Source: Gemmatimonadota bacterium
GTDB taxonomy: Bacteria; Gemmatimonadota; Gemmatimonadetes; Gemmatimonadales; Gemmatimonadaceae
Assembly: GCA_020161135.1 (NCBI GenBank)
Contig: JAIUOB010000005.1
Location: forward strand, 62,001-126,000
Length of the DNA: 64,000 bases
Direction of reading: 5' to 3'
Positions within the stretch are counted from its first letter, which is position 1, and the number at the start of each line of letters is the position of its first letter. Below are positions 1-64,000 of this stretch, piece after piece. Position numbers and translations under genes: made by a program. A model generated the notes under the pieces. The model worked only from the letters and a program-made list of their open reading frames with translations. It was not told where the DNA came from and made no database searches.

Positions 1-2583
1 CGTCTCGACCAGGCTGAGGTTCGCGAGATTGTCCTCGATGTAGAGCAGCGTGGCGGGGCGGAACGCCGTCGGAATCGCCACGTGCCCCACACCGCTGGCC
101 AGCACGCTCATCGGGCTCTCGGCTGCGTCGAGGTCGACGCGGAACACGCTGCCCATCTCGTCGCTGTGCTCGAGGGCCAGCGTACCGCCCATCGCCTCGC
201 ACAGGCGCCGCGAGAGGGCGAGCCCGAGTCCCGTGCCCTCGACGTCGGTCTGCTCGGCACCGAGGCGCGCGAAGGGCGTGAACAGGTCGCCGACGCGCGC
301 CTCCGGGATGCCGCGCCCGGTGTCTTCGACGCGCACGCAGAGTCGTCCGAGCTCGTTCCGCTCGGCCCGCAACCGCACCATGCCGCCAGGGCGATTGTAC
401 TTGATGGCGTTGCTGAGGAGGTTGAGCAGCACCTGCACCAGCCGCTGCCGATCGGCGTGCACGAAGGCATCGAGGGGCCACGCATCGCCGTGCAGGGTGA
501 CCGAACACTGCTGGGCCAGCGGTCGCACCAGGCCAAGGGCCTCGTCGAGCGCGGGCGCCAGCGCGACCGGCTCGAGGGAGAAGCGCTCGCGGCCGGCCTC
601 GATGCGCGCGATCTCCAGCACTTCGTTGATGAGGTGCAGCAGGTGCCGGCCGGCCTTGGTGATGTGCTGCACCGACTTGGCCTGCTGCGGCGAGAGTTCG
701 CCGCGGGCCAGCAGTTGCGCGAAGCCGAGGATGCTGTTCATCGGCGTGCGCAGCTCGTGGCTCATGCGGCTCAGGAATTCGCTCTTGGCGCGATTCGCGC
801 GCTCGGCCTCTTCCTTGGCGCGGGCGAGTGCCTGCTCGGCCTGCCGCCGCCCGGTGATGTCACGGCCGAAGGCAATCACGCCCTCCGCGGGGGAGTCGGG
901 GGAGAGCGTGCGGCCGACAGTCTCCATGTGCAGGTAGCGGCCGTCCTTGGTGCGGATGCGGAAGATGCTGGTGTGCGGCTGCCCGGGGTGCTCGGCGATC
1001 CAGTGCAGGTCGCGCATGGTGTGGGCGACGTCGTCCGGGTGCAGCATGTCGATGGGGCGCGTGCCGAGGATCTCCTCCGGCGCGTAGCCCAGCATGCGCA
1101 TGGACGAGGGGCCCACATAGGTGAGCGCGCCGGTGACGTCGCAGGTCATCACGAAGTCGGAGGCGTTCTCGATGATCTGCCGCAGCCGCTCGTCGCGCTC
1201 GCGCAGCGCGACTTCGACTTCCACGCGGTCGGACACGTCGCGGCAGTTGGCGACGATGCCGTCATCGGCCGTGTCGTCGGCGATCGTGCGACCCACGTTG
1301 TCGAGCGTGCGCCAACTGCCGTCCTTGTGCCGGATGCGATAGCGCACGCTCAGTGTGCGTCCCGGATTCGCGACGATCTGGCCGAACACGTCCATGACGT
1401 GCGGCAGGTCGTCCGGGTGCACGAGGTCGGGGGGGCGCGTGCCCATCATCTCGCGCGTCGTGTACCCCAGCATGCGCTCGACCGACGAACTCACCGACGT
1501 GATGGCAGCGGTCGGATCGACGATCATGATGAAGTCCGACGAGTTCTCGATGAGGCGGCGGAAGTACGCCTCGCGCTCGCTCAGGGCGGCGCGGGCGCGG
1601 GCATGCTCGGCCACCTCCTGCTCGAGCGCGGCGTTGGTGGCGGCCAGTTCGGCGGTGCGCTCCTGCACGCGATGCTCGAGCGCCTCGTTGGCCTGCCGCA
1701 GCGCGCGCTCGGCGGCGACGCGATCGTTGATGTCGCGCGAGGTGGCGAGGAGGCGCTCGACCCCATTCACCTGCACGCGGCGGAGCCGGACCTCACCCCA
1801 GACGTCGTGCCCGTCGCGGTGGCGTCCGCGCCAGACGAAGCGCTGTGGCTCGCCGGCGGCGGCGCGCCGCACGAAGGCGAGCGCATCCTCGGGGCGGAAC
1901 GGGGCCTCGTCCAGGCAGAGGCCGGTGAGTCCCATCGCCTTCTGTTCCTCCACCGAGTAGCCGTACATCTCGCACGCCGCCTGGTTGATCTCGAGGAAGG
2001 CGCCCGTGTCGAGGTCGTGCAGCCACATCGCGTCGGAGGCGTGCTCGAACAGCGTGCGGTAGCTCTCCTCGCTCGCGCGCAGCGCGGCCTCGGTGGCGCG
2101 ACGCTCGGTGATGTCGAGCGTCGTGCCCAGCACCTTCACCACCTGACCACGATCGTCGACAATGGGGAGCCCGCGCGCCTGCATCAGCCGCACGGCGCCG
2201 TCCTTGCGGCGCGCCCTGAACTCGGTCGTCGCCAGTTCGCCGCGTTGCAGGGCAGCCATGCCCTCGGCGATGCGCGCGTGGTCCTCGGGCTCGAGCACGC
2301 GTGCGACCCATTCCGCGTGCGTCCTCGGCGCCTCGCTGTCGTCGAAGCCGTGGATGCGCTGCAACTCCCGCGACCAGCGCACCGCATCGGTCGCGATGTC
2401 GATCTCCCACGTGCCCAGTCCGGCGAGCTGCTCGATGAGGTCGACTTGCCGCTCGCGGTCGGCGCGCGCGCGCCGCTCCTCCTCGAGGGCCTGCCGGATC
2501 GACTCGGGCGCGTCAGGGAGCGCGGTCGGGGACGAGGTGGGGGACGGCGCCGGCGTGTCGGCGGAAACGGGAGGTGTGGACAT
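1..2583 (-). CDS. Multi-PAS hybrid sensor histidine kinase (3' end outside window)
   Basis: Membrane-free sensor kinase of at least 861 residues, read leftward from an ATG at 2583. In order I see about four PAS units (near residues 50-150, 165-280, 335-450 and 455-570, each ending in a DITxR or DVSDR-like PAC signature), a coiled-coil stretch between the second and third, a HisKA domain with the phospho-acceptor in MSHELRTPMNSILG (His near residue 609), an ATPase domain with DTGRGIPEARV and GTGLGLALSR, and the start of a receiver domain (LLYIEDNLANLSLVE) cut by the window edge. There is no transmembrane segment or signal peptide, so it likely senses a cytoplasmic cue such as redox state or a small ligand through PAS. 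The output partner is not visible. Family assignment is firm; the ligand is unknown. Confidence 0.93.
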   Translation of the reverse strand, partial: MSTPPVSADTPAPSPTSSPTALPDAPESIRQALEEERRARADRERQVDLIEQLAGLGTWEIDIATDAVRWSRELQRIHGFDDSEAPRTHAEWVARVLEPEDHARIAEGMAALQRGELATTEFRARRKDGAVRLMQARGLPIVDDRGQVVKVLGTTLDITERRATEAALRASEESYRTLFEHASDAMWLHDLDTGAFLEINQAACEMYGYSVEEQKAMGLTGLCLDEAPFRPEDALAFVRRAAAGEPQRFVWRGRHRDGHDVWGEVRLRRVQVNGVERLLATSRDINDRVAAERALRQANEALEHRVQERTAELAATNAALEQEVAEHARARAALSEREAYFRRLIENSSDFIMIVDPTAAITSVSSSVERMLGYTTREMMGTRPPDLVHPDDLPHVMDVFGQIVANPGRTLSVRYRIRHKDGSWRTLDNVGRTIADDTADDGIVANCRDVSDRVEVEVALRERDERLRQIIENASDFVMTCDVTGALTYVGPSSMRMLGYAPEEILGTRPIDMLHPDDVAHTMRDLHWIAEHPGQPHTSIFRIRTKDGRYLHMETVGRTLSPDSPAEGVIAFGRDITGRRQAEQALARAKEEAERANRAKSEFLSRMSHELRTPMNSILGFAQLLARGELSPQQAKSVQHITKAGRHLLHLINEVLEIARIEAGRERFSLEPVALAPALDEALGLVRPLAQQCSVTLHGDAWPLDAFVHADRQRLVQVLLNLLSNAIKYNRPGGMVRLRAERNELGRLCVRVEDTGRGIPEARVGDLFTPFARLGAEQTDVEGTGLGLALSRRLCEAMGGTLALEHSDEMGSVFRVDLDAAESPMSVLASGVGHVAIPTAFRPATLLYIEDNLANLSLVET

Positions 2584-2651
2584 GGCGGGAAAGGTCGCCG
2601 CTGGCGCGTGCCACGGCCCGGGTCGAATGACCCGGGGGATGACCCGGCGTG

Positions 2652-2699
2652 GGTCGCGGCGGTCGCTACCGGTCGCGGCCGTTGCTACCGGTAGCTACC
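2652..2699. repeat. 19-bp imperfect tandem repeat
   Basis: Two copies of a 19-bp unit beginning GGTCGCGG and ending GCTACC (2652-2670 and 2671-2689) are followed by a partial third (2690-2699). The array lies between the kinase start and the stop codon of the DinB-fold gene and runs into that stop codon. Function unknown. Confidence 0.7.
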
Positions 2700-3258
2700 G
2701 GTCGATGAGCGCGATCGTGCGCTCGATCTGCCCCGCATGCCGCTCGCCGTGCCGGAGCGCGATGAGGAAGGCGTCCCCGAAGTTCGGGCGCACCAGGGTA
2801 GAGAGCGGGGAGGTGAAGCGCAGCCGGGTCCAGTCGTGGGCGGCGGCGTCGGTCATGAGCGTGCGCACGGCCTCGTGTGTGGCGAGGAGCGCGTCGAGCA
2901 CGTTGGCGCGGGGGGTCGGGCCGGGCTGGATGCGCCCGGGGGCCGGGAGCCGGAAGGTCATCTCCAGCGACTTGCGCAGCAGCCCGCCCATGAAGGTCGG
3001 GCGCCAGAGCCGTTCCCCCGCCGGCGGCACGGTCGCGCCCGCCCGGGTGAGCGCGGCGCGCATGGCGGTGAGGTACGCGTCGTTCGCCAGACAGCAGTGC
3101 TCGAGCACCTCACCGACGCTCCAGCCGCCGTCCGGGCGGCGCACGCTCCAGCGCGCCGCGGGGAGCGGCGTGGTGATGGCGCGCAGACGCTCGTCGAGCG
3201 CGGTGAGCCCCGTGCGCACTGTGCTGTCGACACCGCGCTGCGTGGAGGGGAGCGACAT
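2695..3258 (-). CDS. DinB-fold (DinB_2) family protein
   Basis: A 187-residue protein of the four-helix DinB/YfiT fold. Visible signs are the helix GGWSVGEVLEHCCLAND with a conserved His, and the C-terminal HGERHAGQIERTIA that supplies the usual two metal-binding His residues. Members of this superfamily are putative metal-dependent enzymes, often thiol transferases that use bacillithiol, mycothiol or glutathione. The substrate cannot be told from sequence. Its ATG follows the stop of the gamma-glutamyltransferase gene by two bases, so the two are almost certainly co-transcribed and perhaps translationally coupled. Pairing with a thiol-processing enzyme suits a thiol-related role, but that is inference. 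This is unrelated to DNA polymerase DinB. Confidence 0.85.
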   Translation of the reverse strand: MSLPSTQRGVDSTVRTGLTALDERLRAITTPLPAARWSVRRPDGGWSVGEVLEHCCLANDAYLTAMRAALTRAGATVPPAGERLWRPTFMGGLLRKSLEMTFRLPAPGRIQPGPTPRANVLDALLATHEAVRTLMTDAAAHDWTRLRFTSPLSTLVRPNFGDAFLIALRHGERHAGQIERTIALIDR

Positions 3259-3260
3259 GC

Positions 3261-4988
3261 TCAGTGCCCCACCGCCATGCCGTCCTTGCGCGGATCGCTG
3301 CCCGCGACCCAGCCCTTGGCGAGCTTCACGATGGCCTGCGCGCCACCGAACTGCGTACGGCGCTCGTCGGTGAGCTCGTGTCCCATGGCCTTGAGCGCGT
3401 TGCGCACCCCGTCGCCCACCGGCGTCTCGATGGCCACCTGCACACCGCTCAGGTGCCGGAAGCGCGCCGCGTCGATGGCCTGCTGCACGTCCATGCCGAA
3501 CACCAGCATGTTGAGCAGCACCTGCACATGCCCCTGCGCCTGCATCGCGCCGCCCATCACGCCGAAGCTCATGTACGGCTCGTCGCGCCCGTTCACCGTG
3601 CGCGTCACGAACGCCGGAATGAGCGTGTGGAACGGCCGCTTGCCGGGCGCGACGGTGTTGGGCAGCCCCGGCTCGAGCGTGAAGCCGGCGCCGCGATCGT
3701 GCAACGCAAAGCCGGTGCCCGGCACCACGATGCCGGAGCCGAACTCGTCGTAGATGGAGTTGATGAAGCTCACCATGTTGCCGTCCTTGTCGGCCGTGGT
3801 GAGATAGATCGTCTCGCTCGACGTGCGCAGCGGCCCCGGGTCGGTCCGCACCATCGCCTTGTTCACGTCGAGGTGACTGCGGCGCTCGCTGATGAACGCA
3901 TCGTCGAGCATCCGCTCGGCGGGCATCGCGAGATGGTCGGCGTCGCCCACGAAGCGGGTGAGGTCGGCGTAGGCGAGCTTCTTGGCTTCGATGAGATGGT
4001 GCAGGTACGGCGCGCTGTTGTGTCCCATCGCCTTGAGATCATACGGCTCGAGGATGCGCAGCATCTCGAGCGCCGCCACGCCCTGGTTGTTGGGCGGCAG
4101 CTCCCACAGGCGATACCCCTGGAAGGGCACCGACATCGGCGTCACCCACGTCGGCTGGTTCTTCCGCAGGTCGTCGAGGGTGAGGAATCCGCCGAGCTTC
4201 TGCACGTGCGCGACGATCTGCTGGCCCATCGCGCCGCCGTAGAAGGTGCCGATACCCTGCGTGGCGATGGTCCGCAGCGTGCGCGCGTAGTCGGGGTTGC
4301 GGAACCATTCACCGGCCTTGGGTGAGCGACCGCCCGGCAGGAAGGTCGCGGTGGCCGCACTGTCGCGCTTGAGGAACGCCTCCTGCCCGACCCAGTCCTC
4401 GGCGATGATCGGCGTGAGCGGAAAGCCCTGCTCGGCATAGCGAATGGCGGGGGCCAGCGAGGCCGCGAGCGTGCGGGTGCCGTAGGTGCGCAGCAACGTT
4501 TGCCAGCCGGCCAGCGCGCCGGGCACGGTGATCGTCTCGACGCCGCGCGGAATCGAGCGGGTGCGCCCGCGCTTGAGCAGTTCGTCGCGCGTCATGCGCG
4601 CCCCCGCGCGCCCGCTCGCGTTGAGCGCGACCAGCTTCTTCTCCTTCGCGAGCCAGATGAGCGCGAACAGGTCGCCACCGATGCCCGTCATCATCGGCTC
4701 GGTCACGCTGAGCACCGCCGCGGCCGTGATGGCGGCGTCGACCGCGTTGCCGCCGGCCTGCAGCACGGCCACGCCCGCCGCCGACGCGAGCGGCTGGCTG
4801 GTGGCGACCATGCCGTTGGGGGCATACACCGGCGAGCGTCCCGCCATGGAGAGCGGGCGCGCCACCGGCGCGGGCGTCTGGGCCGCCAGCGATGCACTGG
4901 CGAGCGAGAGCAGCACCAGCGCCGTACCGGCGGGGCGCAGGCACGGGACACGTGGGGCGGGGACCACGGGCGGGACACGACGCAACAT
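3261..4988 (-). CDS. ggt: Gamma-glutamyltransferase, secreted
   Basis: Cleaves or transfers the gamma-glutamyl group of glutathione and related amides in the periplasm. The 575-residue protein has an N-terminal signal peptide (MLRRVPP... ending in ASASLAAQ near residue 36), the family signature GGNAVDAAITAAAVLSVTEP, and the autoprocessing region SSETIYLTTADKDGN. Aligned with the E. coli enzyme, its Thr near residue 392 is the nucleophile that becomes the N-terminus of the small subunit. A downstream GVMGGAMQAQGHVQ segment is also typical. An in-frame Met 51 codons upstream exists, but the ATG at 4988 puts the signal peptide at the start. The gene is followed at 2 bp by the DinB-fold gene and diverges from the GH9 gene. 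Confidence 0.95.
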   Translation of the reverse strand: MLRRVPPVVPAPRVPCLRPAGTALVLLSLASASLAAQTPAPVARPLSMAGRSPVYAPNGMVATSQPLASAAGVAVLQAGGNAVDAAITAAAVLSVTEPMMTGIGGDLFALIWLAKEKKLVALNASGRAGARMTRDELLKRGRTRSIPRGVETITVPGALAGWQTLLRTYGTRTLAASLAPAIRYAEQGFPLTPIIAEDWVGQEAFLKRDSAATATFLPGGRSPKAGEWFRNPDYARTLRTIATQGIGTFYGGAMGQQIVAHVQKLGGFLTLDDLRKNQPTWVTPMSVPFQGYRLWELPPNNQGVAALEMLRILEPYDLKAMGHNSAPYLHHLIEAKKLAYADLTRFVGDADHLAMPAERMLDDAFISERRSHLDVNKAMVRTDPGPLRTSSETIYLTTADKDGNMVSFINSIYDEFGSGIVVPGTGFALHDRGAGFTLEPGLPNTVAPGKRPFHTLIPAFVTRTVNGRDEPYMSFGVMGGAMQAQGHVQVLLNMLVFGMDVQQAIDAARFRHLSGVQVAIETPVGDGVRNALKAMGHELTDERRTQFGGAQAIVKLAKGWVAGSDPRKDGMAVGH

Positions 4989-5059
4989 CACGAAGCTCCA
5001 GGCATCGGGAGGGGACACGGCGACCTGCGCCTCATTAGGATATCCCACCGCGGCGTCCT

Positions 5060-5107
5060 GCGCCGCGCCTGATACGCGCCGCGCTTGATGCTCGCCGCGC
5101 TTGATGC
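5060..5107. repeat. Three 16-bp direct repeats in a divergent promoter region
   Basis: Three adjacent 16-bp units (5060-5075, 5076-5091, 5092-5107) share CGCCGCGC followed by TTGATGC or a close variant. They sit in the 146-bp gap between the divergent ggt (start 4988) and GH9 (start 5135) genes, where a regulator could bind side-by-side sites. No known operator was recognised. Confidence 0.6.
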
Positions 5108-5134
5108 AGGCCGGCGCGACGCCGAACTTGGCGC

Positions 5135-6904
5135 ATGGCACTCCCCCTGCTGTCGGCCCTCGTCGTGGCGGCCACCGCCGCCGACTCCAGCGCCTTTGTG
5201 CGCATCAATCAGGTGGGCTACCGCCTCGACGCCCCCAAGGTGGCGGTCGTTTGCGCGCTGCGCCCTGTCCGCCTCGGACGCTTCACCGTGGAAACCGAGC
5301 GGGGGCAGGTGCTGCTGGGGCCCAAGCGCGCGGAGCGCGATCGGCCGTTCGCGGCGTGCGTCGAGACCTGGCGCCTCGACTTCAGCGCCCTGCGCCGTCC
5401 GGCGCGTGTCCGGGTCCGGGTGCGCACCGCCGACGGGGCCACGATGTACGAGTCGCCCGTGTTCCCCGTGGGCGACGCGGTCTATCGCGGCCTCGCCGAC
5501 ACGCTCATGGGCTACATGCGCCAGCAGCGGTCGGGGTACAACCCGTTCCTCGGTGACACGGCGCACCGCTTCGACGCGCGCATCGTCGATCACCCCACGC
5601 GCACCGGCGAGGTCGCGCCGGTGCAGGGTGGGTGGGCCGATGCGGCCGACTACCTGCAGTACGTGACGACATCGGCAACGGCGACGTACCACCTGCTGGC
5701 CGCCTGGCGCGACGCGCCGAAGGCCTTCGCCGACCGACGGCGCGCCGACGGACACGCCGGCACCAACGGCGTCCCCGATGTGCTCGACGAGGCACGCCAC
5801 GGCCTGACGTGGCTGCTGCGCATGTTCCCCGACGATCGCACGATGTTCAACCAGCTCGGCGACGATCGCGACCACGCCTTCTTCGACCTGCTCACGACCG
5901 ACTCGTCCGACTACGGCTGGGGCAAGGGGCGTGAACGTCCGGTGTATCCGTGCACCGGGCAGCCGCAGGGCGTCGTGCGCGCGAAGAATCGCTCCACGGG
6001 TTATGCGTCCACGGCGGGCAAGTTCGCGGCGGCGTTCGCGCTGGGCGCCATGCAGTTTCGCACGCGCGACGCGGCGTTCGCCGACACGCTGGCGCGCAAG
6101 GCGCGGGCGGCCTTCGCGTTGGGGGAGGCGTTTCCCGGCGTGTGCCAGACGGCGCCGGGCAGCTCACCCTACTTCTACGAGGAGGCGAGCTGGCATGACG
6201 ACATGGAACTGGGCGGGGCGCTGCTCTACCAGCTCACGGGCGACGCGCACTATCAGCGCGCCGCCCTCACGCATGCCGCCGCCGAACCGGTGACGCCCTG
6301 GATGGGTGCCGACACGGCGAGGCACTACGAGTGGTATCCGTGGCAGAATGCGGGGCACTACGAAACGGCCATGCGCGCGTCCGCCGCGCATCGCACGCGG
6401 CTCGCGACCATGTATCGGGAGGGCCTCACCCGCATCGCGGCCCGCGCGGGGAACGGTTTTCGCATCGGCGTGCCGTTCATCTGGTGCTCGAACAATCTGG
6501 TGGTCGCCACGGCCGTGCAGGCCGCACTGTACCGGCGCCTCACTGGCGACACGCGCTTCGCGACGCTCGAGCAGTCCGCCATCGACTGGCTCTTCGGCAC
6601 GAATCCGTGGGGCACGTCCATGGTGATCGGTGTGCCGCGGCTGGGCGTGTGGCCGCGCGACCCGCACACGGAGCTGCCGCCATCGCTGCACGTGGGGCTC
6701 ACGGGCGGCCTGGTGGACGGCCCGGTGTACCGCTCGATCTTCAGCAACCTGCGCGGCATCGCGCTGCACCATGCCGACGAGTATGCCGCGTTCAACACCG
6801 GCTTCGTCGTGTATCACGATGACCTGGGCGACTACGCGACCAACGAGCACATCATGGACGGCACGGCCGCTCTCGCGTACCTCCTGGCCCTGCAGCACCG
6901 CTGA
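5135..6904 (+). CDS. Glycoside hydrolase family 9 protein with N-terminal Ig-like domain
   Basis: A secreted 589-residue glycosidase, probably acting on cellulose or related beta-glucans or their oligomers. After a short signal peptide comes the N-terminal Ig-like domain typical of GH9 (starting FVRINQVGYRLDAPK, about residues 20-105). The (alpha/alpha)6 catalytic domain follows, with QGGWADAADYLQY near residue 165 carrying the catalytic Asp pair and TNEHIMDGTAAL near residue 570 carrying the catalytic Glu. GH9 proteins of this layout include endoglucanases and exo-acting glucosaminidases, so the exact substrate is open. The start at 5135 (ATG) leaves an unusually short but workable signal sequence. 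It is divergent from ggt and 67 bp upstream of the thioredoxin-like gene on the same strand. Confidence 0.9.
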   Translation: MALPLLSALVVAATAADSSAFVRINQVGYRLDAPKVAVVCALRPVRLGRFTVETERGQVLLGPKRAERDRPFAACVETWRLDFSALRRPARVRVRVRTADGATMYESPVFPVGDAVYRGLADTLMGYMRQQRSGYNPFLGDTAHRFDARIVDHPTRTGEVAPVQGGWADAADYLQYVTTSATATYHLLAAWRDAPKAFADRRRADGHAGTNGVPDVLDEARHGLTWLLRMFPDDRTMFNQLGDDRDHAFFDLLTTDSSDYGWGKGRERPVYPCTGQPQGVVRAKNRSTGYASTAGKFAAAFALGAMQFRTRDAAFADTLARKARAAFALGEAFPGVCQTAPGSSPYFYEEASWHDDMELGGALLYQLTGDAHYQRAALTHAAAEPVTPWMGADTARHYEWYPWQNAGHYETAMRASAAHRTRLATMYREGLTRIAARAGNGFRIGVPFIWCSNNLVVATAVQAALYRRLTGDTRFATLEQSAIDWLFGTNPWGTSMVIGVPRLGVWPRDPHTELPPSLHVGLTGGLVDGPVYRSIFSNLRGIALHHADEYAAFNTGFVVYHDDLGDYATNEHIMDGTAALAYLLALQHR

Positions 6905-6971
6905 CGAGGCACGGGGGCCGTGGTCGCCAGCGGGACTGCCCCCCGCCCTCGCGGCGCTTAGCTTTCTCCGG

Positions 6972-7799
6972 ATGTCGCTTCCCGTGGTCGATGACGCCGC
7001 GTTCGCGGCGGACGTCCTGACGGCACCGCTGCCGGTGCTGGTGGAATTCGGGGCCGCCTGGTGCCCGCCCTGCCGTGTCCTCGAGCCGGTGCTCGAGCAA
7101 CTGGCCACGCGCTACGAGGGGCGGGTGCGCTTCCGCGCCGTCGACGCCGACGTGGCGCTCGAGACGGTCACGCGTTTCGGCGTGCGCAATCTGCCCACCG
7201 TGCTCCTCTTCGACCGTGGCCAGGTCGTGGAACGCGTCGCCGGTGCGCGCCCCGCTGCCGCCTACGAAGCGCTGCTCGATGCGCACCTGGCCTCTCGCGT
7301 GGCGGAGCTGGCGTCCCCGATCGTCTCGGCGCCGGTCGTCTCGGCGCCGAGCATGGCGGCGACCCCGCTTTGGGTCGATGCGCCCCCCGATGCGCGCGAG
7401 CGCGCGCAGGCGGCTGCGCTCGTCGCGAGCGACGAGCCGCTGCTCGTCTTCAAGCACAGCGACAGTTGCGTCATCTCCATCGCGGTCAAGCGCGAGTTCG
7501 ACGCCTTTCTCGCGGCGCAGGTGAGCACGCCGGTCGCCACGCGGCTCGTGGTCGTGCAGCGTGAGCGCCGCCTCAGTGACGCGCTCGCCGAGGTGTTGCA
7601 GGTCCGGCACGAGTCGCCGCAGGCGCTCCTCGTGCAGCAGGGGCGCGTGCTCTGGCATGCGTCGCATCGCCGCATCACGGCGGACGCGCTGTCGCGGGTG
7701 GTGCACGCTGCGGGGCGCACGTCCGGCACTACCGCTACACCCACTGCTGCCCCCACCGCCGATTCCACTGCTGTTCCCGCCGCCGATTTCGTGGCCTGA
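6972..7799 (+). CDS. Thioredoxin domain fused to a YtxJ-type monothiol bacilliredoxin
   Basis: A 275-residue two-domain redox protein. Residues 1-110 are a thioredoxin fold with the WCPPC active site (Cys31, Cys34) and the cis-Pro motif RNLPTVLLF. Residues about 150-255 match the YtxJ family (bacillithiol-associated monothiol redoxins) with FKHSDSCVIS around a single active Cys. An Ala/Pro/Ser-rich linker joins the domains and a low-complexity Thr/Pro/Ala tail ends the protein. The start is the ATG at 6972 because the thioredoxin fold begins there; the frame is open further upstream but unrelated. YtxJ proteins remove bacillithiol from proteins, so the fusion suggests one polypeptide doing disulfide reduction and de-bacillithiolation. 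That activity is inference. Confidence 0.88.
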   Translation: MSLPVVDDAAFAADVLTAPLPVLVEFGAAWCPPCRVLEPVLEQLATRYEGRVRFRAVDADVALETVTRFGVRNLPTVLLFDRGQVVERVAGARPAAAYEALLDAHLASRVAELASPIVSAPVVSAPSMAATPLWVDAPPDARERAQAAALVASDEPLLVFKHSDSCVISIAVKREFDAFLAAQVSTPVATRLVVVQRERRLSDALAEVLQVRHESPQALLVQQGRVLWHASHRRITADALSRVVHAAGRTSGTTATPTAAPTADSTAVPAADFVA

Positions 7800-7810
7800 T
7801 CCCACCCCCC

Positions 7811-9925
7811 GTGCCCATGCCCAGCACCATCCTGCGCCACGCGCGCGTCATGTCGTCCCGCCGCGCCGGTCTCACCCTTGCCGCCCTGCTGCTCGCGTCA
7901 GTGCCGCACGCGATGGCCGCACAGGTCGCGTCCTCCGCAGCCTCCGCCCGCACCGCCGACGCACGGCCACCACGCGCCGTCCGCCGCGACATCCCCATCA
8001 CGAACGCCATCCGTCGCGCGCTCGCGGCGGGCTCGCGGGATTCCAGTGGACGCCCCACCGCCAAGTACTGGCAACTGCGCACGGACTACAACATCGACGT
8101 CTCGCTCGACCCCGCGACACAGCGCCTCACCGGCAAGGCGCGCATCACGGTGCACAACGCGAGCCCGAATGCACTCCCCGATCTCGCGCTGCGTCTCGAT
8201 CCGAACCACTTCCTGGGCAACGCGCCTCACGCGGCGACGTGGGTGCCCAGTGAAGTCACCGACGGCATGGTGCTGTCGCGCATGACGGTGAACGGCGCGC
8301 CGGTGAACATCGCCTCGAACCAGGCGCCCGCGTCGACCGGGGCCGAGGGCGCGCGCGCCATCCAGACCGCGCAGCAGCAACAGGCGCAGGGCGCGGGCGG
8401 CAACACGCTGCTGAGCGGCCGCAGCACGAACGCCCGTGTGCGCCTCGCGAGCCCCATCGCGCCGGGGGCGCGCGCGGTCATCGAGATCGACTGGTCGCAC
8501 AAGTTGCCGGGCGGTCCCGGCACCGGCCACCGCATGACGCAGCGGTGGGCCGACACGCTCTTCCAGCCCACGCAGTGGTTCCCGCGCGTGGCCGTGTACG
8601 ACGACCTGCGCGGCTGGGACACCGAGCTCTATCTCGGCCCGTCGGAGTTCTACAACAACTTCGGCACCTTCGACGTGAACATCGACGTGCCCGCCGGCTG
8701 GATCGTGAGCGGCACCGGCATCCTGCAGAACCCCGAGCAGGTGCTCACGGCCAAGGCGCGGGCGCAGCTCGCGAAGGTCACCGGTACCGACGACATCACC
8801 ACCATCGTCGGTCCGGAGGAGGTGGGGCCGGGGCAGGCGACGGCGACGAGCCCCAGCGGCCGCCTCACCTGGCGCTTCCATGCGGACACAGTGAACGACT
8901 TCGCCTGGGCCACGGCCAGGAAGTACGTGTGGCAGGCGACACGCGCGAACATCCCGACCAAGGGCTACGTGCCGGTCCACATGCTGTACCTGCCGGGACG
9001 CGCCAACCTGTTCGCGCGCGCGGGACAGATCACGCGCCACGCCCTCGAGTTCTACTCCAAGCTCTGGTTCCCCTACCAGTTCCCGCAGCTCACGCTGCAG
9101 GACGGGCCGAGCGCCGGCATGGAGTACCCGATGGTCATCAACTCCAATCAGGGCGCCGCGGATCACGAGACCGGGCACCAGTGGTGGCCCATGGTCGTGA
9201 GCAACAACGAGACGTGGTACGGCTGGATGGACGAGGGCTTCAATCAGTACATGAACGTCCTCTCCGATGCCGATGCCGCCGGCAAGCCCGCCGTGTTCGA
9301 TGGCCTCGGGCAGAGCTACGGCCGCACGAGCGGCAATGAAGCGGAGCCGCCGATGATGTGGAACGCCAACTACGGCGGTCCCGGCTTCTATGGCTTCACG
9401 ACGTACAGCAAGACGCCGCTCATGCTCAGCATGCTCGGTGGTATCGTGGGTGACAGCGCCGTGCAGCGCGCGCAGCGCGAGTGGGCCACCGCGTGGATGT
9501 TCAAGCATCCGTCGCCGTGGGACTGGATGTTCTTCATGAACAAGGCGCTGGGGCGTGACCTGGGCTGGTTCTGGTACAGCTGGCTCTTCACCACGGAGAG
9601 CGTCGAGGGCCGCATCGCGTCGGTGAAGACCGCCGGGATCCGCACGAGCGTGGTGGTGGCGCAGGATGGCGGCATGCCCGCCCCCATCGTGCTCGAGGTG
9701 AAGTTCGCGGCCACCGGGGCCGCCATTCGCCCGATGAAGAACGCGGTGATGGTCGATGCGACCACGGCGCGCGTCACGGTGCCGGTTGACGTGTGGTTCG
9801 ACGGGCGCCGCCAGCACACCGTCGATCTCATGTTCGGCGGCCGCGCCATCGAGCGCATCACGCTCGACCCCGACAAGCGCTTCCCCGATCGCGATCCGGC
9901 CGACAACGTCTGGCCGAAGCCGTAG
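7811..9925 (+). CDS. Secreted M1-family zinc metallopeptidase
   Basis: A large M1 (gluzincin) peptidase of up to 704 residues with a signal peptide ending MAAQ. The zinc motif HETGHQW lies near residue 452 and the third ligand Glu follows 18 residues later (GWMDEGFNQYMN), exactly the M1 spacing. AGMEYPMVI upstream corresponds to the GxMEN substrate-binding motif. The start is uncertain: GTG 7811, ATG 7817 and ATG 7850 are all in frame, and the last still keeps a full signal peptide. Only 11 bp separate it from the thioredoxin-YtxJ gene, so they may form one transcript. The same architecture recurs in the protein at 19847-21856; both resemble M1 peptidases of extracellular protein degraders. 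Confidence 0.92.
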   Translation: MPMPSTILRHARVMSSRRAGLTLAALLLASVPHAMAAQVASSAASARTADARPPRAVRRDIPITNAIRRALAAGSRDSSGRPTAKYWQLRTDYNIDVSLDPATQRLTGKARITVHNASPNALPDLALRLDPNHFLGNAPHAATWVPSEVTDGMVLSRMTVNGAPVNIASNQAPASTGAEGARAIQTAQQQQAQGAGGNTLLSGRSTNARVRLASPIAPGARAVIEIDWSHKLPGGPGTGHRMTQRWADTLFQPTQWFPRVAVYDDLRGWDTELYLGPSEFYNNFGTFDVNIDVPAGWIVSGTGILQNPEQVLTAKARAQLAKVTGTDDITTIVGPEEVGPGQATATSPSGRLTWRFHADTVNDFAWATARKYVWQATRANIPTKGYVPVHMLYLPGRANLFARAGQITRHALEFYSKLWFPYQFPQLTLQDGPSAGMEYPMVINSNQGAADHETGHQWWPMVVSNNETWYGWMDEGFNQYMNVLSDADAAGKPAVFDGLGQSYGRTSGNEAEPPMMWNANYGGPGFYGFTTYSKTPLMLSMLGGIVGDSAVQRAQREWATAWMFKHPSPWDWMFFMNKALGRDLGWFWYSWLFTTESVEGRIASVKTAGIRTSVVVAQDGGMPAPIVLEVKFAATGAAIRPMKNAVMVDATTARVTVPVDVWFDGRRQHTVDLMFGGRAIERITLDPDKRFPDRDPADNVWPKP

Positions 9926-9931
9926 CGCGTC

Positions 9932-9971
9932 GCGCGAGACGCGCTGCGCGAGGCGCGCTGCGCGAGACGCG
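9932..9971. repeat. 14-bp imperfect tandem repeat between convergent genes
   Basis: About 2.9 copies of a 14-bp unit GCGCGAGACGCGCT lie just after the M1 peptidase stop (9932-9945, 9946-9959, 9960-9971). The unit is nearly self-complementary and could fold into a hairpin between the convergent M1 and esterase genes, but there is no T tract. Confidence 0.6.
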
Positions 9972-9997
9972 TCACGCACGGTGCGGGGTGGGCGGCA

Positions 9998-10645
9998 TCA
10001 GACGCCCGCCCACCCCCACACCGCGTCGAGAATGGCCGGGGGAATGCCGTGCCCGCCGTCGAACTCCTCGAAACGCACGGTGTACCCCGCCTGCCGCAGC
10101 GCCGGCACGATCACGCGACTCGTGCGCTCGATCGGCAGCACGGTGTCCTGCCGACCGTGGGACACGAAGTACTGCGATGCCCCCGCGCGCGGCGAGTCGC
10201 TGCGCGGCACGTAGCCGGGTGAACAGGCGGCGATGCGCGGAATCCAGTCGCCGTTCGCCGCGCCCAGACCCAACGCGTACGTCGCGCCGTCACTGAAGCC
10301 GAGCACGAGAATGCGGGCCGGGTCGATCGCCACGCGCTGAAAGGTGAACGCCAGTGCGCGGTCGATGAACGCGACGTCGTAGTCGTACTTGTACGTCATC
10401 ACGTCCCACGTCAGCCCGCGCGCCCCGGGCGCGAGCAGCACGAAGCGGCGACTCTGAGCGATCGGCGTGAAGGTGGCCAGGCTCCAGGCGGCGCCCATCG
10501 TCGCGCCGTGCAGCACCACCACGAGAGGCGCGGGTGCCGTGAGGCCTGCCGGAACGACGAGGGCGCCGTCATTCGCGTTCCCCTCCGAGAGCGCGAAGGA
10601 GCCCGGGCCTGCGGGGGCGCCGGACGCGGCGCGCGGAGTCGACAT
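9998..10645 (-). CDS. Alpha/beta-hydrolase (phospholipase/carboxylesterase type)
   Basis: A 215-residue cytoplasmic esterase of the phospholipase/carboxylesterase branch. The oxyanion loop is [15 protein letters not shown], the nucleophile elbow is GFSDG (Ser near residue 118), and the acid and base are in [10 protein letters not shown] and GGHGIPP, completing a Ser-Asp-His triad. The ATG at 10645 was preferred because the 20 residues read upstream of it lack similarity to the family. The substrate is unknown: relatives act on short acyl esters, polyhydroxybutyrate oligomers or lysophospholipids. The gene stands alone, convergent with the M1 peptidase and divergent from the chemoreceptor. Confidence 0.85.
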
Positions 10646-10900
10646 GCCGGAGAGATACGATGGCTCGACGGCGCCGGCAAACGCGCGGCGACGATCGGCG
10701 AGCACCCCGGCGCCTCCCGCACGCTACGGGACGCGCAGGCGCGGACGACCGAGCCGCGGCGACGTCACGGGACGGGCACCGCACACGGCGCGACTCAAGT
10801 CCCTCCCCGGCGTGCCCGATACCGTACCTCCAGCGACGTGGGTCCACCCATTTCGGCCCGCCGACGACGACGTCGGCGTCTTGCAGTGTCCTCCCCTCTC

Positions 10901-12898
10901 GTGATCGCCGTGTCGGCTTTTCGATTCGCCTCTCTGAGTGCGCGGCTTCGCGCCGTCGCCATGCTCGGTGCCGCCGGCATCCTCGCCGTGGCCGTTGCCG
11001 CGCATTTCTCGCTTCGCCTCGCGCACGACGCGACGATTGGCCTGGTCGCCATCAACGACGCGCAGCGGCATCAGATGGACAGCGACATGATGCACGATGC
11101 CATGCGGGGCGACGTCATCGGCGGACTCCTCGCGGCCGACCGCAAGGACACCGCCGGCGTGAACGGGGCGCGCACCGACCTCGCCGACCACTCGGCGCGC
11201 TTCCTGGCCTCGCTCGACAAGGCCGAGGCGATCGTCACCGACTCGGCCATCCGGACCTCCCTGCCGGCACTGCGTGCGCAGGTTCAGGGCTATTCGAAGG
11301 CGGCGGCCACGGTACTCAATGCCGCGTTTGGTGACTCGACGACGCGCAATGCCGCGTACGCATCGTTCCTTGGCCAGTTCGACGCCGTGGAAGTCGGCAT
11401 GGAGCAGTTCGGCGATCGCATCCAGGCGCTGAGTGGCAGCACCCAGGCCGCGACGGCGTCGCAGTTCACCCGCGCGATGTGGCTCATCTGGAGCTGCTTC
11501 GCGCTGTTCTTCCTGGCGAGCCTCACCTATGCGTGGTTCGTGGCGCGCGCGCTCGGCCGTCGCATGACCGGCGTGACCACCCAGGTGGAGGCGCTGCGCA
11601 CGTTCGGCGTGGAGGGCGTGCGCCGTGCGCTGTCCGCCCTGGCGCGCGGAGAAGTGCTCGCGCTGGAGAAGAAGACCTTGCCGCGCCTCGCGGACACGTC
11701 GTCCGACGAGTTGGCCGCCGTGGCGCGCGCCGTCGACCAGATGGCCGATGAGTGCGACGCCTCGTTCGCCTCGTGTGTCGCGGCACAGCAGGCGGTCACG
11801 CACACCGTCGGAGAGATCGAGCGCCTCGCCGCGGAGGCCAGCATCGGGGTCCTCGACGCCCGCGCCGATCGCACCGCCGTGAAGGGCCGCTATGCCGAGG
11901 TGCTGGCCGGCGTCGAAGGCATTCTCGACACCGTGTCCGCGCCGCTCATCGAGGCGCGCCGCGTTCTCGAACGGGTGGCCGAGCGCGACCTCGAGGCGGC
12001 CATGACGGGGGAGTTCGCCGGCGAATACGCCCGGGTGCAGGTCGCGCTCAATCATGCGGTCCGCACGCTTGCCAACACCGTGGGCCAGGTGCGCGCGGCG
12101 GCCATCGAAGTCGACCATGCGGCCGAGCAGCTATCCGAGGGGGCCCAACAGTTGTCGGAGGGTGCCTCCTCGCAGGCCGCCAGTTCCGAGGAGATCAGCG
12201 CCTCGCTCACCGAACTCGCGTCGATCGCGGCGCAGGCGGTGCAGCGCGCCACGGACGCCACCGCCAGCGCGCGGCAGGCCCGCGAGAGCGTGGAGCGGGG
12301 CAGTACGGCCATGGAGGCGCTGAATGGCGACATGGAGCGCATCAAGCAGAGCGCCGACGCCACGCAGCGCATTGTGAAGACGATCGACGAGATCGCCTTT
12401 CAGACCAACCTGCTGGCGCTCAACGCGGCCGTCGAAGCGGCGCGCGCCGGCGACGCGGGGCGCGGCTTCGCCGTGGTGGCCGAAGAGGTGCGCGCCCTCG
12501 CCATTCGCTCGGCGGCGGCGGCGCGCCAGACGGCCGAACTCATCGAGGACGAGATCCGCAACGTCAATGGTGGCGTCGCACGGGAGCAACTGGTGCGTGA
12601 GCAGCTCACGGCCGCGCGCGATCATGTCGAGCAGGTGACCGTGGCCGTCGAGCTGATCGCCCAGGGCGTCCGCCAGCAGTCCACGGGCCTCGAGGAGATC
12701 GGCCGCGGTGTCGGGCTGATGAGCCAGGTGACCCAGCAGGTCGCGTCGAGCGCCGAGGAATCGGCCGCGGCGAGCGAGGAACTGCTGGGACAGGCCTCGC
12801 ACCTCACGGCGGTGGTGAAGGGCTTCAAGACCCGGAACCGTGACACGCGCGTCGACGATCGGCACAGTCTGCAGGCCCGGCGACGCAGCGCCGCCTGA
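10901..12898 (+). CDS. Methyl-accepting chemotaxis protein
   Basis: Transmembrane chemoreceptor of about 665 residues. TM1 lies near residues 20-42 ([19 protein letters not shown]), then comes a roughly 160-residue periplasmic helical sensor, TM2 ([20 protein letters not shown]), HAMP-like linkers, and the long cytoplasmic coiled coil with the kinase-control hairpin [20 protein letters not shown]. There is no C-terminal NWETF-type tether for CheR/CheB. Start choice is uncertain: GTG codons at 10886, 10901 and 10910 all precede TM1. No canonical che operon is adjacent, but a CheB-CheR-PAS fusion lies 2.7 kb downstream, so this receptor could feed an atypical signalling array. The ligand is unknown. 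Confidence 0.9.
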
Positions 12899-12933
12899 CC
12901 CGCGTGGTCGGAACGGCGCCGCGCGCTGCGGCC

Positions 12934-13950
12934 TCAGCGGGTCCAGCGAAAGCTGGTGACCGTTCGAAATCTGAGGCCAGCGGGCGTGCCACGTGCCGTC
13001 TGGTTCTCCACTGAGGTCTCGACACGCAGGGGCAGCAGGGTGGCAGCGTCCACCACCGTCTCGTGCCGCGTCACCGGTACGGGCAGGGGCATCGTGTCGA
13101 GCATGGCGTCCAGTTGGGCATCGATCGCGTCGGCGGTCACGCCGCTGCCTCCGGCCATCGACGCGGTCATCTCCCGCATCGACTCGCGCATGGCGGCACG
13201 CAGCGCAGCGGGAGGAGTCCAGATGCGGCTGTCGAAGCGCCAGCAGGTCCCTGACCCTCCCGGACACGCCGTCACACCGCGGTAGTGAATCATGCGGTGG
13301 AGAGGGAGCGTGCCTGCGCCACCCAGCGGGTTGAGCTGGACCGTCTGCTCGGTGAGGGAGTCCCCCGGTGACCACGCGCGCGCCGTGAATCCCACGACCA
13401 GCGATTCCCAGGTGGTACGGGCCGCGGCGCTCAAGCGGGCAACGCCGAGGGTGGCGCGCGTGCGGTCGACCGTGCGCTGGACGACCTGCTGCAGCATCGG
13501 CGAGGAGGCGCCACCCGTCCGCGCCGTCAGGCTCTGCTCGAGGATCGCCACCACCGAGTCGGCGCGCCGCCGTACCGCGAGGGTGTCGTCGAGGCGCACG
13601 AAGGCGCCCGTCCGCCGCACGATGATGACCGACGACGACATGCCGTTCACGAGGGCGCGCATCGGGTCGTCTGACGCCGCGGGCGCCAGAGGGCGTGTCA
13701 CCGTCGTGAGGCGCAGCCCGTCCGGGTGCGCCGCGATGACGTAGGTGCCTTCCATCCGCTGTGGCACGGTGGCGGCCGCCGCGGCGGGGAGGCCCTCCAG
13801 CGCGACCGGCTCATGGACCGTCTGGGCCGACGCGCCCGCGGGCCAGGCGAACACCGGTTGGATGCGCTGCGCGCGGGCCGAGGAGGCCGCGAACGCGAGC
13901 AGACAGAGGCAAGCGGGGACGATTCCGGCGCGACGCAGTGGAGAGGGCAT
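12934..13950 (-). CDS. Secreted hypothetical protein
   Basis: A 338-residue protein with a clear signal peptide (MPSPLRRAGIVPACLCLLAF, cleavage near SSARAQ). I do not recognise a family. The mature part is rich in beta-strand-like stretches (GTYVIAAHPDGLRLTTVTRP, ETSVENQTARGTPAGL) and has two Cys in ACPGGSGTCW that could form a disulfide. The layout resembles outer-membrane or periplasmic proteins of unknown function found beside secreted hydrolases. A second ATG at 13986 is in frame, but the one at 13950 gives the better signal peptide. It diverges from the secreted amidase at 14035 and is convergent with the chemoreceptor. Confidence 0.75.
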   Translation of the reverse strand: MPSPLRRAGIVPACLCLLAFAASSARAQRIQPVFAWPAGASAQTVHEPVALEGLPAAAAATVPQRMEGTYVIAAHPDGLRLTTVTRPLAPAASDDPMRALVNGMSSSVIIVRRTGAFVRLDDTLAVRRRADSVVAILEQSLTARTGGASSPMLQQVVQRTVDRTRATLGVARLSAAARTTWESLVVGFTARAWSPGDSLTEQTVQLNPLGGAGTLPLHRMIHYRGVTACPGGSGTCWRFDSRIWTPPAALRAAMRESMREMTASMAGGSGVTADAIDAQLDAMLDTMPLPVPVTRHETVVDAATLLPLRVETSVENQTARGTPAGLRFRTVTSFRWTR

Positions 13951-14034
13951 TGGGAAGGGATGTGAAGGACTGTGCAGGAAACGCATGGTGCGTGTGAGCC
14001 ATACGACTGCTCCCGCACCGTCGCATATTAGCGT

Positions 14035-15581
14035 ATGCGCCGTCCCGCCACCTTTGCCGCCCTGGCCGTGCTCGTGCCGGGCGTCCTCGCGGCCCAACCC
14101 CGGCCGACGACCCGCACCTTTCCGGTGGATACCGCCTCCATCGCGACGGTGCATGCGGCGCTCCGCGCCCGTACGCTCACCTGCCGCGCGCTGGTGACGC
14201 AGTACCTCGCACGCATCGAGGCGATGGACAAGCGTGGGCCGGCCATCAACGCGATCATCGTCACCAATCCGCAGGCGCTCGCCACCGCCGACTCGCTCGA
14301 CCGGCGCTTCGCGCAGGGCGGGCTGGTCGGCCCGCTGCACTGCATTCCGATGATCGTGAAGGACAACTTCGAGACCGCCGACCTGCAAACGACCGGCGGA
14401 TCGCTGGCGCTCGAAGGATGGCGTCCCGCGCAGGACGCGACGATGGTGCGCCTGGTACGCGCGGCCGGCGCCATCGTGCTGGCCAAGAGCAACCTGGCCG
14501 AGTGGGCGTTCACGCCCTACGAGACGGTGAGCTCGATCCTGCCGGGCTACACGCGCAATCCGTACGCGCTCGACCGGGTCACCGCCGGGTCGAGCGGCGG
14601 CACGGCCGCCGCCGTGGCGCTCGGCTTCGGCACCGTGGGCCTCGGCACCGATACCGGCAACTCCATTCGTGGGCCGTCGGCGCATCAGGCGCTCGTGGGC
14701 ATCCGCAGCACCATGGGGCTCACCTCGCGCGCCGGCGTGGTGCCGCTCAACGCGACGGCCGACATCGCGGGGCCCATGGCGCGCAGCGTGGCCGATGCCG
14801 CGCGGGTGTTCGATGTGGTCGCGCACAGTGATCCGGCGGACACGGTCACCGCACTGGCCGACACGCGCCGCGCCGCGCGGTACACCGATGCGCTCGTGCG
14901 CGGAGGCCTGCGCGGCGCCCGCATCGGTGTGTTGCGGCAGGCGTACGAGCGCGCGACGCTCGACCCGGAAGTGCGTGCCGTGTTCGATCGCGCCGTGGCC
15001 GACCTGCGCGCGGCCGGTGCGACGATCCTCGACACCGTGCGCGTCGATTCGCTCGAGGCGATCCAGCGCCGCCAGCAGGGGGGCTGCAATCGCTTCAAGT
15101 TCGACCTCGAGCGGTATCTCGGGTCCCGCACGCCCACGCCGCCGGTGCGCACCATCGACGAGATCCTGCGCAGCCGCCGCTTCCATCCCACCGTCGAGCA
15201 GCGCCTGCGCGACGCGGCGCAGGCCACCGAACCACCGGAAAGTGCGCTCGGCTGCCGCAGCCGCGAAGGGGTGCGCGCGGCACTGCGCACGGCCGTCACA
15301 CAGCTCATGGACTCGCTGCAGCTCGACGCGCTGGTGTATCCCACTTGGAGCAATCCGCCGCGGCTCATCGGCGACCTCAACACGCCCCACGGCGACAACA
15401 GCCAGCTCTTCTCGCCCACCACCGGCTTCCCGGCCATCACTGTGCCCATGGGATACACCCGCGACGGACGCCTCCCCGCCGGCCTGCAGTTCTTCGGACG
15501 CGCGTGGAGCGAGGAGCGCCTGCTGCGCCTCGCCTACGACTACGAGCAGCGCACGCATCACTGGCGGGCGCCGCGGTGGCC

Positions 15582-15585
<4 letters not shown>
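14035..15585 (+). CDS. Secreted amidase (amidase signature family)
   Basis: A 516-residue amidase-signature enzyme with a signal peptide (MRRPATFAALAVLVPGVLAAQ). The Ser-cisSer-Lys triad is visible: Lys in IVKDNFETADL, the Gly/Ser-rich loop TAGSSGGTAAAVALG, and the catalytic Ser region GTDTGNSIRGPSA. Family members hydrolyse amides from simple nitrile-derived amides to peptide or lipid amides, and the secreted group's substrates are mostly undetermined. Its TGA stop overlaps the probable GTG start of the CheB-CheR fusion (GTGA, 15582-15585), which points to translational coupling of two functionally unrelated genes. Confidence 0.92.
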
Positions 15586-18530
<2,945 letters not shown>

Positions 18531-18546
18531 CGCCGCCGCCGCGCGC

Positions 18547-19746
18547 TCACGACGAGTAGTACGCGGCGTTCTCCTCGACGTAGCCCTTGGTGAGATCGCA
18601 GCCATAGGCCACCGCCGTCGCGTCGCCGACGCCCAGCGCGACCTCGATCTCCACGACCTCGCGCGAGAGGGTCTCGCGCACCACCGCGTCGTCGAACGCC
18701 AGCCGTTCGCCGCGCTGCACCACCTGCACACCGTTGATCCACGCATCGGTGGCGGCGGGCCGGATGGTGCAGTCGAAGCACTTGCCCACGGCCATCAGCA
18801 GCCGGCCGACATTCGGGTCGGCGCCGTGCACCATGGTCTTCACCAGCGGCGAGTTCACGATCGACTTGGCCACCACGCGCGCCTCCCGGTCATCGCGTGC
18901 GCCGCGCACCGTCACCCGCAGCAGGTGCTCGGCGCCCTCGCCGTCCCGCGCGAGCGTCTCGGTCATGCGCGTGCACCCCGCGCGCAGCACTGCGAGGAAG
19001 TCGGCCTCGGACACCGCACCGGCAAGCCCGTTCGCCAGAATCGCGCAGGTGTCGGACGTGCTCGTGTCCGTGTCCACCGACAGCATGTTGAAGCTCGGCG
19101 CCACCGCCGCGCGCAGCAGGCGGTCGAGGGTCGGCGCGTCGAACGCGGCGTCGGTGAAGATGTAGGCCAGCATCGTGGCCATGTTCGGCTCGATCATCCC
19201 CGACCCCTTGGCGACCCACGTGATCGTGGCGCCGCCCACACTCGCCGACAGCGCCTTGGGGTGCGTGTCGGTGGTCATGATACCTTCCGCGCCGACGAGC
19301 GGGTCGTCCTGCAGGTCGCCCTGCATGCCCACCACCCCGCGCTCGATCTTCTCGATGGGCAGCGGCACGCCGATCACGCCGGTGGAGCTCACGAGCACGC
19401 GGTCGGGTGAGGTGCCCAGTTCAGCCGCAGCGGCCGCCGCCATGCGACGGGCGTTCGCCACGCCCGCTGCCCCCGTGGCCACATTGCTCACCTTGCTGTT
19501 GGCAATGATGGCGCGCAGCGTGCCGCCGACACCGGGCGGCACCGTCTCACGCCCGAGCACCACCGGGGCGCCGGGAAAGTGGTTGCGGGTGAACACCGCC
19601 GCGGCCGCAGCATCCACCTCGCTCGCGAACAGCGTGAGGTCGCGTGCGCTGGGCTTGAGCCCGACGTTGCGGCTGGCACAGCGGAATCCGCGCGGAAAGC
19701 GCGGTGCGGCGTGGAACGTCACGTCGGAAGTGGTGGAGTCGGGCAT
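18547..19746 (-). CDS. argJ: Arginine biosynthesis bifunctional protein ArgJ
   Basis: Glutamate N-acetyltransferase and N-acetylglutamate synthase of the cyclic arginine pathway. The 399-residue length is normal. The autoproteolysis site is in GSGMIEPNMATMLAY (nucleophile Thr near residue 191), which splits the alpha and beta chains. Other family blocks are SSTGVIGVPLPIEKI, MTTDTHPKA and the C-terminal CDLTKGYVEENAAYYSS, which bears the expected Asn/Ser/Thr active-site end. It stands alone here, convergent with the CheB-CheR fusion and divergent from the M1 peptidase; no other arg genes are present in the window. Confidence 0.97.
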   Translation of the reverse strand: MPDSTTSDVTFHAAPRFPRGFRCASRNVGLKPSARDLTLFASEVDAAAAAVFTRNHFPGAPVVLGRETVPPGVGGTLRAIIANSKVSNVATGAAGVANARRMAAAAAAELGTSPDRVLVSSTGVIGVPLPIEKIERGVVGMQGDLQDDPLVGAEGIMTTDTHPKALSASVGGATITWVAKGSGMIEPNMATMLAYIFTDAAFDAPTLDRLLRAAVAPSFNMLSVDTDTSTSDTCAILANGLAGAVSEADFLAVLRAGCTRMTETLARDGEGAEHLLRVTVRGARDDREARVVAKSIVNSPLVKTMVHGADPNVGRLLMAVGKCFDCTIRPAATDAWINGVQVVQRGERLAFDDAVVRETLSREVVEIEVALGVGDATAVAYGCDLTKGYVEENAAYYSS

Positions 19747-19846
19747 GCGCGAAAGCTGAACGCGTCCCGGGGGCCTTCACAAGACGCGGGACGCGCCGCC
19801 CGGCGGTTACGTTCCGACACCCGCCCGTTGCCACCGGTCTCGCCTC

Positions 19847-21856
19847 ATGCGCCTCCCTGCTCGCACGTCGCTCGCCCTCGCCGCGCTCGTCGCTTCGGCG
19901 CCCGCGGTCATCGGTTCATTCGCGGCCCTGCCGCTCTCGGCGCAGGCGTCGCCGCGACTGGCCGCGCGCCCGGCGCCGCGCGCAGTGGCCGACACGTCCA
20001 TCTTCGCGCCGCTGTCGCTCCCCGCGCCCAACGAATATCGCGGCGCGAGTGGCGCACCCGGGCCGCGCTACTGGCAGAACCGCGCCGACTACGTGCTGCG
20101 CGCCACGCTCGACACCGCCGCGCAGACCGTCGAGGGCGCCCTCACGCTGCGCTACACCAACCGGTCGCCCGACACGCTGCGATTCGTCTGGCTGCACACG
20201 GAGCAGAACGCCTTCCGCAGTGGGTCGCTCAACACGCTCGTGTTCGAGGAGGACGGCCGGTTCGGTGGTGGCGGCTTCCGCGGCGGCTACACCATCGCCA
20301 CGGTGCAGCAGGTCGTCGGCACGCCAGGTGCGCCGCGTCGCGTCGACCTCGCACGGCGTGACCAGGAGACGCTCATGGCGGTCGACCTGGCGGAGCCGCT
20401 CGCGCCCGGACGCACCGCCACGCTCGAACTGGCGTGGCGCTTCCGCGTGCCGGAGCACGGGGCCGACCGCATGGGACGCGATGGGGCGCTCTACGAGATC
20501 GCGCAGTGGTATCCGCGGGTGGCCGTCTACGACGATGTGCGCGGCTGGAACATCGAGCCCTACCTCGGGCAGGGTGAGTTCTACCTCGACTATGGTGACA
20601 TCGACCTCGCGGTGACGGTGCCCGCCGGGTACATCGTGGCGGCCACCGGTGCGCTGCAGAATGCGGCGGAGGTCCTCACCGTTGTGCAGCGTGCACGGCT
20701 GGCGGCCGCCGCGCGCAGCGACACCGTCGTGCGCGTCATCACCGCCGAGGAGTTGGAGCGTGGCACGGCACGGCCACGGCAGGCTGGCATGCTCACCTGG
20801 CGCTTCCGCGCGAAGAACGTACGCGACGCTGTTTGGGCCGCGTCGCCCGACTATCAGTGGGATGCGACGAGTTGGAAGGGCATCATGGCGTACGCGTACT
20901 ACCGCCCCAGTGCCGCCGCCCACTGGCACGATGCCGCCGACCAGTCGCGCATGTCCATCATGGAGTACTCCGAGCGGTGGTTCCCGTACCCCTGGCCACA
21001 CATCTCGGCCGTGGAGGGCCCCATCAGCGGCATGGAGTACCCGATGATCGCGATGGAGAACCGCAGTGCCGATGTGTACGACCTGTTCAACGTGGTCACG
21101 CACGAGATCGGGCACATGTGGTTTCCGATGATCGTCGGCAGCAACGAGCGCCAGTACATGTGGCAGGACGAGGGCTTCAACACGTTCATCAACACGTTCG
21201 CGGAAGGGCGCCGATACCCCGAGCGTGGCGACCAGATGGCGCGCGCCGCCGAGGAACGCCGGCTGGTCGAGCAGGTGATGATGGCCAGCATGGATGGCCC
21301 CGTCGACATCCCGCCCGATCGCATCGCGCCCGACATGCTCGGGGTCACGGCCTATGTGAAGCCCAGCGTCGGGCTGCAACTGCTGCGGCAGGAGGTGCTC
21401 GGCGAAGCCGCCTTCGATGCCGCGTTCAAGGCGTACACGGCGCGCTGGGCGTACCGGCATCCCACGCCCGCCGACTTCTATCGCACCATGGAGAACGTCG
21501 CGGGGCGCCGCCTCGATTGGTTCTGGCGCGGCTGGTTCGTGGAGAATGCGCGGTTCGATCAGGCGGTGGACTCGGTCGCCGTCGAGACCCGTGGGGACAC
21601 CGCGGCCGTCACCATCGCCTTCGGCAATCGCGAGCGGGGGGTGCTCCCCATTCGCGCGCGCCTGACCTTCAGCGACGGCACCACGCAGGAACTGCGCTAC
21701 CCGGCCGAGGTGTGGAGCACCAACAGCCGCCGCTACGAGCGCCAGTTCCGGTTCGTCGGCAAGCGGCTGATGTCCGTCGAGCTCGACCCGGACCACCGCC
21801 TGGTTGACGTGGATCGCCGCAACAACGTCTGGGGACAACGGCCGCCTCGGTCCTGA
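19847..21856 (+). CDS. Secreted M1-family zinc metallopeptidase (second copy type)
   Basis: A 669-residue M1 peptidase with signal peptide (MRLPARTSLALAALVASAP...LSAQ). The zinc motif HEIGHMW sits near residue 419, with the third ligand Glu 18 residues on (YMWQDEGFNTF), and SGMEYPMIAMEN is the GxMEN-type motif. It shares layout and motifs with the protein at 7811-9925 (WFPRVAVYDDxRGW, DWFWRGWF and FPDRxxxDN-type ends), so the two are probably old paralogues with different peptide preferences. It ends in a beta-rich domain typical of this group. Divergent from argJ across about 100 bp. Confidence 0.92.
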   Translation: MRLPARTSLALAALVASAPAVIGSFAALPLSAQASPRLAARPAPRAVADTSIFAPLSLPAPNEYRGASGAPGPRYWQNRADYVLRATLDTAAQTVEGALTLRYTNRSPDTLRFVWLHTEQNAFRSGSLNTLVFEEDGRFGGGGFRGGYTIATVQQVVGTPGAPRRVDLARRDQETLMAVDLAEPLAPGRTATLELAWRFRVPEHGADRMGRDGALYEIAQWYPRVAVYDDVRGWNIEPYLGQGEFYLDYGDIDLAVTVPAGYIVAATGALQNAAEVLTVVQRARLAAAARSDTVVRVITAEELERGTARPRQAGMLTWRFRAKNVRDAVWAASPDYQWDATSWKGIMAYAYYRPSAAAHWHDAADQSRMSIMEYSERWFPYPWPHISAVEGPISGMEYPMIAMENRSADVYDLFNVVTHEIGHMWFPMIVGSNERQYMWQDEGFNTFINTFAEGRRYPERGDQMARAAEERRLVEQVMMASMDGPVDIPPDRIAPDMLGVTAYVKPSVGLQLLRQEVLGEAAFDAAFKAYTARWAYRHPTPADFYRTMENVAGRRLDWFWRGWFVENARFDQAVDSVAVETRGDTAAVTIAFGNRERGVLPIRARLTFSDGTTQELRYPAEVWSTNSRRYERQFRFVGKRLMSVELDPDHRLVDVDRRNNVWGQRPPRS

Positions 21857-21912
21857 CTGGCCCCCCGAGTACGTCGGCGCCTTAAGGCTGCCTTAGCAGT
21901 AGATGTCCCGGA

Positions 21913-22018
21913 GGTACGAAAGGCGATACGAATAGACAGATTGCGGGGCTATGACGTTAGAAAACAGGGATTACATGGTGAGTCGTACATATGTCGACAA
22001 TGGGAAAGATTTCGTACC
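21913..22018. repeat. AT-richer spacer bounded by a 9-bp inverted repeat
   Basis: GGTACGAAA (21913-21921) and its complement TTTCGTACC (22010-22018) bracket 88 bp that are clearly less GC-rich than the flanks. The block lies in the 208-bp gap before the winged-helix gene at 22065. It could be a promoter with a dyad operator or the trace of a small inserted element. No gene is evident in it. Confidence 0.5.
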
Positions 22019-22064
22019 ATAGGAGTGCAGTTCGGGTACCCCAGGCCCCTTCAGCGCTCTTCCT

Positions 22065-22598
22065 GTGCCGTCGCAACCCACGCTCCGCCCCTTCGACGTC
22101 GCCGTCGCCCTGCGTCTCGTGCTCGTGCCCGAAGATCGCTACGAACCGATGGCGATCGCGCTCGCTACCAGCACCAGCGCCGTGCACCGCTCCGTCGCGC
22201 GGCTCCAGCACGCGGGCATTTGCGGGCCGGGTTCACGCACGGTCACGAAGGACTCCCTCGGCGAGTTCCTCGTGCATGGCGTGCGCTACGCCTTTCCGCC
22301 CGTGCACGGGCCTGAGCGCATCGGCATTCCGACGGCCTGCGCTCACCCCGAGCTCGCGAGCGCCGTCGGAGACGCGGCCAGCGTGCGGCCGCTCGTGTGG
22401 CCGATGGATGGCGGCCCGATGCGCGCTGAGACCCTGGTGCCCCTCTTCAATGGCGTGACCAAGGTCGCGACGCGTGACGCGCGTCTGCATCACCTGCTCG
22501 CCTGCGTCGACGCCCTGCGCGTGGGTACCCATCACGAGCGCAGCGTGGCCGAGTCGCAGTTGCGTCATCACCTCGAGGGGCGCGCGCGGGTCGCCTGA
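22065..22598 (+). CDS. Winged-helix/HTH DNA-binding protein, function unknown
   Basis: A 177-residue protein starting at GTG 22065. The helix-turn-helix is visible near residues 25-50 (YEPMAIALATSTSAVHRSVA followed by RLQHAGI), with a wing-like segment after it. A conserved block EFLVHGVRYAFPP then PTA is typical of a small family of HTH proteins often found beside nucleotidyltransferase or toxin-like genes. No such partner lies next to it here. Probably a transcriptional regulator or the DNA-binding half of a former two-gene module. An AT-richer upstream region with an inverted repeat precedes it, which fits autoregulation or foreign origin. Confidence 0.7.
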   Translation: MPSQPTLRPFDVAVALRLVLVPEDRYEPMAIALATSTSAVHRSVARLQHAGICGPGSRTVTKDSLGEFLVHGVRYAFPPVHGPERIGIPTACAHPELASAVGDAASVRPLVWPMDGGPMRAETLVPLFNGVTKVATRDARLHHLLACVDALRVGTHHERSVAESQLRHHLEGRARVA

Positions 22599-22653
22599 GC
22601 GGTCGTCTGCCCGTGCCCGCGTCGCCCCCCGTGCGCGGGAGCGCCGTGCGCGG

Positions 22654-24030
22654 CTACCGCGTCACCCAGGCCGCGTAGCCGCCGGCCAGGTTCACCACGT
22701 CTCGCCGCCCCTGCGCGGCGAGCAGGCTGGCCGCGATGGACGAACGCCCGCCGCCCTGACACTGCAGCACCACGAGTCCGTCGGGGATCTCCCCGGCACG
22801 CTCCGGCAGGCTGCCAAGCGGGATGTGCATCGCGCCGTCAATGTGGCCGGCGTCCCACTCCGTCTTGCCCCGCACATCGACGATCGTGACGGTGCCGTGG
22901 GCCGCAAGCTGCGCGGGAGTCCACTGCGTGATGCTCCGCGGCGCCGGTTCGGCCGCCAGCACATCGGCCGCCCGCGCCCACCCTCGGATGTCGTCGAAGC
23001 CGATGTGCGCCAGCTCCTCGCGCGCCCGCGTCGCCTGCGCGGCGTCCACGGCCACGAACACCAGGGGCGTCTCCACCGCCAGCAGGGATCCCACGTACGT
23101 GCTGAAGCTCTTGGACAGCGGCACCGAGAGGGTACCCGGTACGAAGCGCGCCGCGTACTCCGCCGCCGGTCGCAGGTCGATGCGCACGACCCCCGCGGGC
23201 TGCGAGCGCACCGTCGCCGCGTCGAGCTGCGTGAGCGGCCCTCGCGAGCCCAGGACGCGCGGCCCGTCGCGGTTGATGCGCTTCATCGACGCGAAGTAAC
23301 GGGGCGGCTCCGGCTGGCCGTCGAGCACCGCCTCGACGAACGCCGCCTCGTCGGTCATCGCCACACCCCAGTTCGCGCGCTTCTCGTAGCCGACCGTGCT
23401 CGACGGGACGGCGCCGAGCGCCTTGCCGCACGCCGACCCGGCACCGTGTCCCGGCCACACCTGCAGGTGGTCGGGGAGCGCGCGGAAGCGCGCGAGTGAG
23501 GCGAACAGCGTGCGGGCGCCCGCTTCCATCGTGTTGGCCACCTTGGCGGCCCGCTCGAGCAGGTCGGGACGCCCGACATCACCCACGAAGACGAAGTCGC
23601 CGGTCAGGATGCCCATCGGCCCGGCACCGCGCGGCGTGTCGGTCACGATGAACGACAGATGCTCCGGCGTGTGTCCGGGGGAGTGCATCACGTCGAGGTG
23701 GATGTTGCCCACGACGATGCGGTCGCCATCACGCACCAGCGTCGCACCATCCTGCGCGGCGTAGCCGTACTGCCAGTCCTGGCCACCTTCCGCGGAGAGA
23801 AAGAGTTGCGCCCCCGTCGCGGCGTGCAGCTCGCGCGCACCCGAGACGAAGTCGGCGTGAATATGCGTTTCGGTGATGTGCGTGATGCGAAGTCCCTCGG
23901 CGCGCGCCACGTCGAGATAGGGCTGCGGGTCGCGCAGCGGATCGACGACGATCGCGTCCCCGGTGGCCTGACACCCGATGACATAACTGGCCTGGGCGAG
24001 TGCCTGGTCGTACAACTGCCGGAAGAACAC
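22654..24030 (-). CDS. MBL-fold persulfide-dioxygenase-like hydrolase with two rhodanese domains
   Basis: A 458-residue sulfur-metabolism enzyme. Residues 1-250 form an ETHE1-type metallo-beta-lactamase domain (ETHIHADFVSGAREL, then HSPGHTPEHLSF, FVGDVGRPDL and WPGHGAGSACG). Two rhodanese domains follow. The first (about 265-350) has no Cys in its active loop (VAVDAAQATR), while the second (about 360-458) has the catalytic Cys in VLQCQGGGRSS. Relatives oxidise glutathione, bacillithiol or CoA persulfide to sulfite and transfer sulfane sulfur, linking H2S disposal to thiosulfate. The GTG at 24030 is fixed by an AGGAGG four bases upstream. Confidence 0.9.
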   Translation of the reverse strand: MFFRQLYDQALAQASYVIGCQATGDAIVVDPLRDPQPYLDVARAEGLRITHITETHIHADFVSGARELHAATGAQLFLSAEGGQDWQYGYAAQDGATLVRDGDRIVVGNIHLDVMHSPGHTPEHLSFIVTDTPRGAGPMGILTGDFVFVGDVGRPDLLERAAKVANTMEAGARTLFASLARFRALPDHLQVWPGHGAGSACGKALGAVPSSTVGYEKRANWGVAMTDEAAFVEAVLDGQPEPPRYFASMKRINRDGPRVLGSRGPLTQLDAATVRSQPAGVVRIDLRPAAEYAARFVPGTLSVPLSKSFSTYVGSLLAVETPLVFVAVDAAQATRAREELAHIGFDDIRGWARAADVLAAEPAPRSITQWTPAQLAAHGTVTIVDVRGKTEWDAGHIDGAMHIPLGSLPERAGEIPDGLVVLQCQGGGRSSIAASLLAAQGRRDVVNLAGGYAAWVTR

Positions 24031-24034
24031 AGAG

Positions 24035-24040
24035 CCTCCT
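24035..24040 (-). promoter_or_regulatory. Shine-Dalgarno AGGAGG fixing a GTG start
   Basis: AGGAGG on the minus strand four bases before the GTG at 24030 sets the start of the MBL-rhodanese gene. The reading frame stays open more than 100 codons further upstream without any family similarity. Confidence 0.8.
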
Positions 24041-24143
24041 GCGGGTGGGTCGAGCGGTTGGTCACAATAAAGTTGCAATGAAGTCCGCCGCAGTGACAGC
24101 GATGCCGATGCCGCTATGCCGCGTGGCGCGTCAGCGTCATACC

Positions 24144-24854
24144 ATGGAAGCCATGTCCTCCACATCACCGCGTCCGAAATCGACGCTCGCGCTCGACCGC
24201 TTTGCGGCGACGCAGCGGCCGCTCGGCGCGCCCGAACCGCGACGCGGTGGGCGCCCCGAGACGCCGTCGGTGATGGGTGTGGGACGCACCGGCGCCGGCG
24301 GACGGGCGCCGGAGTCGACGCGCCTCGCGCCAAGCCTCCCCATGCGCACGCGCCCGGCACCGGCGGCGGCCACCGCGACGCCATGGGTCACCACCGTGAA
24401 GGGCGCGGCGCGTCAGGCGGCCGATGAGCCGCTACCCCCTCGCCGGGTCGCCAGCGACCAGCGCCATGAAGCCGAGCGCAAGGATCGCGTGATCGTCACC
24501 AGCCTCATCGTAGCGTGCATCCTGCTCCTGCTTGCGATGGGCACGCTGCGGGTCCGCAGTTCCATGCGCGATGGCGCGAGCGAGAAGGCGTTGGGCGCGA
24601 CCTTCGGCGTCGTGCATACGCGGCAGGGACAGTTCCGACTCCTGAACCGTCGTTTCGCGACATGGCGTGAGCTCGAGTCGAGCGGGGCGCGTCTCGGTCC
24701 GCGACAGCGGGTCGTGGCCAGCAATGCCTCGGCGTCGCACTGGTTCCTGTCGGTCGAGGACACGGGCACCGGCATCACCTGCTCACGCACCGGCGAGCTG
24801 TTCGACGAGGGCCCGGCCGCGCGGCGTCCGAGCTGCACCGCCTCACGGCGCTAG
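24144..24854 (+). CDS. Single-pass membrane protein with pilin-like layout, unknown
   Basis: About 236 residues. The first 110 are Pro/Arg/Thr-rich and disordered-looking; one hydrophobic segment follows (VIVTSLIVACILLLLAMG), then a roughly 100-residue presumably extracytoplasmic domain with GVVHTRQGQFRLLNRRFATW and an exposed Cys (GITCSRTGE). A hydrophobic helix followed by a small globular domain recalls type IV pseudopilins, but the long N-terminal extension and the lack of a G|FxxxE cleavage site argue against a true pilin. Start: ATG 24144 or 24153. It is divergent from the MBL-rhodanese gene and 67 bp upstream of the TonB receptor. Confidence 0.55.
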   Translation: MEAMSSTSPRPKSTLALDRFAATQRPLGAPEPRRGGRPETPSVMGVGRTGAGGRAPESTRLAPSLPMRTRPAPAAATATPWVTTVKGAARQAADEPLPPRRVASDQRHEAERKDRVIVTSLIVACILLLLAMGTLRVRSSMRDGASEKALGATFGVVHTRQGQFRLLNRRFATWRELESSGARLGPRQRVVASNASASHWFLSVEDTGTGITCSRTGELFDEGPAARRPSCTASRR

Positions 24855-24921
24855 GTGTCGCGACCGCTCGCGTACGCTGGCGCACGCTGGCGAACGCGGT
24901 GACGACAGGCTACATCGGAGC

Positions 24922-27096
24922 GTGCCGAACATTCGCGCTCTCCTGCTTGCGTCGACCGTCCTGACGGCGGTCGCCATCACACCCGCCGCGCCGCTCGCCG
25001 CGCAGTCGGGCACGGCCTCCGATTCTGCCCGCGCCGACAGCGTCGCCAGCGCCCAGGCGCTGGGTGCGGTGCGCGTCACGGTCACGCGGGACGCCGCCCG
25101 CTCGCCCTTCGAGCTCCCCTTCGCGATCAGCACGGCGCCACTCGCGTCGCGGCCCGCACAACGTCGCATCGGCGTGGGCGACCTGCTGTTCGGTGTGCCG
25201 GGCGCGCAGGTGCAGGACCGCGCCAATCCATCGCAGGACCCGCGCGTGACGGTGCGAGGCTTCGGCGCGCGATCGGCGTTCGGGGTGCGAGGAGTGCGCA
25301 TGGTGCGCGACGGGGTGCCGCTCTCGCTCCCCGACGGTCAGACGCCGCTCGACTGGCTCGATCTGGAGACGGTCGACCGCGTGGATGTCGTGCGGGGAAC
25401 GGCCGCCGCACTCTATGGCAACGCCGCGGGGGGTGTGGTCGAGCTGCGCTCGGTGGCACCAGCCGCGACGCCGGCCGCGGCGCAACTGCGCCTGTGGGAC
25501 GGCGGCGGATTGCAGCGCGCCAACGTGCTCGCCTCAGGCACCGTGGCGCCGGCGCTCGGTGCGCTCGCCACGCCGCAATGGCTCGCGTCGTTCACGCGCA
25601 CCCGCGGCGATGGCCCGCGCACCTGGTCGCGATTCGATGCGTCGAGTGCGTTCCTGCGCCTGCGCGCCGTGGTGAAGGGCACGCAACTGGAGGTGCAGGG
25701 CACCCACTACGACGCGCCCCGCGCCGAGAATCCCGGGGCACTCACCGCGGCCGAACTGGCGCGGGATCCGCGTCTCCCTGATTCGCTCAACATCACGCGA
25801 CGCTCACGCAAGGCGGTCACGCAGTCCCAGGTGGCGCTGATCGCGGAGCGTGCCGTCGGTGCGGGCGTCATACGCGGCTCGCTCTTCACCGGCGCGCGCA
25901 CGCTCGACAACCCGCTGCCGTTTGCCATCGTGGCCGTCGACCGTCGCGTGGTGGGCGGCGGGGTGCATGGGGCGTGGCGCACCACGGTGCTGCCGTGGCC
26001 GCTCCGCCTGAGCACGGGCCTCGATGCGCAGCGGCAGGGCGACGATCGGTTCAACTACGAGAACTGCGCCGATGTCGCGCCCACGGTGCCGGTGAGTGCG
26101 CGGTGTCCGGTGGCGGGGCGGGAGCGTGGCGCCGTGCGCCTCGACCAGCGTGAAGAGCTGTCGGGCGTGGGCGTCTATGCGCGCGCCGAGGTCGAGGCGC
26201 CGCATGGCGTGTTCCTGAGTGCAGCACTGCGTCGTGACCAGGTGGCCTTCCGCGTGCGCGATCACTTCATCGCCACCGGCAACCCCGACGACTCCGGCGA
26301 GCGCACGTTGCGCGCGACGAGCCCGCTGGCCGGGCTCACGTGGCGCCTGCGCCCCACCTGGTCGTGGTACGCGAATGTGGCGACGGCCTTCGAGACGCCC
26401 ACCATCACCGAGCTCACCAACCAGGAGTCGGGCGCGGCCGGGCTCAATGCCACGCTCGAACCGCAGCGTACCCGCACCACCGAGCTCGGCACGCAGGCCC
26501 TTGTCGCCGGACGCGTGCGCGTCGATGCGGCGCTCTTCCGCGCGACGGTGCTCGACGAACTCGTCGGCTTCGATGTACCGGGACAGGCGGGGCGTCGCGC
26601 GTTCCGCAACGCCGGGCGCACGTCGCGCCGTGGCGTCGAGGCGGGGCTGCGCGCGGAGTGGACGCACCTGTCCGCAGGCGCGTCGTACACGTGGGCGCGC
26701 TACCGCTTCGACCAGTACAGCGTCGGCACGACCTCGTTTGCGGGCAAGCCCATTCCCGGCATCCCGGCCGAGGCGCTCCAGGCGTTCGCGACGGCGCGCG
26801 GTGGTCCGCTGTGGAGCACGCTCGAAGTGAGTGCGGCGTCGCGGGTGAGCGCCAACGATGCCGCCACCGTGTTTGCGTCGGGGTGGGCCGCCTGGACGTG
26901 GCGCACCGGCTTTGCCGCGCAGTCGCTCCGCGGCGCGCGGCTCGGCGGTCTCCGCGCCGAGCCCGTGCTCTCCATCGAGAATCTGTTCGACCGCCGCTAC
27001 GCCCCGTCGGTGGTCATCAACGCCACGCGCGGTCGCTACTTCGAACCCGGGCTGCCGCGCCGGGTGTCGCTGGTGATGAAGCTGAGTTACGAGTGA
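24922..27096 (+). CDS. TonB-dependent outer-membrane receptor
   Basis: A 724-residue outer-membrane receptor. The GTG at 24922 is preceded by GGAG and followed by a signal peptide (VPNIRALLLASTVLTAVAI, ending near LAAQ). The plug domain (about 45-170) has the sequence run PSQDPRVTVRGFGARSAF and VDRVDVVRGTAAALYGNAA, and the C-terminal half is a 22-strand barrel with FETPTITELTNQE and ENLFDRRYAPSVVIN, giving clear FecA/BtuB-like features. Substrate (siderophore, cobalamin or other) cannot be assigned. No TonB, ExbB or ABC genes lie nearby. The N-terminus lacks a secretin/TonB short domain, so it is not a sigma/anti-sigma signalling receptor. Confidence 0.92.
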   Translation: MPNIRALLLASTVLTAVAITPAAPLAAQSGTASDSARADSVASAQALGAVRVTVTRDAARSPFELPFAISTAPLASRPAQRRIGVGDLLFGVPGAQVQDRANPSQDPRVTVRGFGARSAFGVRGVRMVRDGVPLSLPDGQTPLDWLDLETVDRVDVVRGTAAALYGNAAGGVVELRSVAPAATPAAAQLRLWDGGGLQRANVLASGTVAPALGALATPQWLASFTRTRGDGPRTWSRFDASSAFLRLRAVVKGTQLEVQGTHYDAPRAENPGALTAAELARDPRLPDSLNITRRSRKAVTQSQVALIAERAVGAGVIRGSLFTGARTLDNPLPFAIVAVDRRVVGGGVHGAWRTTVLPWPLRLSTGLDAQRQGDDRFNYENCADVAPTVPVSARCPVAGRERGAVRLDQREELSGVGVYARAEVEAPHGVFLSAALRRDQVAFRVRDHFIATGNPDDSGERTLRATSPLAGLTWRLRPTWSWYANVATAFETPTITELTNQESGAAGLNATLEPQRTRTTELGTQALVAGRVRVDAALFRATVLDELVGFDVPGQAGRRAFRNAGRTSRRGVEAGLRAEWTHLSAGASYTWARYRFDQYSVGTTSFAGKPIPGIPAEALQAFATARGGPLWSTLEVSAASRVSANDAATVFASGWAAWTWRTGFAAQSLRGARLGGLRAEPVLSIENLFDRRYAPSVVINATRGRYFEPGLPRRVSLVMKLSYE

Positions 27097-27102
27097 GCGT
27101 GC

Positions 27103-27125
27103 GCGTGCCGCGTAACGCGGCACGC
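27103..27125. terminator. Stem-loop between convergent genes
   Basis: A perfect 10-bp stem (GCGTGCCGCG, loop TAA, CGCGGCACGC) lies 6 bp after the TonB receptor stop and ahead of the convergent sppA stop. It has no T tract, so it may be a weak bidirectional terminator or an RNA-stabilising hairpin. Confidence 0.6.
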
Positions 27126-27154
27126 TGCACGCGGCACGCGACACGCGGCATCAC

Positions 27155-29044
27155 TCAGTGCACGCGTAGCAGGACGGGCAGGCGCGCGTACATGCCGCGC
27201 GGGTCGTTCCAGTGCGCCAGCGTGGCGAACTCGCGCACCAGGTCGCCGGCCAGTGAGCCCAGGGGGCCGGTGCCCGTGAGTTGCTCAGCCACCGCCCGCA
27301 TCTGCGACGTGAGCGGCGCCGGCTTGCGTTCGATCATCTCGGTCAGGCGCTCGAACGCGCTCTTCGTGCGCGGGTATTCGCGCACGTCGTAGCTGCCGGT
27401 GAGCGACGCCAGCTTCGCCGCGCTCTGCACGGCCGCCTCGAGGTCGCCGAGCGAATCGACGAGCCCGAGGCGCAGGGCGGCCTGACCCGACCAGACGCGC
27501 CCTTCGGCAATGGCGGCCACCGAGTCGCGCGACAGCTTGCGCGAGGTCGCCACCCGCGCGAGGAAGGCGTCGTACACGGCGTCGGTCCCGCGTTGCAGGA
27601 CCGCCAACTCGGCGGCGGTGCGGGGACGCGCGATGGTGAGCAGGTCGGCGTAGCGACCCGTCTTCACCGTGTCGAAGGTCACGCCGTGCGTGTTCGCGAG
27701 CCGCTGGATGTTGGGCACCAGCGAGAAGACGCCGATCGAGCCCGTGAGGGTGTTCGGCTCGGCGAAGACGCGACGTCCGGCGGTGCTGATCCAATAGCCC
27801 CCGCTGGCCGCCAGGCTGCCCATCGAGACCACGAGCGGCTTCTGCGCGTTGAGCAGCGACAGCTCGCGGTGGATGGCCTCGGAGGCGATGGCGCTGCCAC
27901 CGGGACTGTTCACGCGCAGCACCACCGCCTTCACGCTCCCCTGCGCGCGCAGCCTGCGCAGCTCGCGGGCCAGCGCGTCACCGCCGATGAGCCCCTCACC
28001 CCCCTCCCCGTCGACGATGTCCCCTTCGGCGTAGACGATCGCGACGGACTGTCGCGCCGTGAAGATGCGCGCGCGCGCCGCCGCCAGCGGTGCGTAGGCT
28101 TCGAGCGAGACCTGCGGAATGGCCTGGCTACCGGTGGAGTCGGCGCTGGCCACGGCGACGCTGTCCGGTGCGCCGATCGTGTCGCGCGCCGCGGCCGTTC
28201 CGCCGGCAAGTCGGCGCAGGTCGTCGAGGACCTCGTCGTAGTACGCGATGCGGTCGATGAGCCCTGCAGCCTTCGCGTCAGCGGGCAGGAACCAGCCGGT
28301 CGCGTCCACGACGGTCTGCAACTGGGTGGTGTCGATGCGCCGCGTCGCGGCGATGCCCCGCCGCATCTCACTCCACAGGTCACCGAGGTACGACTGCACC
28401 TGCAGGCGATTCTCGGGGCTCATGTCCGCGCGGGTGTACGGCTCGACCGCCGCCTTGAAGCGCCCCACGCGGCTCACCTGCACGCCAATGCCGAGCTTCT
28501 CGAACAGCCCGCTCAGGAACACCTGCTCCGAGGCCAGGCCCGGGAGCAGCAGCGCGCCGAAGGGATCGAGCGACACGACGTCAGCCGCCGACGCCACGTA
28601 GTAGGTGCGCGCGTCGGGGTTCACGAGCCAGGCATGCACCGGCTTCTTCGACGTGGCGCGGAACTGCACCAGCGCACCGCGCAACTCGCGCAGCGCCGCA
28701 AAGCCTGACGTCACGCCGTCACCGCCCACGGTGCCCCGCAGCAGGATGCCGCTGATGCGCTCATCGTCGGCCGCGCCGCGAATGGCCTGGATGGCGGCGC
28801 GCAGCGACAGGCTCGTCTCACCCCCTGCGAACAACTGCTCGACGCGCGAGGTGGGGGTGGCGGGCGCCGGACGGTCGGACAGCGGCTGGTCGAGGTCGAC
28901 CACCAGCACCGACCCGCTGCGCACGTCGACCGTCGTGGTCTCCCCGGCCGACGCGGCCAGTGCTCCCAGGACGAGGAAGAAGAGCACGACACACAAGGCC
29001 ACGGTGACGAGATTGGCGGCCAGCGCCGCGAAGAATTGCTTCAT
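27155..29044 (-). CDS. sppA: Signal peptide peptidase SppA, 67K type
   Basis: Membrane-bound serine protease of 629 residues that degrades signal peptides left after secretion. An N-terminal membrane anchor (NLVTVALCVVLFFLVLGALA) is followed by two tandem S49 domains. The catalytic Lys is in the first half (VGRFKAAVEPYTR, near residue 197) and the catalytic Ser in the second (RVNSPGGSAIASE, near residue 384), the arrangement of the double-length E. coli-type enzyme. The ATG at 29044 is preceded by GGGAG on the minus strand. It diverges from the acyl-CoA dehydrogenase gene. Confidence 0.95.
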   Translation of the reverse strand: MKQFFAALAANLVTVALCVVLFFLVLGALAASAGETTTVDVRSGSVLVVDLDQPLSDRPAPATPTSRVEQLFAGGETSLSLRAAIQAIRGAADDERISGILLRGTVGGDGVTSGFAALRELRGALVQFRATSKKPVHAWLVNPDARTYYVASAADVVSLDPFGALLLPGLASEQVFLSGLFEKLGIGVQVSRVGRFKAAVEPYTRADMSPENRLQVQSYLGDLWSEMRRGIAATRRIDTTQLQTVVDATGWFLPADAKAAGLIDRIAYYDEVLDDLRRLAGGTAAARDTIGAPDSVAVASADSTGSQAIPQVSLEAYAPLAAARARIFTARQSVAIVYAEGDIVDGEGGEGLIGGDALARELRRLRAQGSVKAVVLRVNSPGGSAIASEAIHRELSLLNAQKPLVVSMGSLAASGGYWISTAGRRVFAEPNTLTGSIGVFSLVPNIQRLANTHGVTFDTVKTGRYADLLTIARPRTAAELAVLQRGTDAVYDAFLARVATSRKLSRDSVAAIAEGRVWSGQAALRLGLVDSLGDLEAAVQSAAKLASLTGSYDVREYPRTKSAFERLTEMIERKPAPLTSQMRAVAEQLTGTGPLGSLAGDLVREFATLAHWNDPRGMYARLPVLLRVH

Positions 29045-29258
29045 GAGGCTCCCGGGAACGGAAACGGGGACGTCGCGATCGGGATGACGCCGAAAGCTAG
29101 TGGGCGGGGTGGCGGCGCTGCCGCCGCGGTCGCGGGCGCCCCGGTCCCACCCTTCAAAACATGACGTTCGCGTCGCGTCTGGTCTTGCCCCGCACCCACC
29201 CACGCCCCAGCTTGGAGGGGTACCCCGTTGGCCCGCCCACCGCCCACCGGCCCCGCCC

Positions 29259-31049
29259 ATGCCCAGCTTCAAGGCCCCGCTCGACGACATCCGGTACCTC
29301 CTGCACGAGGTCCACGACATCGGCCAGCTCGCCGCGCTCCCCGGCTACGAGGACGCGACCCCCGAGATGATCGACGAGGTCCTCAAGGGCGGCGCGAGCT
29401 TCTGCGAGGATGTGCTCTTCCCGCTCAACCAGAGCGGCGACGCCGAGGGCGTGCACCTCGAGCAGGGCGCCGTGCGCACGCCGGCCGGCTTCAAGGAGGC
29501 GTACGCGCGCTACGCGGCCGACGGGTGGACGGCGGTGAGTGCCGATGCGCGCTATGGCGGGCAGGGGCTCCCCGAGATGGTGCGCTTCGTCATGGAGGAG
29601 ATGCTCTGCTCGGCCAATCTCTCCTTCAGCATGTACCCGGGGCTGTCGCACGGCGCCTACAGCGCGCTCATGAGTCACGGCAGCGACGAACTCAAGGACC
29701 GCTTCCTCCCCAAGCTCATCGACGGCACGTGGGGCGGCACGATGTGCCTCACCGAAGCGCACGCCGGCACCGATCTCGGCATCCTGCGTACGCGCGCCGA
29801 ACCGGCGGGTGACGGCGCCTATCGCATCACAGGGCAGAAGATCTTCATCTCGGCCGGCGAGCACGACCTCACCGAGAACATCGTGCACCTGGTGCTCGCG
29901 AAGCTCCCCGATGCGCCGGCCGGCACCAAGGGCATCTCGCTGTTCCTCGTGCCCAAGTACCTCCCCACGGAGGAGGGCACACCGGGGACACGCAACGGCG
30001 TCACCTGCGGCAGCGTCGAGCACAAGATGGGCATCAAGGCCTCGGCCACCTGCGTCCTGGACTTCGACAACGCCATGGGCTGGATGGTCGGCGAGCCGCA
30101 CAAGGGCATGCGCGCGATGTTCGTCATGATGAATGGCGCGCGCCTCGCGGTGGGGCTGCAGGGGCTCGGGCTGAGCGAGGTCGCGTACCAGAACGCGTTG
30201 GCCTACGCCAAGGAACGCCTGCAGGGGCGTGCGCTCACGGGCCCCAAGAACCCCGACGGCCCCGCCGATCCCATTCTCGTGCACGCCGACGTGCGCAAGG
30301 GCCTGTTGCGCATCAAGGCACTCAACGAGGGGATGCGCGCGCTCGCCTACTGGGTGGGCATCCAGATCGACGTCGCGCACAAGCACCCGGACGCCACCGT
30401 GCGCGAGGCCGCCGACGACATGGTCGCGCTCATGACGCCGGTCATCAAGGCGTTCCTCACCGACAAGGGGTTCGACAACACCAACATCGCGCTGCAGACG
30501 CTGGGCGGGCACGGCTACATCAAGGAGTACGGCCTCGAGCAGTACGTGCGCGATGCCCGCATTGCGCAGATCTACGAAGGCACCAACGCGGTGCAGGCGC
30601 TCGATCTCGTGGGACGCAAGCTGCCCATGGAAGGTGGACGCCTGGTGCGCCGCTTCTTCGAACGCGTGAAGGCCGATGTCGACACGGCCGCGGCCATCGA
30701 CGACCTCGCCGACTTTGCCAAGGCGCTCGGCGCGAGCCTCTACCAGCTGCAGAAGGCCACGATGCTGCTGGCCGAGCGTGGCTTCGCGAATCCGGACGAA
30801 GTGGGTGCGGCCGCCACGGAGTACCTGCACCTGATGGGCTATGTGGCCGTGGGGTGGCAGTGGTTGCGCATGGCGACGGTATCGCGGCAGCACCTGGCCG
30901 ACGGGCACGGGGACCGTCGCTTTCACGAGGCCAAGCTCAAGACGGCGCGCTTCTACTTCACCCGCCTGTTGCCCGAGGCCGGCACACTCCTGACGGCCAT
31001 TCAGGCGGGCGCGGGCGCCATCATGGCGCTGGACGCGAGCGAGTTCTGA
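29259..31049 (+). CDS. Acyl-CoA dehydrogenase, long (C-terminally extended) type
   Basis: A 596-residue flavoprotein catalysing the alpha,beta-dehydrogenation of an acyl-CoA. All ACAD blocks are present: MCLTEAHAGTDLGILRT, GQKIFISAGEHDL, GLGLSEVAYQNALAYAKERLQG, TLGGHGYIKEYG, and the catalytic Glu in AQIYEGTNAVQALDLVGRK (near residue 440). The extra C-terminal domain of about 130 residues is that of the DmdC/FadE-like long group, which includes methylmercaptopropionyl-CoA dehydrogenases. Chain-length preference cannot be inferred. The gene is monocistronic and ends at a strong terminator. Confidence 0.93.
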   Translation: MPSFKAPLDDIRYLLHEVHDIGQLAALPGYEDATPEMIDEVLKGGASFCEDVLFPLNQSGDAEGVHLEQGAVRTPAGFKEAYARYAADGWTAVSADARYGGQGLPEMVRFVMEEMLCSANLSFSMYPGLSHGAYSALMSHGSDELKDRFLPKLIDGTWGGTMCLTEAHAGTDLGILRTRAEPAGDGAYRITGQKIFISAGEHDLTENIVHLVLAKLPDAPAGTKGISLFLVPKYLPTEEGTPGTRNGVTCGSVEHKMGIKASATCVLDFDNAMGWMVGEPHKGMRAMFVMMNGARLAVGLQGLGLSEVAYQNALAYAKERLQGRALTGPKNPDGPADPILVHADVRKGLLRIKALNEGMRALAYWVGIQIDVAHKHPDATVREAADDMVALMTPVIKAFLTDKGFDNTNIALQTLGGHGYIKEYGLEQYVRDARIAQIYEGTNAVQALDLVGRKLPMEGGRLVRRFFERVKADVDTAAAIDDLADFAKALGASLYQLQKATMLLAERGFANPDEVGAAATEYLHLMGYVAVGWQWLRMATVSRQHLADGHGDRRFHEAKLKTARFYFTRLLPEAGTLLTAIQAGAGAIMALDASEF

Positions 31050-31084
31050 CGCGACCCTCGCGCGCGGGTACGCAGGGATGAAAG

Positions 31085-31115
31085 ATGGGGCGAGCCGTGA
31101 TGCTCGCCCCATTTT
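31085..31115 (+). terminator. Rho-independent terminator after the acyl-CoA dehydrogenase
   Basis: An 11-bp perfect stem (ATGGGGCGAGC, loop CGTGAT, GCTCGCCCCAT) runs into TTTT, 35 bp after the stop codon. This is a classical intrinsic terminator. Confidence 0.9.
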
Positions 31116-31221
31116 CGTGGGATGAGCCATTCTTAATGGTCTGCGGAGCGAGATTGCTTGGCATGCGCGCTAAACTCGGCGCGCGAAATGCCGATCCCCA
31201 AAGGGACCTCTTTCCCCACCC

Positions 31222-32415
31222 ATGATTTTCAAGAAGCTCTCCTCAGAGTTCCGCCCCGTGCCCGAGCGAGGACGTTCGGGCAGCGCGGACAGCTCCCCGC
31301 AGACACCGGAAGCACCCGCGGGACCCACTTCGACCGTTGCCACGGCTGTGAATCACGCTGCCGACCAGAGCCTCGGCCTCGTCCTGGACGCCATCGGCGG
31401 CGTCCTGACGGCACTGTCGCGCTACCCACTCGACCTGCCGGATCGCCCTGCGGCCGACACCGCGCGGGAGTTCTCGCGGTGGCAGCGGCACGCGACGTTG
31501 GGCTATCCGCTCGAGGAGACCGGCGACCAGTCGTCGGCCCCGATCCCCGAGCGCGACTGGGACGGTGTCGTGCGCGCGGTGACCGAACAACGCCGCACCG
31601 AACACAAGTACGTCGACGCCTCCATCACCGAGCTGCGTGACGCGCTGTGGGCGTGTGTCGAGACGGTGCACAACGCGGTCAAGGTCGATCACACCGCCGA
31701 CTCGACGGCCGACGTGCAGATGGAGCGCGCGAAGACGGCGCTCAAGCGCATGCAGACCGGCTCCATCAAGCAGGAAGTGCTGGGGGCCGTCCTCTCCATC
31801 GAGAGCGCGCTGCAGTCGCGCCGCGAGCAGCAGCAGGAGCAGTACGTCACGCTGGCGTCCAAGCTCGATCGTCTCGGACGGCAGCTCGAGGAGGCCCGCC
31901 GCGAAAGCACGACGGACGCGCTCACGGGGCTCGGCAATCGCAAGCTGTTCGACATGACCGCGCCGCGCGCGATCCAGATGTTCTCGCTGTCGCGGCAGCC
32001 CGTCGTGCTGCTCATGATCGACCTCGACAAGCTCAAGCTCGTCAACGACATGTACGGGCATCAGTCGGGCGACCAGGCCATCGTCAACCTCTCGCGCGCG
32101 CTGTCCAAGGTGTTCCTGCGGCAGTCCGACGTGCTCTGCCGCCTGGGTGGCGACGAGTTCGCGGTCATCCTGTACAACACCGATTGGAAGATGGCGCAGA
32201 CGCTGGGCCGTCGACTGCAGGAGCAGCTCGCGGCGTTGCCCGCGCCGCATCCGGCCATGGAATTCTCGGTGGGCGCCTCCGTGGGTGTGGCGCAGCTCGA
32301 GTTCCACGAGGAACTCGAGGAGTGGGTGGCGCGCGCCGACAAGGCCCTCTACAAGGCGAAGCAGAACGGGCGCGAGCGCGTCTGTGTGGCCGAGGGGCTG
32401 ACGCCGCTCACCTGA
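31222..32415 (+). CDS. Diguanylate cyclase (GGDEF)
   Basis: Makes cyclic di-GMP from two GTP. The 397-residue protein has an N-terminal helical region of about 230 residues of unknown type (no PAS, GAF or membrane segment recognised), a coiled coil (LDRLGRQLEEARRESTTDAL), then a complete GGDEF domain with DALTGLGNRKLF, the active site RLGGDEFAV (near residues 307-315) and an intact inhibitory I-site RQSD five residues ahead of it. It should therefore be active and product-inhibited. It is monocistronic and starts after the upstream terminator. Confidence 0.95.
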   Translation: MIFKKLSSEFRPVPERGRSGSADSSPQTPEAPAGPTSTVATAVNHAADQSLGLVLDAIGGVLTALSRYPLDLPDRPAADTAREFSRWQRHATLGYPLEETGDQSSAPIPERDWDGVVRAVTEQRRTEHKYVDASITELRDALWACVETVHNAVKVDHTADSTADVQMERAKTALKRMQTGSIKQEVLGAVLSIESALQSRREQQQEQYVTLASKLDRLGRQLEEARRESTTDALTGLGNRKLFDMTAPRAIQMFSLSRQPVVLLMIDLDKLKLVNDMYGHQSGDQAIVNLSRALSKVFLRQSDVLCRLGGDEFAVILYNTDWKMAQTLGRRLQEQLAALPAPHPAMEFSVGASVGVAQLEFHEELEEWVARADKALYKAKQNGRERVCVAEGLTPLT

Positions 32416-32446
32416 GGCTGTCGGAGGGGGAATCGCGCCGCGCGGC

Positions 32447-34327
32447 TCAGGACGGAGCTCGCGCGGCGCGCAGTGCGTTCAGGATGACCGCCACGTCGAT
32501 CGCTTCCTGCGCGAGCGCGCCGGCGACGGGCGTGAGGTAGCCCGCCGCGGCGATCACCATACCCACCATCGACAGGCCCAGCCCGACGCCGATGGACTGC
32601 CGCGCAATGCGGAGCGCGCGTCGCCCGATGCGCACGGCCTCGGGAATGCGTGATGGATCGTCGATGAGGAGCACGACGTCCGCCGCCTCGGCCACCACGC
32701 CGCCGCCATGGCCGGCGAGCGCCACGCCCACCGTCGCTGTCGAGAGGGCCGGCGCGTCGTTCGTGCCGTCGCCCACCATGAGCACACGGCGTCCCGCCGT
32801 CTCGAGTGCGCGGACACGCGTCACCTTGTCTTCGGCGCGCAGGTCGCCGGCCCAGTGATCGATACCCACCGCGCGCGCCGTGACTTCGACATTGCTCGCC
32901 TTGTCCCCCGACAGCAGCCACGACTGGGTGAATCCCAGGGCGTGCAACTCGGCGAACATCGGCGCGAGTTCGGGACGCAACACATCGGCGAAGTCGATGC
33001 GTCCGACCGCGCCGGCCGAGGTGGCGATGTAGGCACGCAGCCCCGTGTCCTGATCGTCGAGCCCATCGAGTGCGTCCTGCACGGCGGGCGCGTCAACGAA
33101 GGTCTCCCGAACGAAGGCCAGCGCGCCAACTGCGACCAGGAGATCGCCGACCATTCCCGTGACGCCGCGACCAGGGGTTTCGCGATGCGCGCGGGCCAGC
33201 GGCATCCGCACGCCCCGCGCTTCGGCCTCGTGCACGACGACGCGGGCAAGCAGGTGCCCCGACCCCTGCTCGACCGCCGCCGCGAGCGCGAGCAGTGTGT
33301 CCGCATCGGCCGCGACTCCCGTGGACGACGGCACGACCACCGCCTCGATACGCGGCTGCCCCACCGTGAGCGTGCCGGTCTTGTCGAACACCGCCGTGTC
33401 GACGCGCGACAGCGCTTCGAGCGCGCCACCATTGCGCACGATGATGGCGCGTCGTGCCGCGCGGTTGATGCCGCCGATGATGGCCACCGGCGCCGCCAGG
33501 ATGAGCGGACAGGGGGTCGCGACCACGAGCACCGCGAGCACGCGCGACCAATCGTGCGACACGAACCACGCCGCCGCACACGCGATGAGCGTGAGGGGCG
33601 TGAACCAGACGGCCCACCGGTCGGCCGTGCGCTGCAACGGGCTCTTGGACGCCTGCGCCGAGCGGACCAGGTCGACGATCCGCGCATACTGACTCTCGCG
33701 GGACAGTCGTGTCGCACGAATCGTGAGCGCGCCGTCGTGGTTGACGCTCCCGGACATGACCGTGGTGCCTTCTCCTGCACGCACGGGCAATGGCTCACCT
33801 GTGAGGCGGGAGGTGTCGAGATGGGAGTGTCCGGCGGTGACGATACCGTCGCAGGGCACCAGTTCACCGGGGCGCACCAGCAGGCTGTCGCCTGGGACGA
33901 TCGCCTCGACGTCGATGTCGCGGACCGTGTCGCCCTCGATGCGGTGGGCGGTGTGCGGAGCGTCGGCCTCCAACGCCTCGACCGCGTCCGACGCGCGCGC
34001 GACGGCGTAGGCGTCCAGCGCTTCGCCGCCGGTCTGCATGAGCACCACGACGAGACCGGCCAGCGGCTGGTCCAGCAGCAGGGCGCCGACGATGGCCAGC
34101 ATCGCGACGACGTCGGCGGCGAACTCGCCGCGCAACAGGCCGCGGGTGGTCCGCCACACCACGGGTACGCCAGTGACGACGAGCCCGGTGAGCCAGATAC
34201 CCTCACGCCAGCCGTTGCCCACCATGGCAGGTGAAAGCAGTGCGCCGACCACGCCAAACGCGAGCGCAGCCATGGGGAGCGGCGAGGTCGCGAGCGTACG
34301 CAGCAGGGACGGACGGCGTGTGGGCAT
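32447..34327 (-). CDS. P1B-type heavy-metal ATPase with atypical motifs
   Basis: A 626-residue cation-pumping ATPase without an N-terminal metal-binding (HMA) domain. Standard blocks are LTGEPLPV, the phosphorylation site FDKTGTLTVG and the hinge VGDGTNDAPALS. The ion-binding motif in the sixth membrane helix is TPCPLILAAPVA (CPL, not CPC), and the P1B HP dipeptide is replaced by HL (GSGHLLARV). These departures place it in a sub-group of unproven metal specificity. Start at ATG 34327. It lies about 8 kb outside the metal island and diverges from the PAS-GAF kinase, so it is probably a core-genome pump. Confidence 0.9.
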   Translation of the reverse strand: MPTRRPSLLRTLATSPLPMAALAFGVVGALLSPAMVGNGWREGIWLTGLVVTGVPVVWRTTRGLLRGEFAADVVAMLAIVGALLLDQPLAGLVVVLMQTGGEALDAYAVARASDAVEALEADAPHTAHRIEGDTVRDIDVEAIVPGDSLLVRPGELVPCDGIVTAGHSHLDTSRLTGEPLPVRAGEGTTVMSGSVNHDGALTIRATRLSRESQYARIVDLVRSAQASKSPLQRTADRWAVWFTPLTLIACAAAWFVSHDWSRVLAVLVVATPCPLILAAPVAIIGGINRAARRAIIVRNGGALEALSRVDTAVFDKTGTLTVGQPRIEAVVVPSSTGVAADADTLLALAAAVEQGSGHLLARVVVHEAEARGVRMPLARAHRETPGRGVTGMVGDLLVAVGALAFVRETFVDAPAVQDALDGLDDQDTGLRAYIATSAGAVGRIDFADVLRPELAPMFAELHALGFTQSWLLSGDKASNVEVTARAVGIDHWAGDLRAEDKVTRVRALETAGRRVLMVGDGTNDAPALSTATVGVALAGHGGGVVAEAADVVLLIDDPSRIPEAVRIGRRALRIARQSIGVGLGLSMVGMVIAAAGYLTPVAGALAQEAIDVAVILNALRAARAPS

Positions 34328-34419
34328 GAAGATCGTGCGAGAAGAGAACACGGGCTGGTGCGGCGGGATGCGGCAAAGATTCCCATTCCACATATTGGGG
34401 GGTCCCCTCCCGAGCACCC

Positions 34420-36045
34420 ATGTCCAATTTGCACTCCCACGCGGCCCTGGCAGCCATCGTGGATATCGCCGCCGATGCGATCATTGCGCTCGACGACGCG
34501 TTTCACGTGGTCCGCTTCAACCGCGGGGCGGAACAGATATTCGGCTGGACAGAAAGCGAGATGCTGGGGCATCCACTCGATCGGTTGCTCCCCATGGCGT
34601 CGCGCGCGGTGCATCGCGGACACATGCGCACCTTCGCCGAGGGCTCGTTCGACGCGCGGCGCATGGCCGATCGCCGACAGATCGCCGGGATGCGCAAGAA
34701 TGGCGAGCAGTTCCCTGCCGAGGCGTCGATCGCGCGCGTGACGCTCGATGGTGAGCGCACGTTCATGGTCACGCTCCGCGATGTCAGCGAGCGCCGACGC
34801 GCGGAGGATCGTCAGAAGCTACTCGCCACGGCCGGCTGGGTGTTGGCGGCTTCGCTCGATGTCGAGTCGACCATGGCCACGATCGCCGAGCTGCCGGTGC
34901 CACTGCTTGGCGAGTGGAGCCTGCTCGAGCTGCTCACGCCCGACGGCACGATCCGTCGCGCTGCGGCCACGCATGCCGATGCGTTGCGGCACGAAGACGT
35001 GGCTGGGCTGGTCTCGCGCGCCGCAGAGCCGATCGCCGAGGATCCCGCGCCGTACAGCGCGGGACGCGTGGCGCATGAGGCCGAGGCGCAGCGCGTCACC
35101 GAGGTGAGTGGGTGGCTGTCCGCCAACTTTCCCGATGCCGCCGCGCGCGCGCGCGTGGAGTCGCTGGGCGCGAGTGCCGTGCTGGTGGTGCCGCTTCGCG
35201 CCGGCGGTCGTGCCATCGGGGCACTGCACCTCGTCCGCACGAAGCCCGGCGCGCGCCATCAGCCTGAAGAGGTGCAGGTCGCCGACCAGTTTGCCGGACT
35301 CGCGGCGCTCGCCCTCGAGAATGCGCGCCTGTATCAGGAAACGCGCCGTGCCGTCCGCGAGCGCGACGAGATGCTCGCCATCGTGTCGCACGACCTGCGC
35401 AACCCGGTGAACGCGATCGTCATGCTCACGGGGGCCGTGCTGTCACGTGACCCGACCGTGGCGCACCTGGATGAGGTCCCGTCGGCCCTGATCACGCGCG
35501 ATGAGGTCGAGGCGGTGCGCTCGGCGGCGCGTCAGGCCGATGGCCTCATCCAGGACCTGCAGGACGTGAGTCGCATCTCGGCGGGGCGCCTGCGTGTCGA
35601 TCGGCGTCGGCTGCCGCTGTGCGACCTGCTCAAGGAAGTGGCGGACATGTTCGAGCCGGTCATGGACCACGCCGGACTGCGCTTCACGCGGGACATCGCG
35701 CTCGACACCGTCGTGCTGGCCGATCGTGGACGACTGACGCAGGTGTTTTCCAACCTGCTCGCCAACGCCGCGCGCTTCACGCCGCGCGGGGGCGTCGTGC
35801 GTTTCGCGTCGGCGCTGCGCGAGGGCACGGTGCGCATTGTGGTGCACGACACGGGCCCCGGTGTGGCCCCGGAGGATGTGCCACGTCTCTTCGAGCGTTA
35901 CTGGCAGGCGCCGCGCCTGCTGCGCTCGGGCTCCGGACTCGGACTGTTCATCGCGAAGGGCATCGTCGAGGCCCATGGCGGCGATATCGGCGTGGACAGC
36001 GAGCCGGGGGAGGGGAGTGCGTTTTGGGTCGAGCTGCCGTGCTGA
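34420..36045 (+). CDS. PAS-GAF sensor histidine kinase
   Basis: Soluble 541-residue kinase: a PAS domain (about 8-130, FNRGAEQIFGWTESEMLGHP, ending DVSERRRAED), a GAF domain (about 140-310, with a VVPLRAGGRAIGALHL core), HisKA with IVSHDLRNPVNAIVMLTG (His near residue 327), and an ATPase domain with NLLANAARFTP, DTGPGVAPEDV and GSGLGLFIAKG. There is no membrane segment. No response regulator is adjacent, so it probably acts on a distant partner. It diverges from the P1B ATPase across 92 bp; a shared regulatory region is possible but unproven. Confidence 0.93.
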   Translation: MSNLHSHAALAAIVDIAADAIIALDDAFHVVRFNRGAEQIFGWTESEMLGHPLDRLLPMASRAVHRGHMRTFAEGSFDARRMADRRQIAGMRKNGEQFPAEASIARVTLDGERTFMVTLRDVSERRRAEDRQKLLATAGWVLAASLDVESTMATIAELPVPLLGEWSLLELLTPDGTIRRAAATHADALRHEDVAGLVSRAAEPIAEDPAPYSAGRVAHEAEAQRVTEVSGWLSANFPDAAARARVESLGASAVLVVPLRAGGRAIGALHLVRTKPGARHQPEEVQVADQFAGLAALALENARLYQETRRAVRERDEMLAIVSHDLRNPVNAIVMLTGAVLSRDPTVAHLDEVPSALITRDEVEAVRSAARQADGLIQDLQDVSRISAGRLRVDRRRLPLCDLLKEVADMFEPVMDHAGLRFTRDIALDTVVLADRGRLTQVFSNLLANAARFTPRGGVVRFASALREGTVRIVVHDTGPGVAPEDVPRLFERYWQAPRLLRSGSGLGLFIAKGIVEAHGGDIGVDSEPGEGSAFWVELPC

Positions 36046-36187
36046 CGGCAAACTACGGCAGCGCAACGACGGGAGCAGGAGCAGCGGAAGCGGGAGCGGC
36101 GGCGCAACGGGACCCACGGCAACAACGGCAGCAACGGCAGCAACGGCAGCAACGGCAGCAACGGCTGCGGCAGCCGTAGTTGCCGTC
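36044..36187. repeat. 9-bp tandem repeat inside a large imperfect inverted repeat
   Basis: Five copies of CAACGGCAG (36123-36167, the last one degenerate) sit between GACGGCAAACTACGGC (36044-36059) and its complement with one base missing (36173-36187). Purine-rich GGGAGC stretches before the array also pair with GCTCCC stretches after it (up to about 36240), so the whole interval can form a long cruciform or RNA hairpin. It lies directly after the kinase stop and holds no convincing gene. Confidence 0.75.
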
Positions 36188-36247
36188 GTCCCGCCGCCAT
36201 CGCTCCCGCCCCTCCCGCTCCCGTCGTTCCGCTCCCGCGGTACCCAG

Positions 36248-36290
36248 AAAACGCGAACGGCCAACCCAGAGGATTGGCCGTTCGCGTTTT
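36248..36290. terminator. Bidirectional rho-independent terminator
   Basis: A 17-bp perfect inverted repeat (AAAACGCGAACGGCCAA, 9-base loop, then TTGGCCGTTCGCGTTTT) provides an A tract on one side and a T tract on the other. It separates the rightward kinase gene from the leftward small membrane protein gene. Confidence 0.93.
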
Positions 36291-36314
36291 CCGAGCGCGT
36301 AGCGCTCGCAAAGG

Positions 36315-36608
36315 TCAGTGCTTCGCGGGCGCGGCGGCGGACTCACCAGCCGGTGCAGCCGCCGGAGCAGCCGCCGGCGTCGCATGCTCACCGCCCGCGG
36401 CCGGGGCGTGTTCACCACCGGCGGGCGCGGCGTGGCCGCCGGCATCACGGTCGTGGTAGACCTGCACGTTCATCGGGTCGCGCGGATGACGATACGTGTT
36501 CTTGTGAATCGTCCACGCGGAGAAGCCCAGCGCTGCGGTGAACACGACGGTGATCAGCGCGGCACCCCAGCCCAGTTTGTTCGGATCGTACGACGATGAA
36601 GCGCTCAT
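36315..36608 (-). CDS. Small single-pass membrane protein with Ala/Pro/Gly/His tail
   Basis: A 97-residue protein: a short cytoplasmic start (MSASSSYDPNKLGWGAAL), one transmembrane helix (LITVVFTAALGFSAWTI), then a presumably periplasmic tail with HPRDPMNVQVYHDRD and a low-complexity end in which AAPAGGEH-like units recur three times. I do not recognise a family. Size and topology resemble small accessory subunits of respiratory complexes, but there is no partner nearby. It ends against the bidirectional terminator, about 95 bp downstream of the polymerase gene on the same strand. Confidence 0.7.
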   Translation of the reverse strand: MSASSSYDPNKLGWGAALITVVFTAALGFSAWTIHKNTYRHPRDPMNVQVYHDRDAGGHAAPAGGEHAPAAGGEHATPAAAPAAAPAGESAAAPAKH

Positions 36609-36702
36609 GTGGCCCCGACGGGAGGAACGACCGGAAGCTCCGGTATGGACGGGTGTCCCCGGGTTCCGGGGACAGACGGACGGGAAGCTAGCGGGCCCCT
36701 GC

Positions 36703-38103
36703 CTATTCTTCCACCCTCGGCCCGGTGCTGCGGCCGCCCAGCAGCCGCGCCGGCACGATGGACTCGCTGCCGAAGCGCTCCCGGATTCGGTCGAGGGCCG
36801 CGGTGAGGGCCTCGTCGCGCGGGCCGTCGGAGGGTGGCGCGGTCTCGCCGCCCATGGCGCCCGGAGCGGGCGCCGACCGCCCCGACGCCGAATCCGGGGT
36901 CGCCCCAGCAGCGCGCGGCGCACCGGGGCCGTCCTCGAAGAGGGCAAGCTGCCTGGCGCGAGGCAGCCGCCCCGGGCCGTCCTCGGCATCGAAATGGCTG
37001 AGCGCAATGCCGAGGAGTCGCGCCTTCGTGCGACGCTTGTCGCGCAACTGTGCCAGCAGCGGCCGCGCCGCATTCACCACCGCGCGTTCGGAGGCGATGC
37101 CGCGGGGCAGGGTGCGCTGCGCCGACCGCGTACGGAAGTCGGCGTCACGCAACTTCACGGTCACCGTGCGCGCGCGCAGCGCCTGTTTGCGCAGGTCGGC
37201 CGACACGCGGACCGCCAGCCGCAGCAGCTCGCGCTCGAGCGTGTCATCGTCGCCGATGTCGCGGCCGAAGGTCTCCTCGCGACTCACCTGCTTCTGCCGC
37301 TCGCGCGCCACCACGATGCTGTCGTCGAGCCCGCGCACCTTGCGATACAGCCACGCGCCCGCGCGCGCGCCGAGGCGCGTGGTGAGGGCGATTTCGCTCC
37401 AGGCCTGCGCGTCACGCACGTCGACGAGCCCCAACTGCGTGAGGCGTTCTGCGAAGCGCGGCCCCACCATGGGAATGTCGGCCAGGCGGAAGTCGGCGAG
37501 AAAGGCCGCCTCCTGACCGTCGGGCACACAGCACACGCCGTTGGCGGTCGTACCCGGCTTCGGCTTGGCTCGCTCGACGGCCATCTTCGCCACCAGGCGC
37601 GTCGTGCCCCCGCCGATGGACACGTTGAGCCCCGTCTCGGCGCGCACCGCGTCGCGAATGCGATGCGCGGTGACGTCGAGCGGCTCGTGGCCGTACAGCG
37701 CCTCCGTGCCCGCGAGATCGCAGTACCACTCGTCGATGCTCGACGCCTGCACGACCGGTGCGAAGCGGGTCAGCACGGCCTGGATGTCCTTGCTGCGGCG
37801 GCTGCAGGCCCCGCGTGGCACCGGCACACACATCGCCTGCGGACAGAGCTTGAGCGCCTGCGCGATGGACATGGCGGACCGCACGCCGTACGCCCGACAC
37901 TCGTACGACGCGCTGCACACGACCCCGCGCGAGCCCGGTCGTCCGCCGACGATGAGCAGGGTGGCCCGACCCGCGCCCTCGGGGTCTTCCTGCCGGGCGA
38001 CCGCCACGAAGAAGGCGTCCGCATCGACCAGCAGGATGCGTCGCGGCGGGCTCGCGGCGGCCGGTTCGTGCGGGGCAGGGGACGGGGGCGTGGACGCAGG
38101 CAT
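36703..38103 (-). CDS. Y-family DNA polymerase (DinB/Pol IV-like)
   Basis: A 466-residue translesion polymerase. Palm and fingers carry RILLVDADAFFVAVARQEDP (first catalytic Asp), CSASYECRAYGVRSAMSI (nucleotide-binding Tyr/Arg), and SSIDEWYCDLAG (catalytic Asp-Glu). The helix-hairpin-helix with DIPMVGPRFAERLTQLGL and the little-finger domain follow, then a Pro/Ala-rich tail of about 90 residues lacking an obvious beta-clamp motif at its very end. The usual SIDEAY is SIDEWY here. The start is ATG 38103; upstream codons encroach on the divergent ybaK promoter. Likely role: damage tolerance; no lexA-type operator was recognised. Confidence 0.93.
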   Translation of the reverse strand: MPASTPPSPAPHEPAAASPPRRILLVDADAFFVAVARQEDPEGAGRATLLIVGGRPGSRGVVCSASYECRAYGVRSAMSIAQALKLCPQAMCVPVPRGACSRRSKDIQAVLTRFAPVVQASSIDEWYCDLAGTEALYGHEPLDVTAHRIRDAVRAETGLNVSIGGGTTRLVAKMAVERAKPKPGTTANGVCCVPDGQEAAFLADFRLADIPMVGPRFAERLTQLGLVDVRDAQAWSEIALTTRLGARAGAWLYRKVRGLDDSIVVARERQKQVSREETFGRDIGDDDTLERELLRLAVRVSADLRKQALRARTVTVKLRDADFRTRSAQRTLPRGIASERAVVNAARPLLAQLRDKRRTKARLLGIALSHFDAEDGPGRLPRARQLALFEDGPGAPRAAGATPDSASGRSAPAPGAMGGETAPPSDGPRDEALTAALDRIRERFGSESIVPARLLGGRSTGPRVEE

Positions 38104-38143
38104 GGGCGCCCTCGTAACGTAGCCGGATGCCCCGACCGTCGAG

Positions 38144-38617
38144 ATGCCGGTGACGCCGGCCATCCTGCTCGCCCGCAAGCACGGCGTGCCGCATCGCGTG
38201 CTCAGCTACACGCACGACCCCCACGCAATCTCCTACGGCCTCGAGGCGGCTGAACTGCTGGGCCTCGCGCCGGCGCAGGTGTTCAAGACGCTCGTCGCCG
38301 ACGTCGAGGGTGTCGGCCTGGCCTGTGCCGTGGTGCCGGTCGACCGGCAGCTCGACCTCAAGGCGCTGGCCGACGCACTGGGCGGTCGCAAGGCGGCCAT
38401 GGCGCTCCCCGCCGCCGCGGAGCGCGCCACGGGCTACATCGTGGGCGGCATCAGCCCGCTCGCGCAGAAGAAGGCGCTGCCCGTGGTCGTGGATGTGTCG
38501 GCGACAGGCTACGACGAGGTGTTCGTGAGCGCGGGTCGTCGCGGACTGGAGATCGCGCTGGCGCCGGCCGCCCTGCAACTGCTCACCCGCGCCACCTTCG
38601 CGGCGATCGCGCGCTGA
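38144..38617 (+). CDS. ybaK: Cys-tRNA(Pro)/Cys-tRNA(Cys) deacylase
   Basis: Trans-editing enzyme of the YbaK/EbsC family (157 residues) that removes Cys wrongly loaded on tRNA-Pro. The fold's conserved run is complete: TPAILLARKHGVPHRVLSY, AAELLGLAPAQVFKTLVAD with the catalytic Lys in VFKTL, and YIVGGISPLAQKKALPVVVD with the conserved GG-S-P loop. It diverges from the polymerase gene with only 40 bp between starts. Its stop codon TGA is the first three bases of a 13-bp tandem repeat. Confidence 0.95.
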   Translation: MPVTPAILLARKHGVPHRVLSYTHDPHAISYGLEAAELLGLAPAQVFKTLVADVEGVGLACAVVPVDRQLDLKALADALGGRKAAMALPAAAERATGYIVGGISPLAQKKALPVVVDVSATGYDEVFVSAGRRGLEIALAPAALQLLTRATFAAIAR

Positions 38618-38692
38618 GGCGGTCCGCTGAGGCGGTCCGCTGAGGCGGTCCGCTGAGGCGGTCCGCTGAGGCGGTCCGCTGAGGCGGTCCGC
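38615..38692. repeat. Six perfect copies of a 13-bp tandem repeat
   Basis: TGAGGCGGTCCGC is repeated six times without a mismatch (38615-38627 onward in steps of 13). The first three bases of copy one are the ybaK stop codon and every copy has a TGA in one frame. The array lies between the convergent ybaK and aldolase-like genes. Perfect identity suggests recent slippage and likely length variation between strains. Confidence 0.95.
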
Positions 38693-38704
38693 CGTGCGTG
38701 CGGA

Positions 38705-39844
38705 TCAGACCGCGCGCGGACCCTCGTGCAACACGGGCTCGTACCACTTGTTCGACTCGCGCCCGCGGGCTTCGACAGCCCAGCGCGTCTCCACGGCATG
38801 CCCACGCACGCCGAACACCTCGTCGAAGAGATGCACGACGATGCAGACGTGGTTGGGCACGATGCGGACCTGCTCGCCCAGGCGCGGACGCCAGCGCGTC
38901 CGCGAGAGATCGAGAATGCCGTGCTCCTCGGACATGCGGCTGACCACGACCTCGGGGTGCTCGAGCAACGCGCCGTAGCCGTCGCCGTCGGCGCGCAGCG
39001 GCTCACGCCCCAACGCCTTCGTACCCGCGTCGATGACCGCCTGCCCCTTCACGGACACGCTCACGACCGTGGCCAGCACCGTGAGTGCGCAATCGTCCCA
39101 GTCACAGGCGCCGATGAGCGCCGTGGTGCGGTCGTTGTAGACGTATGTGCCGGGACGCACTTCGGTCACACCCGGCACCTCGTGCATGCGCCACGCGGCG
39201 GGCGTGGAGCCGCCGCTCACCACCGCCGGCGCGTGTCCCGCCTGCGTGAGGGCGTCGAGGTACGGCGCGAGGTCGCGACCGAGCTGCTGCAGCGCGGCGT
39301 CCTGCTCTCCCACCGCCTCGCGAATGTGCCCCGGATAGAACTGCACGCCCGCGAAACGGAGCACACTGCTGCGCGCCGCATGCTCGGCGATCTGCACGGC
39401 GCGCTCGGGGGTGGCCACGCCGACGCGGTGCATGCCGAGGTCGACCTCGACGAGCACGTCGAAGGTGCGTCGTCCGAGTTTGGCGGCCACCGCCAGCGCA
39501 TCAAGGGCGGCGGGGTCGTCGGCGGCGACGGCCACGCGCACATGCTGCGGAAGTCGGGCCAGCCGCTCGAGGCGTGCGGCGCCCACCGGCGGATACGCCA
39601 CGAGCAGGTCGTTGCACACTTCGGCCATGACCTCGGCCTCGCGCAGGGTCGCGCAGGTGAGGCCCACCGCGCCCAGCCGCAGTTGCTCGGCGGCGATGCG
39701 TGTGGCCTTGTGGGTCTTCACATGGGGACGCAATCGGAGGCCGTGCAGGGTGGCGTACGCCGCCATGCGGTCCAGATTGTGGGCGAGGCGATCGAGATCG
39801 ACGATCGGTACCGGGGTCTCGAGTTGTTCGAGAAAGGTCGCCAC
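38705..39844 (-). CDS. D-threonine aldolase/D-serine dehydratase-like PLP enzyme
   Basis: A 379-residue fold-type III PLP enzyme. The alanine-racemase-like barrel starts at the N-terminus with the PLP Lys in RPHVKTHKATRIA (near residue 45). The C-terminal beta domain has SEEHGILDL and PNHVCIVVHLFDE, the His/Cys metal ligands of the DSD1/D-threonine aldolase group. Expected reactions are D-Thr cleavage to Gly and acetaldehyde, or D-Ser deamination; sequence alone does not decide. The GTG at 39844 is fixed by GGAGGT eight bases upstream. It diverges from a RidA gene with 27 bp between starts. Confidence 0.9.
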   Translation of the reverse strand: MATFLEQLETPVPIVDLDRLAHNLDRMAAYATLHGLRLRPHVKTHKATRIAAEQLRLGAVGLTCATLREAEVMAEVCNDLLVAYPPVGAARLERLARLPQHVRVAVAADDPAALDALAVAAKLGRRTFDVLVEVDLGMHRVGVATPERAVQIAEHAARSSVLRFAGVQFYPGHIREAVGEQDAALQQLGRDLAPYLDALTQAGHAPAVVSGGSTPAAWRMHEVPGVTEVRPGTYVYNDRTTALIGACDWDDCALTVLATVVSVSVKGQAVIDAGTKALGREPLRADGDGYGALLEHPEVVVSRMSEEHGILDLSRTRWRPRLGEQVRIVPNHVCIVVHLFDEVFGVRGHAVETRWAVEARGRESNKWYEPVLHEGPRAV

Positions 39845-39852
39845 TGCCCACC

Positions 39853-39858
39853 ACCTCC
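39853..39858 (-). promoter_or_regulatory. Shine-Dalgarno GGAGGT fixing a GTG start
   Basis: GGAGGT on the minus strand eight bases before GTG 39844 supports the short start of the aldolase-like gene, against an open frame that continues nearly 200 codons upstream through the RidA gene. Confidence 0.8.
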
Positions 39859-39871
39859 AGCCTGCCTGAGA

Positions 39872-40276
39872 ATGTCCGACGCCACGCACGACGATCGCCA
39901 CTGGACGCCGGTGGTGCTGCCCGACCTGCCGCCGCCTGCGGGAGCCTACTCCCCGGGCGTGCGCACCGCAAACCTGATGTTCGTCTCCGGGCAGGTGCCC
40001 CGCGATCCGGCCACACGGGAGCTCGTCGGCACGACGATCGAGGAGCAGACGCGCGCGACGCTGGCCAACCTCGAGCGCGTGCTCCGCACCGGCGGCGCGA
40101 CGCTGCGCGATGTCGTGAGTGTCACCGTGTACCTCGCCGACGAGAACGACTGGGGCGCCTTCGACACGGTCTATCGCACCGTGTTCTCGCCGCCCTACCC
40201 GACGCGCGCCGTGGTCGGCGCCTCGCTGCGCGGCATCCTCGTCGAGATCTCGGCCATCGCCGCCCTGCCGGGCTGA
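39872..40276 (+). CDS. ridA: RidA-family enamine/imine deaminase
   Basis: A 134-residue RidA (YjgF/YER057c/UK114) protein that hydrolyses reactive enamine or imine intermediates released by PLP enzymes. Seen: AGAYSPGVRTANLMFVSGQVP, a middle TRATLANLERVL, and the C-terminal PPYPTRAVVGASL with the conserved Arg that binds the carboxylate and GILVEISAIA. It is divergent from, and 27 bp away from, a PLP enzyme able to make such intermediates, which is a functional fit. A small unknown gene follows 9 bp later. Confidence 0.93.
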   Translation: MSDATHDDRHWTPVVLPDLPPPAGAYSPGVRTANLMFVSGQVPRDPATRELVGTTIEEQTRATLANLERVLRTGGATLRDVVSVTVYLADENDWGAFDTVYRTVFSPPYPTRAVVGASLRGILVEISAIAALPG

Positions 40277-40285
40277 CGGCGCGCC

Positions 40286-40597
40286 GTGTCGACAGACGCG
40301 ACATCCGCGCCGCCCGCACCGTCGCGCGCACCACTCGTGGCGGTGTGGGCCGTCGACAGCGCCCTGCGGGCGCAGCTCGTACGCCTCGCGCGGGAGGCGG
40401 GCTTCGTGGTCCGCGCCAGTGGTCGCGCGGCGGAGCATGCGAAGGCCATGGCCGATGGCGCAGTGCGCCTGGTCGTGACCGTGGGCTCGCCACCGCTGCC
40501 CGTGCCGGACGCGGTGCCCACGGAGGTGGTGTCCCGCGCCGACGACGACACCGCCGCGCGACTCGCCGCGCGCTATCGCGCGCTGACGACGTCGTGA
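40286..40597 (+). CDS. Small hypothetical protein, possible degenerate receiver fold
   Basis: A 103-residue protein starting at GTG, 9 bp after ridA, so probably co-transcribed. The order of predicted strands and helices (APLVAVWAVDSALRAQLVRL, then AREAGFVVRASGRAAEHAKA and AVRLVVTV) resembles the first half of a response-regulator receiver but lacks the phospho-acceptor Asp and the Lys. Function unknown. Confidence 0.55.
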   Translation: MSTDATSAPPAPSRAPLVAVWAVDSALRAQLVRLAREAGFVVRASGRAAEHAKAMADGAVRLVVTVGSPPLPVPDAVPTEVVSRADDDTAARLAARYRALTTS

Positions 40598-40606
40598 GTC
40601 GGCGCC

Positions 40607-41278
40607 TTACCCCAGCGTGAGCGCGTAGCCCTCGCCACGCACGGTGCGGATGTCCACGCTGCTGCCCACGTCGCGGAGACGCTTGCGCAGCTGCGCGACA
40701 TGCACGTCGACGACATTCGAACCGGGATCGATGCGGATGTGCCAGACATGCTCGAGCAGCGTGCGCCGATCGAGCGTCTCGCCCGCGCGCATCGCGAGGA
40801 ACTCGAGCAGGCCATACTGCCGCGCCGTGAGCGTGACCGGCTTGCCGCGGCAGAACACCTCGTGCTGGACGCGGTGCAACGCGAGATCCCCCACCTGCAC
40901 GCGCTCCATCGATCGGGCGCCACCGCGGCGGATGGCCGCGCGCACCCGCGCCGCGAGCACTTCGTTGGCGAAGGGCTTCGCGAGGTAGTCGTCCGCCCCG
41001 GCGTCGAGCGCGCGCACCACATCCGCGTCGCTGTCGTGCGCCGTGGCCACGACGATCGGTGTCGTTGAGCCGTCTCGTCGCAGTTCCTGCAGCAGGGTCA
41101 TGCCGCTGCGATCCGGCAGCTCCAGGTCCAGCACGATCGCGTCGAACGCTTCGTCCCTCGCCTGCGTACGGCCGTGCTCGCCTGCGTGCGCCAGTGCGAC
41201 CGTGTAACCGTCGTCTTCGAGGACCTGACGCATGAGGTCGGCGACGAGACGATCATCTTCGATGACGAGAACCTTCAT
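40607..41278 (-). CDS. OmpR-family response regulator
   Basis: A 223-residue regulator. The receiver (1-118) is complete: acidic pair in VIEDDRLVAD, phospho-acceptor Asp in AIVLDLELPDRSG, Thr/Ser switch in VVATAHDSD and Lys in DDYLAKPF. The C-terminal winged helix (about 130-223) carries LTARQYGLLEFLA and VVDVHVAQLRKRL. No histidine kinase gene is adjacent, which makes it an orphan here. It is the last intact chromosomal gene before the truncated S4 gene and the metal island; no metal link can be inferred. The 131-bp gap upstream shows no clear operator. Confidence 0.93.
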   Translation of the reverse strand: MKVLVIEDDRLVADLMRQVLEDDGYTVALAHAGEHGRTQARDEAFDAIVLDLELPDRSGMTLLQELRRDGSTTPIVVATAHDSDADVVRALDAGADDYLAKPFANEVLAARVRAAIRRGGARSMERVQVGDLALHRVQHEVFCRGKPVTLTARQYGLLEFLAMRAGETLDRRTLLEHVWHIRIDPGSNVVDVHVAQLRKRLRDVGSSVDIRTVRGEGYALTLG

Positions 41279-41409
41279 GCGGCCGGGGGGTGCGGGGGCG
41301 CGGGCGGGTGGGCTGCGAGAAGGTAACGCGACGAGCAACCATCGTAACGCTTCGGCGTTTACCTGAACAAAGCTTCATGTGACACGGGTCGCCACGAGCA
41401 GGACACGGG

Positions 41410-41736
41410 TCAGCTATCACCCTTGAGACGCCGAATCGCCCGGCGGTCACGTTTCCCCGGCTTGCTCTCGCCATAGGCAAACGCCGTGGGCATCTGCCGC
41501 AACTGCTCCTGGACGCGTTCACGCGCGCGCTGACCCTCGGCGGACTCCTCGTACAGCGTGCGGGCAACCTCGGCGGGGCCGCGCCGCGCGGCGACGTCTC
41601 GTACCATCAGCACCCACTCGACGGGCCCCTGGCGCAGCGCGATGCGATCGCCGGCCTGCACCAGCTTGGCCCGTTTGGCCCGATCGCCATTCACGTCGAC
41701 CTTGCCGCCGTCGATCTTATATCGGGGTGTGTCCAT
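41410..41736 (-). pseudogene. 5'-truncated S4-domain RNA-binding (Hsp15-like) gene
   Basis: The readable part, from GGKVDVNGDRAKRAKLVQAG onward, matches the second half of an S4 domain plus the basic tail (PGKRDRRAIRRLKGDS) of Hsp15/YrfH-type ribosome-recycling proteins. The first half of the S4 domain, normally a start like RLDKWLWxxRxxKTRxxA, is absent. Instead nine unrelated codons follow an ATG at 41736 and join the conserved part near 41716. This looks like a rearrangement breakpoint, with the 5' end lost or displaced. Metal-resistance genes begin right beyond it, so it is a good candidate for the left island boundary. Confidence 0.8.
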
Positions 41737-42148
41737 GTATCGTGTCCATATGCACCATGCAAGCACTGGGAAGGCAATAACTTAGGAGCCTGGACACGGC
41801 GATCTATGGTGAGACACGCCGTTTGCCGGGGCAAGAGCCGTCGTGAGACACAGTGCGACGCCACGCCGCTGCTCGCGGTGCGCCCCTCGGCGAGCGGCGG
41901 ACTTGGGGTCATCGGTGGGATTGAAGACGAGACGAAGAGCCTCGGGCGGGCGGGCCGTCGTCCGCGCGTGGTGAGGCGCAGACGATGCCCCGGCCCGGTC
42001 TCGGCCGCTGCCCGGTGGCGGCGTTGAACGCGGGCGAACGAACGTACTCGGTCCACGTGCTCGGTCCACGTACTCGGCGAGAGCCGCCGTGATCTTGGCG
42101 CGCAGTCTCCCGCGACGTGGCACGCCGCGGGCGCGAACCGTGCTCCGG
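41737..42148. other. 412-bp junction region without a credible gene
   Basis: No reading frame here shows codon bias or a recognisable domain. Near the breakpoint lies a direct repeat of ATGGACAC (minus strand, about 41728-41750) within an AT-richer patch (41750-41800). Around 42044-42076 TCGGTCCACGT occurs twice in tandem. No integrase, transposase or tRNA end was recognised, so the mechanism that formed the junction is not visible. Confidence 0.5.
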
Positions 42149-42994
42149 TCAGCGCGCAGGGGTGGCACTGCGGTCGCCCGTCGCTAACTCACGTCGCGCA
42201 TCCCGCACGATGCTCCACGCCGACTGGAGAAAGAGCGCCGCGATGACGAACGCCACGACCAGGTCGGGCCACGGCGACGCGGTCCATGCGACGAGCGCGG
42301 CGGCGACGACGACGGCGAGGTTTCCGAGCGCGTCATTCCGGGAGAACAGCCAGATGGCCCGGGCATTGGCGTCGCCGGTCCGGTGCGGGATCAGGGCGAC
42401 CGCGGCCGCGACGTTGACGGCGAGCGCGATGAGGCCGAAGAGGCCCATGACCTCAGCCTCCGGCTGCCGCTGCACGAGCACACGGTAGATGGTGCTGCCG
42501 ATGACGCCCAGCCCCAACGCGCCGAGGAACAGGCCCTGGGCCAGCGCGACGCGGGCTCGCCGCTGGAGCGGCCATGCGAGGGCCAGCAGGCCGATGAAGC
42601 TGATCGCGCCATCGCCGAGAAAATCCAGGGCGTCGGCCTTCAACGCTTGGGAGTCGGAGACGAAGCCGGCGATGGCTTCCACGACCCCGTAGCCGCTGTT
42701 CAGCAGCACGACGATCCAGAGCGCGCGGCGATAGGCCGGATTCACCGCGGCCGGCGTGGTCGCCGACTGCAGCGGATAGCCAGCGGCCGCGGCGGCGCGC
42801 TCCGCGTCCGCGAAGCGCGCGGGGTTCGCGGTGGTGGCCGTGAGCATTCCGGTGGCGACGGAGACCTCAACGGTCTCGATGCCGGGCACGGCGCGGACCG
42901 CGGCCGCGAGTTCGGCCGCGTCGTCCGCGCAATCCATCCCCACGACTCGATACTGGGCCCGAGTCGAGGGGCGGGTCGAGGCGCCGGTGCTCAT
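42149..42994 (-). CDS. Cation diffusion facilitator with N-terminal HMA-like domain
   Basis: A 281-residue exporter of the CDF family (Zn/Cd/Co antiport). Residues about 12-75 form a small HMA-type domain whose metal loop reads GMDCADDAA, keeping only one of the two usual Cys. The membrane part has six helices with metal-site signatures ADALDFLGDGAISFIG (TM2) and FSRNDALGNLAVVVAA (TM5). The long cytoplasmic C-terminal domain of classical CDFs is missing. ATG 42994 overlaps the TGA of a tiny upstream reading frame; ATG 43027 is an alternative. It is the last gene of the czcCBA operon. Confidence 0.88.
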   Translation of the reverse strand: MSTGASTRPSTRAQYRVVGMDCADDAAELAAAVRAVPGIETVEVSVATGMLTATTANPARFADAERAAAAAGYPLQSATTPAAVNPAYRRALWIVVLLNSGYGVVEAIAGFVSDSQALKADALDFLGDGAISFIGLLALAWPLQRRARVALAQGLFLGALGLGVIGSTIYRVLVQRQPEAEVMGLFGLIALAVNVAAAVALIPHRTGDANARAIWLFSRNDALGNLAVVVAAALVAWTASPWPDLVVAFVIAALFLQSAWSIVRDARRELATGDRSATPAR

Positions 42995-43110
42995 CGCCGG
43001 AGGCCCTCGCGTCCGCCACCGCGCCATGCGCGTTCGCGGCGGACGGGGGCTGCCGGAGAACGCGCTGCGGCGGTCATGTACGCCGGGTACTGCGTCGGGT
43101 CTGCGCTCAT
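42991..43110 (-). CDS. Tiny reading frame (39 codons) coupled to the CDF gene
   Basis: A 39-residue frame (MSADPTQYPAYMTAAARS and an Arg-rich end) starts in an ATGA overlap with the preceding small frame and ends in an ATGA overlap with the CDF gene. G/C at third positions is only moderate (about three quarters), lower than in neighbouring genes, so it may serve to carry ribosomes to the CDF start and not to make a working peptide. Low confidence as a protein. Confidence 0.35.
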   Translation of the reverse strand: MSADPTQYPAYMTAAARSPAAPVRRERAWRGGGREGLRR

Positions 43111-43253
43111 TCGGTTGCCGTAACGTATAGGGTCACGGATCGCGCGCAGGCTGCGCTCTGGCGTCGGGCGTTCGTGCGCATGGTTGGCACTCCTGGTCGG
43201 AGGAAGGGCAACATTTGGTGTCGTGTCGCGTTGAGCGCAGGGATGCGGCTCAT
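43107..43253 (-). CDS. Tiny reading frame (48 or 24 codons) coupled to czcA
   Basis: A 48-codon frame starts in an ATGA overlap with the czcA stop (43250-43253) and ends in an ATGA overlap with the 39-codon frame. An internal in-frame ATG at 43181 has AGGAG eight bases upstream (43190-43194), so a 24-residue peptide (MRTNARRQSAACARSV...) is the better-supported product. It is basic and unrecognised. It could be a coupling device. Confidence 0.4.
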   Translation of the reverse strand: MSRIPALNATRHQMLPFLRPGVPTMRTNARRQSAACARSVTLYVTATE

Positions 43254-46200
43254 GCCATGCCCTCCTGCCGTGCGTGAGTCGATGGCGAGCGGGTGGGCGA
43301 CGCCGGCGCTTCGGGTACGGCCAGCCGCCGGGAACGTCGCACGGCGGCCCGCTCTTCGGCCCACGTGTACACGGTCGGCAGCACGAGCAGCGTCAGCAGC
43401 GTCGCGGAGACGAGCCCCCCGATAACGACCGTCGCCAACGGACGCTGGACCTCGGCGCCGGCACTGGTCGAGACGGCCATGGGGATGAATCCCACGCTCG
43501 CCACGAGGGCTGTCATCAAGACGGGGCGAAGTCGCACGTCCGCACCCTGTCGCACCGCGTCGGTCAGCGACCGGCCACTCGCGCGCAACTGCTCGATGTA
43601 GGAGAGCAGCACCACGCCGTTCAGCACCGCGATGCCGGCGAGCGCGATCATGCCGACCGACGCGCTCAGATTCAGATGCAGTCCGCGCAGCCACAGCGCC
43701 CCAATGCCGCCGACCAAGGCGAACGGCACGTTGAGCATGACGAGCAGGGCAAGGCGCGCGGTGCCGAAGCTGGCGTAGAGCAGTCCGGCGATGAGCAGGA
43801 GCACCGCAGGCACGATCAGGCTGAGGCGGCGCATCGCGCGCTGCTGGTTCTCGAACTGGCCACCGTAGGTGACGTAGTAGCCCGGGGGCAGTGTCACCTG
43901 CGCGTTGATGGCACGCTGTACATCCTCGACGAACCCGCCCAGGTCACGGCCGCGCACGTTGCTCTGGACCACGACGAAGCGCTGGCCGCCCTGATGATTC
44001 ACGACCTCGGGTGCCTCCACGGTGGCCAGCTGGGCCACCTGTGAGAGGGCGATGGTCCCGCCGGCCGGTGTGCGCAGGAGCGTCTGGCCGACGGCTTCAG
44101 GCGTGGCGCGATACGCCGGGTCGAGCCGGACGACGACATCGAAGCGTCGCCGGCCGTCGATCACCTGCGTGGCGGCGACCCCGCCGATCCCGGTCTCGAT
44201 GGCATCGCGCACGTCGGCGATGTTAAGCCCGTAGCGTGCGATGGCCGGGCGGTCGAGCGTGATCTCGAGCTGCATGGCCCCGGCGCTGACGCCGACTGCC
44301 GCGCCCGCCGCGCCGGGAATCCGTTCAACGACGCGCTGAATCGCCTCGGCCTTTTCCTGCAGGATCGGGAGGCTGTCCCCGTAGACGCGGATGCCGAGAT
44401 CGGTCTTGACGCCGGACACGACCTCATCGAGCCGCATGCGCATCGGCGCCGAGAACTCGAACGTGAGGCCGGGAATCTCGTCGAGCGCCGAATCGAGCTG
44501 CGGGATCAAGTCGTCGACGGTGTTCACCCGCCACCGGTCGCGGGGAGCGAGGAGGACGTACACGTCCGCCTGATTGAGGGCCATCGTCTCAGTGGCCTCG
44601 TGGGGGCGGCCCAAGTTCGTGACGACCCCCGCGACCTCGGGGAACGTGCGCAGCGTGCGCTCCACATTGTCCGAGACGAGGGTCCCCTCGGCCAGCGAGG
44701 CACTCGGTGCCCGGCGGGTCTCGACCAGCAAGTAGCCCTCGTCGAGCTTCGGCATGAACTCGGTGCCGAGGAACGGCACGGACCCGAGCGCGATGGCCAG
44801 GACGCCGAGCGCGCCCCCCACGACGAGTCGTCGATGGCCGAGCGCCCAGCGCAGACTTCGGTCATAGCGACGGCGGAGCCAGGTGAACCAACGCGGCTCG
44901 TGCGCGTCGTGCGCGTGGCCGTCCCGCGTTGCATCGCGGACGTCTTCGGGCGACGCCGGTGCGGCCGCGGCTACGGTCGTCCCGTTCCGGCGCGCACGCG
45001 TCGCTCGGGCGAAGAGCAGCGACGACACCGCCGGCACGTACGTCAGGGCGAGCAGCAAGGATCCCAGGATCGCGGCGCACACCGTGAAGGCCATGGGGGT
45101 GAACATCTTGCCCTCGATGGTGCTCCCGCCGAGCGAGAAGATCGGGATGTAGACGGCCACGATGATCGCCACGCCGAACACGATGGGCCGGCCGACCTCG
45201 AACGCGGCCTCGCGGAGGAGCACCTGCCGGCGCGCAGGCGCGGCCGTCGGTTCCGCCCCGAGGCGACGGACGGCGTTCTCGACGAGCACCACGGCCGAGT
45301 CGACGAGCAGGCCAAAGTCCAGCGCGCCGAGCGACATGAGATTGGCCGTGACGCCGAAGCGCTTCATCGCGATGAACGCGATGAGCAGCGACAGCGGGAT
45401 GACCGACGCCGTGAGGAGGGACGCGCGCACGTTTCGCAGGAAGAGAAACAGGATCGCGGTCACCAGCAGCGCGCCTTCCAGCAGGTTCCGGAACACCGTG
45501 TTGGTGGTGCGCTCCACCACGTCCGCCTGCGAGTAGAACGGCCGCACTCGCACGCCGGGGGGGAGCACGCGCTGGATCTCGGTGAGCCGCGTCGTCACCC
45601 GGTCGATGACCTCGCGGCCGTTGGCGCCCTTCAGCAGCAGCACCACGGCCGACATGGCCTCGCCCTGCCCATCGCGCGTCACCGCGCCGAAGCGGGGGGC
45701 GCCGCCGACGGTCACGCGCGCGACGTCACGCACGTACACCGGCGTCGCGTTGCGCGTGGTGATCACGACGTTGCCGATGTCGGTCGTATCGGTGACACGA
45801 CCGAGCGCGCGGAGCGTGAGGCGCTCGCCCCGGTCCTCGATGTAGCCGGCGCCGAAATTCGCGTTGTTCCGCGCGAGCGCCGCCTCCACGTCTTCCAGCG
45901 TCAGGTCGTAGCCGGCCAATCGGGCCGGGTCGGCGTTCACCTGGAACTGCTGTTCGAGTCCACCCCACGCGTTGACACCCGCGACCCCGGGCACGGTGCG
46001 CAGCATCGGCGCGATGACGTACTCCTGGATGTTGGTCAGCGCGATGAGCGTTGCCGTGTCCCGCGCGCCGGACGTGGCCTCGACGAGGTACTGGAACGCT
46101 TCGCCCATGGCCGTCGCGGGGGGGCCGAGCATCGCTTCGGCGCCCTCCGGTAGCCGTGCCATCGCGTCCTGCATGCGCTGCTGCACCTGTGCGCGCGCGT

Positions 46201-46630
46201 CATACAGATCCACGGCATCGTCGAAGGTGACGGTGACGACCGACAGCCCCACTTTCGAGATCGAGCGGACGTCGCTGGTGCCCGGCAGGCCGAGCATCGC
46301 CACTTCCATCGGGTAGCTGACCTGCTGTTCGACCTCCACCGGCGAGAGTCCCGGCGACTCCGTCATCACCAGCACTTGATTCGGCGTTAGGTCCGGAAAC
46401 GCATCGGTGTTGAGCGTGGCGAACGCCCACACGCCTGCGGCGGCGACCAGCAGGGTGGTGCCGACGACCGCGATCCGATGGCGCAAGGAGAAGGCGATGA
46501 GCGCGTTGATCCATCGGCCGAACGCACCGTCTGCATCGTGTGGACGCCCGGCTACTGGCCCAGTCGACTCGTCGGGCTCAGCCGCCGTTTGTGTCGGAGC
46601 AGTTTCTGGAGGCTGCATGCCGTCGCTCAC
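43250..46630 (-). CDS. czcA: Heavy-metal efflux RND pump, CzcA family
   Basis: Inner-membrane RND proton antiporter of 1126 residues, the energised part of a trans-envelope Co/Zn/Cd efflux pump. After an extra N-terminal stretch of about 38 residues comes TM1 (HRIAVVGTTLLVAAAGVWAF), FPDLTPNQVLVMTESPGLSP, two porter loops, and the TM4 proton-relay motif GALDFGLLVDSAVVLVEN typical of heavy-metal RNDs. The second half repeats the fold. Its ATG overlaps the czcB stop by four bases (ATGA), and the stop overlaps the next tiny frame the same way. Metal specificity within the HME group is not fixed by sequence. Confidence 0.95.
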   Translation of the reverse strand: MSDGMQPPETAPTQTAAEPDESTGPVAGRPHDADGAFGRWINALIAFSLRHRIAVVGTTLLVAAAGVWAFATLNTDAFPDLTPNQVLVMTESPGLSPVEVEQQVSYPMEVAMLGLPGTSDVRSISKVGLSVVTVTFDDAVDLYDARAQVQQRMQDAMARLPEGAEAMLGPPATAMGEAFQYLVEATSGARDTATLIALTNIQEYVIAPMLRTVPGVAGVNAWGGLEQQFQVNADPARLAGYDLTLEDVEAALARNNANFGAGYIEDRGERLTLRALGRVTDTTDIGNVVITTRNATPVYVRDVARVTVGGAPRFGAVTRDGQGEAMSAVVLLLKGANGREVIDRVTTRLTEIQRVLPPGVRVRPFYSQADVVERTTNTVFRNLLEGALLVTAILFLFLRNVRASLLTASVIPLSLLIAFIAMKRFGVTANLMSLGALDFGLLVDSAVVLVENAVRRLGAEPTAAPARRQVLLREAAFEVGRPIVFGVAIIVAVYIPIFSLGGSTIEGKMFTPMAFTVCAAILGSLLLALTYVPAVSSLLFARATRARRNGTTVAAAAPASPEDVRDATRDGHAHDAHEPRWFTWLRRRYDRSLRWALGHRRLVVGGALGVLAIALGSVPFLGTEFMPKLDEGYLLVETRRAPSASLAEGTLVSDNVERTLRTFPEVAGVVTNLGRPHEATETMALNQADVYVLLAPRDRWRVNTVDDLIPQLDSALDEIPGLTFEFSAPMRMRLDEVVSGVKTDLGIRVYGDSLPILQEKAEAIQRVVERIPGAAGAAVGVSAGAMQLEITLDRPAIARYGLNIADVRDAIETGIGGVAATQVIDGRRRFDVVVRLDPAYRATPEAVGQTLLRTPAGGTIALSQVAQLATVEAPEVVNHQGGQRFVVVQSNVRGRDLGGFVEDVQRAINAQVTLPPGYYVTYGGQFENQQRAMRRLSLIVPAVLLLIAGLLYASFGTARLALLVMLNVPFALVGGIGALWLRGLHLNLSASVGMIALAGIAVLNGVVLLSYIEQLRASGRSLTDAVRQGADVRLRPVLMTALVASVGFIPMAVSTSAGAEVQRPLATVVIGGLVSATLLTLLVLPTVYTWAEERAAVRRSRRLAVPEAPASPTRSPSTHARQEGMA

Positions 46631-47964
46631 ATGTCGTCCATGTCGGGCATGCTGCCCTTCAGCAGCTGCGCTTTGACGGTGAACGCGCCGGCGACGACCA
46701 CGACGTCACCAGCGGCTAGCCCCCGGGTCACCGCAATGCGGCCGGCGCTGCGGGCCCCAACGTCCACGGCACGCGCCGTGAAGGTCGCGCCGCCCTGGCC
46801 GTCGGGAGTCGCGATAAAGACCGAGGGCTTGCCGTTTACGAGTTGCACCGCCGCATCCGGCAACAACGCGGCGGCTGTCGGCGGCCCGCCAGCGACAACG
46901 ACCTGCGCAAGCATCTCCGGCTTGAGACGGCCCGCAACCGCTGAGGTGATCACGGCGCGCACGGGTAGGGTCCGCGTGGTGGGATCAAGCCCCGCACCAA
47001 CGGCGGTGACCCGGGCCGTGAAGTCCTCGCCAGCGAACGCGGGCACGCCGAAGTGCAGCGTCTCGCCGCGGCGAAACAGGCCTGCCATCGACTCTGGCGC
47101 ATTGATCGTGAGCCAGAGGCTCGAGGCATCCGTCACTGTCACGAGCGGTGCGCCCACCTCCACCACCGTGCCCGGCACCGCGCTGCGCGTCAGGACCACG
47201 CCGGCGAGCGGCGAACGAAGCGCGATTTCACCCGACACATCGCCGCCGCTTCCGAGCTGGCTCGCAGTGCTGCGTGCTCGACGCGCTTCGGCCTCCGCCT
47301 GCACAAGCGTGGCCTGCGCGAGCGCCGCATCGGCGATGGCACGCTCGTAGTCTTGGCGCGGGATGGCCTTGAGCGTGAGCAGTCGCTCGGCGCGGTCGCG
47401 GGCACTGGCGGCATATGCCGCTTGTGCACGCGCCGACGACACGGCGGCGGCGGCCTTCGCGACATCGGACTGGGCCATCCCGGCTTCCGGGCTGACGAGC
47501 GTGGCGAGCACCTGGCCCCGCGTCACCCGGTCACCCGGGCTTACGCGCACCGCCACGATGCGGCCGCCGGCCGGCGCGCCCAGGCGAGCGGTGCGATCCT
47601 CGTTGGGCACCACTTGGCCCGGCACGGTGGCGGCTCCCGCGGCGGTGCCCATGACGGCCGCTTCCCATCGCACCTTCCCGCGCTGCACCTGCGCCGCCGT
47701 GAACGCGATAGCCGTCGTGGAGGCTTCGCCTTCTTCCCCTTCTTCGCCGCCTTCGCCACCCTCACCCGACTCGTCCTTCTCGCCGGCGGATTTGGATATG
47801 CCGGGCATGTTCTGCATCGAGTCGGCGTCCTTCTCGCCTGCCTCCTCCTTCGCGGGAGTGCTCGCACCGCTGCAGGCGCCGAGCGCGGCGGTCAGCAGAA
47901 GCAGGACGATACCCCGCGCACAGGACGGCAGGCGCCGCGCCAGACTCGTATTTGTGTCCATCAT
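46627..47964 (-). CDS. czcB: RND periplasmic adaptor, CzcB family lipoprotein
   Basis: Membrane-fusion protein of 445 residues linking the CzcA pump to the outer-membrane channel. It has a lipoprotein signal (LLLLTAALGACSG, lipid on Cys), then an acidic Glu/Gly/Asp-rich linker with Met (KDADSMQNMPGI and GEGGEGGEEGEEGE) that may bind metal. The barrel-sandwich and alpha-hairpin domains (APAGGRIVAVRVSPGDRV, SPLAGVVLTRSAVPGT) and a C-terminal domain ending in MPDMDDM complete it. It is ATGA-coupled to both czcC upstream and czcA downstream. Confidence 0.93.
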   Translation of the reverse strand: MMDTNTSLARRLPSCARGIVLLLLTAALGACSGASTPAKEEAGEKDADSMQNMPGISKSAGEKDESGEGGEGGEEGEEGEASTTAIAFTAAQVQRGKVRWEAAVMGTAAGAATVPGQVVPNEDRTARLGAPAGGRIVAVRVSPGDRVTRGQVLATLVSPEAGMAQSDVAKAAAAVSSARAQAAYAASARDRAERLLTLKAIPRQDYERAIADAALAQATLVQAEAEARRARSTASQLGSGGDVSGEIALRSPLAGVVLTRSAVPGTVVEVGAPLVTVTDASSLWLTINAPESMAGLFRRGETLHFGVPAFAGEDFTARVTAVGAGLDPTTRTLPVRAVITSAVAGRLKPEMLAQVVVAGGPPTAAALLPDAAVQLVNGKPSVFIATPDGQGGATFTARAVDVGARSAGRIAVTRGLAAGDVVVVAGAFTVKAQLLKGSMPDMDDM

Positions 47965-49439
47965 CGGGAGACGGGAGTGACAGTTGGGAGCATCGCACTG
48001 AGCTCGTCGCCTTGTGCGACGAGCAGTGCCAGCACGGCTTCGTGCTGGGCGTAGAGCGTGCGATAGTAGGTCACGCGCGCCTCAGCCCAGGCGCGCGCCG
48101 CATCGAGCACCTGCAGGAGCGACACGGCGCCTTCGCGATACGCGCCGAGCGCGATCATGCGCCCGGCGTCGGCGCGTGCGAGATACGCGACGGCGCCTGC
48201 CGAGTCATGCGCTGCGAGTAGGCCCGCGCGGATGCTCAGGATCTCGGCAGCCTCGCGCGCACCGATCCATTCGGCACGGGCGACCCGCGTTTGCGCGCGA
48301 AGCTCGAAGTCCGCCGCGTCGCGTTCAGCGCGCGCACGCGCGGACGGGCCGCGATTGACGTCGATCAAGGGCAGCGGCAGCGTGAAGCCGGTGACCATCG
48401 ACGTGGTCCCAGCCGTTTGCTTCACGCCGAACATCGCGCCCACATCGCGCAGGAGCATGCGCTGCTCGACGGCGATACCCGCGCGCGCGGCCGCCGCGCG
48501 TTCGCGTGCTGCGCGCAGGCTTGGCCGACGGGACACGACCGTCGTGTCGAAGAGCGCACCGAGCGCGCGGTCGGTCAGCCCGAGTCCGGTGGCTGCCGGG
48601 CGGACCATGGCGTCCGCGGGAGTACGCGTCGCGGGCGAGGAGACGCCAGGCATGCCGAGCGGCCGGTCGCTCAGCTCCACGGCCAGCGTCCGCACGGCGA
48701 CGCCGCCGTCGGCGAGGTACGCCGACAGCTCGGCGCGGGCGCGGGCCAGTTCCGCGGCGTCCATGCCGGCGTCGGCGACCGCGCGATCCCGTTCCAACTG
48801 TGAGCGAATCAGATCGGCTTCGGCGGCCACGCCTTGTTGCACGCGGGTGGCGTTATATGCGACGAGGCTGTCCAGCCACTCCGCGAGATTCTGCGAGGCA
48901 TTCGCACTCACCTGCGCGAGTGCCGTCCGGTAAAAGCTGCGTGCGGCATCGAGCGCCAGCAGCTGGCCGGTCGCCTGCGCGTCTGCCTCGGCGGCCCGCA
49001 CGCTCGCATCGGCCTGCCGAACGCGCGCGCCACGCTGATAGAGCGGCGAGAGCGGCAGCGTCGCCGTGGTCATGTGCTCCGGCGACATGCCGAGCAGGGG
49101 GGCGCCGCCCGGAAAGCGGGTGTTTTCGCCCTGATACTGGAGGACCGGATTGCCCAAGGTCCCCGCGGCTGTGCGATCTCCTCGCGCCGCGCGCACGCGA
49201 GCCCTCGCCGCGTCAAGCGTCGGGTATCGCGCACGGACGCTGTCGAGGAGCTGCGCCAGGGTCACCGTTGGGCCGGGCTCCGTCGCCGGTACGCCGGGAC
49301 GTGTTGGCGATTGTCCACCGGCGGGCTGCGCAAAGGAGGTGGCCAACGTCAGCACCGTCGCCATGCCGGCCCCCGCCAGCCGCCAGGACCGCCATGACCG
49401 GCACGGCGACAGGGAATCCCAAAAAAGCCGAGTCAGCAC
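47961..49439 (-). CDS. czcC: Outer-membrane efflux channel, CzcC/TolC family
   Basis: About 492 residues with a signal peptide (SWRSWRLAGAGMATVLTLA, ending AGGQ) and two TolC-type repeats of long coiled helices and strands (LLDSVRARYPTLDAARARVR early; SVSLLQVLDAARAWAEARV-like helix late). Start choice: GTG 49439 or ATG 49364. The frame is open to 49574, but that would overlap the operator. First gene of the leftward czcCBA-CDF operon, divergent from arsR with 153 bp between. Confidence 0.88.
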   Translation of the reverse strand: MLTRLFWDSLSPCRSWRSWRLAGAGMATVLTLATSFAQPAGGQSPTRPGVPATEPGPTVTLAQLLDSVRARYPTLDAARARVRAARGDRTAAGTLGNPVLQYQGENTRFPGGAPLLGMSPEHMTTATLPLSPLYQRGARVRQADASVRAAEADAQATGQLLALDAARSFYRTALAQVSANASQNLAEWLDSLVAYNATRVQQGVAAEADLIRSQLERDRAVADAGMDAAELARARAELSAYLADGGVAVRTLAVELSDRPLGMPGVSSPATRTPADAMVRPAATGLGLTDRALGALFDTTVVSRRPSLRAARERAAAARAGIAVEQRMLLRDVGAMFGVKQTAGTTSMVTGFTLPLPLIDVNRGPSARARAERDAADFELRAQTRVARAEWIGAREAAEILSIRAGLLAAHDSAGAVAYLARADAGRMIALGAYREGAVSLLQVLDAARAWAEARVTYYRTLYAQHEAVLALLVAQGDELSAMLPTVTPVSR

Positions 49440-49552
49440 ACGAGGAGCCCGAAGGCAGGAGAGGGGAGGCCGCGTCGGCGGGCAGAGGCCGGGGGTCGAC
49501 GGCTCGTAGCGGAGCCTTGCGCGGCCTTGCCCGATCCAACCGCAGCGAGTAC

Positions 49553-49573
49553 GTTCACTTGAACAGTCGTTCA
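49553..49573. promoter_or_regulatory. Probable ArsR/SmtB-type operator
   Basis: Three GTTCA/TGAAC half sites alternate in 21 bp: GTTCA-CT-TGAAC-AGTC-GTTCA. TGAAC with a 4-bp spacer and GTTCA is a 14-bp perfect dyad, resembling the dyads bound by SmtB/CadC-type repressors. It lies 19 bp before the arsR ATG and in the shared promoter region with czcC, so one repressor could control both directions. Confidence 0.75.
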
Positions 49574-49592
49574 TACGTCAATCAAGCCTAGC

Positions 49593-50066
49593 ATGACTGC
49601 CAAGACCACGCAAGCAACGCGCGAAACGACGCCGATCCCTCGTGTCCGGAAGACAGCGGCGCCGTCCCCGGCGGTGCGCGACACCTGCGAGATCGACTAC
49701 GTCGATGAGGTTCGCGTGCAGCGCGCGCGGCAGGGGGTGCCGGATGCCGACGCGGTTGCCACGCTCGCTGAGACCTTCAAGATGCTCGGGGATCCCACGC
49801 GCCTTCGCATCGTCGCCGCGCTCGCCGCGCCGGACGTCGGGGAGCTCTGCGTGTGCGATCTCGCCACGCTGCTTGACGCGTCCGCATCCGCCGTCTCGCA
49901 CTCGCTCCGTGCGCTTCGGCACCTGCGGCTCGTGCAGTTCCGGCGCCAAGGCAAGATCGCGTACTACCGCCTCGACGACGCGCACGTCACGCAAGTCATC
50001 CGCGAGGGTGTGCGGCACGTGAACGCCGCACGATCCGGCCACGAGTCAGCCAGCCGAGCGGGCTGA
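49593..50066 (+). CDS. ArsR/SmtB-family metal-sensing repressor
   Basis: A 157-residue winged-helix repressor with the LGDPTRLRIVAAL helix, ELCVCDLATLL (Cys86, Cys88 in the alpha3 metal site), recognition helix SASAVSHSLRALRHLRLVQ and wing RRQGKIAYYRLDD. The N-terminal arm has one Cys (Cys32 in TCEIDYVDEV) where CadC has two. The alpha5 helix LDDAHVTQVIREGVRHVN keeps the Asp/His pattern of Zn-sensing SmtB-type alpha5 sites. It heads the ATPase operon and faces the czcCBA operon over the putative operator. Likely ligand: Zn, Cd or Pb. Confidence 0.93.
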   Translation: MTAKTTQATRETTPIPRVRKTAAPSPAVRDTCEIDYVDEVRVQRARQGVPDADAVATLAETFKMLGDPTRLRIVAALAAPDVGELCVCDLATLLDASASAVSHSLRALRHLRLVQFRRQGKIAYYRLDDAHVTQVIREGVRHVNAARSGHESASRAG

Positions 50067-50136
50067 CCCGCACTGAGTGAATGGGTTGGGGTCGCCGTCG
50101 GGGCCCCGCCCGTCTTCTGTCCACTTGAGAGACTCC

Positions 50137-52356
50137 ATGACCTCCAGGACCACGCCGCCGACCCAGGCGACGGCACCGCGTTCCGCATCCGGCGATGACA
50201 AGGCGCCCCTGGCGCTGAGCGGCGCGACCAGCCACCTCGACGTGCGAGTCGCGAACCTGGATTGCGACAGCGATGCGAACCGCATCGGGCGAGCCCTGCG
50301 CGGTGCGCCGGGGGTGCACGACGTCTCGGTGTCGCCGAAGGCGGCACGTGTCGTCGTCGAGTTCGACCCGGCCGGGACGAGCGAGGAGCGGCTCCGTGCC
50401 ACGCTGCAGGAGCTTGGGTTCGCACCGCAGGCCGCGATGACGATGGCCGAAACGCTAAAGCCCTGGAAGAACCCGAAGGTGTTGACGTCAGCCCTCTCAG
50501 GTCTGCTGCTGCTGGTCGGGTGGCTGATGAGTCGTGGCGGAGTCGCCGAGCCCGTGACGACGAGCGTGTACGTTGCCTCGCTGTTGATCGGTGGGTACTA
50601 CTTCGGGCGCGAGGCGCTCGAGGACCTGGTGTTCGAGCGCGAGATCGGGATCGAGTTGCTCATGACCGTCGCGGCCATCGTGGCGACCGTGATGGGGGAG
50701 CCCCTCGAAGGCGCGATGCTCGCGTTCCTGTACTCGATGTCAGAGGCGGCCGAGGGGTACACCGAAGCCAAGACGCGTTCGGCCGTCCGCGCGCTCATGG
50801 AGCTCGCGCCCAAGACGGCCCTGGTCCGACGGGACACGCCAACGGGCCCGGTCGAGCGCACCATCCCGGTCGAAGAGGTCCGCGTCGGCGACGTGTTCAT
50901 CGTGCGGCCGGGTGAGTCGATGCCGACCGACGGCGAGGTGATCGCCGGAAGCTCGAGCGTCAACCAGGCGCCCGTCACCGGCGAGAGCGTGTCGGTGCTC
51001 AAGGCCGCGGGCGACGCGGTGTTCGCGGGCACGATCAACGGCGAAGGCTCGCTCGAAGCGCGCGCAACGAAGGCGTTCGCGGAGAACACCATCGCGCGCA
51101 TCATTCACCTCGTCGAAGAGGCACACGAGCGAAAGGGCACCAGCGAACGCTTCATCGAGCGGTTCGGGAAGCGGTACAGTCCGGCGGTGCTGGCGATTGG
51201 CGTGCTGATGGCGGTGCTGCCCCCGCTGACGGCAGGCGCAGACTGGACGACGTGGATCACGCGCGCCACGGTCTTCATCGTGGCGGCCGCGCCGTGCGCC
51301 CTCGTCATCTCCATCCCGATCACGCTCGTCGCTGCGTTGGGCACGGGCGCGCGAAACGGCGTGCTGATCAAAGGCGGCGTATTCATCGAGGCGCTGGCCA
51401 AGGTGACGGTCGTCGCGCTCGACAAGACGGGGACGATCACGAACGGCGAGCCCGAGGTGACCGACCTCGTGATGCTGCCGGACGCGCCGCACGCCCAGAA
51501 TGAGGTGCTCGCCATTGCCGCCGGCATCGAGTCGCGGAGCCAGCACCCGCTGGCGCGCGCGGTGATGGACTACAGCGCGAAGACGCAGGTCACGCCACGG
51601 GCGATCACCGAGTTCCGGTCGTTGACGGGCGCGGGTGCGGCGGCACGCGTCGAAGGCGCCGGGAACGGCGAGGTGTTCATCGGCAGCCCCGCGCTCTTCG
51701 AGCAGGAACTCAACGTATCGCTTGCCGCCGCGTCGGCGGAGATCGCGCACCTGCAGTCCAGCGGGAAAACCGTGATCGTCGTCGGCGCGGCGGACCGCGC
51801 GTGGGCGCTGATCGCCATTCGCGACAACGTGCGCGCGAACGCCGTGGCTGCGATCCGGACGCTCCACGAGGTTGGCGTCAAACAGGTAGTGATGCTCACC
51901 GGCGACAACCGGCGCACCGCCGAGGCGATAGCGCGGGAAGTCGGCATCGATGCGGTGTACGCCGATCTCAAGCCCGAGGACAAGTCACGCCTTATCCGCG
52001 AGTTCGCTGCCGGCAAGACGGGCGTCGCCATGATCGGTGATGGCGTGAACGATGCCGCGGCATTGGCCGAAGCCACGGTTGGCGTGGCAATGGGCGCAGC
52101 AGGAACCGATGTCGCGCTGGAGACGGCGGATGTCGTCCTGATGGCCGATGACCTGGAGAAGTTCGTGTATGCCATGCGGCTCGCGAAGCGCAACCAGCGA
52201 GTCGTGCAGCAGAACCTGGCGCTGTCAGTCGTGGTGATCCTCGTGCTCGTCACGGGGGCCGTGCTCGGCAAGTTCACGCTGCCGGTTGCCGTGATCGGCC
52301 ACGAGCTGAGCGAGTTCATCGTGATTGCGAGCGGCCTGCGCATGCTGCGCTCGTAG
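50137..52356 (+). CDS. P1B-type heavy-metal ATPase (CadA/ZntA/PbrA-like)
   Basis: A 739-residue metal exporter. The N-terminal HMA domain (about 35-100) is degenerate, with NLDCDSDA at the metal loop. Eight membrane helices follow with GEPLEGAMLAFLYSMSEAAE, PVTGESV, the phosphorylation site LDKTGTITNGEPEV, the P1B dipeptide SQHPLARAV, and IGDGVNDAAALAEATVGVAMG. The ion motif reads APCALVIS, so the first Cys of the usual CPC is Ala. The organisation otherwise matches Zn/Cd/Pb pumps. It lies 70 bp after arsR and 6 bp before the cytochrome-FTR1 gene. ATG 50137 is preferred to a start at 50077. Confidence 0.93.
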   Translation: MTSRTTPPTQATAPRSASGDDKAPLALSGATSHLDVRVANLDCDSDANRIGRALRGAPGVHDVSVSPKAARVVVEFDPAGTSEERLRATLQELGFAPQAAMTMAETLKPWKNPKVLTSALSGLLLLVGWLMSRGGVAEPVTTSVYVASLLIGGYYFGREALEDLVFEREIGIELLMTVAAIVATVMGEPLEGAMLAFLYSMSEAAEGYTEAKTRSAVRALMELAPKTALVRRDTPTGPVERTIPVEEVRVGDVFIVRPGESMPTDGEVIAGSSSVNQAPVTGESVSVLKAAGDAVFAGTINGEGSLEARATKAFAENTIARIIHLVEEAHERKGTSERFIERFGKRYSPAVLAIGVLMAVLPPLTAGADWTTWITRATVFIVAAAPCALVISIPITLVAALGTGARNGVLIKGGVFIEALAKVTVVALDKTGTITNGEPEVTDLVMLPDAPHAQNEVLAIAAGIESRSQHPLARAVMDYSAKTQVTPRAITEFRSLTGAGAAARVEGAGNGEVFIGSPALFEQELNVSLAAASAEIAHLQSSGKTVIVVGAADRAWALIAIRDNVRANAVAAIRTLHEVGVKQVVMLTGDNRRTAEAIAREVGIDAVYADLKPEDKSRLIREFAAGKTGVAMIGDGVNDAAALAEATVGVAMGAAGTDVALETADVVLMADDLEKFVYAMRLAKRNQRVVQQNLALSVVVILVLVTGAVLGKFTLPVAVIGHELSEFIVIASGLRMLRS

Positions 52357-54499
52357 GCCAGCGTGCACACCGCGACCATCGCCATGTCCATGCTGCGTCC
52401 TCAATCCCGACTGTTTTCATCCCGAACGGCGACCTGTCGCGACGACCATGTCGCGAGAACGTTTGGAGTAGTGGTGTCGATCCTATGCAACGGCGCGCGT
52501 GCGACGGCGAGTGAATGGCCGCGTGCTCGTTCCATTGCCGCAGTGCTGCTCGCGCTGCTGCTGCTCGCCGTGCCGCCAGTGGCGCGCACCGCGGCCGCGC
52601 AGGAGGCGCCCGGCCGACGCCTCGCGAATGTGGTGGGTGTGGCCGTCGAAGAGTATGGGAAGGCGGTCGATTCACGCGGCCGGCTCCTCTCCGACATCGA
52701 ATACGCAGAGGCGGTCGACTTTCTTGCCGATGCACGCGGGATCGCGGGCCGACTCGGCGGTGCACGGGCCCCCGCCGTGCGGGCCCTCCTCGATTCGCTG
52801 AGGGATGCGGTGATCGCGACCCGCGAGCCAGCCACGGTGACCGCGCTGCATGCGCGCTTCGTCGAGGCGCTCGGTCCGGAAGGCGCACTCGAACTGCCGC
52901 GAGTGCCGCTCGATCTCGCGAGCGGCAAGCGGATCTACGCGCAGCAGTGCGCCTCGTGCCACGCCGCCGTAGGACTCGGTGACGGACCGGCGGCGCGCCA
53001 GGGGCCAGTCCCGGCGCCAGCCATCGGCACGGCGAAGGTCATGCACGACGTCTCGCCGGCGTTGACCTATCGGATCGTGTCCGTCGGCGTGCCGGGCACC
53101 ACCATGCCGGGGTGGGCTGGCACGTTGTCCTCCGCGGAGCGATGGAACGTGGTGGCCTACGTGACCTCGCTACGCGCGAATGCGGCGGCGCTGGGCACCG
53201 GCGAAGGTGAGTTCGCGCAGCGCTGCACCGGCTGTCATGGCGTGGTCGGCGCATCCGACGGTCCGCTCACGCCCACACTGAGTACGCTGCCGCCCGAAAT
53301 CGGCAGCTTCGCGTGGCAGAGCGAGCGCAGCGACGCGGACATCGCGCGAGTGATTCGCGAGGGCCTGCCGGGGCGGGCGATGCCGGCGCAGCGCGAGCTG
53401 ACCAGCGATGAGGTGCGTGCGGTGGTGGCCTACGTGCGGACGCTCGCGGTCGACACGGCCCACCGAACAAATGGCGCGGCCACCGCGACGTCGGGAGACG
53501 GGGGCGATCCGCTTCCGCGCGCGCGCGAAACGGGACGTCGCGTGCTCGCGGCGCTCGACGCGGCGCTGGGCCAGGCGCGCCTTGGCCGGCGCCAGGAGGC
53601 GGGCGACCAAGCGTTTGATGCCTACATCGCCTTTGAGCCGCTGGAGACGGCCGCAGGCGCCCGCGACGCAGGCCTCGTCGCGGCCATGGAGCGCCGCTTC
53701 GCCGAGTTCAAGGGCGCGGTGCGCGCCGGTGATCTTCGGCAGGCGCAGCGCGCCCGCGACGCCATCGAGACCGGACTGCCCGCCATCGTCGCGCTGGCCC
53801 GGCCACCCGCGAGCGGATGGGGCGCGTTCTACCAGAGTTTCCTCATCATCCTGCGCGAGGGGTTCGAGGCGATCCTCGTCATCGGCGCGGTGGTGACGCT
53901 GCTGGTGAAGACGGGGCATCGGGAGCGGCTGCGCGCCGTGTGGACCGGGGTCGGCCTCGCGTTGCTTGCGAGTGCCGCGACGGCCGCGGTGCTGGCGACC
54001 GTGCTTCGCGCCATTCCTGCCAGTCGCGAGGTGATGGAAGGCGCGACCATGCTGGTCGCCGTCGCCGTGCTGTTTTCGATCAGCTACTGGTTGATCTCGC
54101 GCGCCGAGGCGGCGCGGTGGCAGTCGTTCATTCGTGACAAGGTCGACGCCGCGCTCGCGCACGGCGGGGGGGCGCGCTCACGCTGGTCGCATTCCTCGCC
54201 GTCTATCGTGAAGGCGCGGAGACGGCGCTCTTCTTCCAGGCGCTGTTCCAGGACGGCGCCGACATCATGCTGCCGATCACGCTGGGTATCGCCGCCGGCA
54301 GTGTCGCGCTCGCGGTGATCTTCACGCTCTTCTACCGCTACGGAGTCCGCGTGCCGATGCGGCCGTTCTTCACGGTCACGAGCGCACTCCTGTACTACAT
54401 GGCGTTCACGTTCATGGGCCGTGGCGTGCGCGAGTTGCAGGAGGGGGATGTGCTGCCGCTCCATGCCATCCCGGCGTTTCCGACGGTGGAGTTCCTAGG

Positions 54500-55533
54500 T
54501 GTAGTTGACGAAGAGGTTGTTCACAGGGGATAACGGCTCCAAGCTGAGGTTGTCGAGACATCCACTCACAACCGTCAGAGCCCCCATGAACACCCATAAG
54601 TTGTCCCCGTTGACCCCCTGTGGGCGAGCGGCGCTCGTGCGGCGCGTGCAGGCCGGGACGCCGGTCGCCGTCGTCGCCCGGGAGGTCGGCGTGTCGCGGC
54701 AGACCGTGTACAAGTGGTGTCGGCGGAGCCCGGTGGGCGAGGCGGCGGCCTGCACGGATCGCTCGTCGCGGCCCCATCGCTCGCCGCAGCGGCTGCCGCG
54801 GTATCGGCGCCGCCAGATCGAACGCCGCCGCCGCCGCGACCGCTGGAGCAGTCGGCGGATTGCCCAGGTGTATCAGCTGCCGGTGTCGACGGTCGTCACG
54901 CATCTGCGGCGCGTGGGCCTCAATCGCCTCCCCGCGCTGGCGCCGCCGCGCCCGGTGGTGCGCTACGAGAAGACGCGCCCCGGCGAGCTGGTGCACTTGG
55001 ACATCAAGAAGCTCGGCAAGATCGGCCGCATCGGGCATCGCATCCACGGCGACCGCCGCAGCCGCGTGCGCCGCATCGGCTGGGAGTACGTGCATGTCGC
55101 GATCGACGACTACTCGCGGCTGGCGTACGCGGAGGTGCTGCCTGATGAGCAGGGGGTGGGGACGGCCGGCTTCCTGGCCCGCGCGCTGGCGTGGTATGCC
55201 GCCCGCGGCATCGCGGTCGAGCGCGTGCTCACCGACAACGGTGGCGCCTATCGCGCGTGGGTCTTTGCAGCGACGGCACTCGCACACGGCTGCAGCCAGC
55301 GCTTCACGCGGCCCTACCGCCCCCAGACGAACGGCAAGGCCGAACGCTTCATCCGCACGCTCCTCACCGAGTGGGCCTACGCGCAGGCCTACGGCCGCTC
55401 GCACTGGCGCACCCGCGCCCTGCCGGCATATCTCACCTACTACAACGAAACCCGCCGCCACAGCGCCTTGCACGACCAGCCCCCGGCAGCTCGGCTCGCA
55501 GCCGCCCTGTAAACAACGTCCTCGTCAACAACA
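54500..55533 (+). mobile_element. IS481-family insertion sequence, complete
   Basis: A 1034-bp element with terminal inverted repeats beginning TGTAGTTGACGA (left, 54500) and TGTTGTTGACGA (right end, reverse strand from 55533), matching at about 24 of 29 positions. It is flanked by a 6-bp direct repeat CCTAGG (54494-54499 and 55534-55539). The TGT ends, the single transposase gene and a 6-bp duplication centred on CTAG all agree with the IS481 group, whose Bordetella member targets NCTAGN. It lies inside the cytochrome-FTR1 gene. Confidence 0.95.
54586..55512 (+). CDS. IS481-family transposase
   Basis: A 308-residue DDE transposase. The N-terminal HTH (RVQAGTPVAVVAREVGVSRQ then TVYKWCRR) is followed by a second helical region and the rve-type catalytic core with ELVHLDIKKLGKI (first Asp), VLTDNGGAYRAW (second Asp) and PQTNGKAERFIRTLL (Glu). 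A C-terminal YNETRRHSALHDQPPAARL is typical. The frame is intact from ATG 54586 to TAA 55512, leaving 21 bp to the right end, so the element may still be mobile. The frame opens upstream at TTG 54505 inside the left terminal repeat, an unlikely start. Confidence 0.95.
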   Translation: MNTHKLSPLTPCGRAALVRRVQAGTPVAVVAREVGVSRQTVYKWCRRSPVGEAAACTDRSSRPHRSPQRLPRYRRRQIERRRRRDRWSSRRIAQVYQLPVSTVVTHLRRVGLNRLPALAPPRPVVRYEKTRPGELVHLDIKKLGKIGRIGHRIHGDRRSRVRRIGWEYVHVAIDDYSRLAYAEVLPDEQGVGTAGFLARALAWYAARGIAVERVLTDNGGAYRAWVFAATALAHGCSQRFTRPYRPQTNGKAERFIRTLLTEWAYAQAYGRSHWRTRALPAYLTYYNETRRHSALHDQPPAARLAAAL

Positions 55534-55955
55534 CCTAGGCGTCTATGGATCGTGGGAAGGCCTGCTGGCGCAGTTCGCGTTGCTCCTGCTCGCGCTCATC
55601 GCATTGGGTGTCACGTTCTGGCCGAAGCGCTCGGTCGTGCTGCCGGTCCTGCGTGCGGCGTTGCCCGACTCCACGTCGTTGGCGGTCGCCGCGGCGGGCG
55701 CGCCAAGCCTCGACGCCACCCGGCTGGTCTCGCTCGAGGCGGCGTTGCTCGAATTACAACGTCGTGTCGACGCACTCACACCCCGGACCGCGGCGGTCGA
55801 GGCGTCGTCGCCGACGGCGTCCGCGGCCGACGGGCCGTGCGCGCTGTGCGCAGCGGGAAGCGCGCAGGGGACCGAGGCCGATGTCGGCATGGCTCCGGCG
55901 GCCGGTGTGGGACAACGGAGCGTCGGTCGATGACGTGGCCCCAACGAGTAGGCCG

Positions 55956-56855
55956 ATGATCCCTTTCGTGGAGCAGCCCGTGTTCAGCGTGGGCCCGTTG
56001 ACGATTGCGGCGTTCGGGCTCCTGGTCAGCGCTTCCGTGTTCGTGGGCCTCACCCTGGGCCGCTGGCGGTTTCAGACGGTGGGGCTTGATGTCCGGCTCG
56101 GGGACCGGCTGGGCTGGTGGGTGTTGCTCGGGGGGTTCGCGGGCGCACACCTGTTCTCCGTCCTGTTCTACTTCCCCGAGAAGGTCGCGGCGAATCCGCT
56201 TGTGCTGTTCAAGGTGTGGGAGGACATCAGCTCGTTGGGCGGTCTCGTTGGTGGTGCCCTCGCGCTCTGGTGGTTCCTTCGCCGACATGGCAGCACCATG
56301 ACGCGCCGCGAGCGGTGGGCCTACGTCGATGCCGTGGCCTTCGTGTTCCCCATCGCGCTCATGGTGGGCCGGCTGGCCTGCACGGCCGCCCACGATCATC
56401 CCGGGACGGTGACCCGCTTCCCGCTCGCGGTGAGTTTGGCGACGCCAGATGCGCGCGGGTTTATCACGGACGTGTATGCCGACGCCGGCCGCCTGCAGGA
56501 GTTGCCCTCGGACGCCGCGCTGGCCGCGCTCGGGTTTCATGACCTCGGGTGGTACGAGTTCCTGTACCTCGCCGCTGTCGTCGTGCCCGTGCTCTGGTGG
56601 CGCGTGGGCCGGACGGAGGGACTCGCGCGCACAGGCGCGCCTCGCGCGCTGATCGGCTTCATCCTGCTCTACATGCCCGTGCGCTTCATGCTCGACTTCC
56701 TTCGGGTGAGTGATGTCCGCTACGTCGGTCTCACCCCAGCGCAGTGGGCTGCGCTGGCCGCGCTTGGCGCAATGCCATTCCTGTGGCGGGCGGGGCGACA
56801 TGCGTCAGACGATCAGCCCCTGGCACACACCGTCGAAGCGTCGGAGCCGACATGA
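55956..56855 (+). CDS. lgt: Prolipoprotein diacylglyceryl transferase, divergent
   Basis: A 299-residue integral membrane enzyme that adds diacylglycerol to lipobox Cys. About seven helices; VFSVGPLTIAAFGLLV starts TM1, SSLGGLVGGALALWW corresponds to the conserved Gly-rich helix, and VGRLACTAAHDHPG stands where typical Lgt has GRxGNFxNGE, with His replacing the usual Asn/Glu. FLLYMPVRFMLDFLR near the end fits the family's C-terminal Arg/Glu-bearing helix. It belongs to a divergent branch, so activity is likely but not certain. ATG 55956 (GTG 55935 possible). It starts 22 bp after the broken FTR1 frame and overlaps lspA by ATGA. Confidence 0.85.
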   Translation: MIPFVEQPVFSVGPLTIAAFGLLVSASVFVGLTLGRWRFQTVGLDVRLGDRLGWWVLLGGFAGAHLFSVLFYFPEKVAANPLVLFKVWEDISSLGGLVGGALALWWFLRRHGSTMTRRERWAYVDAVAFVFPIALMVGRLACTAAHDHPGTVTRFPLAVSLATPDARGFITDVYADAGRLQELPSDAALAALGFHDLGWYEFLYLAAVVVPVLWWRVGRTEGLARTGAPRALIGFILLYMPVRFMLDFLRVSDVRYVGLTPAQWAALAALGAMPFLWRAGRHASDDQPLAHTVEASEPT

Positions 56856-57370
56856 CAGCCTCGCGTCCAGCCAAGCACACCGCGTTCTGGGGCGCGTTGC
56901 TGCTGATCGTTGCCACCGATGCCGGCACGAAGTATCTGGCGCATACGCGCATCGCCGAGGGCGATACGATCCCGCTACTGGGTAATGCCGTTCGACTCAC
57001 GCTGCTGTACAACCCGGGGGCGGCGTTCGGCGTGCAGCTGGGGGGCTACTCCCGGTGGATCTTCACGGTGCTGGCGTCGGGCATCCTGATCTGGCTCTTC
57101 GCGATGTACCGCGAGGCTCGGCTCGGTGACTGGGGCCGGGCACACGCACTGGGATTGGTCAGTGGGGGCGCGCTCGGCAACATCGTGAACCGCCTGTGGT
57201 CCGAGCGCGGAGTGGTGGACTGGATCGATGTCGGGGTCGGCAGTCATCGCTGGCCCGCGTTCAACGTGGCCGACATCGGGGTCAGTGTCGGCGCCTGCGT
57301 CCTGGCGGTCGTACTCTGGCGAGCCGACAGCGTGCGTGGCGCGGGGACGCAAGGGGGGCAGGCCACATGA
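56852..57370 (+). CDS. lspA: Lipoprotein signal peptidase II (LspA/PbrC-like)
   Basis: A 172-residue four-helix aspartic protease that cuts prolipoproteins after Lgt has acted. Conserved blocks are DAGTKYLAHTRI, LTLLYNPGAAFGV, GGALGNIVNRLWSERGVVDW (first catalytic Asp) and FNVADIGVSVGA (second catalytic Asp). In pbr lead-resistance operons the lspA homologue is pbrC, and its place here after a PbrT-like gene fits that. ATG 56852 overlaps the lgt stop and the stop overlaps the next gene's ATG, both as ATGA. Confidence 0.95.
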   Translation: MTASRPAKHTAFWGALLLIVATDAGTKYLAHTRIAEGDTIPLLGNAVRLTLLYNPGAAFGVQLGGYSRWIFTVLASGILIWLFAMYREARLGDWGRAHALGLVSGGALGNIVNRLWSERGVVDWIDVGVGSHRWPAFNVADIGVSVGACVLAVVLWRADSVRGAGTQGGQAT

Positions 57371-58659
57371 CCGGCGCGCCGGAGCGCGACCCCATCGGAC
57401 GCGGCGATGCCCTGCGGCTGGTCGTCGACGCCTGGCGCGCGACCCGCGGTGGCCGCGCCGCGGTGCTGGCACGGCAGCGGGCGCGGCTCGCCGCGCAGAT
57501 CGCGTTCGCACGCAGCGCCTCGCCCTACTATCGCGCGCACTATCGCGATGTGCGTCCGGCCGCTGACACGGTCGGCGTGCTGCCGGTGACGGACAAGCGC
57601 GCGCTGATGCACGACTTCGATGCGTGGGTTACCGACCCCGAGGTTCGGCATGCGGACCTGCGCCGGTTCGTCGAGCAACCGGGACTGGTTGGGACGCCGT
57701 TTCTCACGCGGTACACCGTGGCCACGACGTCGGGCACGACCGGACAGCGCGGCATCTTCCTGATCGACCGCCGGAGCCATGCGGTCACCAGCGCCATGAT
57801 GGTACGCATGCTGCGCGACTGGCTGTCGGCCGCGGATCTCCTGCGCATCGCACGCCGCCGACGCCTCGCGATGATCAACGCCATGGGCGGGCACTTCGCC
57901 TCGGCGGTCGCGGCGACCAGGCTCACTCGCACCGGGACCAAGCGGGTGGCCGTGTACCCGGTCGACCTGCCGGTCCACGAGATCGTCGCGGGCCTCAACC
58001 GGTTCCAGCCGGCGGTGCTGGCGTCCTACGCGTCGATGGCCGCGCTGCTGGCGACGGAGCAGGAGGCCGGCCGCCTCGACCTCGATCCCGTCGTGGTCGT
58101 GCTGTCGGCCGAAGGCGTCCCGCTGCGCGAGCAGCGCCGGATCGCGACTGCGTTCGGCGCCACGGTCCGTGACAGCTATGCGGCGACTGAGTGTCCGTTC
58201 CTCAGCTATCGCTGCGCCGAAGGCTGGCTGCCCGTGAATAACGACTGGGTCATTGCCGAGCCGGTAGACGCAGACCGTCGGCCGGTCGCGCCGGGCACCC
58301 AATCGCACACGGTCTTGCTGACCAACCTGGCCAATCGCATCCAGCCCATCCTCCGCTACGACCTGGGCGACCGTGTGATCGAGCGAGAGGATCCCTGCCC
58401 ATGCGGCAGCCCGCTTCAGGCGATTCGTGTCCAGGGGCGCACGGCGGACACCTTGATGCTCCCCACCGGCAATGGCGCGCACGTGCCGCTTCCCCCGCTG
58501 CTGCTGGCGGTGCTCCCAGAGCGTGTGGCGGGACTGGAGGCGGTGCAGGTTCTGCAGGCCGAGCCGGAAACGCTGCGGGTACGGGTGCGGATCAAGGACG
58601 GCGCAGCGGTCGAGCCCACCTGGGATCTGCTGGCCGCCGAGTTGGCGCATCTGCTTTAG
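57367..58659 (+). CDS. Adenylate-forming enzyme, PaaK/CoF390-synthetase-like, C-terminally truncated by an amber stop
   Basis: A 430-residue member of the adenylate-forming (phenylacetate-CoA ligase-like) superfamily. Seen are the ATP loop TTSGTTGQRGIFLI, the middle motif DSYAATECPFLSYRC, the ATP-ribose motif LRYDLGDRVI, and a likely metal knuckle DPCPCGSPLQ. It should activate a carboxylate as an AMP ester; the acceptor is unknown. The frame ends at TAG 58657-58659, but the same frame continues for 37 sense codons with a family-like end (LTVGGKLRIVIPFEP), suggesting a recent truncation. It starts in an ATGA overlap with lspA and precedes a methyltransferase. Confidence 0.8.
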   Translation: MTGAPERDPIGRGDALRLVVDAWRATRGGRAAVLARQRARLAAQIAFARSASPYYRAHYRDVRPAADTVGVLPVTDKRALMHDFDAWVTDPEVRHADLRRFVEQPGLVGTPFLTRYTVATTSGTTGQRGIFLIDRRSHAVTSAMMVRMLRDWLSAADLLRIARRRRLAMINAMGGHFASAVAATRLTRTGTKRVAVYPVDLPVHEIVAGLNRFQPAVLASYASMAALLATEQEAGRLDLDPVVVVLSAEGVPLREQRRIATAFGATVRDSYAATECPFLSYRCAEGWLPVNNDWVIAEPVDADRRPVAPGTQSHTVLLTNLANRIQPILRYDLGDRVIEREDPCPCGSPLQAIRVQGRTADTLMLPTGNGAHVPLPPLLLAVLPERVAGLEAVQVLQAEPETLRVRVRIKDGAAVEPTWDLLAAELAHLL

Positions 58660-58773
58660 GCACGCGGCGCCAGTGGCGTGCGCGTAGTGCGCGCACAGGA
58701 GCCGCCGGAACTCACGGTGGGCGGAAAGCTGCGCATCGTGATTCCCTTCGAGCCCCAGACTCCGACCTCATGA
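58660..58773 (+). pseudogene. In-frame C-terminal tail cut off from the adenylate-forming gene
   Basis: Thirty-seven sense codons and a TGA follow the amber stop in the same frame. They read VRVVRAQEPPELTVGGKLRI plus a short end, the style of the C-terminus of PaaK-type enzymes (a beta strand, then GGK-R-VIP). No start codon or ribosome site precedes the segment, so it is a remnant or is reached only by stop-codon readthrough. Confidence 0.65.
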
Positions 58774-58843
58774 GCCGTCGTCGTACCACGATGCAACGGC
58801 GCCCCCACCGTCGGTGCGCCGGCTCACCCTGCGCGGAGGAGCC

Positions 58844-59455
58844 ATGAGTCTTCGGCGGCATCTCGAGAATCTGCGCCGAGCCATCGGGAAGGGGGTGTTT
58901 CCAGAGCAGTTCTCGTGGCTGCTTGAGCTTCGGGCGCGCCGGCTGCTGCTCTCGCCGGCACGACTTGCAGCGCGCATGCCCGTAGAGCCGCACCTCTCGG
59001 TCTTGGAGGTGGGCGCGGGCTCGGGGTTCTACAGCATCGACGTAGCGCGGCGGCTCACCCGGGGGCGTCTCTCGTTGGTGGACGTTCGGCCGGGCATGCT
59101 GCAGCGGTGCAGAGCGAAAGCCGCCGCGGCCGGGCTCACGAATGTCGCGTTCGTGGTGTCGGATGCGGCCGCGCTGCCCTTCGCCAGCGCGGCGTTCGAT
59201 CTCGTGTACCTCGTCGCGGTGCTCGGCGAGATAAGGGACGCGGATGCGGCCATCGCCGAGGTGCGGCGGGTCTTGCGCCCGGCGGGGGTGCTCTCGGTGA
59301 GCGAGCACCTGCCGGATCCCGATTTCACGACGCGCACCACGCTGCGATCCCGACTGCATCGATGTGGCTTCTCGCCGATTGGCGACGAGGGCCCGTGGTG
59401 GGCGTACACGTCGACGTTCTGCCTGCGCCCGCAGCCCGGGGCCGCGAGTGAGTAA
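58844..59455 (+). CDS. Class I SAM-dependent methyltransferase
   Basis: A 203-residue methyltransferase: motif I VLEVGAGSGFYSIDVA, acidic loop LVDVRPGML, motif II VVSDAAALPFASAAFDLVY, and LRPAGVLSVSEHLPDPD. It belongs to the Methyltransf_11 group, whose substrates range from quinones to small metabolites. Nothing (such as arsenite-binding Cys triads) identifies the acceptor. The ATG at 58844 has GGAGGAG just upstream (58835-58841); an in-frame GTG at 58814 is less likely. It follows the adenylate-forming gene and is the last gene of the rightward cluster, convergent with the second arsR. Confidence 0.88.
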   Translation: MSLRRHLENLRRAIGKGVFPEQFSWLLELRARRLLLSPARLAARMPVEPHLSVLEVGAGSGFYSIDVARRLTRGRLSLVDVRPGMLQRCRAKAAAAGLTNVAFVVSDAAALPFASAAFDLVYLVAVLGEIRDADAAIAEVRRVLRPAGVLSVSEHLPDPDFTTRTTLRSRLHRCGFSPIGDEGPWWAYTSTFCLRPQPGAASE

Positions 59456-59463
59456 CGGCCGAA

Positions 59464-59590
59464 CTATGCCCGCTGATGTTGGCGCAGGCCGTCGAGGATT
59501 ACTCTGGAAACAGGCGACCGTTCGAGGGAGTAATAGGCAATCTTGCGGGCCCGCCGGCACTGCACGAGACGAAGCAGGGGGAGCGAGGTG
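59464..59590 (-). pseudogene. C-terminal fragment of an ArsR-family gene
   Basis: On the minus strand one frame reads LLRLVQCRRARKIAYYSLER followed by VSRVILDGLRQHQRA and a stop at 59464-59466. This matches the wing and last helix of ArsR repressors such as the intact protein at 49593-50066 (LRLVQFRRQGKIAYYRLDD). Upstream of the fragment the similarity stops abruptly and no N-terminal part is present. It is a remnant of a third repressor gene, left by deletion or recombination next to the intact second copy. Confidence 0.8.
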
Positions 59591-59634
59591 GGGCGACTGG
59601 GCCTACGGGCGGCAAGGCGCAAGCGGGTCGATAG

Positions 59635-60135
59635 TCACCGCGCCGTTTCCTGGAGATGTTCGAGGCCCTGGGCCACCATCTGGCCGACCTGCCCATCGTC
59701 GAGCGCGTAGTACGCGATCTTCCCGCGCTTTCGGTAGCGCACGAGCCGCAACTGCCGCAGCGTGCGGAGCGAGTGGGACACCGCCGACTCAGAAACGTCG
59801 ACGAGCGTCGCCAAGTCGCAGACGCACAGTTCCTCGAGCGCAAGCGCGGTCAGGATGCGGAGGCGGGTCGGGTCACCCAACGCCTTGAAGGTCTCGGCCA
59901 GCGTGGCTAATGCAGCGGCCGGCTCCGCGAGGGCGCGTACACGGGCGACCTTCGCGTGGTCGACGCAACGGATGTCACAGCGGTCGTCCTCGGCGTACGG
60001 TTGGACACCCGACGTTGACGCGGCGGGCGGAGTGGCCGTCTTGCGTGCCTTCGACCGGGGCGCCGCCTTCTCTGAACTAGCAGACCTTGGGTCACGGGTG
60101 GGACGTGTTGCCGAGCGTCCGAGACGTGGGGTCAT
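59635..60135 (-). CDS. ArsR-family repressor with complete CadC-type Cys set
   Basis: A 166-residue metal-sensing repressor. The N-terminal arm has RCDIRCVDHAKV (Cys53, Cys57) and the alpha3 helix EELCVCDLATLV (Cys104, Cys106), the four-Cys Cd/Pb/Bi site of CadC (C-x3-C and C-x-C). The HTH is DVSESAVSHSLRTLRQLRLV and the wing KRGKIAYYALDD. The alpha5 segment DDGQVGQMVAQGLEHLQE has lost the His of the Zn-type site. It is read leftward, away from the second czc operon, with a candidate operator upstream at 60251. Confidence 0.93.
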   Translation of the reverse strand: MTPRLGRSATRPTRDPRSASSEKAAPRSKARKTATPPAASTSGVQPYAEDDRCDIRCVDHAKVARVRALAEPAAALATLAETFKALGDPTRLRILTALALEELCVCDLATLVDVSESAVSHSLRTLRQLRLVRYRKRGKIAYYALDDGQVGQMVAQGLEHLQETAR

Positions 60136-60250
60136 CGCGAAATCTGAAGGCTTGGAGCGGCGAACATGGGAACCCGAGGGACTCGGTGCACCCTCGGGTC
60201 GATCTGCGCCTTGCGGCCCCCCCTGCAGGCCTGCTAGGTTGCTAGTACGT

Positions 60251-60265
60251 CTGAACGGGCTTCAG
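60251..60265. promoter_or_regulatory. Probable operator upstream of the CadC-like gene
   Basis: CTGAA-CGGGC-TTCAG is a perfect 15-bp dyad containing a TGAAC half like the dyad at 49560-49573. It lies 116 bp upstream of the repressor ATG and about 200 bp before the His-rich gene read the other way, so it may serve both. The rest of the 330-bp gap (60136-60465) holds only the 12-bp tandem repeat and no gene. Confidence 0.6.
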
Positions 60266-60389
60266 TTAACTTATGGCGTTGCGAGGGGCGTCGCAAGGCG
60301 TCCCTGAGCGGAGGAGTCGGCAGCACGCGTCCTTCGCGCTCTTGCGATTCGCCACGTTACTGCCAACACTTCGTTCTGCACGCAAGTGC

Positions 60390-60435
60390 ACACGCGCTCG
60401 GACACGCGCTCGGACACGCGCTCGGACACGCGCTC
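60390..60435. repeat. 12-bp tandem repeat, about 3.8 copies
   Basis: ACACGCGCTCGG is repeated three times perfectly, then a 10-base partial copy follows. It lies 31 bp before the ATG of the His-rich secreted protein, so it would be in that gene's 5' untranslated region. Confidence 0.85.
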
Positions 60436-60465
60436 ATCGTTCGTCCACGGGACTCCATCGCTTTC

Positions 60466-60855
60466 ATGGCTCGTCGCTGCTTCGCCCTCGTCCTCGCGCT
60501 GTGCTTCGGCCTGTTTTGGGCCGAGGCGCTAATCGCGGACGTGCACGATGGCGATGCGCCGGCGAGTGAACAGACGCGCTACAGCGGCGCATCGGACGCA
60601 AGTCCGCGTACCGGCGCGCCGGCGACGACCGTGCCCGCCGCGGATCTTCACACGCATTCTGACGACGAGGCCCCGCCTCCGGCCTCGGGGCACTCCATCC
60701 ACGCCTGTCACAGTGGCCACGCCCATGTTGGCTTGACCGCCATGGGCGTCGACCTGGAGCGTCCTGCTTCGGAGCACGTGGCCGTGCTCGCCTCCCGGGC
60801 CCTGCCGCCCGCGGACGCCCAGCGCGAGCCTCATCTGCGGCCGCCTATCGTCTAG
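60466..60855 (+). CDS. Small His-rich secreted protein, CzcI-like position
   Basis: A 129-residue protein with a signal peptide (MARRCFALVLALCFGLFWAE). The mature part is acidic and His-rich, with DLHTHSDDEAPPP and HSIHACHSGHAHVG, plausible Zn/Cd/Cu ligands. Small periplasmic proteins of this type (CzcI and DUF2946-like) are often encoded just before czcC and act in regulation or metal buffering. No firm family match can be claimed. It leads the second czcCBA operon, with a 263-bp gap before czcC in which I see no gene. Confidence 0.7.
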   Translation: MARRCFALVLALCFGLFWAEALIADVHDGDAPASEQTRYSGASDASPRTGAPATTVPAADLHTHSDDEAPPPASGHSIHACHSGHAHVGLTAMGVDLERPASEHVAVLASRALPPADAQREPHLRPPIV

Positions 60856-61118
60856 GGCCCCGCCGGCCGTGTCGCAGCCAAGCCTCGTCGGCTTGTGAGT
60901 GGCGCACGCGCATCGGCCCGTGGTCGTAATCGCCGAGCGGAATCTCCCTCGGCGCCCCCACATCTCGATCTCGCGTTCCGCGTGTCACGCTTGCGTGTCG
61001 CGTGTTCGTGGGTGCCTCGACCCGACGCGCGCCGCCGCGGCCTCGCCTTCTAGGCGTCCGTGCGGCCCGCTGCGGGCGACGCACGCACGCCGGGGTCGAA
61101 TTCCCGAGGCGTTCCTCT

Positions 61119-62612
61119 GTGCGTGTGTTCTCTTGGCCACCGGTCCGCGCCATCGCGCGGGCCCTGCGTGGTCGGCCGCGTTCGTCGCGGCCGTCTCTAT
61201 CAGTCTCCCGGCAGCTGAAGGCTTGGGCGACCCCTCCATCGGGGCGCGCATTGGGCCTGTTCGCCGTGGTCGGCACGTCGGCACTGCTGGCAGCCGCCCC
61301 GACCCTCGCGGCCCAGGCCTCCCCCGGTTCCCCGGGGCCCGGCGATTCGCTCGTGCTCACGGTGAACGCGGCGCGCCGTCTGGCGCTCACCCAGAACCCG
61401 ACGCTGCTCGCGTCTCGCCAGGACACGGCCATCGCTCGGGGCGGGCTCCAGCAGGCGCGGCTCCTCCGCTTCAACCCGGATTTCTCGGCCGTCGCGCCCG
61501 GGCCTGGCTTCGGTGGGAGCCGCAATGCCTCCGAGTTCACGCTGATGCAGGAGCTCGAGGTCGCTGGGCAACGCGGCCTGCGGATCGACGCCGCACGCTT
61601 CGGTCTCACGAGAGCCACGGCCGCCGTGGCCAACGCCTCGCGGCTGACGCTCACCGACGCGAGCATCGCCTTCTACCGCGCCCTGTCGGCCCAGCGCCGC
61701 CTGCAGGTAACCCGCGAGGTGCTGGAACTCACCGAGCGCCTGCTGGGAGCGGTCCGCACCCAGCTCCGCGAGGGGGAGATCAGCATCCTCGAAGCAAACC
61801 TGGCCGAAATCGAGTTTGGCCGGGCCCAAGCCCGCGTGCTCTCGGCGCAGCGCGACGCCACGAGCGCGTCGCTAGACCTGGCGCGCCTCATCGGGGTGGG
61901 TCCCAGCGTGGCGTTGCGCCTGGAGGATCCCGCGGCTGCCATGCCTGTCCTGCCGGATTCGGCCCGCCCAGCAGCGCCGGCCGCGCCGGCCGGCCCCGTG
62001 GTGGCGCTGCCGCCCTTGGACATCGATTCACTCACGGCGCTGGCGCTCGCGCGGCGCCCGGACTTGGCGGCGACGGTCACCGGGGTGCGTGAAACGGAGA
62101 CGCTAGTCGCGCTGTCACGCCGGGAGGCACTGCCAAACCTCCGGTTCGGCGTGCTCGCCGAACGCAATCCGGGCGAGAATCGCACCCGGATCGGTCCGGC
62201 CGTCGGCCTCAGTCTGCCGTTCTTCAATCGGTCGCAGGGGCTCGTGACGCAACGCCGCGCGGAGGCACGCCAAGCGCTCTTCCTGCGCGACGCGGCCCGG
62301 CTGCAGGTACGCACCGACATCGCGACCACGGTGCGCGCCCTGATGGCCGCGAACGCGGAGGTCGCCGTCTTCGAGGCCTCCGTCCGGCAGCCCGCCCGCG
62401 CCAACAGCGCCCTGCTCGAAGCCGCATTCCGTGCTGGCAAAATCGCGCTCCCGACGCTGCTGCTGCTCCGCAACCAGCTCCTAGACGCCGAACTCGGCTA
62501 CTGGCAGGCGTGGTTCGCCCGTCAGGAAGCCCTGACCCTCCTTGACGCTGCCTCCGGCGCGCTCACGCCGCCGACGGATGACGGCGCTTCCTCTGCCAAC
62601 TCCGCCCGATGA
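61119..62612 (+). CDS. czcC: Outer-membrane efflux channel, CzcC/TolC family (second operon)
   Basis: About 497 residues from GTG 61119. The signal segment is ALGLFAVVGTSALLAAAPTL (ending LAAQ) after a long basic lead, so the exact start is uncertain and could lie at GTG 61002. Two TolC repeats follow: LAARRLALTQNPTLLASRQD-like strand and helix, QELEVAGQRGLRIDAARF, then SLPFFNRSQGLVTQRRAEAR and a closing helix LLLLRNQLLDAELGYWQAW. It differs clearly from the channel at 47961-49439, so it is not a recent duplicate. The stop overlaps the next ATG as ATGA. Confidence 0.9.
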   Translation: MRVFSWPPVRAIARALRGRPRSSRPSLSVSRQLKAWATPPSGRALGLFAVVGTSALLAAAPTLAAQASPGSPGPGDSLVLTVNAARRLALTQNPTLLASRQDTAIARGGLQQARLLRFNPDFSAVAPGPGFGGSRNASEFTLMQELEVAGQRGLRIDAARFGLTRATAAVANASRLTLTDASIAFYRALSAQRRLQVTREVLELTERLLGAVRTQLREGEISILEANLAEIEFGRAQARVLSAQRDATSASLDLARLIGVGPSVALRLEDPAAAMPVLPDSARPAAPAAPAGPVVALPPLDIDSLTALALARRPDLAATVTGVRETETLVALSRREALPNLRFGVLAERNPGENRTRIGPAVGLSLPFFNRSQGLVTQRRAEARQALFLRDAARLQVRTDIATTVRALMAANAEVAVFEASVRQPARANSALLEAAFRAGKIALPTLLLLRNQLLDAELGYWQAWFARQEALTLLDAASGALTPPTDDGASSANSAR

Positions 62613-63874
62613 TCGCCTCACGCCTGTCCCCTCGGTGGCGTTCGACCGAACGCCACGTTGCACCGATCTCACGTACCGAGCCCTCCACCCTCGGGCGGCT
62701 GTGGGTGTGTCTGCCGTTGGTGATGACCGTCTTCCTCAGCGGCTGCGGCAAAGAGGCCGCCCCCACCGGTGATGCGGAAGGCGCATCGGCGACCGCCGAA
62801 GCGTCAGGCGCCGCCGCGAAGGAAGAGCACGGGGCCTCAGAGGTCGTGGTCCTCGACACGGCGGGCATCCGGCTCGCCGGGATCCAGCTCGACACTGCAA
62901 GCACCATCACCACGAGCGGACTCGCCGTCACGGGCACCATCACGTATGACGCCAACCGCGTGAGCCATATCGGCGCGCGCACCGAGGGTCGCGTGGTGTC
63001 GCTCCGCGTGCCCTTGGGCGCCCGGGTCGGCGCCGGCCAGACGCTGGCGCTGCTGGAAAGTCCCGCGGTGGGACAGATCCGCGCGCAGGAGCGCGAAGCG
63101 GAGGAGCTGCGCGGCATCGCGCGAGAGAACTTCGCGCGCGAGCAGCGGCTCGCCGCGCAGGGCATCTCGAGCCGCAAGGAGCTGCTGGATGCCGAAGCGG
63201 AGCTCCGGCGCACCGAAGCGGCGCTGCGCAGCGCGGAGGCGCAGCTCGCCGCGCTCGGCGCAGGCCATGGCAGCGGCGGGCAGTTCGGGCTGACCGCGCC
63301 GTTCGCTGGCATCGTCGTCGCACGTGACGCGAGCATCGGCGAGATGGCCAGCCCCACCGATACGCTCTTCACGGTGGCGGACCTGTCGCGCGTGTGGATC
63401 GAGCTCAATGTGTTCGAGCGCGATCTGGCTCGGGTCCGCGTGGGGCAGTCGGTCGGCGTCAGTGTGACCGCGTATCCAGGGCGCACCTTCCCGGGACGCA
63501 TCGTGTACCTCGGGGCCGCGCTCGACCCTGAAAGCCGCACGGTGCCTGCGCGCGTCGAGATTCCGAACGGGGACCGCGCGCTCAAGCCCGGCATGTTCGC
63601 GAGCGCGAGTATCCAGGTGAGCGAGGGCGGCGCGCCGGTCGTCGTGGTCTCGAAGGACGCCGTGCAGGAGGTCGAGGGCAAGTCCGTCGTCTTCGTGCCG
63701 GGCACGAAGCCCGGCGAGTTTCGCACGGTCGCGGTGGAGGTCGGTGAGCCTGTGGGCAACAATCGCGTGACGATTCTGTCGGGGCTCACCGCCGGCGCAC
63801 GCGTCGTGGTCGCCGGCGCGTTCGCGTTGCGCTCCGAACTCGCCAAGAGCGAGATCGGCGAAGGCGGGCACTGA
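62609..63874 (+). CDS. czcB: RND periplasmic adaptor, CzcB family lipoprotein (second operon)
   Basis: A 421-residue membrane-fusion protein with a lipoprotein signal (VCLPLVMTVFLSGCG). Domains in order: a short Ala/Glu-rich linker with KEEHGAS, lipoyl-like halves (ARTEGRVVSLRVPLGARV and APFAGIVVARDASIGEM), an alpha hairpin rich in Glu/Arg (RAQEREAEELRGIAREN), beta-barrel (VWIELNVFERDLARVRVGQ) and membrane-proximal domain. ATGA overlap with czcC upstream; 5 bp to the czcA ATG downstream. Confidence 0.93.
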   Translation: MIASRLSPRWRSTERHVAPISRTEPSTLGRLWVCLPLVMTVFLSGCGKEAAPTGDAEGASATAEASGAAAKEEHGASEVVVLDTAGIRLAGIQLDTASTITTSGLAVTGTITYDANRVSHIGARTEGRVVSLRVPLGARVGAGQTLALLESPAVGQIRAQEREAEELRGIARENFAREQRLAAQGISSRKELLDAEAELRRTEAALRSAEAQLAALGAGHGSGGQFGLTAPFAGIVVARDASIGEMASPTDTLFTVADLSRVWIELNVFERDLARVRVGQSVGVSVTAYPGRTFPGRIVYLGAALDPESRTVPARVEIPNGDRALKPGMFASASIQVSEGGAPVVVVSKDAVQEVEGKSVVFVPGTKPGEFRTVAVEVGEPVGNNRVTILSGLTAGARVVVAGAFALRSELAKSEIGEGGH

Positions 63875-63879
63875 CCGCT

Positions 63880-64000
63880 ATGCGACCCCTCATTGGATTC
63901 GTACTGAAGCAACGCCTGCTCGTCCTCGCGGCGACGGCGCTGTTGATCGGCGTCGGCGTGTGGTCCGCCATGCGGCTGCCCATCGATGCCGTCCCCGACG
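63880..64000 (+). CDS. czcA: Heavy-metal efflux RND pump CzcA, N-terminal 40 codons only
   Basis: The ATG at 63880 opens a frame reading LIGFVLKQRLLVLAATALLI and MRLPIDAVPD, the TM1 and the LPIDAxPDxT start of CzcA-type pumps. The window ends here. Position after czcC and czcB makes the call secure despite its length. It lacks the long N-terminal extension of the other CzcA. Confidence 0.9.
   Translation, partial: MRPLIGFVLKQRLLVLAATALLIGVGVWSAMRLPIDAVPD

Follow-up and report, generated by a model that had tools for sequence, protein, structure and literature searches.

The window, i.e. the whole 64,000-nucleotide stretch of DNA analysed here, harbours a gene whose product combines a thioredoxin (Trx) domain and a monothiol bacilliredoxin domain of the BrxC (YtxJ) type in a single chain (Table 1). 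The frame contains no internal stop codon, and each domain scores well above its Pfam cut-off (E 1.2e-22, 80.3 bits versus 23.5 for PF00085; E 2.9e-24, 85.4 bits versus 24.2 for PF11009). A preliminary description of this DNA had reported that a WCPPC thioredoxin and a monothiol YtxJ domain share one chain, and this observation is confirmed.

Table 1. Features of the fusion gene and of other genes discussed in the text
Feature	Positions in the window	Strand	Basis or remark
Trx-BrxC fusion gene, 275 aa	6972-7799	+	open frame translated, Pfam, NCBIfam
Thioredoxin domain, residues 5-102	6984-7277	+	Pfam PF00085
WCPPC active site, residues 30-34	7059-7073	+	sequence
Ala/Pro-rich linker, residues 109-145	7296-7406	+	poorly conserved between the domains
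BrxC/YtxJ monothiol bacilliredoxin domain, residues 152-240	7425-7691	+	PF11009, TIGR04019, solved relative 3iv4
KHSDSCVIS active site, residues 161-169, Cys166	7452-7478	+	conserved residues among members
HESPQ motif, residues 213-217, presumed cis-Pro loop of BrxC fold	7608-7622	+	kept across BrxC domains
Peptidase M1-like gene	7811-9925	+	Pfam Peptidase_M1, 29.5 bits versus cut-off 27.7
DinB_2/MDMPI-type protein, 187 aa	2695-3258	-	Pfam DinB_2, 62 bits
Gamma-glutamyltranspeptidase (GGT), adjoins DinB gene	3261-5141	-	side observation
Metallo-beta-lactamase + rhodanese (MBL-rhodanese) protein, 576 aa	22654-24384	-	presumably the 'persulfide enzyme' of the preliminary description

The N-terminal half matches the thioredoxin profile and has both the WCxxC site and an RNLP cis-Pro motif, and its best solved relatives are thioredoxins. 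It does not pass the NCBIfam equivalog model for plain thioredoxins (TIGR01068; 80.3 versus 96.8 bits). As for the C-terminal half, it exceeds the cut-off of TIGR04019 (B_thiol_YtxJ; 90.1 versus 77.25 bits) and matches structure 3iv4 (E 1e-11), with which it shares KHS..C..S and HESPQ; 3iv4 is listed as a known DUF2847 structure in a paper on thioredoxin-fold families (PMC3091736). The lone Cys of this domain lies in KHS..C..S with a Ser at +3 and no second Cys, and the whole protein has Cys residues at positions 31, 34 and 166 only. By analogy with the Trx fold, HESPQ is presumed to form the cis-Pro loop. The TCPIS sequence typical of Bacillus is absent from the window protein, which has SCVIS, and other fusions have TCPIS, TCSIS, TCGVS or SCPVS at that site. 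As the site also varies across the phylum and in Bacteroidota, exact TCPIS was not treated as defining, and it is no criterion of the BrxC profile models.

Translation likely starts at 6972. An ATG is found within approximately four residues of this start in all 17 untruncated members of the family, the compared starts being chosen by script as the last Met upstream of the Trx match. For one relative (L052), no more than 11 further residues fit into the open frame upstream, and a longer GTG-initiated frame from 6630 in the window overlaps the preceding gene. The protein is probably cytosolic, with no leader recognisable by eye. A single-sequence structure prediction had a mean pLDDT of 37.3, which is too poor for domain contacts, and it was not used.

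Gene neighbourhood

An M1-like peptidase gene lies 3' of the fusion gene on the same strand in 9/9 relatives and likewise in genome G396 (see below), with 0.1-2.7 kb between the matched stretches in the relatives. It is the sole conserved neighbour among those tested, and the neighbouring genes give no functional hint for the fusion.

The preliminary description had seen in a DinB-fold protein and a persulfide enzyme of the window a fit with a bacillithiol-like thiol. Both genes are real, but neither is tied to the fusion. None of the nine relatives showed a DinB homologue near the fusion (tblastn, E 1e-8, a search that a fast-diverging DinB could escape), and a GGT gene was nearby in one of the nine (G270); the idea of a thiol gene cluster around the fusion was therefore rejected. 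The window DinB protein hit none of the NCBIfam models at E 0.001; it may function as an STL-type bacillithiol S-transferase (PMC5815605). The MBL-rhodanese gene is located ~15 kb from the fusion gene; its product resembles the GloB and Blh models at scores far under their cut-offs, and no NCBIfam cut-off is passed. Elsewhere in the window, one frame (52363-54318, + strand) combines cytochrome c, in two stretches, with an FTR1 iron permease domain.

Conservation of the two active sites

Conservation was assessed on the 17 untruncated members, window protein included. Cys31, Cys34 and Cys166 are invariant (17/17), as are, among others, W30, P33 and P75 in the Trx half and K161, H162, S163, S169, H213, P216 and Q217 in the BrxC half. 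The mean majority fraction per column reaches 0.74 in the Trx domain and 0.73 in the BrxC domain, versus 0.34 in the linker and 0.14 in the C-terminal tail, and the two domain matches are spaced by 24-45 residues, largely small residues and Pro. Selection thus acts on both active sites, the three cysteines being invariant while the linker drifts. The WCxPC motif is present in all 17 proteins, as WCTPC (7), WCQPC (6), WCAPC (3) or, in the window protein, WCPPC (1); WCGPC does not occur.

Both domains were detected by Pfam in 9/9 members scanned, and no glutaredoxin family was among the nine Pfam families that these members matched. The His, Pro and Gln residues of HESPQ are retained in 78/78 BrxC domains compared. 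One BrxC relative devoid of a Trx domain (L032:621-890) has CMIC where the others have the monothiol C..S; it is possible from this motif that it represents a dithiol bacilliredoxin.

Distribution and origin of the fusion

In a sample of 395 genomes of the phylum, 81 have BrxC, with 83 matches. We examined 51 of these 83 loci with profiles and judged the remaining 32 by their open frame alone. The profiled loci comprise 18 fusions and 33 non-fusions, and the frames of the other 32 matches, at most 183 aa long, are too short for both domains. All 18 fusions belong to the genus of the window, one in each of its BrxC-positive genomes (18/18). One member of the genus (G279) has a second, stand-alone BrxC (L059) with a long branch alongside the fusion.

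A dedicated search of 30 genomes of the genus identified the fusion in 22, or in 13/16 when restricted to genomes with a completeness of 90% or more and a contamination of 5% or less. The gene is whole or truncated at a contig end in 21 of the 22, whereas G396 has it as two pieces located at contig ends. Separate Trx and BrxC genes in place of the fusion were not shown in any of these 22 genomes, the halves in G396 lying at contig ends. The same architecture in 22/30 genomes (G396 as two pieces) led us to reject a frame or assembly artefact. In two members (G068 and G019), the match contains an inner stop, with the profile match extending past the C-terminal stop of the 242- and 238-aa proteins. 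No fusion was detected in eight of the 30 genomes, five of which are at most 86% complete. In the three others, G112, G219 and G383 (90-96% complete), it is absent upstream of the best M1-peptidase match, with ~7.7, ~4.0 and ~3.0 kb of sequence available upstream of the peptidase gene, respectively; the fusion therefore seems dispensable.

Outside the phylum, at least 80 loci related to the Trx half and linker were found, with matches confined to residues 1-137 of the query, i.e. to these two parts. Thirty genomes taken from 80 with such loci were searched; BrxC is present in 15 of them, in open frames of 115-151 aa. BrxC occurs in 181/395 genomes of a sample centred on Larkinella (Bacteroidota). 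Among the 150 matches listed, of 185 in this sample, frames reach up to 230 aa, and a thioredoxin is absent from the three that are at least 200 aa long. Seven plasmid records with related BrxC are all annotated plainly as YtxJ. Thus, no Trx-BrxC fusion was found among the BrxC genes that we inspected in Bacteroidota and in the remainder of the phylum.

In a tree of 78 BrxC domains, the 18 fused domains form one side of a branch with support 100/99. They lie nearer to the domains of a different class within the phylum (f11), and to a few rows from outside the phylum, than to most of the stand-alone BrxC domains in their own class, with middling support for this proximity (95/73 to 96/79). As for the Trx domains, the copy cut at a contig end (L057) was left out, leaving 17 fused domains. 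A first tree, which held three redoxin rows on extreme branches (L262, L263 and L267), did not group the fused Trx halves in one clade and placed that of the window apart from the others. In a second tree, with these three rows dropped and the outside rows thinned from 40 to 27, the 17 domains form one clade (99/93) apart from the other thioredoxins compared. Most likely, judging from these trees, the fusion arose once, the Trx side being less firmly supported.

Bacillithiol and thioredoxin systems of the genome

Profile searches of the genome identified bshA (529 versus a cut-off of 273.7 bits) and bshB1 (222.5 versus 182.5 bits) above curated cut-offs, and bshC above its Pfam cut-off and just under that of the stricter NCBIfam model TIGR03998 (252.9 versus 265.8 bits). 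By its genes, the organism would thus be a bacillithiol (BSH) maker. Bdr/YpdA (365.5 versus 339.9 bits), a BrxA/B protein with CGC and a thioredoxin reductase (TrxR) also score above their cut-offs. A separate thioredoxin (WCAPC) is 40% identical to the fused Trx domain over 100 residues. The same genome encodes a 582-aa thioredoxin-reductase-like protein with ~240 extra N-terminal residues (L015:1351-3099, - strand), which scores under the TrxR cut-off. In this assembly, which is 93.6% complete, no BrxC domain other than that of the fusion was found, and any BrxC function would therefore fall to the fusion.

The preliminary description had taken the fusion as a predictor of bacillithiol or a similar thiol. 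The bsh genes are indeed present, but BshC occurs in 373/395 genomes of the phylum sample and BrxC in 81/395. Near-universal BshC makes bacillithiol the expected background in this phylum, and we rejected the fusion as a specific predictor. BSH was predicted in Gemmatimonadetes in 2018 (PMC6282198), and NmbA, which makes N-methyl-BSH, is reported to be frequent in Gemmatimonadota (PMC12719100). In Gemmatimonas phototrophica, bshB1 is reported to be one of the genes most strongly downregulated upon illumination (PMC11406998).

Discussion

The fusion combines two known parts in a new way. Its family membership suggests that it debacillithiolates proteins, as B. subtilis BrxC does for Gap, BrxB and Bdr (PMC8945050), and it might represent a two-domain thiol oxidoreductase of the BSH system. 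Cys166 of the BrxC domain would take BSH from S-bacillithiolated proteins, yielding a mixed disulfide (BrxC-SSB). The Trx half (Cys31/Cys34), separated from the BrxC domain by a few dozen residues of flexible linker, would then reduce this disulfide in cis or, alternatively, complete the reduction of the same client. Recharging of the Trx half by TrxR would link the NADPH-TrxR and BSH-Bdr pathways. Coupled disulfide and bacillithiol chemistry, as put forward in the preliminary description, is thus plausible from the two domains. The BrxC role of the fusion appears fairly safe; electron transfer in cis, which we infer, is not. Taken together, we see evenly balanced chances that the fusion is a debacillithiolating enzyme of the BSH system whose BrxC-SSB form can be served in cis by Trx.

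In ordinary bacilliredoxins, the mixed disulfide is described as being cleared by BSH, followed by Bdr, or by Bdr itself. Since Bdr is able to act on B. subtilis BrxC-SSB, a Trx would in principle be unnecessary. Nevertheless, B. subtilis Bdr reduces BrxC-SSB less efficiently than BrxB-SSB (PMC8945050), and in our reading the route by which cells clear BrxC-SSB is therefore not fully settled.

The main rivals of reduction in cis are plain tethering of the two domains and a reverse flow of electrons. It may be that the domains work independently and that the common chain ensures co-expression and shared stoichiometry, with no direct electron transfer. The variable Ala/Pro-rich linker is consistent with this, and each domain is complete and has stand-alone counterparts elsewhere, but the domains are fused in 22/22 genus genomes that have the fusion, more than expected if fusion were useless, and we find such independence unlikely, if worth keeping in mind. 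Alternatively, electrons might run from BSH and Bdr through the BrxC domain to the Trx domain, making the latter a bacillithiol-fed thioredoxin. An analogous relay exists for trypanothione, which feeds tryparedoxin, and the tryparedoxin motif is WCPPC. The window protein has this motif, WCGPC is found in 0/17 untruncated members, and the separate thioredoxin and TrxR in the genome leave room for a specialised thioredoxin. However, CPPC occurs in just 1/17 members, the Trx half is in other respects ordinary (80.3 bits), and the missing WCGPC is weak evidence, as the separate thioredoxin of the genome is also WCAPC. In addition, by general thiol chemistry the BrxC domain, with its one Cys, would have to rely on another thiol, for example BSH, to complete the reduction of a disulfide. 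On balance, reverse flow looks improbable to us. A main role outside debacillithiolation, such as the handling of iron-sulphur clusters or of BSH as a ligand by analogy with Grx3/PICOT, would match the layout of TRX-GRX fusions, with an N-terminal Trx and a C-terminal monothiol module, but the eukaryotic Trx module is described as lacking the conserved active site (PMC2679010), which is intact here in 17/17 members, and we regard such a role as very improbable.

In profile scores and motifs, the C-terminal half of the fusion resembles BrxC (YtxJ) of Bacillus and Staphylococcus. Nevertheless, the BrxC of B. subtilis stands alone as a 108-aa protein (PMC8945050), whereas the BrxC domain of the window follows a complete thioredoxin, and the Bacillus-type site is TCPIS versus SCVIS. 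Similarly, the Trx half shares WCxPC and RNLP with PF00085 thioredoxins but differs from them in being fused and in scoring under the TIGR01068 cut-off. Closest in kind to the fusion are AbxC of Deinococcus and the Trx-Grx fusions. AbxC, an atypical BrxC from a group that makes BSH, is likewise a longer chain that includes a BrxC-type domain; it is described as having TCHKT and a C-terminal colicin-immunity-like region, with no second thioredoxin in those descriptions (PMC8301015, PMC8945050). The AbxC model NF053651 gives 20.8 versus 340 bits on the window fusion, which has no TCHKT. In TRX-GRX fusions (Grx3/Grx4/PICOT and bacterial or archaeal CPYC types), Trx precedes a low-molecular-weight-thiol oxidoreductase, as here, but that partner is a glutaredoxin, of the CPYC class in prokaryotes (PMC2679010), whereas the window fusion joins an intact Trx to a monothiol bacilliredoxin. 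Among the papers listed from the bacilliredoxin and bacillithiol literature searched, which covered few subscription journals, we found no description of a Trx-BrxC fusion, nor did we meet any in-cis Trx-BrxC coupling proposed for the bacillithiol system.

Both halves look functional, and their union in one chain suggests a physical coupling of two thiol-repair pathways that are otherwise separate. It would be a bacillithiol counterpart to the Trx-glutaredoxin fusions of the glutathione world, built from different parts. A natural intact thioredoxin beside BrxC makes one answer to the question of BrxC-SSB clearance testable with a single purified protein. If other members of the phylum make bacillithiol, most of them must process bacillithiolated proteins without BrxC. 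As for the fusion itself, it is tempting to speculate, at somewhat less than even chances, that it is a single-chain bridge between two NADPH-driven thiol systems, in which either Trx resolves BrxC-SSB in cis or BSH feeds Trx via BrxC. If so, debacillithiolation of proteins in the host would require neither free BSH nor Bdr, or bacillithiol would serve to drive a thioredoxin.
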